In this document: piece after piece, positions 1-35,251 of the stretch
Layout: the number at the start of each line of letters is the position of its first letter
How positions within the stretch are numbered: position 1 is the stretch's first letter
Origin: Spirochaetota bacterium
Lineage (GTDB): Bacteria > Spirochaetota > Spirochaetia > Treponematales > UBA12059
Length of the DNA stretch: 35,251 bases
Direction of reading: 5' to 3'
Assembly (NCBI GenBank): GCA_018816345.1
Contig: JAHIWG010000013.1
Coordinates: forward strand, 1 to 35,251
The notes under the pieces: model-generated
Databases searched by the model: none
Told to the model about the DNA's origin: nothing
The model's input: the letters and a program-made list of their open reading frames with translations, nothing else
Made by a program: the position numbers and the translations under genes

Positions 1-631
1 CCGTCCGGGGCGGCTCGGCGGGGCGATCGGCCGTGCATCGGTAGATGAAGAACGCGGCGACGAGGATTATTGCGGTTCCGACGGCGGCTAGGATGCCGAC
101 GAGGATGGGCGAAGCCTTCCTTCGCGGCTCCTCCGCTCGCGTCCGTGTCTCTTCCGACGGTTCGTCGAACGAGGGTATATCCCCGTCGGGCTCGGAGTCC
201 GAGCCGGGCTCCGGCTCGAAGGGGTTGACCTCGGGCAAGTCGTCGGTGGAGAGGTCGAACTCCTCGTCCTCCTGGAAATCGAAGTCGGGGATCTCGTACT
301 TCTCTTCCTCGGCGAGGGATTTGAGCGAGACCGTAAGCGTCTGATGCTCTCCGGTCGCTTCCTCGCGCGCCATGGCGTTCAGGTTGCCTTCATCGTCCAG
401 GCCCAGATCAAGCCTGATATCAGGCTCTCCGGACGGCCTGGGCGGGATGTTCTCGATAATAAGGCTGCCGACGTACGCGTCGGAGGCCTCGGTCGAGCGA
501 TAGACGTCGATCTGGACGCTCGGCTGGTCGTCCTTGACCGTCGTTACGACGAGGCGCTTCTTTATGGCGGCGCCCTCGTCGAGGATAGGATAGAATTTAC
601 CGTCCGCGAGGCGGATACCGATCTTGGCCAT
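1..631 (-). CDS. Membrane-anchored protein with a stand-alone Hsp70 substrate-binding domain (partial at window edge)
   Basis: Reading on the minus strand from ATG at 631, the frame stays open to base 1, so the 3' end lies outside the window. Residues about 4-105 resemble the beta-sandwich substrate-binding part of DnaK: a start like GIRLADGKFYPILDEG, then IENIPPRPSGEPDIRL, then DDEGNLNAMAREEATGEH, matching the DnaK pattern of 'IPPAPRG', 'D-NGILNVSAKDKATGK'. No nucleotide-binding domain precedes it, because the ATG is the first residue and has a GGAAG ribosome-binding site five bases upstream. After this comes a Glu/Asp/Pro/Ser-rich linker (about 110-175) and one transmembrane segment (about 178-199, ILVGILAAVGTAIILVAAFF). 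It probably sits in the inner membrane with the Hsp70-like part in the cytoplasm. A role as a chaperone adaptor or peptide-binding sensor is only inference. Confidence 0.75.
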   Translation of the reverse strand, partial: MAKIGIRLADGKFYPILDEGAAIKKRLVVTTVKDDQPSVQIDVYRSTEASDAYVGSLIIENIPPRPSGEPDIRLDLGLDDEGNLNAMAREEATGEHQTLTVSLKSLAEEEKYEIPDFDFQEDEEFDLSTDDLPEVNPFEPEPGSDSEPDGDIPSFDEPSEETRTRAEEPRRKASPILVGILAAVGTAIILVAAFFIYRCTADRPAEPPRT

Positions 632-698
632 GGCTGCTTCCGTTCGGGCAAGATTTTTGACGACGCACGAATACTCGTATAGTATCGGCTCATTCTAT

Positions 699-740
699 AA
701 AAAAATCGAGACGTAACCGAGCTTATTACCCTCGTTTTTT
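699..740. terminator. Bidirectional hairpin terminator with T-runs on both sides
   Basis: A stem of CGAG (707-710) plus GTAA (713-716) pairs with TTAC (726-729) plus CTCG (731-734) around a nine-base loop. Six T follow on the plus strand (735-740), and seven A precede at 699-705, giving a T7 run on the minus strand. It lies just after the stop of the methyltransferase gene and before the next minus-strand gene, so its likely job is to end methyltransferase transcription. Confidence 0.6.
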
Positions 741-751
741 CACGGCGCCGG

Positions 752-1534
752 CTATTTTTCGGCGATGGCCAGGAGACGCTCGGCGTTCTGGTCGTACGGG
801 GCACCGGAGTACGACCCGAAGAGCCTTACCGTCGCGAAGCCGGCCCGCTCGAGCGACTCGCGTAGTTCCGTGGCGGAATAGAGCCTCTGTACCCACGATC
901 GATCGACCCGCTCGGTTCCGTCGACCACTATCCAGCGGTTCCGGAGGCCTTCCCAGGCGCCTACCACCTCGAATTCGGTTAGTACGAGCTTGCCGTCGCG
1001 CTCGAACCATTCGCCCTCGGTAAAGTCCCTTACGGCCGTCTCCTTGCCGACGAGCTCCATGGCCAGTATCCCGCCCGGAGCCAGGCTCTCCGCGACGCGG
1101 GCGAGCATGGCCTCGTCCTCGGCCTTGGTTTCGAAGTAGCCGAAGCTCGTGAACAGGTTCACCGCGAGGCTGAAGGCCCCGGGCCGGCTCCATCGCCTCG
1201 CGTCGGCGCAGATAAACTCGGCGCCCAGACCCAGGGCCTCGGCGCTTTCCCTCGCGGCTGCGATATAGGGCTCGGTGATGTCCACGCCGACGACCGGGTG
1301 GCCCTTGGCCGCGAACTCGAGGGCGTGCCTGCCCGGTCCGCAGCATAGGTCCAGCACGGGCGCGCCGGCGGGCGTGCCGGCGAGGGCGAGGATCGAATCG
1401 ACGACCGACGAGGCCTCCGCCCAGCGCTCGCCGCCGAACAGGAGCGGCGCGTAGTCGGTCCAGAAGCCGTCGTCGGCGAACCAGCCCGAGTCCGCCCGCT
1501 CGCCCGCCTCCCCGGCCCCCGGCTTAGAGGGCAC
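752..1534 (-). CDS. Class I SAM-dependent methyltransferase
   Basis: 260-residue protein with the Rossmann methyltransferase motif I VLDLCCGPGR (residues 60-69) and the acidic residue ending strand beta-2 (D85 in VVGVDITEPY). The middle (VNLFTSFGYFETKAEDEAML) and the AMELVGKE stretch fit the YcgJ/UbiE-like small-molecule or protein methyltransferase fold. The substrate cannot be told from the sequence. The start is GTG at 1534, inside the end of the upstream gene (11-base overlap), so the two are translationally coupled. The end is followed by a bidirectional hairpin terminator. Confidence 0.85.
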   Translation of the reverse strand: MPSKPGAGEAGERADSGWFADDGFWTDYAPLLFGGERWAEASSVVDSILALAGTPAGAPVLDLCCGPGRHALEFAAKGHPVVGVDITEPYIAAARESAEALGLGAEFICADARRWSRPGAFSLAVNLFTSFGYFETKAEDEAMLARVAESLAPGGILAMELVGKETAVRDFTEGEWFERDGKLVLTEFEVVGAWEGLRNRWIVVDGTERVDRSWVQRLYSATELRESLERAGFATVRLFGSYSGAPYDQNAERLLAIAEK

Positions 1535-1901
1535 CGTGCTCGAGGGCCTGGCCCAGTACGTAGGTGAGGGTGTCGACGTCTATCTCGCCCGAGTCTATGG
1601 TGATCAGTTCCCGTATCTCCTCCCAGTCGGCGTGGGAGAAAGGCGTGCCGTCGTAGTCGGCGAGGAGTAGCGACCCGACGCCGGCCAGCCAGTCGATGGC
1701 GGCCGCGGATTCGACCGAGGAGCCCGAGCCGTAGCGCGACAGGAACGTCGTGAAGAGGGCCGCGAGCGTGTCGTCAGGCACCTTAGGCACCGTACGGGCG
1801 AAGAGCGCCCTCAGGGCGTCGAATTCGCGGTTCCCGGGATCCTTGCCCGAGCGGCGGGCCCAGTCGTCCAAATCGGACTTTAAGCGGTCTATTGCTTGCA
1901 T
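1524..1901 (-). CDS. Small conserved-type hypothetical protein upstream of the methyltransferase
   Basis: 125-residue soluble, acidic, mostly helical protein that I do not recognise. It has no signal peptide, membrane segment or obvious metal or catalytic motif. The sequence is rich in D, E and L, with blocks such as AAIDWLAGVGSLLLADYDG. It overlaps the methyltransferase start by 11 bases, so the two are probably co-transcribed and may work together. The ATG at 1901 is preceded by TAGTAT six bases upstream, an arrangement shared with several other genes in this window that suggests a leaderless transcript. Confidence 0.75.
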   Translation of the reverse strand: MQAIDRLKSDLDDWARRSGKDPGNREFDALRALFARTVPKVPDDTLAALFTTFLSRYGSGSSVESAAAIDWLAGVGSLLLADYDGTPFSHADWEEIRELITIDSGEIDVDTLTYVLGQALEHGAL

Positions 1902-1913
1902 GCCCCTATACTA
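1902..1913 (-). promoter_or_regulatory. Candidate leaderless promoter: TAGTAT six bases before ATG
   Basis: On the minus strand TAGTAT (1913-1908) is followed by six bases and the ATG at 1901. A -10 box at this distance would put the transcription start at or beside the start codon. The intervening AGGGGC could also act as a very close ribosome-binding site, so this is the weakest member of the group. Confidence 0.35.
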
Positions 1914-1948
1914 ACGATCTTGGGCGCCCGTGTTAATAGAGCCTTCGC

Positions 1949-2614
1949 CTACATGCCGAAGGCGGCGAGCAGGACGAGGAAGTTATACGTCGCGTGCGCC
2001 GCCGCCAGGGGAAAGAGGCCGTAGCCCTTGACGGTCGCCAGGGCCATCGCGGCGCCCATCAGGAGCGACGACGCTATGCCTTGGGGCCCCTGATAGGCGT
2101 GTCCCGCCGCGAATAGCAGCGTAGAGACGAGGATCGCCGGAATCCCGCCCGTTCCCCTCTCCCTGAGCGATCCTATGACGTACAGGCGGTAGAATAGCTC
2201 TTCCCGTAGCGCTACGGCCACGGAGAAGAGGGCGGCCAAGGCGACCGCCTCCGCCGGGCGCGCGCCCGCCGGCGAGGGGATGAACGCCCGCGCGGCCTCG
2301 CCGCCGAGACCGGCGAGGCCGATCGCGAGCGCCGATAGCCGCGAGGCGAGCGTTATCGCAATGAGCAGGAACCCGGCCTTGAAGGCGTCGCTCGGCGCTG
2401 GGCGCGAGACCCCGTATTCACGTAGAGCCCCCGAAGCGCCGATAATGACGAGTAGGAGCGCGAATTGCGATAGCGATTGGGCCGTTCCCGCCAAAAGCCA
2501 TCCCGCCGCGTCGGCCGCAGGCCCGGTCGAGGAGGGGACGGCGCTCGGCGCGAGCATCGCGAGCGTCACGAGCACCGGCTTGGCCCAGGTACGAGGCGCG
2601 CTATCGGTATCCAT
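1949..2614 (-). CDS. CPBP-family intramembrane metalloprotease (CAAX protease-like)
   Basis: 221-residue polytopic membrane protein with the three signature motifs of the CPBP/Abi family: EExxxR at E138-E139-R143 (in REELFYRLYV), FxxxH ending at H172 (in LLFAAGHAYQG), and HxxxN at H207-N211 (in AAAHATYNF). These supply the glutamates and histidines of the intramembrane active site. About six to eight hydrophobic segments surround them. In bacteria the family cleaves or processes membrane substrates; the target here is unknown. ATG at 2614 has no ribosome-binding site but has TATACT six bases before it. The gene is divergent from the PilZ gene. Confidence 0.88.
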   Translation of the reverse strand: MDTDSAPRTWAKPVLVTLAMLAPSAVPSSTGPAADAAGWLLAGTAQSLSQFALLLVIIGASGALREYGVSRPAPSDAFKAGFLLIAITLASRLSALAIGLAGLGGEAARAFIPSPAGARPAEAVALAALFSVAVALREELFYRLYVIGSLRERGTGGIPAILVSTLLFAAGHAYQGPQGIASSLLMGAAMALATVKGYGLFPLAAAHATYNFLVLLAAFGM

Positions 2615-2630
2615 CGCGCCAGTATATACT
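2615..2630. promoter_or_regulatory. Palindromic AGTATATACT serving as shared -10 box for divergent genes
   Basis: AGTATATACT at 2621-2630 is its own reverse complement. It therefore offers TATACT on the minus strand (six bases before the ATG at 2614) and TATACT on the plus strand (19 bases before the ATG at 2650, with a GGAG ribosome-binding site between). No convincing -35 element is seen on either side. Confidence 0.45.
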
Positions 2631-2649
2631 GTCCTGACGGAGCGTCGCC

Positions 2650-3693
2650 ATGGTTACTCTACTCCTCGTCGTCGTCGTCGTACTCCTCCTCGTGACGCTT
2701 ACCCTGCTCCTGCGCGGGGAGCGGCGATTCTCGCCGCTCGAGTACTTCGCGCGCGGCAAGGAGGTCGGGTTCACGCTATCGGAGGCCAAGGCCATCCTGG
2801 ACATGGCGAGGATAGCCGGCGTGCCAGATCCGACGAGCGCCCTCTGGTCTATACGCGAGCTCGACGCCTGCATCAAGGCCTTCGGCAAGAAATTCCGCGC
2901 CGAGGGCAAGGAGCGGGATAGGAGTACGCTCCGCTTCATGGAGAAGGTCTACGAATTCCGTAAGCGCCTCGAATTCGAGCAGCCGAAGTATAAGGCCGGC
3001 ATCACGAGCTCCCGCTATATCAGGGCTAATCAGAGGATACGCATACTCGTCGAGGGGATAGGAGTCTATTCGTCCACTGTCATCGACTCCAACGAGCGCT
3101 ACCTCGTCGTATCGTACCCCGTGGGCGCCAGGATCCCGGCGAATTTCCAATGGAAGGGCTCTCGCATCTCCGTCTATTTCTGGAGGCAGGAGGACGCGGG
3201 CTACGTATTCGATACCTACGTGCTCGAGGACCTGCGGATACGCGATATACCGGTGCTACAGCTCGGGCATTCCGAGTCGCTCCTGCGCACCCAGAAACGC
3301 AAGTCGCTCCGCGTCCGATCCAGGATGCCGGCGTACCTGTACCTCCTCAAGCGGCTGGAGGGCGCGTACGAGAAGCCCGAGCGCGTCCCCGGGCTAAAGT
3401 GCGTCGTGCAGGACGTATCGGAGGACGGCGTCTCCGTCCTGATAGGCGGCAAGGCCAAGGTTGGCCTGCTCGTCAAGGCGCAGTTCTATATCGGGGACGA
3501 TCAGATAGTCGTCAGCGGGACCGTCAAGGGCACGGAATACGACGCCGAGAAGAACCAGTCGCTGCTGCACGTCGAGGCGATGCTTCCCAGCCCGAGGATG
3601 CGCAACATGATCCGCTCCCATGTCTATAACGTCGGGGCCGGCGATAAGGAAGTTCTGTCGACGGAACTGGACGGTCGCCCCTTTTCGGTATAA
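2650..3693 (+). CDS. Membrane-anchored PilZ-domain protein (likely c-di-GMP effector)
   Basis: 347 residues. One N-terminal transmembrane segment (about residues 2-21) is followed by a helical, charged cytoplasmic part (about 30-115), a YcgR-N-like beta domain (about 120-205, from YIRANQRIRI to DIPVLQLGHSES), and a C-terminal PilZ domain (about 210-330). The c-di-GMP binding signatures are present: R217-xxx-R221 (RKSLR) and D255-x-S257-xx-G260 (DVSEDG). This YcgR-N plus PilZ layout is that of flagellar brake proteins, here with a membrane anchor. A role in tuning motility by c-di-GMP is likely in a motile spirochaete but is inference. The start is supported by GGAG seven bases upstream. Confidence 0.85.
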   Translation: MVTLLLVVVVVLLLVTLTLLLRGERRFSPLEYFARGKEVGFTLSEAKAILDMARIAGVPDPTSALWSIRELDACIKAFGKKFRAEGKERDRSTLRFMEKVYEFRKRLEFEQPKYKAGITSSRYIRANQRIRILVEGIGVYSSTVIDSNERYLVVSYPVGARIPANFQWKGSRISVYFWRQEDAGYVFDTYVLEDLRIRDIPVLQLGHSESLLRTQKRKSLRVRSRMPAYLYLLKRLEGAYEKPERVPGLKCVVQDVSEDGVSVLIGGKAKVGLLVKAQFYIGDDQIVVSGTVKGTEYDAEKNQSLLHVEAMLPSPRMRNMIRSHVYNVGAGDKEVLSTELDGRPFSV

Positions 3694-3748
3694 ATTCAAA
3701 TAGATACGCCTGTATCGACCGTCTGTCGCTCTAAGGATTGGGGTAACG

Positions 3749-4936
3749 ATGAGAAGAACCTACGCGATTTTCGCGGCGATACTGATCTCGGGGCTCGTGC
3801 GGGTCTCCGCGCAGGACTCGACCGAGCTGATCGATACGTATCGGCGGAATTTCATACGCTCTAGCCTCGGCACGAAGCTCGAGCTCCTGAAAGAAGCCTC
3901 GGCGTACGATAGCGTCGATATGGGCCCGCTCTACGACACGGCCGTGCAGTTCGTGCTCGGTAACGCGTCGCTCCTGGCCACCGACGCCATCCTCCGCGAC
4001 ATGTCGGTGCTTTCCGTCAACATGATAAGGAAGTACAAGTACGCGCCCGCCGCGGAGAATCTATGGCAGCTGTTCGGGGTCTATAAGGATAGCCTCGTGC
4101 GGGTCCCGCTCCTGCAGACGCTCGCCGACGTCGCGGGCGGGAACAAGACCATCCTGAAGGAGCTAAATTCCTATCTCGATACCCAGGTATCGCTCTTCAA
4201 GTCGGGCGTCAGGCTGGACCTCGCCGTGCTCGACGCGGCGGTCTTCGCGGTCGGCCGCCTCGGCGACTCCTCTTCGTTCCCCTACCTGTTCGCGGCGTAT
4301 ACCGCGTCGGTGAGCAAGGCCATCACGGATAGGGCCGGCGTCGCTATGGCGGCCCTTTCCGGCGACTACGCGGCCTTCCTCGCCGACGTCATCAGGACGA
4401 ACCCTCCCGCCGAGAAGTCGGCCGCGCTCGAGGCGGGGCTTCGCGGCGACGCCCTGCCGGCGGAGAAGCGAGCCGAGCTGGCGGAGGTCGCCTTGTCGGT
4501 AGGCGTCTCGTACCAAAGCTCGGTGCCCGGGGACCAGGTCTTCATCGTCGCCCTACGCACCTCGGCGGCCAGGGAGCTGACGACGAGGGAGTGGCAGAAG
4601 GCCTCGCCGCTCGCCATCAAGCACTTCTACGATTTCCAGATACAGTACAACCGCGGCCAGGTGTCGAAATCCAATTTCCTCGAATCGATAGCCCTGCTCG
4701 GGGCGATGGGGACCACCGAGGCCGCCCAGGCCCTGTCGCTGTACCTCCAGCTCGTCAATATCGAGACGGAACAGGGAAAGTCCTTCGACGAGCAGGTCAC
4801 CCTGGCCGTCGTTAATAACCTGGGCAGGCTCGGCGACAAGTCGGCCTTCGATTACCTCCTGTATATCGGGTACCTCCAGTATCCCGAGTCGGTCAAGAAG
4901 GCCGCGAGGGACGCGCTCCAGAAACTGCGCTGGTAG
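3749..4936 (+). CDS. Exported HEAT-repeat-like helical protein
   Basis: 395 residues with a signal peptide (residues 1-21, cleavage near VSAQ) and then an all-helical body. Recurrent blocks such as VLDAAVFAVGRLGDSSSFPYL and TLAVVNNLGRLGDKSAFDYL have the 'lGrlGd..a...L' form of HEAT/armadillo repeats. It is probably a periplasmic scaffold. No enzyme motif is visible. It follows the PilZ gene by 55 bases on the same strand and is ended by a strong hairpin terminator, so the two may form a unit. Spirochaete genomes carry similar exported HEAT-like proteins of unknown role. Confidence 0.8.
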   Translation: MRRTYAIFAAILISGLVRVSAQDSTELIDTYRRNFIRSSLGTKLELLKEASAYDSVDMGPLYDTAVQFVLGNASLLATDAILRDMSVLSVNMIRKYKYAPAAENLWQLFGVYKDSLVRVPLLQTLADVAGGNKTILKELNSYLDTQVSLFKSGVRLDLAVLDAAVFAVGRLGDSSSFPYLFAAYTASVSKAITDRAGVAMAALSGDYAAFLADVIRTNPPAEKSAALEAGLRGDALPAEKRAELAEVALSVGVSYQSSVPGDQVFIVALRTSAARELTTREWQKASPLAIKHFYDFQIQYNRGQVSKSNFLESIALLGAMGTTEAAQALSLYLQLVNIETEQGKSFDEQVTLAVVNNLGRLGDKSAFDYLLYIGYLQYPESVKKAARDALQKLRW

Positions 4937-4965
4937 CCAGGTCCTAGCCGGATAGGCGGAACCGA

Positions 4966-4997
4966 ACGCGCGGGTGCTCGCCCGCGCGTCTTCTTTA
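4966..4997 (+). terminator. Rho-independent terminator after the HEAT-like gene
   Basis: A perfect 9-bp stem, ACGCGCGGG (4966-4974) and CCCGCGCGT (4981-4989), with a TGCTCG loop, is followed by CTTCTTTA. It ends only one base before the GTG start of the next gene, so the ComEC-like gene may be reached only by read-through or start from a further internal site. Confidence 0.7.
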
Positions 4998-4998
4998 G

Positions 4999-6825
4999 GT
5001 GATACTCCAGACCGTTCTATCCTGCGCCCCCGCGATCCCGTTCGCGGCGGGGCTCGCCTTCGCCCTCTACCTGCCCCCGGGCCCCGCCTCGCGGCTCGTC
5101 GCCGCAATCGCCGCGATCGCCGCCGCTGTCGCGTCCCTGTATGCGTCCGCCGCCTCCGCGGCCTCCACGGCCTCCGCGGCCTCCGCGGCCTCCGCCGGGA
5201 CCCCGTCCAGGCGGCGGCAGGCTGCCTCGCTCCTGGGCGCGGCGGCCTTCGGCCTAGGTTTCGGAGTCTTCTCCCACGCGCGGGCCGAGGCCGTCTCGGA
5301 GCGCTTCAGCCCCGGCTTCGCGGAGGCGGCCCCCGCGCGGGCGACGGCCTACGAGGGCCGGCTAGCGTCCGACCCGCGGCGCGCCGCGAGCGGCATGATC
5401 GCGCTAGAGGTGGAACTGAGCGCGGCGCGCTGTCCCGAAGGAGGGCTCGTCACCGCCTCGGGTCGCGTCGGCGTCTATGCCCGCTCCTCCTCGGGCGGCG
5501 CGGCCGGAGCTCAGGCGATGGGCCTCGTCCGCGGCCAACGGGTGCTCGTCTCCGCTGAGCGAGGCCTCGCCGAGCCTCGGGCTGGCCTGGGTCCCTGGCC
5601 GGACGCCTTGGCGGCGCGCGCCGTATTCGTAAGCGCCTCCGGCGTATCCGCCCTAGGCCCGCCGCCGCGCCTGGAGTCGGCGCGCGCCGCCTGTAGGCGC
5701 GGCCTCCTTGGCGCCCTGCGGACGGCAGGCGGGGAGGCCGGCCCCCTGCTCGAGGCCCTAGTCGTCGGCGTTCGCGACGACCTGGACGGCGGCCTGGCCG
5801 ACGACTTCAGGAAGGCCGGCTGCGCGCACGTCCTCGCCCTCTCCGGCCAGCATGTCGGCGTGCTCGCGGCCCTCGCCTCCCTGGTGCTCGGTTTCGCGCT
5901 CGGTCCGTTCCGGGCGCGCGCGGCCGCCTGCGCGCTCGCCGGCCTATACCTGTTCGTAGTAGGCGCCTCGCCCTCGGTGGCCCGCGCCGTCGCCATGTTC
6001 TGGGCGGCAAGCGCCGCGGCCGCCCTCGATCGGCCTCAGCCGGCGCTAGCCACCTTAGCTGTCGTGTTCTGCGCCGCCGTCGCCGCGAGCCCCGCCGGCG
6101 CCCACTCGCTGTCGTTCAAGCTGTCGTACCTCGCCGTAGCCGGCATCGCCGTCCTGGGCCCGCCCATCGAGTTCGGCCTGCGACGGTGGCTGCCTCCCCC
6201 GTTCTCGGGCGCCTTGGCGACCGGGTTCGCCGCGCTAGCGGCCGCGGCCCCCGTATCGATACTGGCCTTCGGTACCGTCAACCCGTTCTCCCCGGTCTCG
6301 AGCGCCGTAGCCGGAGTCCTCGTCGCCGCCCTCATGTGGGTCGGGATAGCCCTCGCCGCGATAGTGGCCATCTTGCCGGCGGCCGCGGCCGGCGTCGCCG
6401 CGCCATTGGCCGCGGCCGCCTGCGCCGTGCCGTACCGCGCCTTGGCCGTATCCATGGGGCTAGCCGCGCGGTTGCCCTCGCTGTCCGCCGAGTCGGAGCC
6501 GGGGCGCCTCTCGGCCGTCGTTGCCCTCGGGGCCGCCTTCGTGTATGCTTGGCCGTATGCCTCCTATTACGCCTACGGACGTTCCGCTACCCGTCAACTA
6601 CGACTCCCCGACCGACCTGTCCGCCCTCCTCGAGGGCCTCGGCCTGGGCATGCGCAAGAAGTACGGCCAGAACTTCCTCGTCTCGGGCCACGCGCGTCGC
6701 CGCATCGCCGCCCTCTTCGAGGCGAGGCCCGGAAGCCGCGCCTGGGAGATAGGGCCGGGGACGGGCTCGATGACGCGCGAGGCGCTCGTCCTGGGCCTCG
6801 CGGTATCGGCCTTCGAGATCGATAA
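4999..6825 (+). CDS. ComEC/Rec2-family DNA-uptake channel core (no nuclease domain), with a long out-of-frame overlap into ksgA
   Basis: The ComEC 'competence' core is clear: LLEALVVGVRDDL (near residue 250), then FRKAGCAHVLALSGQHVGVLAAL (the family's 'GlaHllAiSGlHvg'), then several transmembrane helices up to about residue 520. The N-terminal part (two hydrophobic segments, then an OB-like stretch ending near residue 220) matches the DUF4131 region. No C-terminal metallo-beta-lactamase domain follows. Real-looking sequence ends near YAWPYASYYAYG at about 6560. The frame then stays open for roughly 88 Arg/Pro-rich residues that read ksgA in the wrong frame, to TAA at 6825. The start is GTG at 4999 without a clear ribosome-binding site, right behind a terminator, so the start is uncertain. 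Confidence 0.75.
   Translation: MILQTVLSCAPAIPFAAGLAFALYLPPGPASRLVAAIAAIAAAVASLYASAASAASTASAASAASAGTPSRRRQAASLLGAAAFGLGFGVFSHARAEAVSERFSPGFAEAAPARATAYEGRLASDPRRAASGMIALEVELSAARCPEGGLVTASGRVGVYARSSSGGAAGAQAMGLVRGQRVLVSAERGLAEPRAGLGPWPDALAARAVFVSASGVSALGPPPRLESARAACRRGLLGALRTAGGEAGPLLEALVVGVRDDLDGGLADDFRKAGCAHVLALSGQHVGVLAALASLVLGFALGPFRARAAACALAGLYLFVVGASPSVARAVAMFWAASAAAALDRPQPALATLAVVFCAAVAASPAGAHSLSFKLSYLAVAGIAVLGPPIEFGLRRWLPPPFSGALATGFAALAAAAPVSILAFGTVNPFSPVSSAVAGVLVAALMWVGIALAAIVAILPAAAAGVAAPLAAAACAVPYRALAVSMGLAARLPSLSAESEPGRLSAVVALGAAFVYAWPYASYYAYGRSATRQLRLPDRPVRPPRGPRPGHAQEVRPELPRLGPRASPHRRPLRGEARKPRLGDRAGDGLDDARGARPGPRGIGLRDR
5152..5196 (+). repeat. Five tandem copies of a 9-bp unit inside comEC
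   Basis: Five 9-bp units of the form GCCTCCGCG (the second has ACG and the last GCC at the end) run in frame and encode repeated Ala-Ser-Ala in an N-terminal hydrophobic stretch. A unit length of nine keeps the frame, so copy-number change would alter length but not expression. Confidence 0.8.
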
Positions 6826-7441
6826 GGGCTTCGCCGAATTCATCCGCGTCTCCTACGGCGCGATCCCCGGATTCGAGCTGTACGAGGGCGATTTCATGAA
6901 GACCTGGCGCGCCGCGCTCGACGCCTCCGGCGCGCCGGACCTGGCCTTCGGGAACCTCCCGTACAACGCCGCCGGGGCCATCATCGCGGCGCTGATAGAA
7001 GGGGGCTCCAGGCCTAGGCGCATGGTGTTCACCGTGCAGAAGGAGGCCGCCCAGAGGATATGCGCCCATCCTTCCACCAAGAACTACTCCGCGTTCTCCG
7101 TGCTGTGCCAGTCGGCGTACGCGGTCAAGTCGGCGTTCGACCTCCCTCCCGGCGTCTTCTGGCCCCAGCCTCGCGTCACCTCCGCCGTCGTCGTGATGTC
7201 GACCCGGGCGGACGCCGTGCCGTACGCCGGGGACAGGGCCTTCACGGGCTTCACGCGCGCCTGCTTCAGCTCCAGGCGAAAGACCCTGCGCAACAACCTC
7301 AAGGCCGCGGGCCATACCGAAGAGGCCCTCGCCGAGGCCTGCGCGTCGGTCGGAGTATCGCCCGACGCCCGCGCGGAGACCCTGTCGCCGGAGTCGTTCT
7401 CCGCGCTCTACGCCGCCGTCAAGAAGCCCGCCTCGGCGTAG
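6557..7441 (+). CDS. ksgA: 16S rRNA (adenine1518-N6/adenine1519-N6)-dimethyltransferase KsgA
   Basis: 294 residues from ATG at 6557. It dimethylates two adenosines in the 3' hairpin of 16S rRNA during 30S assembly. Family signatures are plain: KKYGQNFL near the N-terminus, SAM motif I WEIGPGTGSMTREAL, the N6-adenine methyltransferase motif NLPYN (in FGNLPYNAAGAI), and the C-terminal SSRRKTLRNNL. Length fits the family. In-frame starts also exist at 6521 (TTG) and 6545 (ATG). I chose 6557 because the homologous part begins soon after and because TATGCT lies seven bases before it. The gene sits inside the 3' end of the comEC frame. Confidence 0.95.
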   Translation: MPPITPTDVPLPVNYDSPTDLSALLEGLGLGMRKKYGQNFLVSGHARRRIAALFEARPGSRAWEIGPGTGSMTREALVLGLAVSAFEIDKGFAEFIRVSYGAIPGFELYEGDFMKTWRAALDASGAPDLAFGNLPYNAAGAIIAALIEGGSRPRRMVFTVQKEAAQRICAHPSTKNYSAFSVLCQSAYAVKSAFDLPPGVFWPQPRVTSAVVVMSTRADAVPYAGDRAFTGFTRACFSSRRKTLRNNLKAAGHTEEALAEACASVGVSPDARAETLSPESFSALYAAVKKPASA

Positions 7442-7461
7442 CGCCGTCTCGGTTGCGAGAC

Positions 7462-7490
7462 TTGCCAGGCGTCGTTCTTTCCCGTATCAT
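7462..7490 (+). promoter_or_regulatory. Promoter of the bactofilin gene, probably leaderless
   Basis: TTGCCA (7462-7467) and TATCAT (7485-7490) are separated by 17 bases. The -10 box ends eight bases before the ATG at 7499, so transcription would begin at or just before the start codon. No ribosome-binding site lies between. Confidence 0.5.
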
Positions 7491-7498
7491 CGCGTATT

Positions 7499-7870
7499 AT
7501 GACCGATGTACATCTTACCGTCGTAGATGAAGATACTCTCGATACCATACTCGCCGAGGACGTGGAATTCTCGGGCGTCATGGTCTTCAAGGATCCCATG
7601 ATGATCAAGGGCCGAGTATCCGGCTCCATCGTCGCGGAGAGCGATCTGCATATAGACGAGAAGGCCGTGGTAGAGGCCGACGTAAGCGCCAGGAACGTCA
7701 CCGTCAGGGGTACCCTCAAGGGAAATATCACCGCCGTCGGCCGAGTCGAGCTCTTCGCGACGTGCAGGGTCGACGGGGACGTTACCGCCGCCGAGGTCAC
7801 TATGGAACCGGGCTGCCGCTTCAACGGAATCTGCTCCATGACCGGTCCAGCCGATGCGACGCGTGCCTAG
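7499..7870 (+). CDS. Bactofilin (polymer-forming cytoskeletal protein)
   Basis: 123 residues made of repeating short beta-strands around glycines and hydrophobics (VEFSGVMVFKDPMMIKGRV, then SIVAESDLHIDEKAVVEADV, then NVTVRGTLKGNITA), the right-handed beta-helix core of bactofilins (DUF583). Bactofilins self-assemble without nucleotide into membrane-associated filaments that place cell-wall enzymes and shape the cell. In spirochaetes this could bear on helical shape, which is inference. It overlaps the downstream TPR gene by 17 bases, so the two are coupled. Confidence 0.9.
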   Translation: MTDVHLTVVDEDTLDTILAEDVEFSGVMVFKDPMMIKGRVSGSIVAESDLHIDEKAVVEADVSARNVTVRGTLKGNITAVGRVELFATCRVDGDVTAAEVTMEPGCRFNGICSMTGPADATRA

Positions 7871-8531
7871 CGTCCCCCCGCGCCGGTCCCGTCGCCGCCC
7901 CGTCGCCGCCGCGCTCGTCGCGCTAGCCCTCGCCGCCCAGGCCGTCCTGGGCCAGCCCGCCGGCGCGCAGGCGAGGCCCGACGCCCTCAAGATGTACAAG
8001 GAAGGCCGCTACGAGGAGTCCAAGGCGACCTGCCTCGCCGAGATAGCCTCCGATCCCTCGAATATCGAGTCGTACGTCGTGCTCGTCTGGAGCCTCCTGT
8101 CGCTGGAGCGCTACGCCGACGCGGAGCTATACGCGGCCAAGGCCTATACGACCATACGCAAGGATCCCCGCATCGTGGAGGCCCTAGGCGAGGCGGCGTA
8201 CTACCTCGGGAAGAACGAGCTGGCCCTGGAGCGCTTCAAGGATTATATTAACCTCCTTCCGGACGGCGCGCGCATAGGGACGGTGTATTACATGACGGGC
8301 GAGACCTACCTCCGGCTCGTCAAGCTCGAGCACGCGGATATAGCCATGCGCACCGCCTTGCAGTACGAGCCCAATAACGCCCGCTGGTGGGCGAGGCTGG
8401 GCTACGTCCGGGAACGCGCCTCGGAATGGGCCCTCGCGATGGCCGCGTACGACGCGGCCCTAGCCATCAATCCCGGCCTCGTCGACGCTCAGCGCGGCCG
8501 GGAGCGCGTGCTGGCGCGTACCCGGCGCTAG
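7854..8531 (+). CDS. Exported TPR-repeat protein
   Basis: 225 residues: an Arg-rich N-terminus, a hydrophobic signal segment (about residues 18-36, ending near GQPAGAQA), then tetratricopeptide repeats. The repeats show ALKMYKEGRYEESKATCL, WSLLSLERYADAELYAAKA, ALGEAAYYLGKNELALERF, TGETYLRLVKLEHADIAM and WARLGYVRERASEWALAM, each followed by the 'nP' turn. TPRs bind partner proteins, so this is a probable periplasmic or membrane-attached scaffold. It begins inside the bactofilin gene and stops one base before mtaB, pointing to one transcript. Confidence 0.85.
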   Translation: MRRVPSVPPRRSRRRPVAAALVALALAAQAVLGQPAGAQARPDALKMYKEGRYEESKATCLAEIASDPSNIESYVVLVWSLLSLERYADAELYAAKAYTTIRKDPRIVEALGEAAYYLGKNELALERFKDYINLLPDGARIGTVYYMTGETYLRLVKLEHADIAMRTALQYEPNNARWWARLGYVRERASEWALAMAAYDAALAINPGLVDAQRGRERVLARTRR

Positions 8532-8532
8532 C

Positions 8533-9891
8533 GTGGGGGCTAACGAAGCGCTTCGGGTAGCGTTCCGCACCTTCGGCTGCAAGCTTAACCAGGTCGAGAC
8601 TGAGACTCTGGCCGCGCGCTTCGAGGTCGCCGGCGCCTCTATCGTCGGTCCCGACGACGGCGCGGACCTCGTCGTGTTCAATACCTGCACCGTCACCAGC
8701 AAGGCGGAGCAGAAGGCCCGCCGCGAGATGCGCCTGGCCCTCCGCCGCAATCCCGACGCGGTAGCTGCGGTCACCGGCTGCTACGCCGAGCTTGACCCGG
8801 AGGCGCTCGCCGCCGTCGCCCCCCGGACCGTGGTCCTGCCCGGTAGCCGCAAGGACGCCCTCGGCGGCATGGCCGAGGCCTTGGTCGCGGCCCGCCTAGA
8901 GGGCCTCGACCTCCTGGACGAGCTTCGGCGCCTCGCCGCGGCCGCCTCCGGCGGTCTTCCCGACCCTTTCTCGTTCGTACCCGGCGAGGCTCGCTTCCGC
9001 TCCAGGGTGCAGCTCAAGGTCCAGGACGGCTGCGACAACCGTTGCGCGTACTGCCGCGTCTGCCTGGCCCGCGGGCGTTCCGTATCGCTCGATCCCGACG
9101 AGGCGCTACGCCGCGCGACCAGCCTCGCGGCCGCCGGCGTTCCCGAGATAGTCCTTACCGGCGTCAACCTCTCCCAGTACCGCTCAGGCGGCGTCGGTTT
9201 CCCCGGCCTGCTAGAGCTCCTCGTCAGGGGCGTTCCCTCGGCCGCCTTCCGCGTCTCCTCGTACGAGCCCGATCGCGCCGACGCCGCCTTCATGGGCGCG
9301 TTTTCCCTGCCCGGAGTCAGGCCTCACCTCCACCTGTCGGCTCAATCCGGCTCCGATAGGGTCCTCCGGGCCATGGGCCGCCGCTACGGCCGCGACGACG
9401 TCCTCAGGGCGGCGGAAGCCGCGCGCTCCGTTCGCGACGACCCGTTCCTAGGCGCGGACATTATAGTCGGCTTCCCCGGCGAGTCCGACGACGACTTCCG
9501 CGACACCGTAGGCCTCCTCGAGCTCATGCGCCCGGCCTGGGTACACGCCTTTACCTTCAGCCCGAGGCCGGGTACCCGAGCCTTCGACATGAAGCCCCGC
9601 GTACCCGAGCGCGTGGCGGTCGAGCGGGCGGCCGTCGTCCAAGCCATCGCCGATCGCGGCAAGCTCGAGTTCGCGCGCAGCCGGATAGGCAAGACGCTCG
9701 TCGCCGTCGTCGAGGACGGCGGCGACGAGGCCGTCCTCGGCGACGCGAGGCGCGTCTTCGCGACCTCGGCGGAGTACCTGAAGCTGGAGGTCCGCGGCGT
9801 CCCGGCGGGTTTCCACGGCTCGTGCGCCTGCAGGGTAATAGGCCTTTCGGACGGTGATGGCAGCGCCGATCTCGTTTCGATTTTTATTTAA
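8533..9891 (+). CDS. mtaB: tRNA N6-threonylcarbamoyladenosine(37) methylthiotransferase MtaB
   Basis: 452 residues. MtaB inserts a methylthio group at C2 of t6A37 in ANN-decoding tRNAs. The N-terminal UPF0004 domain carries the three cysteines for the auxiliary Fe-S cluster: C16 in FRTFGCKLNQVET (the MtaB form), C52 in NTCTVT and C83 in TGCYAE. The radical SAM cluster motif CxxxCxxC is C167-C171-C174 (CDNRCAYC). A TRAM-like tail follows from about residue 385. The likely start is GTG at 8533, one base after the TPR stop. No terminator is seen, and an AT-rich stretch follows. Confidence 0.93.
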   Translation: MGANEALRVAFRTFGCKLNQVETETLAARFEVAGASIVGPDDGADLVVFNTCTVTSKAEQKARREMRLALRRNPDAVAAVTGCYAELDPEALAAVAPRTVVLPGSRKDALGGMAEALVAARLEGLDLLDELRRLAAAASGGLPDPFSFVPGEARFRSRVQLKVQDGCDNRCAYCRVCLARGRSVSLDPDEALRRATSLAAAGVPEIVLTGVNLSQYRSGGVGFPGLLELLVRGVPSAAFRVSSYEPDRADAAFMGAFSLPGVRPHLHLSAQSGSDRVLRAMGRRYGRDDVLRAAEAARSVRDDPFLGADIIVGFPGESDDDFRDTVGLLELMRPAWVHAFTFSPRPGTRAFDMKPRVPERVAVERAAVVQAIADRGKLEFARSRIGKTLVAVVEDGGDEAVLGDARRVFATSAEYLKLEVRGVPAGFHGSCACRVIGLSDGDGSADLVSIFI

Positions 9892-9930
9892 CTAATTTGA
9901 TGTATTGGATATATTCTACAGTTGCTCCCC

Positions 9931-9958
9931 TTGATTAACGCGATTAATGTGTTACACT
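9931..9958 (+). promoter_or_regulatory. Candidate promoter for the first lipoprotein-barrel cassette
   Basis: The stretch after mtaB (9892-9960) is strikingly AT-rich for this DNA. TTGATT (9931-9936) and TACACT (9953-9958) are separated by 16 bases. The first ATG after it, at 10013, carries an AGGAGG ribosome-binding site, so this transcript would have an ordinary leader. Confidence 0.35.
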
Positions 9959-10012
9959 TGAGATAGAGTGTCGTCGAACATCGGTGAGGCGTCGACGGCG
10001 AGGAGGTTTACG

Positions 10013-10813
10013 ATGAAACGGACTATCACGATCGTATTGACCGCGGCGGTCGCTCTCTCGATGACGGCTTGCGACGCGCTCGACGCTATCCTGCAGGTAA
10101 ACATTTTCGCGCCTTTGTACGAGGTCAGCGCGACTAAGATCGAAGATTCGAAGGGAGACGCTCAGGCCCTCCTCGAGCAATCCGAGAGCGACACGTTCTA
10201 CGAGACGCTCGCTGATCCTAAGAACGCGACCTTGAAGACCGAGGTCCTCGCGACGATCGACGCCGCCATAGCCGCGGCGACGACGCCGGCGGTTATCCAG
10301 GACCTGACGCTCCTCGGCGCCGAGATAGAGCTGAAGACGACGGGGGGCGACGAGGTCGTCAATAACGTCGCCGCGGTGCTCGTCGATCAGAGCGCCATAC
10401 AGGACCCCGTCTCGGGCGAATTGGATCCCGCGAGGCTCTTGACAGCCATCATGCCCGCGAACGTCGTCTCGAGCGACGGGACGGTTACGGACGCCGCCGC
10501 CTTCAAGGCGATAATCGACGGCTTCGTGGCCGCGGACGCGTATTACACGGCCCTCGGGACGAGCCTCGACGGCGGGACCTACGCCGATACGACGGTGAGC
10601 GCGGGCGCGGTCGCCCAGAGCGCCCTGGTATCCGCCATGATCGCCGGCATCACGCCTCCGCCCGGAGTCAGTTCCGGCGAGTACTTGCTCGACATCGTCA
10701 ACGGCGAGGCGGCCGCGCCCGCGGATTTCGCCTTCCCCGATATGGCGGCCGGGTCTCCCCTCGGCAACCTATTCACCGCCGCGGGCATCGATCTCGCGAC
10801 GCTAGCCTTCTAA
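10013..10813 (+). CDS. Ala-rich helical lipoprotein, first copy of a lipoprotein-barrel cassette
   Basis: 266 residues. A lipoprotein signal peptide ends at C20 (LSMTAC). The mature part is helical, acidic and alanine-rich with no known catalytic motif. I do not recognise a named family, but the start of the mature region (IFAPLYEVSATKIEDSKGDA, ALLEQ) resembles that of the lipoprotein at 12042, and both are followed by a UPF0164-type barrel, so they look like paralogues. An earlier GTG at 9968 is in frame, but AGGAGG just upstream of 10013 and the signal peptide fix the start. The next gene follows after ten bases with its own AAGGAGG. It may serve as a periplasmic partner or plug for the barrel, which is inference. 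Confidence 0.82.
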   Translation: MKRTITIVLTAAVALSMTACDALDAILQVNIFAPLYEVSATKIEDSKGDAQALLEQSESDTFYETLADPKNATLKTEVLATIDAAIAAATTPAVIQDLTLLGAEIELKTTGGDEVVNNVAAVLVDQSAIQDPVSGELDPARLLTAIMPANVVSSDGTVTDAAAFKAIIDGFVAADAYYTALGTSLDGGTYADTTVSAGAVAQSALVSAMIAGITPPPGVSSGEYLLDIVNGEAAAPADFAFPDMAAGSPLGNLFTAAGIDLATLAF

Positions 10814-10823
10814 GGAGGAAGCC

Positions 10824-11990
10824 ATGAAACGCACTATATCGGTAGTATCGATGCTCCTCCTGCTCGGAGGCGCGGTCTTCGCCCAGGAAGCGACGCGGCT
10901 CGACGCCGCGGCCCCCAAGGACGCCCGCACCATGGCGATGGGCGGCGCCTTCATCGCGATGAGCGAGGGCTACCAGAGCCTCTACGGCAACCCCGCGTCC
11001 TTCGCCGACAAGAAAGCCGAATTGACCCTTATCTCGATGACGCCATGGGTCTACGTAAGGCCCACTACCTCCAATATCGAGACGTTCCAGTCCATCGTAG
11101 GGGCGGGCGACGATACGGGCGCGATGATCGGCGGCATCTCCGACCTCGTGGCCGACAACGGCTTCGGCGGCGGCGTGTCCGCCGGCCTCGGCTGGGTAGG
11201 CAAGGGCCTCGGCCTCGGCGTCGTCGGCGGCGGCGAGGTCTACGTATCGGGCGAGAACCTGATCGGGGCGACCGGCACGCTCGACGGCTCGATGGCGGCC
11301 GTCGTCGGCATAGGAATACCCCTGCAGCTCGGGCCGTTCCGGCTCCAGGTGGGCGGCGACGTCAGGCCGTACCTGAGGATGACGGGCGACGTGGTCGCCG
11401 CGGGGCTCGTCGGGGGTTTACTCGGCAGCGGCTCGGGTTTCGATCCGATGTCCCTGCCGGTCGATCTCGGCTTCGGCCTCGCGGTCGACCTGGGAGCCAA
11501 GCTTGACCTCGGGAACCTGCTGTCGGTGGGACTGGCCATCCGCGATATATCCACGAAGCAGAACTTCTCGAGCACGACGCTCGGCGGCGCTCTTGAGAAG
11601 ATCCAGTCGGGCGATCTAGCGGCCGGCGCGAATCCCGTCGAATACGCCGCCCTGCCAAACATCACCCTCGGCGCGAGCCTGACGCCCATTCCGGTCGGGC
11701 TCCGGAAGCTCATCGACGTCACGGTCATCGCCGAGATCCAGGATCCCATTAGGGTGATCGTAGAGCAATCCACCCCGTGGAACCTATTCCACCTGGGCGT
11801 GGAGGCCGACCTCCTCGGGGGCCTCCTGGCGGTTCGCACGGGCCTCAACAAGGGCTGGATCAGCCTGGGCGCGGGGCTCGACCTGTTGATCATGGAAGTG
11901 AACGTAGCCGTCTTTACCGAGGAACTGGGACTGAAGCCCGGCTACCAGCCCAGGACGGGCATATCGGCGGAAGTGGCCATACGGTTCTGA
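10824..11990 (+). CDS. UPF0164/FadL-like outer-membrane barrel protein, cassette copy 1
   Basis: 388 residues with a signal peptide (1-20, cleavage after VFAQ). The body starts with the PorV/FadL-like signature ARTMAMGGAFIAMSEGYQSL followed by YGNPASFA, then alternating beta-strand sequence rich in Gly, to a C-terminal strand ending in aromatic F (AEVAIRF), as expected for an outer-membrane barrel. Spirochaetes carry several such proteins (UPF0164, for example the Treponema FadL-like set), proposed to import long-chain fatty acids or other hydrophobic nutrients. The substrate here is unknown. It is tightly coupled to the preceding lipoprotein. Confidence 0.85.
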   Translation: MKRTISVVSMLLLLGGAVFAQEATRLDAAAPKDARTMAMGGAFIAMSEGYQSLYGNPASFADKKAELTLISMTPWVYVRPTTSNIETFQSIVGAGDDTGAMIGGISDLVADNGFGGGVSAGLGWVGKGLGLGVVGGGEVYVSGENLIGATGTLDGSMAAVVGIGIPLQLGPFRLQVGGDVRPYLRMTGDVVAAGLVGGLLGSGSGFDPMSLPVDLGFGLAVDLGAKLDLGNLLSVGLAIRDISTKQNFSSTTLGGALEKIQSGDLAAGANPVEYAALPNITLGASLTPIPVGLRKLIDVTVIAEIQDPIRVIVEQSTPWNLFHLGVEADLLGGLLAVRTGLNKGWISLGAGLDLLIMEVNVAVFTEELGLKPGYQPRTGISAEVAIRF

Positions 11991-12041
11991 TGAAAACCGG
12001 TCGCCGCGCCGATACTAGATACGAGAAAAGGAGCGGCGACG

Positions 12042-12764
12042 ATGAAAGAACGTAGATCGAGAGCCGCGGCTACGGCCGCGGCCTTCACGGGCATCATGCT
12101 CCTGTCCGCCTGCCAGCAATTCTTCACGACCACCCTGGCCGCTCCCTTGGCGCGCGCGTCGTATACTATCCCGGCTGACCTTTCGGTAGCCGACGCCTCC
12201 GCGCTCCTCGAGGAGGCCTTGGCCTCGGGGGACGCCGAGATGGCGGCCGCCCTCGTGACGCCCCTGCTCGCCGCCGCCGCCGCCGCCGCCGAGGCGGATC
12301 CCGCTAGCGCGGCATACCAGGAAGCCGCGGCCGCCCTCCTGGACGCCTCGATCCTGGCGTCCGGCGTCGGGCCCGCGATGACGACCTTGGCGACCGGGTT
12401 GCTGGGCGGCGACGTATCGACGGTGACCGAGGAGCAGGCCGCGGCGATGCTCTCCGCGTTCGACGGCGTCTCCCTCGACGATACCGCCGAGAGCGCGCTT
12501 CTCCTCCTCGCGGCCTATCCGCCTGCCGATATCAGCTCCGAGGACGCCTATGCCGCGGGACTAGCGCTCCTCGCCGACTCGTATAGCGACGCCGGCGGAT
12601 CGCTTTCGAATCCGGCTAGCCTGTCGGCGGAAGACCTTACGGCGCTCGAATCGGATCCTTCGTATCTAGTCGGACTGTCGTTGCTTATGCTCGGCGCGTC
12701 CATCGACGCCGCGAGCGGGACGCCGAGCGTCCTCGGCGGACTCCTGGACGGATTTTCCCTATAG
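12042..12764 (+). CDS. Ala-rich helical lipoprotein, second copy of the cassette
   Basis: 240 residues with a lipoprotein signal ending at C24 (LLSAC). The mature part is extremely rich in Ala, Leu, Ser and Asp and helical. It includes a run of seven Ala encoded by an uninterrupted GCC track at 12270-12290. It resembles the lipoprotein at 10013 in length, composition and position before a barrel gene (compare LAAPLARASYTIPADLSVAD with the first copy's IFAPLYEVSATKIE). An AAAGGAG ribosome-binding site precedes ATG 12042. The function is unknown. Confidence 0.8.
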   Translation: MKERRSRAAATAAAFTGIMLLSACQQFFTTTLAAPLARASYTIPADLSVADASALLEEALASGDAEMAAALVTPLLAAAAAAAEADPASAAYQEAAAALLDASILASGVGPAMTTLATGLLGGDVSTVTEEQAAAMLSAFDGVSLDDTAESALLLLAAYPPADISSEDAYAAGLALLADSYSDAGGSLSNPASLSAEDLTALESDPSYLVGLSLLMLGASIDAASGTPSVLGGLLDGFSL

Positions 12765-12835
12765 ATGGAATTCATATACGCATGGCGTCGAGCCGATGAT
12801 GTTGATAGCATGAAACTGCCCTGCGAGGTCCGGCC

Positions 12836-13969
12836 ATGAAACGATACGCATTGCTCTGCGCCGCGATGGCGCTGGTACAGTTCGCGCACGCTCAGACGGT
12901 GGAGCCGTTCTCGTTGCCTTCGGCCCGGATGGCGGCCGTCGGCGGTCCGCACGCCGCGAGCGTCTCCGGCGTAGACGCCATATTCGAGAATCCGGCCGGC
13001 TTCGCGGCCGAGACCGCTGAGCTAAGCGTATCGGCCCTCGTCGCGAACGCCTCGGGGCCCGTCTTCGATATAGCGGGCATGCTGGTCGGCGGATCAGACA
13101 TAATGGCCGCGTTGCCCGCCCTCTTCGACGCCGGCGGCCGGCTGTATATGCAGGCGGACATCCTCGGCCCGCTGGCCTTCGGCTACGCGGGCAAGGGCCT
13201 CGGCTTCGGCCTGTTCAACCGGTCGGTCGTGACCCTCAACGCCGCTTCCCTATTATCGGTAGCCTACTCGGTATCGGAGGAGATAATGCTCGCCGGGGGG
13301 TACGCTTACCGTTTCACGCTAGGCGAGAGGCAGGTCCTGGACGCGGGAATCATGCCTAAGGGCTTCATCCGCGCTACCGTCGGCCAGAGAGCCTCCATTA
13401 CCGAGATCCTCGCGATGGTGAGCGACCCGACGGCGGTCCTCGGCAGCCCCTTCTCCATGACGTCGGGCGTCGGCTTCGACGTGGGCGTCCGGTGGTCGTA
13501 CGACGACGTCATAGCCCTCGGCCTCGTGTGCCGCGACGCGTACTCTCCCGCCATGGTCACGAGCTACGATAACTATACGGCCTTCGCGGAGAGCCCTAGC
13601 ACCGGCTCGTCGGCGTACGCCGTGGTGCCCGCAGACCTGGCGTTCGGAGTCGCCTACGAGGCGCCCTTCGCCATCCTGAACGCGCTCGGGGCGGACCTCG
13701 TCGTGCTAGTCGACTACGTCGACATACTCGACCTTTTCTCTACGGTTCCGCGCAACCCGATACTCAACGTGAGGGTCGGCCTCGAGCTGACCCTGCTCGA
13801 CATCCTGTCGCTCAGGGCGGGAATCAAGGACGCGCTCCCGACCGCCGGATTCGGCATCGACCTGTCGGCCTTCTCATTCTCATTGGCAATGTACGGGCGG
13901 GAACTGGGCATAGAGCCGGGAGCCCGGCCCGTGTTCAACCTGCTCGTGGCGTTCGACTTCAGGTACTGA
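12836..13969 (+). CDS. UPF0164/FadL-like outer-membrane barrel protein, cassette copy 2
   Basis: 377 residues with a signal peptide (1-19, cleavage after AHAQ). It opens with SARMAAVGGPHAASVSGVDA and FENPAGFA, the same signature as the barrel at 10824. It ends similarly: a block ELGIEPGARP matching ELGLKPGYQP, then a final strand with terminal aromatic Y (FDFRY). The two barrels are therefore homologous but well diverged. It is preceded by the second lipoprotein and followed by a GC-rich hairpin and the tRNA-Lys promoter. Confidence 0.83.
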   Translation: MKRYALLCAAMALVQFAHAQTVEPFSLPSARMAAVGGPHAASVSGVDAIFENPAGFAAETAELSVSALVANASGPVFDIAGMLVGGSDIMAALPALFDAGGRLYMQADILGPLAFGYAGKGLGFGLFNRSVVTLNAASLLSVAYSVSEEIMLAGGYAYRFTLGERQVLDAGIMPKGFIRATVGQRASITEILAMVSDPTAVLGSPFSMTSGVGFDVGVRWSYDDVIALGLVCRDAYSPAMVTSYDNYTAFAESPSTGSSAYAVVPADLAFGVAYEAPFAILNALGADLVVLVDYVDILDLFSTVPRNPILNVRVGLELTLLDILSLRAGIKDALPTAGFGIDLSAFSFSLAMYGRELGIEPGARPVFNLLVAFDFRY

Positions 13970-13970
13970 C

Positions 13971-14005
13971 GGCCGAGGCCTCAGGCCCTGGGCGAGGCCT
14001 TCGGC
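13971..14005 (+). terminator. GC-rich imperfect hairpin after the second barrel gene
   Basis: GGCCGAGGCCT (13971-13981) can pair with AGGCCTTCGGC (13995-14005), with one bulged T, around a 13-base loop. There is no T-run after it; instead the tRNA -35 box begins at 14007. It may act as a weak terminator separating the barrel transcript from the tRNA. Confidence 0.35.
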
Positions 14006-14006
14006 G

Positions 14007-14036
14007 TTGACACTGACGGGCGCCGGAGGGTATTGT
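14007..14036 (+). promoter_or_regulatory. Promoter of tRNA-Lys
   Basis: A perfect TTGACA (14007-14012) lies 18 bases before TATTGT (14031-14036). The tRNA begins 15 bases after the -10 box. Confidence 0.65.
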
Positions 14037-14051
14037 CGTTCCCGCGCTCGC

Positions 14052-14124
14052 GAGCCGCTAGCTCATTCGGTAGAGCAACGCCCTTTTAAGGCGTGGGTGC
14101 GGAGTTCGAACCTCCGGCGGCTCA
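14052..14124 (+). tRNA. tRNA-Lys (anticodon TTT)
   Basis: 73 bases fold into a full cloverleaf. The acceptor GAGCCGC pairs with GCGGCTC, the D stem is GCTC/GAGC, and the anticodon stem ACGCC/GGCGT holds loop CTTTTAA (anticodon TTT). The T stem CGGAG/CTCCG holds TTCGAAC, and the discriminator is A. CCA is not encoded. A T5 run follows directly and may end transcription. Confidence 0.95.
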
Positions 14125-14295
14125 TTTTTCCCGCTTCCCGTTTTCCGCTACCAGCCGCTTCCCGGAAACCGTCGATTCCCGTTATTAGGCTAATACTATA
14201 TACCGAGCGGCTTTTCGTTCCTCGGGTTGCGCCGGGACTGGGGCGCGTCAGCCCGGCTTCGCGCCCGGCTCAGGTCTAGCCGGCCCCGGGCTAGC

Positions 14296-15198
14296 CTACT
14301 CCACGTCGATAAGCTTGATGACGCAGCCCAGGCTCGCCTGGAAGATGAACGACGTCGCGGCCGGGCTGCGCCCCGCGAGCAGGCCGGTGCCGAAGACGTA
14401 GACGCCGCTATCGAGGCCCGCGACCAGTGTGAGCCTCGGGTTCAGTATCGCGCTTACCGTGGCGCCGAGCACCACGGCGCCGAGGCCGTCCGCCGTGGAA
14501 TCGGAGTAGGTGCGCGTCATGCTCCTGTAGCCGAGCTCGGCGAAGACGCGATACGGAGCGCCTTTCTGATGCACGTCTACCGAGAAGAGGTAGTTAGTGG
14601 AGCCGTCGACGAGCGGGTCGCCCGTCGAGACTATCCTCGTGTAGCGTTTAGTTATCATCGAGACCGAGCATATCGCGTTATACACGTACCATCCCGCCGA
14701 TAGTTCGGATAGTTCCTGCGAATAATCTCCGGCCGCCGCTAGGCCCGCTCCCATCGAGGACTCGGCCTTTGCCGAGAAGAACGCGATCCCGGGAGCCTCG
14801 AGCTTGAAGCCGATGTTGATCCCCGCCTTGAGCGGGCTCGCAACCGAGTTGAAGGCTCCGACCATGGGGCCCGCGCTGATGCTCGCTATGCCCGTCTCGT
14901 AGGTGACTATGCCCCTGACTATGTTCCTGAGGACCGTGTCGGTCTCGTACTCGGCCACGAGCGAGAAGCCGTCGCCCAGGTCCTCGGCGAAGGCGGCGCG
15001 GCCGCCGTATAGCCACAGGTTAGCCGGGTATACGGCCTCGGCCATCGGCGACTCTCCGGCCCAGGGCAGGCCCAGGTTGCCGAAGAAGGCGCCCGCCTCT
15101 ATGTCGAGCGAATAGGCGGGGACGGACAGCGCCATGGCGAGGACCGCCGCGTAGAGTATCGTCGATTCGGTCCCAAAGCGCTTCGGTCGTATCGTCAT
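14296..15198 (-). CDS. Exported beta-rich protein, probable outer-membrane barrel
   Basis: 300 residues with a signal peptide (about 1-30, cleavage near AYSL). It continues as alternating hydrophobic/polar strands with many Gly and aromatic residues, for example FSLVAEYETDTVL, YRVFAELGYRSMTRTYS and GAVVLGATVSAILN, ending FQASLGCVIKLIDVE. No named family is recognised. The start has AAGGAG a few bases upstream. It lies 31 bases after the barrel-like gene at 15230-16420 on the same strand, so the pair is probably one operon. An outer-membrane location is inferred from strand pattern only. Confidence 0.78.
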   Translation of the reverse strand: MTIRPKRFGTESTILYAAVLAMALSVPAYSLDIEAGAFFGNLGLPWAGESPMAEAVYPANLWLYGGRAAFAEDLGDGFSLVAEYETDTVLRNIVRGIVTYETGIASISAGPMVGAFNSVASPLKAGINIGFKLEAPGIAFFSAKAESSMGAGLAAAGDYSQELSELSAGWYVYNAICSVSMITKRYTRIVSTGDPLVDGSTNYLFSVDVHQKGAPYRVFAELGYRSMTRTYSDSTADGLGAVVLGATVSAILNPRLTLVAGLDSGVYVFGTGLLAGRSPAATSFIFQASLGCVIKLIDVE

Positions 15199-15229
15199 AT
15201 AAGGCTCCTTGTCGTCTTCGTGCCGTCGA

Positions 15230-16420
15230 TCAGAAAGCGGTCGAGATGCCTACCGTCGGCATGAACATGCCGTACCACGGGTCGGGGAACGGGAAGGCCC
15301 TGATCGCCAGCCGGATGTCCCAGCGGACGCCGTTCCGGATAGTCTGCAGGTAGGGCGCCGCGTCCATGGTCAGGGTATTCGTGTCGAGGTTGGGATTGTA
15401 CGACAGCTCCGCCTCGACTCCGCTCCTGAACGAGCCTTCGGTTATGGCGCCGAATCCTATGTCGAAACGGAATTCCATGGCTCCTGACTCGCTCGTCGCT
15501 CGCTGCAGGTAGTAGGCGGGGTGGAAGAAGAGGCTGAGGACGAGCTCGCCTGGGCCGAAATCGACCCGCGGCTCGAACATGAAATAGAGCATGTCCATGC
15601 GGAACGCCTCGGTCGGGTCCCAGCGCGGGATGCCTATCTGCGCGTAGAAGTCGCCTATGGCTCCCGTATCGAAGTAGAAGAGCAGCCCCGCGCGGTATAC
15701 GCCTACGGCGGAGACCGGGAAGGACGCCCCGGCGAAGGCTTCAAGCTTGACGTTGTCGGCGTCCACGAGGGCTCGGGCGTCGAGCGAGTAGTACCCCGCG
15801 CCTAGCCACGAGTCCTGGTACGCGTAGAGATAGGGCCGGATGGATTCCAGCGGATACGAGAAGCGCAGGCCGGTGCCGTAGGCCTCGTGGAGGCCGTCGT
15901 AGCGACGGCTGGGATCGCCTCCTATGCCGTCGGGGTAGTACATATAGCCGCGGAACTTAGTGGCGAAATCGCTGGCGCCGAAAAGCGTCGTGAAGTCCGA
16001 GCCGGAGCAGAACGTATCGAGGTGGCCTACGAACGTCGCCATTTCCAGCGGCGTGCCGAATAGCCCCTTTACCTGAATCGCCACCGTCCGTAGCGACAGT
16101 CCCGTCGCGGCCTCGAGGTTAGAGGCCGACTCGGCCAGGTCGGCCAGGGTCGCGTCGGCGGGTACGCTCGTAAGCGACTCGGCGGCGCGGAGGTATTCCT
16201 CGACCGCAGCGGTCCTGAATCCGAGCTTGAACCATGCGTCGAATTTAGCCCCGCCCTCTATCAGCATATCTATGCCGACTCGCGTAGAGAGCTCGAAAGC
16301 GCCCGCGGCGTTGAGGCGGCCGTTCGTGAGGAGGCCGATATACGGTATAGACAGGTCCGCGCCGAAGGCCGAGGCGGCGACGCAGGCTAGCATCAGGACA
16401 ATGGCGCTTTTCTTAGGCAT
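15230..16420 (-). CDS. Exported beta-rich protein, probable outer-membrane barrel
   Basis: 396 residues with a signal peptide (1-20, ending ASAFGA). The mature protein is rich in aromatic residues and amphipathic strands (FRMDMLYFMFEPRVDFG, LVLSLFFHPAYYLQ, RWDIRLAIRAF) and ends in a strand with terminal F (VGISTAF), as outer-membrane barrels often do. One helical insert lies at about residues 75-110. I do not recognise the family; it lacks the UPF0164 N-terminal signature of the two barrels upstream. ATG at 16420 has GGGAG seven bases upstream. It is the first gene of a probable two-gene operon. Confidence 0.78.
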   Translation of the reverse strand: MPKKSAIVLMLACVAASAFGADLSIPYIGLLTNGRLNAAGAFELSTRVGIDMLIEGGAKFDAWFKLGFRTAAVEEYLRAAESLTSVPADATLADLAESASNLEAATGLSLRTVAIQVKGLFGTPLEMATFVGHLDTFCSGSDFTTLFGASDFATKFRGYMYYPDGIGGDPSRRYDGLHEAYGTGLRFSYPLESIRPYLYAYQDSWLGAGYYSLDARALVDADNVKLEAFAGASFPVSAVGVYRAGLLFYFDTGAIGDFYAQIGIPRWDPTEAFRMDMLYFMFEPRVDFGPGELVLSLFFHPAYYLQRATSESGAMEFRFDIGFGAITEGSFRSGVEAELSYNPNLDTNTLTMDAAPYLQTIRNGVRWDIRLAIRAFPFPDPWYGMFMPTVGISTAF

Positions 16421-16544
16421 GGTAACGCTCCCGCTCGCTCGATATCCGTCAAAGTAGAATTTAGCGTAGAATCTCTAATAAAGCATCGGCAATTCGGCCC
16501 TTTCTCATGATAGCCGAGCTGGCATCGACATCGCCGGTCTTCCC

Positions 16545-16570
16545 TTGACTAATCCTTCGTTACGTATAAG
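16545..16570 (+). promoter_or_regulatory. Weak candidate promoter of the chemotaxis operon
   Basis: TTGACT (16545-16550) is followed by TATAAG (16565-16570), a spacing of 14 bases that is shorter than usual. AGGG lies three bases before ATG 16583. I looked for a flagellar sigma-28 type element (TAAA, about 15 bases, GCCGATAA) in 16421-16582 and did not find a good one. Confidence 0.25.
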
Positions 16571-16582
16571 ACTACAGGGATA

Positions 16583-19015
16583 ATGAGCGATTATCTCGAC
16601 CCGAACAACCAGGAACTTCTCAAGGATTTTTTCGCCGAGGCCCGCGCCCAGGTGGACGTGCTCGAGCAGAATATCCTCGTCCTCGAGAACGATCCAACCA
16701 ACTACGACGCCGTAGACGAGATCTTCCGCGCCGCGCATACCCTAAAGGGCGGCGCCGGCACCGTCGAGATGACGGAACTCGCCGGATTCACCCACGTCAT
16801 GGAAGATCTCCTCGACGCCATCAGGTCGAAGGCCGTGAGCGTCGACGAGGGCGTCATCGATTCGCTGCTCGCCGGAATCGACGTCATCAAGGCTATGCTC
16901 GATTCCAGGTCGGACGGAGAGCCGTATACTGTAGATACGAGCGACCTCAGGGCCCGCCTCGAGGCGTTCATTCCCGTCAAGGGAGCGAAGCCCGCGCCGA
17001 AGAAGGCTCCCTCCGCGCCCCCTCCCGTTCAGGCCGCCGCGAAGCCGGCGCAACCGTCCTCCCTCTCCGAGTACGAGCTGCTCGAGATGCGCGAGGCCGC
17101 CGGGGCCGATAGGAAAGTCTACCTGCTGACGGTAAACTTCGACGAGACTAACGTGATGAACACCGTCAGCGCGATTCACGCCTTCGCGGCGCTCCGGGAG
17201 TCGGGGACCGTCCTCAAGACGGATCCGGATTTCGAGAGCCTGTACGAGGACGTATTCCATCCCGTCGTCAAGTACTACATCGCTACGAATCGCGGGCCGG
17301 ACGACCTTATCGCCGCCGTCGATATCCCCGACGTCGTCACCTCGGCCACCGTCGAGTCGGTCTCGGCGGACGGTTCGGTAACATCGGCTCCTTCCGCCGC
17401 CCCGGCTACGAAGGCCGCTCCAGCCCCGATAGCGGCTCCCGCTCCCCAGCCCGTCGCGGCCCCTCGGCCCGTCGCGGCTCCCGCGGCGACTCCCTCGGCC
17501 GCGTCGGCTCCGGCGCCCGTAGCGGCTCCGGCGCCCGTAGCGGCCCCGGTATCGGCCGCTCGCGCCGACGAGGAGCGCGAGGATCACGAGGAGAAGGCCG
17601 CCGACGCGAAGAAGGCCTCGAGCCAGTCCGGGACCCTGCTCCGCGTAGATTCGAAGCGCATCGACAATCTCCTTAACCTCGTCTCCGAGACGGTCATCAA
17701 TAAGGCGACCTTCAACCAGATAAGCACCCGCTTCACCGAGCTGCAGGGCGGCTTCCAGGCGTCCCAGGGCCAGATCCGCGAGGGGCTGAAGGACCTCTTC
17801 GACGAGCTTCCCGATTACCTCGCGTCGATACAGGCCGGGCGCTCGGTGAAGGAGATCAAGAAGGAAGTCCTAGAGAAATACAGCGGCCTGTACTCCACGT
17901 TCGACGCCTTCGAGACGGAGCTTAAGACGAACGTGGCTAAATTCCGCTCGACCGCCCAGAACCTCGGCCGCATCACGAGCGAGCTGCAGGAAGGCGTCAT
18001 GCGCATCCGCATGGTGCCTATAAGCCAGATCTTCAGCCGCTTCCCTCGGCTCGTAAGGGACCTGTCCAAGAACCTCAACAAGAAGGTCAACCTCGTCATC
18101 GAGGGCGAGGATACCGAGCTCGACAAGTCCGTCATCGAGGACCTCCTCGACCCGCTAATGCATTCAGTCCGCAACGCCCTCGACCACGGGATAGAGAGCG
18201 TCGCGGACCGGAAGGCCGCCGGGAAGCCCGAGGAGGGCACGGTCATGCTGCGCGCCTCCAACGAGGGCAACATGATCATCATAGAGATAGCGGACGACGG
18301 CAAGGGCATCGACGTCGAGGCGGTCAGGGCCAAGGCCATCGAGCGCGGCATCATACACCCCAACAAGGTCCTCACCGACATCGAGTCGTTCAACCTCATA
18401 TTCGACCCGGGATTCTCCACCGCCGCCAAGATAACGAATATCTCCGGGCGCGGCGTGGGCCTGGACGTCGTCAAGCGGCAGATAGAGAAGCTTAACGGCT
18501 CCGTTACCGTGTCCAGCCAGCGCGGCAAGGGGAGCAAGTTCACCATAAAGCTGCCGCTGACACTCGCGATAATACAGGGCCTGCTCGTCCGCGTCGGCAG
18601 GGAAACGTACTCGATCCCGATCACGAGCGTCATAGAGAGCCATCGGATCAAGCCGTCCGAGATACGGATGATAGACAACTACGAGGTCTTCAACGTACGC
18701 AACGACGTCGTATCGCTCCTGCGCCTCAATAGGCTATTCCGTATCCAGACCGACGAGCGGAGCGACTACTGCTTCGTCGTCATCGTAGGCACGAGCGACA
18801 AGAGGGTAGGCCTCATGGTCGACTCGCTCATAGGCGAGGAGGACGTCGTCATCAAGCCGCTGCGCGACCAGTTCACCAACTCGCCCGGGATAGCGGGCGC
18901 GTCGATACTCGGCGACGGCTCGGTATGCCTCATAATAGACGTGAGCCAGCTCCTGGAGCTCGGCCAGAAAAAAGAGCTCGAGGAGCGTCAGCGCCTCGAA
19001 CTGACAATACGATGA
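16583..19015 (+). CDS. cheA: Chemotaxis histidine kinase CheA
   Basis: 810 residues with the full CheA plan. P1 has phosphoacceptor H52 in FRAAHTLKGGAGT. After an Ala/Pro linker comes a P2-like region (about 163-255), then a long Ala/Pro linker (about 265-325). P3 dimerisation spans about 350-480. The kinase domain has N-box H527-SVRNALDHG, G1 DDGKG at 571-575 and G2 GRGVGLDV near 622. The C-terminal CheW-like P5 spans about 660-800. It phosphorylates CheY in response to receptors. P3 looks some 65 residues longer than I recall for Thermotoga CheA (insert about 380-460). The linker contains two perfect 18-bp tandem copies at 17505-17540. It heads the che operon. Confidence 0.96.
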   Translation: MSDYLDPNNQELLKDFFAEARAQVDVLEQNILVLENDPTNYDAVDEIFRAAHTLKGGAGTVEMTELAGFTHVMEDLLDAIRSKAVSVDEGVIDSLLAGIDVIKAMLDSRSDGEPYTVDTSDLRARLEAFIPVKGAKPAPKKAPSAPPPVQAAAKPAQPSSLSEYELLEMREAAGADRKVYLLTVNFDETNVMNTVSAIHAFAALRESGTVLKTDPDFESLYEDVFHPVVKYYIATNRGPDDLIAAVDIPDVVTSATVESVSADGSVTSAPSAAPATKAAPAPIAAPAPQPVAAPRPVAAPAATPSAASAPAPVAAPAPVAAPVSAARADEEREDHEEKAADAKKASSQSGTLLRVDSKRIDNLLNLVSETVINKATFNQISTRFTELQGGFQASQGQIREGLKDLFDELPDYLASIQAGRSVKEIKKEVLEKYSGLYSTFDAFETELKTNVAKFRSTAQNLGRITSELQEGVMRIRMVPISQIFSRFPRLVRDLSKNLNKKVNLVIEGEDTELDKSVIEDLLDPLMHSVRNALDHGIESVADRKAAGKPEEGTVMLRASNEGNMIIIEIADDGKGIDVEAVRAKAIERGIIHPNKVLTDIESFNLIFDPGFSTAAKITNISGRGVGLDVVKRQIEKLNGSVTVSSQRGKGSKFTIKLPLTLAIIQGLLVRVGRETYSIPITSVIESHRIKPSEIRMIDNYEVFNVRNDVVSLLRLNRLFRIQTDERSDYCFVVIVGTSDKRVGLMVDSLIGEEDVVIKPLRDQFTNSPGIAGASILGDGSVCLIIDVSQLLELGQKKELEERQRLELTIR

Positions 19016-19034
19016 CGACGGAAGCGAGAATCGC

Positions 19035-20372
19035 ATGAGCGTACAGGCAGCCGAGAGGCGCGAGGCCGATGCCAGGCCTGACGATAAGAAGGAACGCGCC
19101 GAGAAGGTCGATTTCAAGATGGTGACGTTTTCCTTGGCGGGCAAGGAATACGGCATCGATATAATGAACGTCAAGGAGATAGCGAGCGCGGGCCGGTTCA
19201 CCTACGTCCCTAACGCGGCTCCCTTCGTAAGGGGCGTCTACAACCTCCGCGGCGACATCATCTCGATAATCGACCTCAGGACAATGTTCCACCTGCCGGC
19301 GGGACGCAAGGACGACGACGCGCTCGAGAGCCTACTCATCCTACGGGTCGGGGACCACGTGTTCGGGGTCATCGTCGACAATATCGACAAGGTCGTCGGC
19401 GTCTCCAGCGCGGGCATCCAGCCTCCGCACCCTATCTTCGGCGATATCAACGTCAAGTACATAAAGGGCATCATCGAGAACCTCGGCAAGCTATACATAA
19501 TCCTAAACGTGGAGAAGCTCTTCGCCCCCAAGAGCGACGAGGAGCCTTCCGCCCAGGCCGCGCCCGCGGCGATGATGGCCGCGCCGACGCCCGCGGCCAG
19601 GGACGCCTTCCCGGGCGCGGCTCCCGTAGATACCGGGGACGTAAACGCCGACTTCATCCGCGAGACGCTGTTCGCCTTCAAGCGCTTCGGCGTCTCGGCG
19701 GTAAACGAGGGATGGTTCAAGGCGAGGTACGCCGAATGGTGCTCTTCCCGCGCCGCCGCCGACGTGCAGCTCAAGGAGCAGACGGAGGCCGACCAGTTCC
19801 TCGAGCCGTTCTACTCGCCGTGCACGGGAGAGCTCTGGTCCGAGGCCTACGCCGAGGCGATGATGGCCGCCTTGCCCAGGATCAACTCCAATTCGATCAA
19901 CGTATGGAACCCCGGTTGCGGGAAGGGCTACGAGACCTACTCGATGGCCGTAATGCTCAGGAGGGCGTACCCGGAGGCCCGAATAAAGATATGGGCCAAC
20001 GATTCCGACCTTCTCGCCATCTCCATGGCGCCGAATATGGTATTCACTCCCGAGGACGTCCCCGAGATGTATAGGGAGATGATGGTGAAGGGAAGGAACG
20101 GGTATACCTTCAATCAGCCGATCAAGGACTCGATATTCTTCGAGTTCCACGACGTGATGAACAGCAACCCGGTCCCTCCGGTAGATATAGTGCTTAGCCG
20201 CGATACCGTCTCGTTCCTATCGTCGGCCGATCAGAATAAGTTGCTCGCCGATTTTAGCGAGAAGGCCAAGCAAGGCGGCGCCGTGATCCTCGGATCGAGC
20301 GAGCGGATGCCGTCGGACGGATGGAACCGGGCGAACGTCGAGGTCGTCTCGGTTTATGTGAAGGGGGCCTAG
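19035..20372 (+). CDS. CheW fused to a CheR-like domain
   Basis: 445 residues. The N-terminal CheW domain (about 25-165) has VRGVYNLRGDIISIIDLR, the usual CheW core, and couples receptors to CheA. An Ala/Pro linker (about 166-200) leads to a C-terminal domain (about 203-445) resembling the CheR methyltransferase. N290-VWNPGCGKGYETYS aligns with CheR's SAM motif (W-A-CSTGEEPYS), KIWANDSD with its following acidic strand, and VLSRDTVSFL with CheR's RNVLIYF. Key positions differ (GYETYS for GEEPYS; TGELWSE where CheR has TxFFR), so catalysis is doubtful. CheW-CheR-like fusions are known from Treponema, where they join the receptor array. GGAAG precedes the start; it sits between cheA and cheX. 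Confidence 0.92.
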   Translation: MSVQAAERREADARPDDKKERAEKVDFKMVTFSLAGKEYGIDIMNVKEIASAGRFTYVPNAAPFVRGVYNLRGDIISIIDLRTMFHLPAGRKDDDALESLLILRVGDHVFGVIVDNIDKVVGVSSAGIQPPHPIFGDINVKYIKGIIENLGKLYIILNVEKLFAPKSDEEPSAQAAPAAMMAAPTPAARDAFPGAAPVDTGDVNADFIRETLFAFKRFGVSAVNEGWFKARYAEWCSSRAAADVQLKEQTEADQFLEPFYSPCTGELWSEAYAEAMMAALPRINSNSINVWNPGCGKGYETYSMAVMLRRAYPEARIKIWANDSDLLAISMAPNMVFTPEDVPEMYREMMVKGRNGYTFNQPIKDSIFFEFHDVMNSNPVPPVDIVLSRDTVSFLSSADQNKLLADFSEKAKQGGAVILGSSERMPSDGWNRANVEVVSVYVKGA

Positions 20373-20405
20373 TATGGCCCTGAACGCAGCGCACGGGAGA
20401 ACGGC

Positions 20406-20870
20406 ATGAGAGTAGAGTATATCAATCCATTCGTCGAGAGCGCCTTCAACGTCATGAAGGAAGTGCTCTTGGCTGACGTGAAGCGCGGCGAGCTGTACCT
20501 AAAGTCGACCTCCATGCCGGTCATGGGCGTCGCGGCCATAGTCGGGCTCGCGGGGGACGTAGAGGGCCGCGTATTATTCGATATGGATAGGCCTACGGCG
20601 CTCAAGATCGCGTCGGCGATGAACGGCGAGGAGATCACGACCATGGACGACCTCGCCAAGGCCACGATCACCGAGCTCGCCAATATGATCACCGCCCAGG
20701 CGGTCACGAAGCTGCACGAGCTCGGGTTCCGTTTCGACCTGACGCCGCCGGCCATATTCACCGGGGACAATATGGAGGTCTCGAACCAGGACGTTGAGGC
20801 CCTCATCGTCCCTATGGAGACCCCGCAAGGCAAGGTCGAGATAAACGTCGCCATCCGGGAACGGGCATAG
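20406..20870 (+). CDS. cheX: CheY-P phosphatase CheX
   Basis: 154 residues, close to the usual length. CheX removes phosphate from CheY and is the main such phosphatase in spirochaetes, which lack CheZ. The catalytic E-x-x-N motif is E90-L-A-N93 in ATITELANMITAQA. The beginning INPFVESAFNVMKEVL and the FDMDRPTALKIASAMNGEE stretch are also typical. It lies 33 bases after the CheW fusion and 11 bases before cheY, so all are one operon. Confidence 0.94.
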   Translation: MRVEYINPFVESAFNVMKEVLLADVKRGELYLKSTSMPVMGVAAIVGLAGDVEGRVLFDMDRPTALKIASAMNGEEITTMDDLAKATITELANMITAQAVTKLHELGFRFDLTPPAIFTGDNMEVSNQDVEALIVPMETPQGKVEINVAIRERA

Positions 20871-20881
20871 GGAGGCGGCGC

Positions 20882-21319
20882 ATGAAGACTAAAGAAGATT
20901 TCCCGTCGATCAACGAGCGCGTCCCCGAGGGCCAGCGCCCCGACGGCGTCCCGTTCAGGGTGCTCGTCGTCGACGACTCCATGTTCGTCGCCAAGCAGAT
21001 AACCCAGATCCTGACCTCCGAGGGCTACGACGTCGTCGGCCAGGCGGCGGACGGCCTCCAGGGACTGGAGCGCTACAAGGAGCTCTATCCTAACGTCGAC
21101 CTGGTCACCATGGATATCACGATGCCGAACATGGACGGCCTGACCGCTCTGTCCAAGATAATCGAATTCGACAAGAACGCCCGCGTCATTATGATAAGCG
21201 CGCTTGGCAAGCAGGACCTCGTGAAGCAGGCGCTGCTCACCGGAGCCAAGAACTACATAGTCAAGCCGCTGGACCGGAAGAAGGTGCTCGAGCGCATTTC
21301 TCACGTATTATCGAAGTGA
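20882..21319 (+). CDS. cheY: Chemotaxis response regulator CheY
   Basis: 145 residues, a single receiver domain with an extra N-terminal tail of about 25 residues. The acid pocket is D31-D32 (VVDDS), the phosphoacceptor D78 (VTMDITMP), the switch residue S106 (MISALG, Ser in place of the Thr of enteric CheY) and K128 (IVKPL). Phospho-CheY made by CheA binds the flagellar switch to change rotation. GGAGG lies a few bases upstream of ATG 20882. The operon ends here; no hairpin follows, but a tRNA promoter begins 14 bases on. Confidence 0.95.
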   Translation: MKTKEDFPSINERVPEGQRPDGVPFRVLVVDDSMFVAKQITQILTSEGYDVVGQAADGLQGLERYKELYPNVDLVTMDITMPNMDGLTALSKIIEFDKNARVIMISALGKQDLVKQALLTGAKNYIVKPLDRKKVLERISHVLSK

Positions 21320-21332
21320 CGCCTCCCGGTGA

Positions 21333-21362
21333 TTGACAAGCCGGGCGCCGCTCTGGTATAAA
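21333..21362 (+). promoter_or_regulatory. Promoter of tRNA-Val
   Basis: TTGACA (21333-21338) and TATAAA (21357-21362) are 18 bases apart, close to the sigma-70 consensus. About 56 bases of 5' leader would precede the mature tRNA. Confidence 0.7.
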
Positions 21363-21418
21363 AACCCGTCGACGCGTAACGCGTAGCTTTTAGCGAAGCG
21401 GGAACGCCGGCACGGTTA

Positions 21419-21492
21419 GGGCGGTTAGCTCAGTTGGTTAGAGCACCAGTATGACACGCTGGGGGTCACAAGTTCGACTCTTGTACCGCCCA
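21419..21492 (+). tRNA. tRNA-Val (anticodon GAC)
   Basis: 74 bases form a complete cloverleaf. GGGCGGT pairs with ACCGCCC, the D stem is GCTC/GAGC, and the anticodon stem CCAGT/GCTGG (one T-G pair) holds loop ATGACAC, anticodon GAC. The T stem ACAAG/CTTGT holds TTCGACT, and the discriminator is A. CCA is not encoded. Confidence 0.95.
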
Positions 21493-21499
21493 TTTCGAT

Positions 21500-21537
21500 T
21501 CGAGGCCGTCCTGATGGGCGGCCTCGATCATTTTAAA
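21500..21537 (+). terminator. Rho-independent terminator after tRNA-Val
   Basis: A perfect 9-bp stem TCGAGGCCG (21500-21508) with CGGCCTCGA (21519-21527) and a ten-base loop is followed by TCATTTTAAA. The convergent phosphatase gene ends 8 bases further, so it may serve both strands. Confidence 0.7.
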
Positions 21538-21544
21538 CGCAGCT

Positions 21545-22636
21545 TTAGTTGAGAGGCTCTCCGCAGATCAACTCCGGGATTTGGCTGTTGTCCATGGTCC
21601 CGGAAAAGCGTCTCGAGCCCGCTCCCCACGCGTACACGGGGACGTTCACGGCGCTATGGGCGGTCGTGGAGAACTTGCCTGAGACGCTGCCGATCCCGCC
21701 CGAGACATCGATGAGCCCGCCTGTCTCGTGGTCGGCCAGGACGAGTATCAGCGTATCGGACCCGCCGGCCGCCCGCTCGAGCGCCGCCTTGACGGCCTCG
21801 TTCAGCTCCAGTAGCTCATAGACGGCGCGCATGAGGTCGTTGGCATGGCAGGCGGTATCGATGAGCCCGCCTTCGACGACGAGGAAGAACCCGTCGGGGT
21901 CGGCCGATAGAAGTTCTAGCGCCTTGCGCGTCATCGAGCCGAGGCTCGGTAGATCGCCGAGTCCGTCCGCCATGTACGGCATAGGCCCGGAGCCGAATTG
22001 GCCGCTGACGCGCATCGATTCGGAAGCGCCTCGGGGATTCGCGAGCGCCGCGAGGCCGGCCTCGTCGACAACGACCGCGTAGCCGTTGGCCTCGGCTAGG
22101 CCGGCGCTTATTCCGTAGCCGCCGCCTCCGAGCATCAGGTCCGGCCCCGCGCCGGCGAACATGTCCGCCGCTATGGCGTCTGTCATGGAGCGGGACGCCC
22201 GGTGCGCCGCGAAGGCCGCCGGCGTCGCGTCGCTCAGGTGCTTGGTGCTTACGATTCCCGAGGCTTTCCCCATGGACTCGTAATGCTCGAGCAGGGTAAG
22301 GAGCGGCGAGCCGTCCCCAGGTAGGCGTACGCTTATGACGCCGTTGTTCACCTTGACTCCGGTGGCGATGGCCGTGGCCGCGGCCGCGGAATCCGTTATG
22401 GCCGAGTCGGCGGAACGCGTGGTAAGGCTGCCTCCATGGGGGAAGGCCTGGAATACGAGCCCCGCCTCGATCCCCGAGCTATAGAGGCTCGCGGCCCTTA
22501 CCTGCTCCGGGCCCATGCCGTCGCCGACGAAGAGTATCACGTTCCTCGGGACTGCTTCCTGGGCGCCGGGCCATTCGCAGGCTCCCGAGCCCAGGATGAG
22601 CGTTAGGGCTAGTATCGAGCGGATTCTCGTACGCAT
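21545..22636 (-). CDS. Alkaline phosphatase, exported (possible lipoprotein)
   Basis: 363 residues. A signal peptide ends at or near C20 (LGSGAC, a loose lipobox). The catalytic plan of the alkaline phosphatase superfamily is clear: metal ligand D39 in LFVGDGMG, nucleophile S83 in ITDSAAAATAIATG, the metal-binding block EGGLIDTACHAND and the ADHETGG block. It would hydrolyse phosphate monoesters outside the inner membrane to supply phosphate. It is shorter than E. coli PhoA (about 450 mature residues). ATG 22636 has no ribosome-binding site; TATACT lies six bases before it. A gap of 50 bases separates it from the radical SAM gene upstream. Confidence 0.93.
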   Translation of the reverse strand: MRTRIRSILALTLILGSGACEWPGAQEAVPRNVILFVGDGMGPEQVRAASLYSSGIEAGLVFQAFPHGGSLTTRSADSAITDSAAAATAIATGVKVNNGVISVRLPGDGSPLLTLLEHYESMGKASGIVSTKHLSDATPAAFAAHRASRSMTDAIAADMFAGAGPDLMLGGGGYGISAGLAEANGYAVVVDEAGLAALANPRGASESMRVSGQFGSGPMPYMADGLGDLPSLGSMTRKALELLSADPDGFFLVVEGGLIDTACHANDLMRAVYELLELNEAVKAALERAAGGSDTLILVLADHETGGLIDVSGGIGSVSGKFSTTAHSAVNVPVYAWGAGSRRFSGTMDNSQIPELICGEPLN

Positions 22637-22648
22637 AGCGCTAGTATA
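22637..22648 (-). promoter_or_regulatory. Leaderless-type promoter: TATACT six bases before ATG
   Basis: On the minus strand TATACT (22648-22643) is followed by AGCGCT and ATG at 22636. No -35 element is evident at the expected place. Confidence 0.5.
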
Positions 22649-22686
22649 ATGCCCGCGGCGTGGCGCCGGGGTGAGATTCGCGAAGG

Positions 22687-24732
22687 CTAGAGTATGCCCG
22701 CTTCCTTTAGCGCCGCGCGGGCGTCGAGCCTCGGGCGCGGCAGGCCCTTAGGCAGGAAGCCCGAGAGCGGCCGCTCCGGCTCGCCCTCGTCGGCCCAGGC
22801 CGATAGCGCGGCGTCCAGGGGAGCGGTCCAGCGCTCGGAGCGCTCCTCGCCGCGGAACGAAAGGTCGCCGAGCGCGAACGAGGTCCTGGGGGCTATCGGC
22901 TCGAGGCTGGGCCGCTCCCCGCGTTCCCACGATGCGTACATGGCGGAATGCCGCGTGAGCACGAACTTGTGCCAGAACGCCGAGTCTACGAGGCCCTCGG
23001 CGAGGAGGACGCGCGCCATTTCCGCCGAGTCGGCTATATCCTGGTCGGACTGGCCCGGGAACCCGTAGATCAGGTACGCGTGGACCAGTATTCCCGCCCG
23101 CTTGAACGCGGCCAGGGTTCGAACGAGGTCGGAGACGGAGAAGCCTTTGTCGACTATGGCGAGGCCCTCGCGCGTAGCTATCTCGATGCCGCCCGAGACG
23201 GCTACGAGGCCGCGCTCGGCCATGAAGGCGCAGGCCTCGTCGGTCCAGGCCTTGTCGAAGCGGACGTTGCCCCAGAACGTGAAGGGGCGCTCGCGCTCCG
23301 CGTTCCGCCCGGCGAAGGCGCGGGCGAGATTGACCGGCATGGCCTCGTCGACGAAATGGATGCCGTAGAGCCCCGTCCGCTCCGCCGCCGCGGAGGCCGC
23401 GCCCAGGAGCGAGTCCAGGTCGGAGGCCATGAAGCGCTTGATGTAGTCGAGCTGGGTGTCGCAGAAGGCGCAGCGCTTCCAGTAGCAGCCGTAGGCGAGC
23501 CGATACTTGAGCCACGGCGTATCGTTCCAGAGGCGGTGCATGGGGTTGGGCGAGTCGACGACGCGCAGGTAGCGGGAGAAGTCCAGCCCGCTGTAGTCGG
23601 GGTGGACGCGCGCTATCGCGTCGCGCTCGAGGACGGCGTAGTCGGGCCCCCCGGGCTCGCCATTCGCGGCGCCTGACGCGGGGGCGGAGACGGTTCCCAG
23701 CGCGGGGCCTGAAGCCGGAGCGCGCGACTGCGCCGCGGCCGCCGCTAGGAGGCAGGGCTCGTCGGGAGGGAAGCCGGAAGCTATCGCGCGGCCGGCCCCG
23801 TCGCGGTACCTGACGCGAAAGAGGCTTGATCTCGGAGAGCCGCGCATGACGTCGAGGATAGACGCGAGGGCGCCGAAGCCGGCGTCGTAGGCCAGGTAGT
23901 CGAACGAGTCGAATACCGCCGGATCCTCCAGGAAGCGGAGCTCGGTGGAGACGTAGCCGCCGCCCGCGACTATGACGGCGGAAGGGCCGAGCGCGGCGCG
24001 GGCCTCCTCGGCGGCGGCGACGGCCCCCGTTAGGCAACCCGGGAACGGCACGCTGACGAGGACGAGCGCCGGCTCCGTATCGCGAGCGGGCTCATCGCGA
24101 CCGGGCTTCTCGCGGGCGTCCGCGGCGAAGCGCCCGAATTCCTCGCGGAGCATCGGCCTATAGAACGTCCCTATCGTCCAGCCGTCCCTGGCCGCTTCGC
24201 GTATGGGCGCGAACGAGGCCGCGCTACGGGCTATGCGCTCCGCGTACCGTACGGCTCCGAAGCCCGGGTCGAGGGCGTAGGTAATGAAGTCTGATAGGTC
24301 GTTGATAGTGGCCGTGGCGAAGGCGCGGGCGTCGTCGGGTCCTATGCCGTCGCCGAAGACGGCCTCCGCCCTCATCCCGGCGGGCAGGCCGGAGCCCGCC
24401 GCTATGCGGTAGGCGTAGGCGGGATCCTCGCCGGATAGGAAGCCCGCGATCGAGTCTATCGTCGCTATATACGCGGCCTCGTCGTCGAGGTACGCGCGGA
24501 CGCGCCGCGCCGTCTCCTCGTCGGGGTGCTTACGGCCCAGAAGCGATTTCCTAGCCGCCCCGAAGACGGTAGCGAGGCCCTCGCGGCTGAACACGCGGCG
24601 CGCCAGGCCTATGGAATGGTCTACCGCCCGCGAATCCACCCCGCGCGAGCGGAGCCACGCGTCGAGGTACCAGGCGGCGGGGTAGGGGGCGTTGAGCTGG
24701 ACGAGGGGCGGTTGGATGCATATGGCGCGCAT
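22687..24732 (-). CDS. Radical SAM protein with N-terminal cobalamin-binding-like region, noncanonical CX4CX2C motif
   Basis: 681 residues. The N-terminal half (about 1-300) resembles B12-binding-associated regions: [23 protein letters not shown] and, later, [15 protein letters not shown] with [12 protein letters not shown]. An Ala/Pro/Gly-rich linker (about 330-362) follows. The radical SAM part is about 405-600, with C416, C421 and C424 in [12 protein letters not shown]. The first spacing is four residues, not the usual three. Downstream, [22 protein letters not shown] and [13 protein letters not shown] fit the radical SAM barrel. The substrate is unknown; B12 radical SAM enzymes often methylate or rearrange lipids or cofactors. 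No DXHXXG motif was seen, so true B12 binding is uncertain. TATACT lies six bases before ATG 24732. Confidence 0.85.
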
Positions 24733-24777
24733 GCGATCAGTATAGCGGCGCCCGCGTTCGATGGCTATACTGCTATC
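24733..24777. promoter_or_regulatory. Symmetric divergent leaderless promoter pair
   Basis: Only 45 bases separate the ATG at 24732 (minus) from the ATG at 24778 (plus). CAGTATAGC (24738-24746) and GCTATACTG (24764-24772) are perfect inverted repeats 17 bases apart. They give TATACT on each strand exactly six bases before each ATG. Any -35 for one gene would overlap the -10 of the other. Confidence 0.5.
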
Positions 24778-25194
24778 ATGAAAGCATTTACGCGAGAACT
24801 GTGGTTCGAGACGCGGAAACGGGTCGAGTTCATCGACGTCACCGATACCGTCGAGGCCCTCGTAGGAGAATCGGGGGTGCAGGAGGGCCTATGCCTGGTG
24901 AACGCCATGCACATAACGGCGAGCGTCTTCGTGAACGACGCCGAATCGGGCCTGCACGCCGACTTCGCCGAGTGGCTGGAGCGTCAGGCGCCCCACGAGC
25001 CGGTATCCTCCTATCGCCACAACGTCGGAGAGGACAACGCCGACGCGCATATAAAGCGACAGATATTCGGGCGGGAGGTCGTCGTCGCCATCACCGGAGG
25101 GAAGCTCCATTTCGGCCCCTGGGAGCGTATCTTCTACGGCGAATTCGACGGCCGCCGGCGCAAGCGCGTCCTCCTGAAGATAATCGGGGAGTAG
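24778..25194 (+). CDS. YjbQ/UPF0047-family protein (secondary thiamine-phosphate synthase-like)
   Basis: 138 residues, full family length. Signatures include H45 in [16 protein letters not shown], the block Y79[14 protein letters not shown] with H81, D88 and H91, and the C-terminal [19 protein letters not shown]. The family forms small trimeric barrels; members show weak thiamine-phosphate synthase activity, and the true role is unsettled. The frame is open further upstream, but ATG 24778 begins the conserved part and lies six bases after TATACT, with no ribosome-binding site. It converges on the TPR/barrel gene. Confidence 0.9.
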
Positions 25195-25240
25195 CCGTCT
25201 TGGGTCTGGTGCAGGGCCCGAGAGGAACCCCGCGCTAGAC

Positions 25241-26395
25241 CTAGTTGAACAAGAGGCCGTTCGCCGAGAGGGTCACGAAAAGGACATATTCGGGGATCGT
25301 CACGCCTGCCAGCGTTCGCGACGGTCGCTGTCGGATAGTGTAGTTCGCGTCGAGCTCGAACTTCCATATCCTTGCCGTAATGCCCGCGGTCGCGCCCCAA
25401 CCCAGTTCGGTCGAGCCGCCCCTCGCGACGAGCGACCCCTCCGCTCCGAGGCGCAGCGAGAACATGTTCCAGAACCACTGCTCGGCGCACGGCATGAGCC
25501 GCCCGTAGTAGAGGTCCCGGTCGAGGAATATATCGTTGGCCTGCTTCAAGGCGAGGAAGGTGCTCTTATCGTTGAGCGTCCATGTCAAGGTCTGTTCTAT
25601 GTAGAGCGGCGCTCCGTATTCGACGAAGTCAAGCACGTCCGGGTCGATGTCGAAATAATGCATGCGCTCGTTCGACCAGGAGCCTACGATATCCCACGCG
25701 ATGTCGCCCGCGGGGTTATTGAGCGCCGCCGCGACGAGCCCGCCGAAGGAAGAGTACTCTTCCAGCCAGTAATTGTTGGAAGGCGAGGCCTGTTCTGGAG
25801 GGGGATCGCCTATGTACTCGCTATAGTACTCCCTCCGCAGCCTGTTGTAGGATACGCCGAGGCCGAGGCTCAGGGTCGAAGAAAAGCGAGCGCCGAGGGT
25901 TATCATGCCGCCCAGCATGCTTGCGTAATCGTTCCCCGAGGCCATCCACATGTCGGCGGCATATTGGCGCTGGATGCCGTTCGCGATATTAGCGGAGTTT
26001 ATCTCAACCCCGACGCCGGAAACCGGTCCGAGCGGTGCTTGATATCCCGTTACCGTACCCAGCTGCCGCTCGAAGTCGCCGTAGTCGCCGCTCGCATCGA
26101 GTACGAGCCAATAATCGCTGCTGTCGCCTCGGCCCTCGTTGGCCAGGCCCCATGCGACGTTCGCGTTATAATAATCGAAGAAGGCCCTATCCTTCGTCAT
26201 GCCTCCGAGGTACGCCGGGTTGTAGTAGCTCACGTAGCGCTCCGGTACGACCTTGAATTTGGCCGACGCGGAGGTAAGCTTATCGAGGAACGACTGCGCC
26301 ACGGCGTTGCCCGGGTCGAAGCGCTTAGCGGCCGCGAGCTCCTTCTTAGCCTCGGCCTTATCGCCCGCGTCGAGGGCCGCGATGCCTTTGGACAT
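25241..26395 (-). CDS. TPR-plus-barrel protein, apparently 5'-truncated (possible pseudogene)
   Basis: 384 residues from ATG 26395. Residues 1-45 are TPR-like (IAALDAGDKAEAKKELAAA, RFDPGNAVA). The rest is beta-rich with a YYNPAYLGG block like PorV/UPF0164 barrels and ends in LSANGLLFN. No signal peptide is present, although a barrel needs one. The same frame continues upstream of 26395 without a stop through at least 26640, under the tRNA-Phe promoter. Up to about 26560 it looks coding (GRYAYIGAYFGKSLLKHF, STEQALASTKEGD), but it contains no ATG, GTG or TTG. The likeliest reading is loss of the true 5' end by deletion or recombination at the tRNA. A rare start codon or a frameshift is the alternative. 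Confidence 0.65.
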   Translation of the reverse strand: MSKGIAALDAGDKAEAKKELAAAKRFDPGNAVAQSFLDKLTSASAKFKVVPERYVSYYNPAYLGGMTKDRAFFDYYNANVAWGLANEGRGDSSDYWLVLDASGDYGDFERQLGTVTGYQAPLGPVSGVGVEINSANIANGIQRQYAADMWMASGNDYASMLGGMITLGARFSSTLSLGLGVSYNRLRREYYSEYIGDPPPEQASPSNNYWLEEYSSFGGLVAAALNNPAGDIAWDIVGSWSNERMHYFDIDPDVLDFVEYGAPLYIEQTLTWTLNDKSTFLALKQANDIFLDRDLYYGRLMPCAEQWFWNMFSLRLGAEGSLVARGGSTELGWGATAGITARIWKFELDANYTIRQRPSRTLAGVTIPEYVLFVTLSANGLLFN

Positions 26396-26595
26396 CGCTA
26401 CGACCGAGGCGGAATCGCCTTCCTTCGTCGAGGCTAGGGCCTGCTCGGTAGACTTCGATATCGTCGCGTTGAAGTGCTTAAGGAGCGACTTGCCGAAATA
26501 CGCGCCTATATAGGCGTAGCGGCCCGACTTCTCGGTGAGCTGGTCGTTCCCGAGAAGGGCTGCCCGGCACGTCGGCGTAATTCCTCGGCTAGTCC

Positions 26596-26624
26596 TTGAC
26601 GCGTTCGCGCATTTTGGGTATAAA
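26596..26624 (+). promoter_or_regulatory. Promoter of tRNA-Phe
   Basis: TTGACG (26596-26601) and TATAAA (26619-26624) are 17 bases apart, near consensus. The tRNA starts 23 bases later. Confidence 0.7.
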
Positions 26625-26647
26625 TGTGCCCGCGCGCTAGCGTACGA

Positions 26648-26720
26648 GCCGCTGTAGCTCAGTTGGTAGAGCAGTGGACTGAAAATCCACGTGTCGTCAG
26701 TTCAATTCTGACCGGTGGCA
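26648..26720 (+). tRNA. tRNA-Phe (anticodon GAA)
   Basis: 73 bases fold as a cloverleaf. The acceptor GCCGCTG pairs with CGGTGGC (with two G-T wobbles), the D stem is GCTC/GAGC, and the anticodon stem GTGGA/TCCAC holds loop CTGAAAA, anticodon GAA. The T stem GTCAG/CTGAC holds TTCAATT, and the discriminator is A. CCA is not encoded. Confidence 0.95.
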
Positions 26721-26725
26721 TCCTG

Positions 26726-26756
26726 ACCGCTTCCTTGAAGGAAGCGGTTTTTTTTT
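26726..26756 (+). terminator. Rho-independent terminator after tRNA-Phe
   Basis: ACCGCTTCC (26726-26734) pairs with GGAAGCGGT (26740-26748) around TTGAA, followed by an unbroken run of T. This is the strongest terminator in the window. Confidence 0.9.
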
Positions 26757-26778
26757 ATCCCGTTCCCTCGGACTACCC

Positions 26779-26808
26779 TTGCCGCGTTCCCCGTTCCCCG
26801 TCTAGTAT
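26779..26808 (+). promoter_or_regulatory. Weak candidate promoter of galE
   Basis: TTGCCG (26779-26784) and TAGTAT (26803-26808) are 18 bases apart, downstream of the tRNA-Phe terminator and 64 bases before the galE start, which has its own AAGGAGA ribosome-binding site. Confidence 0.35.
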
Positions 26809-26872
26809 CCACGTAGGCGCGCTCCCGTGGCTTTCCGGACCGGTGGCGCGGCACGCCGGAAGGAGACGATAC

Positions 26873-27838
26873 ATGAAGGTATTGGTGATAGGCGGGGCTG
26901 GGTATATAGGCAGCCACGTCTCCCTGGAGCTCATGGAGGCCGGGCATTCGGTCGTCGTGTACGATAACCTGTCGAGCGGCCTGCGCGAGAACCTCTTCGA
27001 GGGGGAGCGCTTCGTCGAGGGCGATATCATGGACCCGGGCAGGCTCGAGGAGACGCTCGGCGAGGGCTTCGACGGCGTCGTGCACCTAGCCGCCTTCAAG
27101 GCGGCGGGCGAGTCGATGGTCGAGCCCGAGAAGTACGCGCGCAACAATATTTCCGGCACCATCAATATCCTGAACGCCATGTGCGCGACCGGCGTCAAGC
27201 GCATCGTGTTCTCTAGCTCCGCGGCCGTGTACGGGGAGCCCGAGTACCTGCCCGTCGACGAGAAGCACCCCACGCGCCCCGAGAACTTCTACGGCTTCAC
27301 GAAGCTCGAGATAGAGCGCTTCCTCGAGTGGTACGATAGGCTGAAGGGCGTCCGGTACTCGGCCTTGCGCTACTTCAACGCCGCCGGCTACGACGTCCGC
27401 GGCCGCGTCTCGGGCCTCGAGCGCAACCCCGCGAACCTGCTGCCCGTGATCATGGAGGTGGCCGCGGGCATGCGCGGGGAGCTCCGGATATTCGGCGACG
27501 ATTACGAGACGAAGGACGGCACCGGCGTCCGGGACTACGTGCACGTGAACGACCTGGCGAGGGCCCACGTCGCCGCCCTCGAGCGCATGGCCCGTACCGA
27601 CGAGAGCCTCGTCGTCAACCTCGGCTCCGAGGCCGGGCTCTCCGTGCTCGAGATAGTCGAGGCGGCGAGGCGCATCACGGGCAGGGCAATCCCCGCCGCG
27701 ATAGAGGGCCGACGCGCCGGGGACCCGGCCCGCCTCGTGGCCAGCTCGGCCCTCGCGGCCGACAGGCTAGGCTGGAAGGCGATGCACTCGGACGTCGACG
27801 CCCTCGTCTCGTCCAGCTGGGAAGTCTATAGGCGCTAA
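26873..27838 (+). CDS. galE: UDP-glucose 4-epimerase GalE
   Basis: 321 residues. It interconverts UDP-glucose and UDP-galactose for envelope sugars. The NAD-binding Rossmann motif is GGAGYIGSH at residues 7-15. The catalytic Ser lies in the SSSAAVYG block (about 114-121), and the catalytic pair Y140-xxx-K144 in NFYGFTKLE. The middle RYFNAAGYD and the TKDGTGVRDYVHVNDLA block are diagnostic for GalE. The frame is open upstream through the tRNA, but AAGGAGA seven bases before 26873 and the Rossmann start fix the beginning. It is followed after 27 bases by the peptidase gene. Confidence 0.95.
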   Translation: MKVLVIGGAGYIGSHVSLELMEAGHSVVVYDNLSSGLRENLFEGERFVEGDIMDPGRLEETLGEGFDGVVHLAAFKAAGESMVEPEKYARNNISGTINILNAMCATGVKRIVFSSSAAVYGEPEYLPVDEKHPTRPENFYGFTKLEIERFLEWYDRLKGVRYSALRYFNAAGYDVRGRVSGLERNPANLLPVIMEVAAGMRGELRIFGDDYETKDGTGVRDYVHVNDLARAHVAALERMARTDESLVVNLGSEAGLSVLEIVEAARRITGRAIPAAIEGRRAGDPARLVASSALAADRLGWKAMHSDVDALVSSSWEVYRR

Positions 27839-27865
27839 GACGGCGCTCGATAAAGGAGGATTGGC

Positions 27866-29098
27866 ATGGGAGAGATAGATAAGGCGATAGCGTACCTCGA
27901 CGGGGCCGAGGCCGGCGTCATAGGGCTCGAGAAGCTCCTGACCGCTATACCGGCGCTGGCCCCGGAATCGGGCGGCGACGGGGAGTGGAAGAAGGCCGAG
28001 GCCCTCGAGGCCTGGCTCAGGGAGCGCGGGATCGTCGATATAGAGAGGCACGACGCCCCCGACGAGCGGGTGAGCTCGGGCAAGCGCCCCAATATCGTCG
28101 CGACGATCAAGGGCCGTAAGCCGGGCAAGCGCATGTGGGTCATGGCCCATACCGACGTCGTGCCCGAGGGCGACCGGGCCCTCTGGGCGACCGAGCCCTT
28201 CGAGGCGGTGGTCAAGGACGGCAGGATATACGGCCGGGGCGTGGAGGACAACCAGCAGGGCCTCGTGTCGAGCGTGTTCGCGGCGCTGGCCCTGGTAGAC
28301 TGCGGGATCGTTCCCGAGCATGACGTGAAGCTCCTGTTCGTGGCGGACGAGGAGATAGGCTCCGTCTTCGGCATCCAGTGGCTGCTCGCCAATAGGACGC
28401 TGTTCGCGCCGGACGACCTGATCGTGGTACCCGACTCGGGCTCGCACGACGGCTCGGAGATAGAGGTAGCCGAGAAGAACATATGCTGGCTCAAGGTCGT
28501 TTCCAAGGGCAAGCAGTGCCACGCGTCGAGGCCCGACGACGGGGCCAACGCCTTCCTCGCTAATTGCGAGCTGGCCTTGAGCCTCAACGCTATGGAGCGG
28601 GAGGTCTTTACCGACCTGGACGGCATCTTCGTCCCGGACCGGACGACCATCACCCCCACGAAGAAGGACGCCAACGTCCCCAATATCAACACCGTGCCGG
28701 CCGACGATGCGTTCTACGTCGATATGCGCATCCTGCCGCGCTACTCCGTCGACGAGGTGCTCGCCGAGGCCGAGAGGCGGGCGCGCGCCGTCGAGGGACG
28801 GTACGGCGTGAAGGTGACGCTCGAGGTGGTCCAGCGCAACGATAGCCCCCCGACTCCCGTCGACGCCCCCGTCGTGCTCCTCCTCAAGGAGGCGATCAAG
28901 GAGACCTACGGCATCGAGGGCCGGGCCATAGGCGTAGGCGGCGGGACCGTAGGGGCGTACCTGCGCAAGGCCGGCCTTCATTGCGTCGTGTGGAGCCGCC
29001 AGGACGAGACGATGCACGCGCCCAACGAGTATACGAAGATCGAGAACCTGATAGGCGACGCCAAGGTCTTCGCCCGCCTGATGCTCGCCGAGCGGTAA
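27866..29098 (+). CDS. M20-family metallopeptidase / deacylase
   Basis: 410 residues, cytoplasmic. All two-metal ligands of the M20 family are present: H95-x-D97 in MAHTDVVP, bridging D128 in GRGVEDN, catalytic E162 and ligand E163 in ADEEIGS, D190 in VPDSGS, and the C-terminal His (about 384) in TMHAPNEY. The dimerisation domain (about 200-315) contains the usual KGKQCHASRPDDGANA. The family includes dipeptidases, succinyl-diaminopimelate desuccinylase and acetylornithine deacetylase; the exact substrate cannot be set from sequence. AAAGGAGG precedes ATG 27866. Probably co-transcribed with galE. Confidence 0.9.
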   Translation: MGEIDKAIAYLDGAEAGVIGLEKLLTAIPALAPESGGDGEWKKAEALEAWLRERGIVDIERHDAPDERVSSGKRPNIVATIKGRKPGKRMWVMAHTDVVPEGDRALWATEPFEAVVKDGRIYGRGVEDNQQGLVSSVFAALALVDCGIVPEHDVKLLFVADEEIGSVFGIQWLLANRTLFAPDDLIVVPDSGSHDGSEIEVAEKNICWLKVVSKGKQCHASRPDDGANAFLANCELALSLNAMEREVFTDLDGIFVPDRTTITPTKKDANVPNINTVPADDAFYVDMRILPRYSVDEVLAEAERRARAVEGRYGVKVTLEVVQRNDSPPTPVDAPVVLLLKEAIKETYGIEGRAIGVGGGTVGAYLRKAGLHCVVWSRQDETMHAPNEYTKIENLIGDAKVFARLMLAER

Positions 29099-29110
29099 GC
29101 GCTCTCCGCT

Positions 29111-29154
29111 TGAGGACTAACGAAGAGCCTTCCTGAGGACTAACGAAGAGCCTT
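29111..29154 (+). repeat. Two perfect 21-bp direct repeats, 23-bp period
   Basis: The same 21 bases, beginning TGAGGACTAACG and ending AGAGCCTT, occur at 29111-29131 and 29134-29154, separated by two bases. They lie after the M20 stop and before a large hairpin, in a noncoding gap of 165 bases between convergent genes. Confidence 0.9.
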
Positions 29155-29183
29155 AGAGGGGCAGAGAGAAGAATGAGAAAAGA

Positions 29184-29235
29184 AAAGAGAGAAGGAAGAG
29201 CGCTCCGGAGCGCTACTTAAATCCCTTCTCTCTTT
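29184..29235. terminator. Large two-tier hairpin between convergent genes, probable bidirectional terminator
   Basis: The outer arms AAAGAGAGAAGG (29184-29195) and CCTTCTCTCTTT (29224-29235) are perfectly complementary over 12 bp. Inside them sits a perfect 16-base palindrome, AGCGCTCCGGAGCGCT (29199-29214). The flanks are purine-rich on one side and pyrimidine-rich on the other. Confidence 0.65.
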
Positions 29236-29263
29236 CCTCCTTGCCGAGCGTTCGTCTACTAGG

Positions 29264-30184
29264 CTAGGGCGCGTCGATGACGAAGACGACCCGGCCCTGC
29301 CTAGCGAGCTCGCGGTTCTCCGGCGAGCCGAGTATCTTCAGGGCGTCTTCGACGCTGATGACCGCGTCGGTGCGCTTAGAGCCGAATATCTGCGAGGCGA
29401 TTATACGCAGGGGCGCGATGCCGGCGCGCGCCTCCACGACGGGATCGTCGAGGCCGGCGGCGAAGCCTACCGCGCCCCACGAGCGGAGCGAGTCGGGGTA
29501 GGCCTGGTTGCGCTCGACGATAGGGGCCATCGCCTCGTCGTAGAGCCGGGGGAAGAGGCTGGGGCGGAGCTTGCCCGTGCGGTGCTCGCCCCTGACGGGG
29601 TAGTCGCCTTGCGCGAAGACGATTATGCCCGTGTAGGCCCTCGTCGGCGCGTAGCGCTCGGCCCTCGGCATGTCGACGGGCGCGCTATGCATGACGTAGA
29701 GGGCCGCGAGGTCGGCCAGGCGCCATTCATAGGACTCGACGAGCCTGCCTAGGTCTCGGCTCAGCGAGGAGCTCGTCTTACGGCCCGCCTCCAGGAAGGC
29801 CTCGAACGCCTCCGGCCTGAGCGTTCCGTCTAGCAGGCTGTCGGCCACGGTCCTGTACGAGTCGAGGTCCACCGAGAGCGCCGTCTCGCGCACCAGGCCG
29901 GGCGTCGCCGATTCCATGCTGCGCTCCGCCTGCGATCGTCCCGACGGGAGCCGAATGCCAGCCGCGCCGAGGTCTAGCTCGACTTCCGCCTTGATAAGTC
30001 CCGCGATCCAGTCTATGGAGGCGCGAGCGGCGAAGGGGCTCGCCTCCGCGCCCGCGCCGGGCCCGGAGCTCGAGGAGGCGCTCGGCGCCGCGGCTGCGAT
30101 ACCGGCCGCCGGCGCGAGGAGGAAGGCCGCCAGAGCGGCTATCGCGGCGATCGACGGCAGGGAGCCTCGTTCTATAGCTTTCAT
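29264..30184 (-). CDS. Exported protein of unknown function, third gene of an envelope operon
   Basis: 306 residues from ATG 30184, with a long Ala-rich signal peptide (about 1-33, cleavage near IAAAAPSA). No named family is recognised. Notable blocks are TGIIVFAQGDYPVRGEHRTG, LFPRLYDEAMAPIVERNQ and, at the end, SKRTDAVISVEDALKILGS. The ending recalls the 'bypass of forespore/LPP20-like' style of exported proteins, but I would not assign it. Its ATG overlaps the TGA of the MltD-like gene by one base (TGATG), so translation is coupled. GATACT lies six bases before the ATG. Probably periplasmic. Confidence 0.75.
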   Translation of the reverse strand: MKAIERGSLPSIAAIAALAAFLLAPAAGIAAAAPSASSSSGPGAGAEASPFAARASIDWIAGLIKAEVELDLGAAGIRLPSGRSQAERSMESATPGLVRETALSVDLDSYRTVADSLLDGTLRPEAFEAFLEAGRKTSSSLSRDLGRLVESYEWRLADLAALYVMHSAPVDMPRAERYAPTRAYTGIIVFAQGDYPVRGEHRTGKLRPSLFPRLYDEAMAPIVERNQAYPDSLRSWGAVGFAAGLDDPVVEARAGIAPLRIIASQIFGSKRTDAVISVEDALKILGSPENRELARQGRVVFVIDAP

Positions 30185-31587
30185 CACTCTAGTATCGGCA
30201 CGATGAGCGATAGACCTTCGCGTAAGACGCCCGAGAGGCTCATGCCGTTCTCCTCCGCCAGGACTTCGGGCTGTACGCCGTACCTGAGAGAGATGCTCCA
30301 CAGGGTGTCGCCCTTTACGACGATATAGCGGCCGGTGAACGACAGGCTCTCGCCGGCGCCACGATCCGCCACGTAGGGCTTCTTGTCCTTGAAGGCGGGG
30401 ATGACTATCTTCTGCCCTATCCGTATGAGGCTCGGGTTAAGGCCGGGATTCATCTTCTGGATCATCGGCACGGAGACCTCGTAATGCTTGGCGAGGGCCG
30501 AGACCGTATCGCCGGAGCGCACCGAGTGCATGTAGACGTTCATGAGCGTCTCGCGCGAGGCGATAACCGCCCTGACGCTCTCCTCGTAGGCCCGGGGTAC
30601 CTTGATAGAGTACCGGCCCTCCGGGGGCGAGACGCCGTAGCGCAGTTCCGGGTTGCCGGCCTTGATGACGTCGAGAGGCACCCCGGAGGCCGAGGCGAGC
30701 ATCGCTATATCGACGGACCTGTCCAGGGGCACGCGGGCCCAGTCGACCGACGGCGTCCACGATACGGCGAGCCCGTTGCGCCCCGCGTGCATGGCCGTGG
30801 ATACGACGGCTAGGAACTTAGGCAGGTACGAGGCGGTTTCCTTGGGTAGCGCGCCCCTCTCCCTGAGAAGCCAGTAGTCGCGGGCCCCGCCGGCCTTGAT
30901 GGCCCTATCCATGGCCCCGGCGCCGCAATTATACGCGGCTATGGCGAGCTCCCAGTCGCCGAAGCGCTCGTAATTGTACCTGAGCTTCCGGAGCGCGCCG
31001 TCTGTCGATTTCATGAAGTCGCGCCGCTCGTCTATCCAGTCGTCCATCCTCATGTCGTAGCCGCCGACGCTGTTCTTCATGAATTGCCATAGCCCCGAGG
31101 CCCCGGAGCGGCTCACGGCCTTGGCCGAGTATTCCGATTCGATGAACGGCAGGAAGAATAGCTCCTCGGGGACGCCGTAGTACCGGATCCTCTCCATGAC
31201 GTACGAAGCGTAGGGCCTGGAGCGCTCGTAGACCGCCTCCAGCCATTTCCTGCCGCCAGGCGTGCCGTACGAGGCGCGGAAGCGCTCGAACTGGGGCTCG
31301 CCGAAAGGTAGGCGGAGCGAGTAGCGCTCCGGCCCGGCATGGTGGCTATAGGATGGTGAGGCTGTCATGACCGAGCGCGAGGGCCTGGGATCCAGGCTCG
31401 GAGGGGCGGAGGGCCTCTCGGCGGGGACGTCCACCATGGCGGCCGGGGCCTCGACGAGCGCCGAGGCCCCGGCCGCCTGGGTTCCCGAGGCGGAAGCCGG
31501 CGCGGTAGCCGCCGCGACGAACGCCGCGACGAGCGCCGACAGCGCGAGGGCCTTCAATCCGGCGGTACCGGCGCGGGGTATCGTCAT
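30184..31587 (-). CDS. MltD-like membrane-bound lytic transglycosylase with two LysM repeats
   Basis: 467 residues from ATG 31587, with a signal segment (about 10-34). The goose-lysozyme-like SLT domain (about 115-260) has catalytic E150 in LPFIESEYS, then AVSRSGASGLWQFM and the motif AIAAYNCGAG near 215-224, all typical of MltD/Slt family 1. Two C-terminal LysM repeats follow (about 370-415, HSVRSGDTVSALAKHY; and about 419-465, YIVVKGDTLWSISLRYG). It cleaves peptidoglycan glycan strands and leaves anhydromuramyl ends. The ATG overlaps the upstream stop as ATGA, which fixes the start and shows operon structure with both neighbours. Confidence 0.93.
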   Translation of the reverse strand: MTIPRAGTAGLKALALSALVAAFVAAATAPASASGTQAAGASALVEAPAAMVDVPAERPSAPPSLDPRPSRSVMTASPSYSHHAGPERYSLRLPFGEPQFERFRASYGTPGGRKWLEAVYERSRPYASYVMERIRYYGVPEELFFLPFIESEYSAKAVSRSGASGLWQFMKNSVGGYDMRMDDWIDERRDFMKSTDGALRKLRYNYERFGDWELAIAAYNCGAGAMDRAIKAGGARDYWLLRERGALPKETASYLPKFLAVVSTAMHAGRNGLAVSWTPSVDWARVPLDRSVDIAMLASASGVPLDVIKAGNPELRYGVSPPEGRYSIKVPRAYEESVRAVIASRETLMNVYMHSVRSGDTVSALAKHYEVSVPMIQKMNPGLNPSLIRIGQKIVIPAFKDKKPYVADRGAGESLSFTGRYIVVKGDTLWSISLRYGVQPEVLAEENGMSLSGVLREGLSLIVPILE

Positions 31588-32630
31588 TGCATCTTCTCGC
31601 CGAAATAGATGCCGGCCCATTCCCATCGGCCGTGCACCTCGGGGTCGGCCGGGAAATTGACCTTGCGGAAATAGAGGTACCAGACCGAGATCCTCTCGGT
31701 CCAGCCCCAGGTGCGCAGGAAGGCCTCCCGGGAGTTGGAGCTGGGATCGAGCGTCTCCGCCCTTTGAAGCCTGGTGCCCGACGTGAAGGCTCCGAAGTCG
31801 AATATCACCTGGCTGTTGCCGTCGGTCTTGTCCTGGTACCAATCCATCGCGAAGAAGCCTACCTTGGCCCGGATGCGCGACAGCGCGCGGGCGTTGCCGG
31901 CGGCCATGGCCGAGGAAACCGCGCGTATGAGCTCGTCGAGGGTCTCGTAGGTCCAGTCCTTGCGGATCGTGGCGAGGTCGATGAACTGCTGGGCGTACTG
32001 GATCGCGTCCGGATGGCCGGGCACCTCGGCGACGAACGCCGGGAGGAAGCGCCTGTACGCGTCGAGCGTCGCGTCCCAGTCGCCCATCGATTCGTAGTCG
32101 TTGCCGAGGAGGAAGAGCTCGTTTCCCATATTAACCTTATCGGGGAAACGGGTGATGAGCTCGCGCCTGAATTCTATCCGCTTCGCCGGGTCGTGCGAGA
32201 GGCTTATGAGCCGCCGCAGGCAGGCCAGGTGGATGGACTCGCCGTTGACCGTCAGGTCGGAGTAGTTCTTGAGGATGCGGTCGTAATAGAGTGCGGCGAC
32301 CTCGTCGGCGTCCTGCCTCGAGTACGCCCAGGCTATGGTCAAGAGGTGCCTGGCGTTATAAGGCCCTTCCGGGTCGGCGGCGACGACCTCGGATAGGAAG
32401 TCGACGAGCCTGGCGTAGTCTTCCGCGTCCGATATCGAGGAGGATATCTTCTGGATGACCGCGTAGCGCTCGTCGGCGTCTAGCCTTCCTGAATCGAGCA
32501 GCTCGAAGAGGTCCTGGAGCTGCCGCGCGTCGGTGCCGGGCGTCCGTATGAAGTAATCCCTCGGCGACGAGCAGCTCGCGGCCGACGAACAGAGGAGGAT
32601 AGCCAGCGCTACCGTCTCGAAGCGTATCAT
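31584..32630 (-). CDS. Lipoprotein with TPR-like helical repeats, first gene of the envelope operon
   Basis: 348 residues with a lipoprotein signal ending at C20 (SSAASC). The mature part is helical with TPR-like pairs, for example HLLTIAWAYSRQDADEVAALYYDRIL and GNELFLLGNDYESMGDWDATLDAYRRFL. The tail is aromatic and probably forms a separate small domain (TRLQRAETLDPS to WEWAGIYFG). No family name is assigned. Its stop overlaps the start of the transglycosylase gene (ATGA), so it may recruit or regulate that enzyme, which is inference. TATAGT lies five bases before ATG 32630, with no ribosome-binding site. Confidence 0.82.
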   Translation of the reverse strand: MIRFETVALAILLCSSAASCSSPRDYFIRTPGTDARQLQDLFELLDSGRLDADERYAVIQKISSSISDAEDYARLVDFLSEVVAADPEGPYNARHLLTIAWAYSRQDADEVAALYYDRILKNYSDLTVNGESIHLACLRRLISLSHDPAKRIEFRRELITRFPDKVNMGNELFLLGNDYESMGDWDATLDAYRRFLPAFVAEVPGHPDAIQYAQQFIDLATIRKDWTYETLDELIRAVSSAMAAGNARALSRIRAKVGFFAMDWYQDKTDGNSQVIFDFGAFTSGTRLQRAETLDPSSNSREAFLRTWGWTERISVWYLYFRKVNFPADPEVHGRWEWAGIYFGEKMQ

Positions 32631-32641
32631 GCCGGACTATA
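32631..32641 (-). promoter_or_regulatory. Leaderless-type promoter: TATAGT five bases before ATG
   Basis: On the minus strand TATAGT (32641-32636) is followed by CCGGC and ATG at 32630. It is divergent from the ordinary promoter at 32659-32688. Confidence 0.4.
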
Positions 32642-32658
32642 CCACGCGCGCTTTACCG

Positions 32659-32688
32659 TTGGCAAGGAATCCGGTTTATAGGTACAAT
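32659..32688 (+). promoter_or_regulatory. Promoter of the membrane protein gene at 32711
   Basis: TTGGCA (32659-32664) and TACAAT (32683-32688) are 18 bases apart. AAGGAG at 32695-32700 lies ten bases before ATG 32711. Confidence 0.5.
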
Positions 32689-32710
32689 ATAGGTAAGGAG
32701 CACCCATCAC

Positions 32711-33298
32711 ATGAACCAGCGAAAGCTCTACGCGTACCACTTCCTCTTCGCGCTGGCCATAGTATCGGTCGCGCTCGGATCCGGGCTCCTCGTCATGACG
32801 ACCGAGCGCATGACCGGTTTCCGGGTAGTATGGCCGCTTATCATCCTCGTCGCGGGAGCTCTCTTCTCCTACTTCGCCATCATCGCCCGGTGGCGCGCCA
32901 AGCTCGTCTTCCTGGGGCTCCTGCTGACGTGCTCCGCCCTCATACGGTTCGTCGCCACGGTGCTCGGCCTCTCCGCGGCCATCTACTGGCCGTTATACGC
33001 AGTGGCGGCCGGCGCCTGCCTGCTCCCGGCTAGCTTCCTACGGTACGGCAAGACGAAGCCCTCCTCGGTCGTCCTGTCGGCGTCCTTCGCGATGCTCGGC
33101 GTCTTCTTCTCGATATTCTCGTTCGGGTTCAGCTCCATGAGCTTCAAGACCTTCCTCGCGCGCTGGTGGCCCGCCTTGTTCATCGCCTCGGGCCTCGTCC
33201 TGCTCCTGACCTGGATGGTCCAGCGCCTCGTCCTCAAGAGCTCCGCCGACCCGAGGGACGAGGGGAAAGAGCCGGGATCGGACGGAGGAGAAGCATGA
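32711..33298 (+). CDS. Small polytopic membrane protein (LiaF transmembrane-domain-like)
   Basis: 195 residues with about five or six transmembrane segments in pairs (LFALAIVSVALGSGLLVM; WPLIILVAGALFSYFAII; LVFLGLLLTCSALI; IYWPLYAVAAGACLL; FAMLGVFFSIFSFGF; WWPALFIASGLVLLLTW) and a charged C-terminal tail. The 'WPLIIL-AGAL' and 'WWPALFIASGLVLL' pattern resembles the repeated two-helix unit of the LiaF/DUF5668 membrane family. No catalytic residues are seen. The AAGGAG site fixes the start. It overlaps the next gene by four bases (ATGA), so both are made together. Confidence 0.8.
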   Translation: MNQRKLYAYHFLFALAIVSVALGSGLLVMTTERMTGFRVVWPLIILVAGALFSYFAIIARWRAKLVFLGLLLTCSALIRFVATVLGLSAAIYWPLYAVAAGACLLPASFLRYGKTKPSSVVLSASFAMLGVFFSIFSFGFSSMSFKTFLARWWPALFIASGLVLLLTWMVQRLVLKSSADPRDEGKEPGSDGGEA

Positions 33299-34980
33299 CG
33301 TTCCGAGCCGCGGCCCTCTGCGCGGCGGCGCTTTCCTTGGCATCGTGCGTCGGGGGGCCGCCGCCCATCAGCGGAACCTCCTTGTCCTCCGGGGGTGAAA
33401 TGGGGGCGGCGCAGCGCGAGCGTAGCGACATAGAGTCGTGGATCGCCCTCGGAAGCCCTTCCTCGCTGGAGAAGGCGGTACAAGCCGCGGACGACTCGAC
33501 GAGCATGTCGTCGGCCGACGCCAAGGCCTATTCGTGGATCGCGTACGAGATGGCCAGGCTCGTCTATCCCGAGCTGGCGGGGAGCCTTCCCCCGAGCGCA
33601 ATCACGCCCCCGGAGTCGCCCCTCGTCCGATCCTTCATAGACGCTCGCAACGGCAAGCCCAGCGTTCCCGGGCCCGACGCCGGGCCCCTGCTCGAGCTGT
33701 TCCCGGCTCTATCGATCTTTAGGCTTAAGACCGCCGCCGCCGCCGGCGCGACTCTCTCGTCGGTCGAGCGCTTCTACCGCTTCGGCATCCCGTCAGCCGC
33801 GGCCGACGTGGCCCGGGGCATCGCCCTGGAGCGATCCGGCGACTCTCTCGGCGCCCTGAGCGCCTATACGAGGGCGGAGACGGTAGCCGCGGACTGCTAT
33901 CCGGCGACGCTCGGCAAGGCCAGGATGCTCGTCGAGCTGAAGCGGGGAGAGGAAGCGCTCGCCGCCATCGCCGGCCTGACGTCGCCCATCGCCGATAGCG
34001 CCGCGAGCCGCCGCATCAAGGCCCAGGCCCTCTATACCGCCGGCCGCTGGGCCGAGGCCTCCCCGTTGATCACGGCCGTCCTGCTCGACGACCCCCTCGA
34101 TTCCCGGTTCGCGCTGATGCGCGCTCATCTCCTGGTGGAGCGGGGCGAATACAAGCAGGCCGGGCCTCTTCTCGACGCCTATTCCAGCATCAACCCGAGC
34201 GATAGGCTGTATATCCTGCTACGCGCCCGCACAGCCATGGAGAGCGCCAAGGACCGTAGCGCCGCCATCGCCGCCCTACGGCGCGGCCTGGAGCGCTATC
34301 CCGACGACGTGGAGATGATACTCTACGCCGCGGAGGTGTTCTGGGGCGGCGATCCAGGGGAGAAGGCGGAGGCCATCGCCTTCGCGAAGAAAGCCATCGG
34401 CCTGGGCTCCCGTTCGACCCGCCCGCTCAAGATACTGCTGGCCGCGGACCTAGCCTCGGGCGACTACGTATCGGCGGCCGCCCGGGCCGACGCGATCCTG
34501 GCTACCGGAGAGGACTATACCGACACGGAGACGCTCTACAGGGCTTACAGGGGCGCCGGCCGCCTCGTCGACGCGTCCCGGCTCGCCCAGGCCTGGCGCG
34601 CGAGGGATCCGTCCTCCGAGCCGGCCGCGATAGCCTGGGCGACGTCCCTCGTCGAGCGCGGCGAGAAGGCCGCGGCGGCCGAGCTAATAGCGAAGCTCCT
34701 CTCCGGCAAGGGCAGCCCCGCGTTCAGGTCGACGATGTACTGGCTCCAATCCCGGATACAGACAGGGGACGACGCGATACTCTCGTCCCTGCGCTCCGCC
34801 CTCGTCGAGAACGGCATGAACATAGAGGCTCTCGCCGCGATGTCGGATATATACGTCCGCAAGGCCGACTACCAGCGCGCCCGGTTCTACCTCAAGCAGG
34901 CCATAGCCATAGCCCCCGAGCGCTCGGACATAATAGAGCGCCGTAACGTGCTAGCCCAGCTCGGCGTGGCCATACCCTGA
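33295..34980 (+). CDS. Lipoprotein with many TPR repeats
   Basis: 561 residues from ATG 33295, with a lipoprotein signal ending at C18 (SLASC). A Gly/Ser/Pro-rich stretch (about 19-35) leads to a long series of TPR-like repeats (AADVARGIALERSGDSLGALSAY; AQALYTAGRWAEASPLI; RAHLLVERGEYKQAGPLL; and at the end MSDIYVRKADYQRARFYLKQAI). Probably an outer-membrane-tethered periplasmic scaffold that binds partner proteins. The partner is unknown. GGAG lies seven bases upstream, and the start overlaps the previous stop as ATGA. The end overlaps the next frame as CTGA. Confidence 0.85.
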   Translation: MTFRAAALCAAALSLASCVGGPPPISGTSLSSGGEMGAAQRERSDIESWIALGSPSSLEKAVQAADDSTSMSSADAKAYSWIAYEMARLVYPELAGSLPPSAITPPESPLVRSFIDARNGKPSVPGPDAGPLLELFPALSIFRLKTAAAAGATLSSVERFYRFGIPSAAADVARGIALERSGDSLGALSAYTRAETVAADCYPATLGKARMLVELKRGEEALAAIAGLTSPIADSAASRRIKAQALYTAGRWAEASPLITAVLLDDPLDSRFALMRAHLLVERGEYKQAGPLLDAYSSINPSDRLYILLRARTAMESAKDRSAAIAALRRGLERYPDDVEMILYAAEVFWGGDPGEKAEAIAFAKKAIGLGSRSTRPLKILLAADLASGDYVSAAARADAILATGEDYTDTETLYRAYRGAGRLVDASRLAQAWRARDPSSEPAAIAWATSLVERGEKAAAAELIAKLLSGKGSPAFRSTMYWLQSRIQTGDDAILSSLRSALVENGMNIEALAAMSDIYVRKADYQRARFYLKQAIAIAPERSDIIERRNVLAQLGVAIP

Positions 34981-35251
34981 GCCCGGCCGCCGGCGCCCGC
35001 GAGGAGCTCCTGCCGCGGCTAGAGCGCCTATACGAGCTCTATAACCATCCTCGCTGGATAGACCCCGATCCCCTGTCGGTAGTCAGGCGCTACGATGACC
35101 CCCGCGACATGGAGGTGGCGGGCGTCTTCGCGGCGGCCTTGGCCCTCGGAACCGCACCGGCCATAGTCCGATCCGTCGAGGCTCTCCTCGCACCTCTCGG
35201 CTCGCGGCCGGCGGGCGCGCTCGCCTCCATGGACGACGGCGCCATCGCCGA
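34977..35251 (+). CDS. TIGR02757-family protein (partial at window edge), apparently starting at CTG
   Basis: The frame is open from CTG at 34977 to the window end. Its sequence LYELYNHPRWIDPDPLSVV, then RRYDDPRDMEVAGVFAAALAL, matches the conserved start of the TIGR02757 (DUF2400) family, whose function is unknown. In this frame the preceding stop is TAA at 34944, and no ATG, GTG or TTG lies between it and the conserved block; the first ATG comes only in the middle of it (about 35110). CTG overlaps the previous gene's TGA (CTGA), in the same way that ATGA overlaps link other genes here, so a CTG start by translational coupling is the best reading. A sequence error is the alternative. Confidence 0.7.
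   Translation, partial: MSPAAGAREELLPRLERLYELYNHPRWIDPDPLSVVRRYDDPRDMEVAGVFAAALALGTAPAIVRSVEALLAPLGSRPAGALASMDDGAIA

Follow-up and report, generated by a model that had tools for sequence, protein, structure and literature searches.

Two lipoprotein genes, each followed by a gene for an outer-membrane barrel, stand one behind the other in a 35,251-nucleotide stretch of a Spirochaetota contig (JAHIWG010000013.1; the whole stretch is called the window here), which raises the question of whether a lipoprotein and the barrel behind it work as one unit, and how the two pairs are related. The question bears on the uptake of fatty acids and other hydrophobic nutrients by spirochaetes and on what FadL-type barrels need. 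For T. pallidum, whose FadLs have been proposed as vaccine candidates, PMC8407342 states that the transfer to the periplasm has yet to be worked out. Our literature search, which covered titles and the first part of abstracts and left preprints and most subscription journals outside its coverage, returned no paper describing a spirochaete lipoprotein-barrel gene pair.

The four genes are real open reading frames, and they form two consecutive lipoprotein-barrel pairs in the same order and all on the + strand, as the preliminary description had stated. L1 (10013..10813) encodes a lipoprotein of 266 aa with the lipobox SMTAC, and B1 (10824..11990) encodes a putative FadL/PorV-like outer-membrane barrel of 388 aa with the N-terminal hatch motif GNPA. 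L2 (12042..12764) encodes a lipoprotein of 240 aa with the lipobox LLSAC and, right behind the lipid cysteine, a conserved tail (CQQFFTT), and B2 (12836..13969) encodes a putative FadL/PorV/TraF_2-like outer-membrane barrel of 377 aa with the hatch motif ENPA. The intergenic gaps L1-B1, B1-L2, and L2-B2 are 10, 51, and 71 bases. The gene in front of them, mtaB (8533..9891, + strand; tRNA methylthiotransferase, TIGR01579 above cut-off), lies outside the unit and is its usual upstream neighbour within the order.

B1 and B2 could be aligned end to end with 23% identity (E 7e-14), and the alignment takes in the two blocks named in the preliminary description, NPA at the N-terminus and ELG-PG-P at the C-terminus. 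The name UPF0164, under which they had first been described, was wrong: neither window barrel matched PF03687 even at E 1, so this identity was rejected. Among the relatives of the barrels, 1 of 64 matched this profile (gathering score 21.4 bits), namely 1/32 B1 at E 0.038, with 0/32 B2 at E 0.1, and the sole PF03687 gene that we found in the genome is on another contig (C24) and has no adjacent lipoprotein. UPF0164 proteins are FadL-like barrels of spirochaetes and in this respect resemble B1 and B2, but they differ in the missing profile match and, in this genome, in the missing lipoprotein neighbour.

Judged by sequence, B1 and B2 look FadL/PorV/TraF_2-like. The window barrels matched TraF_2, DUF5723, and the N-terminus of PorV_fam, with every score below the curated family cut-off: B2 reached 18.5 bits with TraF_2 (cut-off 25), B1 reached 10.5 bits with DUF5723 (cut-off 26.8), and PorV_fam (NF033709) gave E 2e-7 and 2e-6 with the two barrels (30.9 and 28.0 bits, cut-off 90). 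The N-terminal hatch block of both barrels was the stretch that matched PorV_fam best, which is a likeness to PorV/PorQ of type IX secretion, and PorV was also the best match of the B2 profile in the PDB (E 0.07). At E up to 0.1, TraF_2 matched 18/32 B2 and 11/32 B1 relatives, and Toluene_X (FadL) matched 6/32 B2 relatives, the best at 9e-4.

The NPA asparagine was invariant in the barrel alignments A3 (B1) and A4 (B2), whose members were selected with a pattern in which the proline of NPA is fixed and the asparagine free, with one B1 (L066) excluded because it lacked the pattern. A3 holds 32 of 46 B1 rows (the ten tandem B1' and the rows of L065, L093, L094, and L105 were excluded), A4 holds 32 of 35 B2 rows (L101, L110, and L112 were excluded), and ten more barrel frames had been skipped beforehand as fragments or for want of a motif pattern or a start. 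By a simple A|QDE cleavage rule, which could be applied to 23 of the 32 members of each family, the asparagine is at mature position 34 and 33 (medians of the two barrel families). In FadL of E. coli the corresponding asparagine is at mature position 33, and like it B1 and B2 have an Asn-Pro-Ala hatch motif near mature 33, a mark of the FadL/OMPP1 superfamily.

In a tree of 118 rows (L101, L105, L110, L112, and short rows were left out), B1 and B2 were separate supported clades, each of which extended beyond the order. Because the clades are this deep, a recent tandem duplication was rejected, and by the evidence of the tree the duplication of the cassette is ancient.

The similarity of the two lipoproteins was harder to see. 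BLASTP found none between L1 and L2 (E 3.4), but profile comparison with hhalign gave 96% when the signal peptide was included, 77% (P 2e-5) when the comparison began at the lipid cysteine, and 19.5% (P 0.001) when the first 14-15 mature residues were omitted as well; 30 column shuffles as control all gave P of at least 0.55. So the mutual resemblance that had been claimed for them stands at the level of profiles and does not appear in BLASTP. Both are predicted to be all-alpha, and their structure models were all-helical. Foldseek returned no match for either model at E 0.001 or less, and the VIA scores were in a range common for helical models: the best for L2 was Z 9.2 (rmsd 4.2, 129 aligned) and the best for L1 was Z 7.0 (rmsd 4.1, 101 aligned). 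Among the VIA matches of L2 were designed repeats as well as natural TPR-like proteins, BamD for one (Z 7.3, rmsd 4.1, 133 aligned); those of L1 were mostly 14-3-3 and further helical proteins. Sequence search of the PDB with the L2 profile also gave designed repeats (best E 0.004) along with other weak matches, and with the L1 profile it gave matches at E 0.3 or worse. Pfam TPR families matched neither the window L1 and L2 nor, as a family match, their 31-member alignments; outside the order, 6 of 10 scanned lipoproteins from the corresponding position gave weak TPR matches, all under the cut-off. Mature L2 is best conserved in the 15 residues that follow the cysteine (0.67 vs 0.38), and in L1 the same stretch had 0.52 vs 0.39, with other L1 stretches equally conserved.

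Pairing was then counted in 96 genomes, which are the window genome and 95 relatives. L1 genes (profile E < 1e-10) adjoined B1 in 37 of 40 cases, the other 3 being at contig ends, and all 38 detected L2 genes adjoined B2. One genome of the order, G032 (1.1 Mb), had no match to the B1 or B2 profile at E 1e-8. Neither lipoprotein homologues away from barrels nor a lack of profile similarity between the two lipoproteins, the two outcomes named beforehand as speaking against the pairing, was found, and so the pairing is real. Co-occurrence, calculated with no phylogenetic correction, was high for the cognate pairs L1-B1 (phi 0.83) and L2-B2 (0.79) and lower for the non-cognate pairs L1-B2 (0.17) and L2-B1 (0.47). 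A lipoprotein stood upstream of 92/125 barrels, a count that misses some lipoproteins (L087, L097, L174, L185, and L191), vs 18/403 other genes of the same loci; this replaces a count made with a greedy gene set (69/112 vs 23/541), which miscalled several known lipoproteins. For the 38 named loci found with B2, the lipoprotein was upstream in 30 of 33 assessable ones, among them L132, which the automatic count had missed and which was taken from the contig that also carries L097. A MAG named Gracilinema caldarium has B2 as well, with the ORF before it truncated at the contig end. Mirror-tree analysis of 14 genomes weakly favoured the cognate pairs (partial r 0.61 vs 0.49 and 0.37 vs 0.25), a fragile result in which both differences reverse on dropping one genome.

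The "strict pairing" of the preliminary description was therefore confirmed as a pairing, and one wider than the window, but its strictness had to be given up: a one-to-one rule was rejected because there are barrels without partner and because one lipoprotein stands before two barrels (L1-B1-B1') in ten fetched loci. The detected partner was absent in 11/49 B2 genomes and 6/43 B1 genomes, some of which have a contig end at this place or a divergent lipoprotein missed by the profile. B2 is alone in one genus, and the genomes of genus g12 retain a barrel with no lipoprotein in front.

Other orders and families of the phylum show the pairing too: a lipoprotein gene was upstream of the barrel there in 24/24 assessable loci (28 fetched). 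An mtaB-like ORF was found in 47/71 loci inside the order and in 0/28 outside. These counts bear on the reading that the two genes are only neighbours, co-transcribed and co-inherited by their position behind mtaB, with no action of one product on the other. The usual place of the cassette behind mtaB inside the order is in keeping with it, and so are the several genomes that do without the lipoprotein, but outside the order the pair is kept where mtaB is not, and L1 is missing together with B1 and, separately, L2 together with B2. In addition, barrels without lipoprotein are on longer branches: their distance from the clade base was longer both in B1, where all 4 were above all 30 partnered ones (L097's B1 was excluded), and in B2 (6 vs 39 partnered, P 0.001). 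We consider this reading improbable.

Our preferred reading, which we find quite plausible though short of probable, is that each lipoprotein gene and the next barrel gene encode the two parts of a single outer-membrane unit, and that the two cassettes are old paralogues. The products would form a lipoprotein-barrel complex, probably for hydrophobic ligands. The barrel would be a FadL-type channel with a hatch, as suggested by the NPA motif, and the lipoprotein may dock on it via the conserved tail just after the lipidated cysteine, so that its helical body on the periplasmic side could either accept hydrophobic cargo from the barrel or help to gate it. Each of the two cassettes might have been retained for a different cargo. 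More tentatively, Spirochaetota may share a dedicated unit of a FadL-type barrel plus a helical TPR-like lipoprotein that plugs the lateral opening via its conserved lipidated tail. Such a unit would be conserved in a large part of the phylum, including lineages in which the lipoprotein has been exchanged or its sequence altered past recognition, and would have been duplicated into two specialised cassettes in this lineage. A single lipoprotein family across the phylum could not be shown, as comparison of L1 and L2 with the lipoproteins of distant families (groups P and Q) gave P 0.13 to 0.5, at which homology is not demonstrable.

Two known systems are comparable. According to PMC8407342, two subgroups of T. 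pallidum FadL-like proteins have a fused helical TPR-bearing C-terminal domain; TP0548, TP0859, and TP0865 likewise combine a FadL-type barrel of a spirochaete, whose hatch reads NPA or NAA, with an alpha-helical, TPR-bearing, presumably periplasmic module, but there the helical part is fused at the C-terminus, whereas in the window cassettes it is a separate lipoprotein. The other is the BAM complex of Bacteroidota, in which, according to PMC12578637 and PMC12611786, the FadL-family barrel BamG is joined by the lipoprotein BamH, which binds it through a conserved, lipidated tail at the N-terminus, and BamG2 and BamH2 are in a putative operon. The word stems spirochaet and spirochete are absent from the main texts of both papers. 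If our reading is true, a lipoprotein partner shared by much of the phylum would give a concrete protein to study beside FadL-type barrels, and would tie those of spirochaetes to the recently solved BamG-BamH, where a lipoprotein tail binds a FadL-type barrel.

The same precedent also favours a different role, in which the lipoprotein folds, stabilises, or positions the barrel in the manner of LptE, or both proteins are accessory to a larger machine like BamG-BamH. Conservation of L2 peaks at the same place as the binding tail of BamH, and the longer branches of barrels without lipoprotein are also compatible with lost stabilisation. However, BamG has an N-terminal extension of about 10 residues, which occupies its lateral opening, and B1 and B2 seem to lack it, judging by the position of their NPA asparagine (median mature 33-34) relative to that in FadL. 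BamH is displayed at the cell surface and carries an acidic signal. At least two acidic residues among the six that follow the lipid cysteine were found in 8/30 L1, including the window L1 with two, and 1/30 L2, the window L2 having none (one row of each lipoprotein alignment was unassigned). In 33/96 genomes, some of them incomplete, there was no B1 or B2 profile match at E 1e-8, unlike what is expected of an essential BAM part. An assembly or machinery role is possible but unlikely in our view.

Spirochaetes characteristically carry lipoproteins on their surface, and the adjacency of the two genes would also fit a barrel that is the outer-membrane route of its own lipoprotein to the cell surface, as Slam is for client lipoproteins. 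This we consider improbable: a narrow, hatch-plugged FadL-type barrel would hardly make a protein channel, no lipoprotein precedes the barrel that genus g12 has retained, and in the L1-B1-B1' loci there are two barrels for one lipoprotein.

In the window (contig C105 of a source genome of 3.8 Mb in 175 contigs), the lipoprotein gene L1 (10013-10813) is followed by the barrel gene B1 (10824-11990), and a second lipoprotein gene, L2 (12042-12764), by a second barrel gene, B2 (12836-13969); both lipoproteins carry a lipobox. Since these are four consecutive genes on the + strand with gaps of 10, 51, and 71 bases, L1-B1-L2-B2 looks like one operon, and the promoter and terminator scan, which reports consensus matches only, gave a single promoter-like site at 9888-9915. 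L1 is preceded by mtaB (8533-9891), a tRNA methylthiotransferase gene with a TIGR01579 match above cut-off, and tRNA-Lys (ttt) lies directly behind B2 (14052-14124). Two further ORFs on the - strand (14296-15198 and 15230-16420) have, by eye, signal-like N-termini and outer-membrane-like sequence; up to E 1, neither of them matched a Pfam or NCBIfam family. The window also holds tRNA-Val at 21419 and tRNA-Phe at 26648.

Profiles derived from barrel-adjoining genes were searched over 96 whole genomes (the source and 95 relatives), where they were free to match anywhere, and no lipoprotein homologue below the thresholds was seen away from a barrel. The L1 profile (E below 1e-10) gave 41 rows representing 40 genes, 37 of which directly precede a B1 gene or B1 fragment, and the other three (G001, G003 C68, G008) reach a contig end on the barrel side. 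All 38 genes found with the L2 profile at E below 1e-5 (40 rows, two genes being split over contigs) directly precede a B2 gene. Both genes, the lipoprotein only, the barrel only, and neither were present in 37, 2, 6, and 51 genomes for L1-B1 and in 38, 0, 11, and 47 for L2-B2, as labeled by hand from the listed matches. The phi values, uncorrected for phylogeny and incomplete genomes, were 0.83 for L1-B1 and 0.79 for L2-B2 versus 0.17 for L1-B2 and 0.47 for L2-B1. Genome G003 has two different L1 genes, both at contig ends (C68:85-858 and C137:25838-26407), which means either a third cassette or contamination.

Among 296 genomes of the phylum, the B2 profile matched 90 (E 1e-6) and the L2 profile 15 (E 1e-5). 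From these matches 40 regions were taken, 28 of them outside the order of the source genome (13 families); good matches in G134, G138, G147, and G208 were left out, as were another in G122 and the lower-scoring ones. Four outside-order loci (L159, L161, L170, L195) were cut by a contig end, and in all 24 others, from 12 families, a same-strand lipoprotein gene lay just upstream of the barrel, L157 being scored by its second barrel. The lipobox rule passes over some boxes (IPSC, for example), so these lipoproteins were called from script outputs together with reading of the frames before the barrel. Weak TPR matches, all below cut-off, were found in 6 of the 10 scanned. For the upstream lipoproteins of L158, L160, L162, L164-L168, L171, L175, and L181, homology to L1/L2 was not demonstrable by profile; they have common short post-cysteine tails, e.g., C-x-x-x-N-x-F-S, and some show weak TPR repeats. 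An mtaB-like ORF occurred at 47 of 71 loci within the order versus 0 of 28 outside, and mtaB is thus the usual upstream neighbor of the cassette within the order. Alignment of B2 relatives gave 38 named loci, nearly all from MAGs of Spirochaetota and many named Treponema, several being contigs already in the other samples. Five were cut at a contig end, and a lipoprotein was present in 30 of the other 33 and absent from three (L132 was counted as lipoprotein-bearing from L097 on the same contig). As a control at 99 loci, a lipobox ORF ending -70 to +260 bases from the start preceded 92 of 125 barrels (8 locus-edge barrels excluded) versus 18 of 403 other genes of at least 250 aa; a cruder neighbor count gave 69/112 versus 23/541. 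Given the kinship among the loci, P values for these counts do not amount to independent tests.

The preliminary description had called the pairing strict, and the pairing proved general but not strict. In genus g12, B2 stood without L2 in 5 of 5 genomes; at three of the four fetched loci (L108, L192, L193) mtaB came directly before B2, and at L109 neither a lipoprotein nor mtaB was found within 900 bases. The mtaB gene also directly precedes B2 in G084, G045, and G080 and at the named loci L151, L154, and L156, and B1 occurs without L1 in G012, G013, G009, and G039. At ten loci (L080, L081, L083, L086-L092), B1 is followed by a second B1-type barrel (B1') without its own lipoprotein, and L2-B2 is absent, which means one lipoprotein for two barrels. 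Thus, lipoprotein-barrel pairing is a rule, not a law.

As suspected earlier, the two barrels are kin: B1 can be aligned with B2 over the whole length (23% identity, E 7e-14). Their assignment to UPF0164, however, had to be dropped, since that family was matched by only 1 of 64 aligned members (32 B1 and 32 B2) at E up to 0.1; the single PF03687 (UPF0164) barrel of the source genome is elsewhere (L117:4289-5566, contig C24) and has no adjoining lipoprotein gene. No Pfam or NCBIfam family reached its cut-off with B1 or B2. Below cut-off, the window barrels matched TraF_2 and DUF5723 (Pfam) and the N-terminal block of PorV_fam (NCBIfam), and among aligned members (E up to 0.1) TraF_2 matched 18/32 B2 and 11/32 B1, DUF5723 10/32 B1, and FadL (Toluene_X) 6/32 B2. 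Against solved structures by sequence, PorV was best for the B2 profile (E 0.07), and the B1 profile had no match up to E 1. The hatch asparagine (NPA motif) was invariant across both alignments, whose members were chosen by a pattern with the following proline fixed and four residues allowed at the asparagine position; one divergent B1 gene without the motif (L066) was excluded. In the 23 of 32 members per family with a recognised cleavage site, the motif had a median mature position of 33-34 (ranges 33-37 and 22-37 in the two families), and in E. coli FadL it is at position 33. We read B1 and B2 as probable FadL-superfamily barrels.

The lipoproteins had also been described as alike, which was borne out by profile but not by BLASTP, where L1 and L2 showed no similarity. 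Profiles of 31 members each aligned with 96% probability in full, 77% (P 2e-5) without the signal peptide, and 19.5% (P 0.001) past the first 14-15 mature residues, and 30 column shuffles all gave P of at least 0.55. A stricter null came from lipoproteins of other families that occupy the same gene position: P was 0.13 to 0.5 against L1 and L2 for group P (4 members) and group Q (7 members), and for group R, with two members, it was 4e-4 with L1 and 0.017 with L2, which means that P values this low occur also for groups of unestablished kinship. In the whole genomes, weak rows (E 1e-5 to 0.01) of the L1 profile were L2 genes in 3 of 11 cases (G090, G068, and G015, the last a signal-part fragment), and those of the L2 profile were L1 genes in 2 of 7 (G015, G020); the others fall in other genes, and several span the signal part only. 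AlphaFold2 models were confident (mean pLDDT 90.7 and 91.9) and all-helical, with a similar four-helix run in the first half, and no match from the fold searches rose above what helical proteins commonly give. L1 and L2 are likely remotely homologous, on a basis limited to their first half.

A barrel phylogeny of 118 rows, built with a short IQ-TREE search, rooted at the midpoint and with SH-aLRT as its sole support measure, grouped 45 of 45 B1 rows with two barrels from other orders (SH-aLRT 97), and this clade joined further class-level relatives (98); B2 and its relatives grouped at 100. Because G319, from another order of the same class, carries L2 and B2 directly alongside a B1-type barrel, in the sequence B1-type, L2, B2, the B1/B2 split is older than the order; the B1' copies arose inside B1. 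Distance from the clade base was 1.79-2.30 for four B1 without lipoprotein versus 0.83-1.56 for 30 partnered ones (P 2e-5), and 1.73-2.61 for six B2 without lipoprotein versus 1.23-2.73 (median 1.47) for 39 partnered ones (P 0.001), in a test devised after seeing the tree and uncorrected for relatedness, three of the six B2 being near-copies. The tandem B1' copies likewise lay on longer branches (median 1.78). Longer branches without a lipoprotein would fit release from a binding partner, and relaxed function generally would fit too. Where a genome had the complete set of four genes (14 genomes), the partial correlations were 0.61 for L1-B1 versus 0.49 for L1-B2 and 0.37 for L2-B2 versus 0.25 for L2-B1, but both differences reverse sign on dropping one genome, so the co-evolution test favors cognate pairs slightly and decides nothing.

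With a FadL-type barrel, a hatch, and an N-terminus of normal length, B1 and B2 look like putative channels for hydrophobic compounds. In T. pallidum, FadL-like proteins of two subgroups end in a fused, helical C-terminal domain that bears a TPR motif, and the authors of that study suggest that this domain might hand cargo on to a carrier system in the periplasm (PMC8407342). In Bacteroidota, the FadL-type BamG binds the lipoprotein BamH via the conserved lipidated tail of BamH (PMC12578637, PMC12611786); in mature L2, similarly, conservation peaks in the 15 residues that follow the lipid cysteine, and in L1 the corresponding residues are above average in conservation, though not highest. From these points we infer that the lipoprotein may dock on its barrel and, once docked, would receive or gate cargo on the periplasmic side. 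The main rival, an assembly or BAM-like role of the pair, is opposed by the apparent absence from B1/B2 of the N-terminal extension described for BamG. Among the papers found in literature searches, no title or abstract opening describes this spirochaete pair, and neither BAM paper uses a spirochaete word stem in its main text. Pairing of a lipoprotein with a barrel, also with one of the FadL type, is already known elsewhere.
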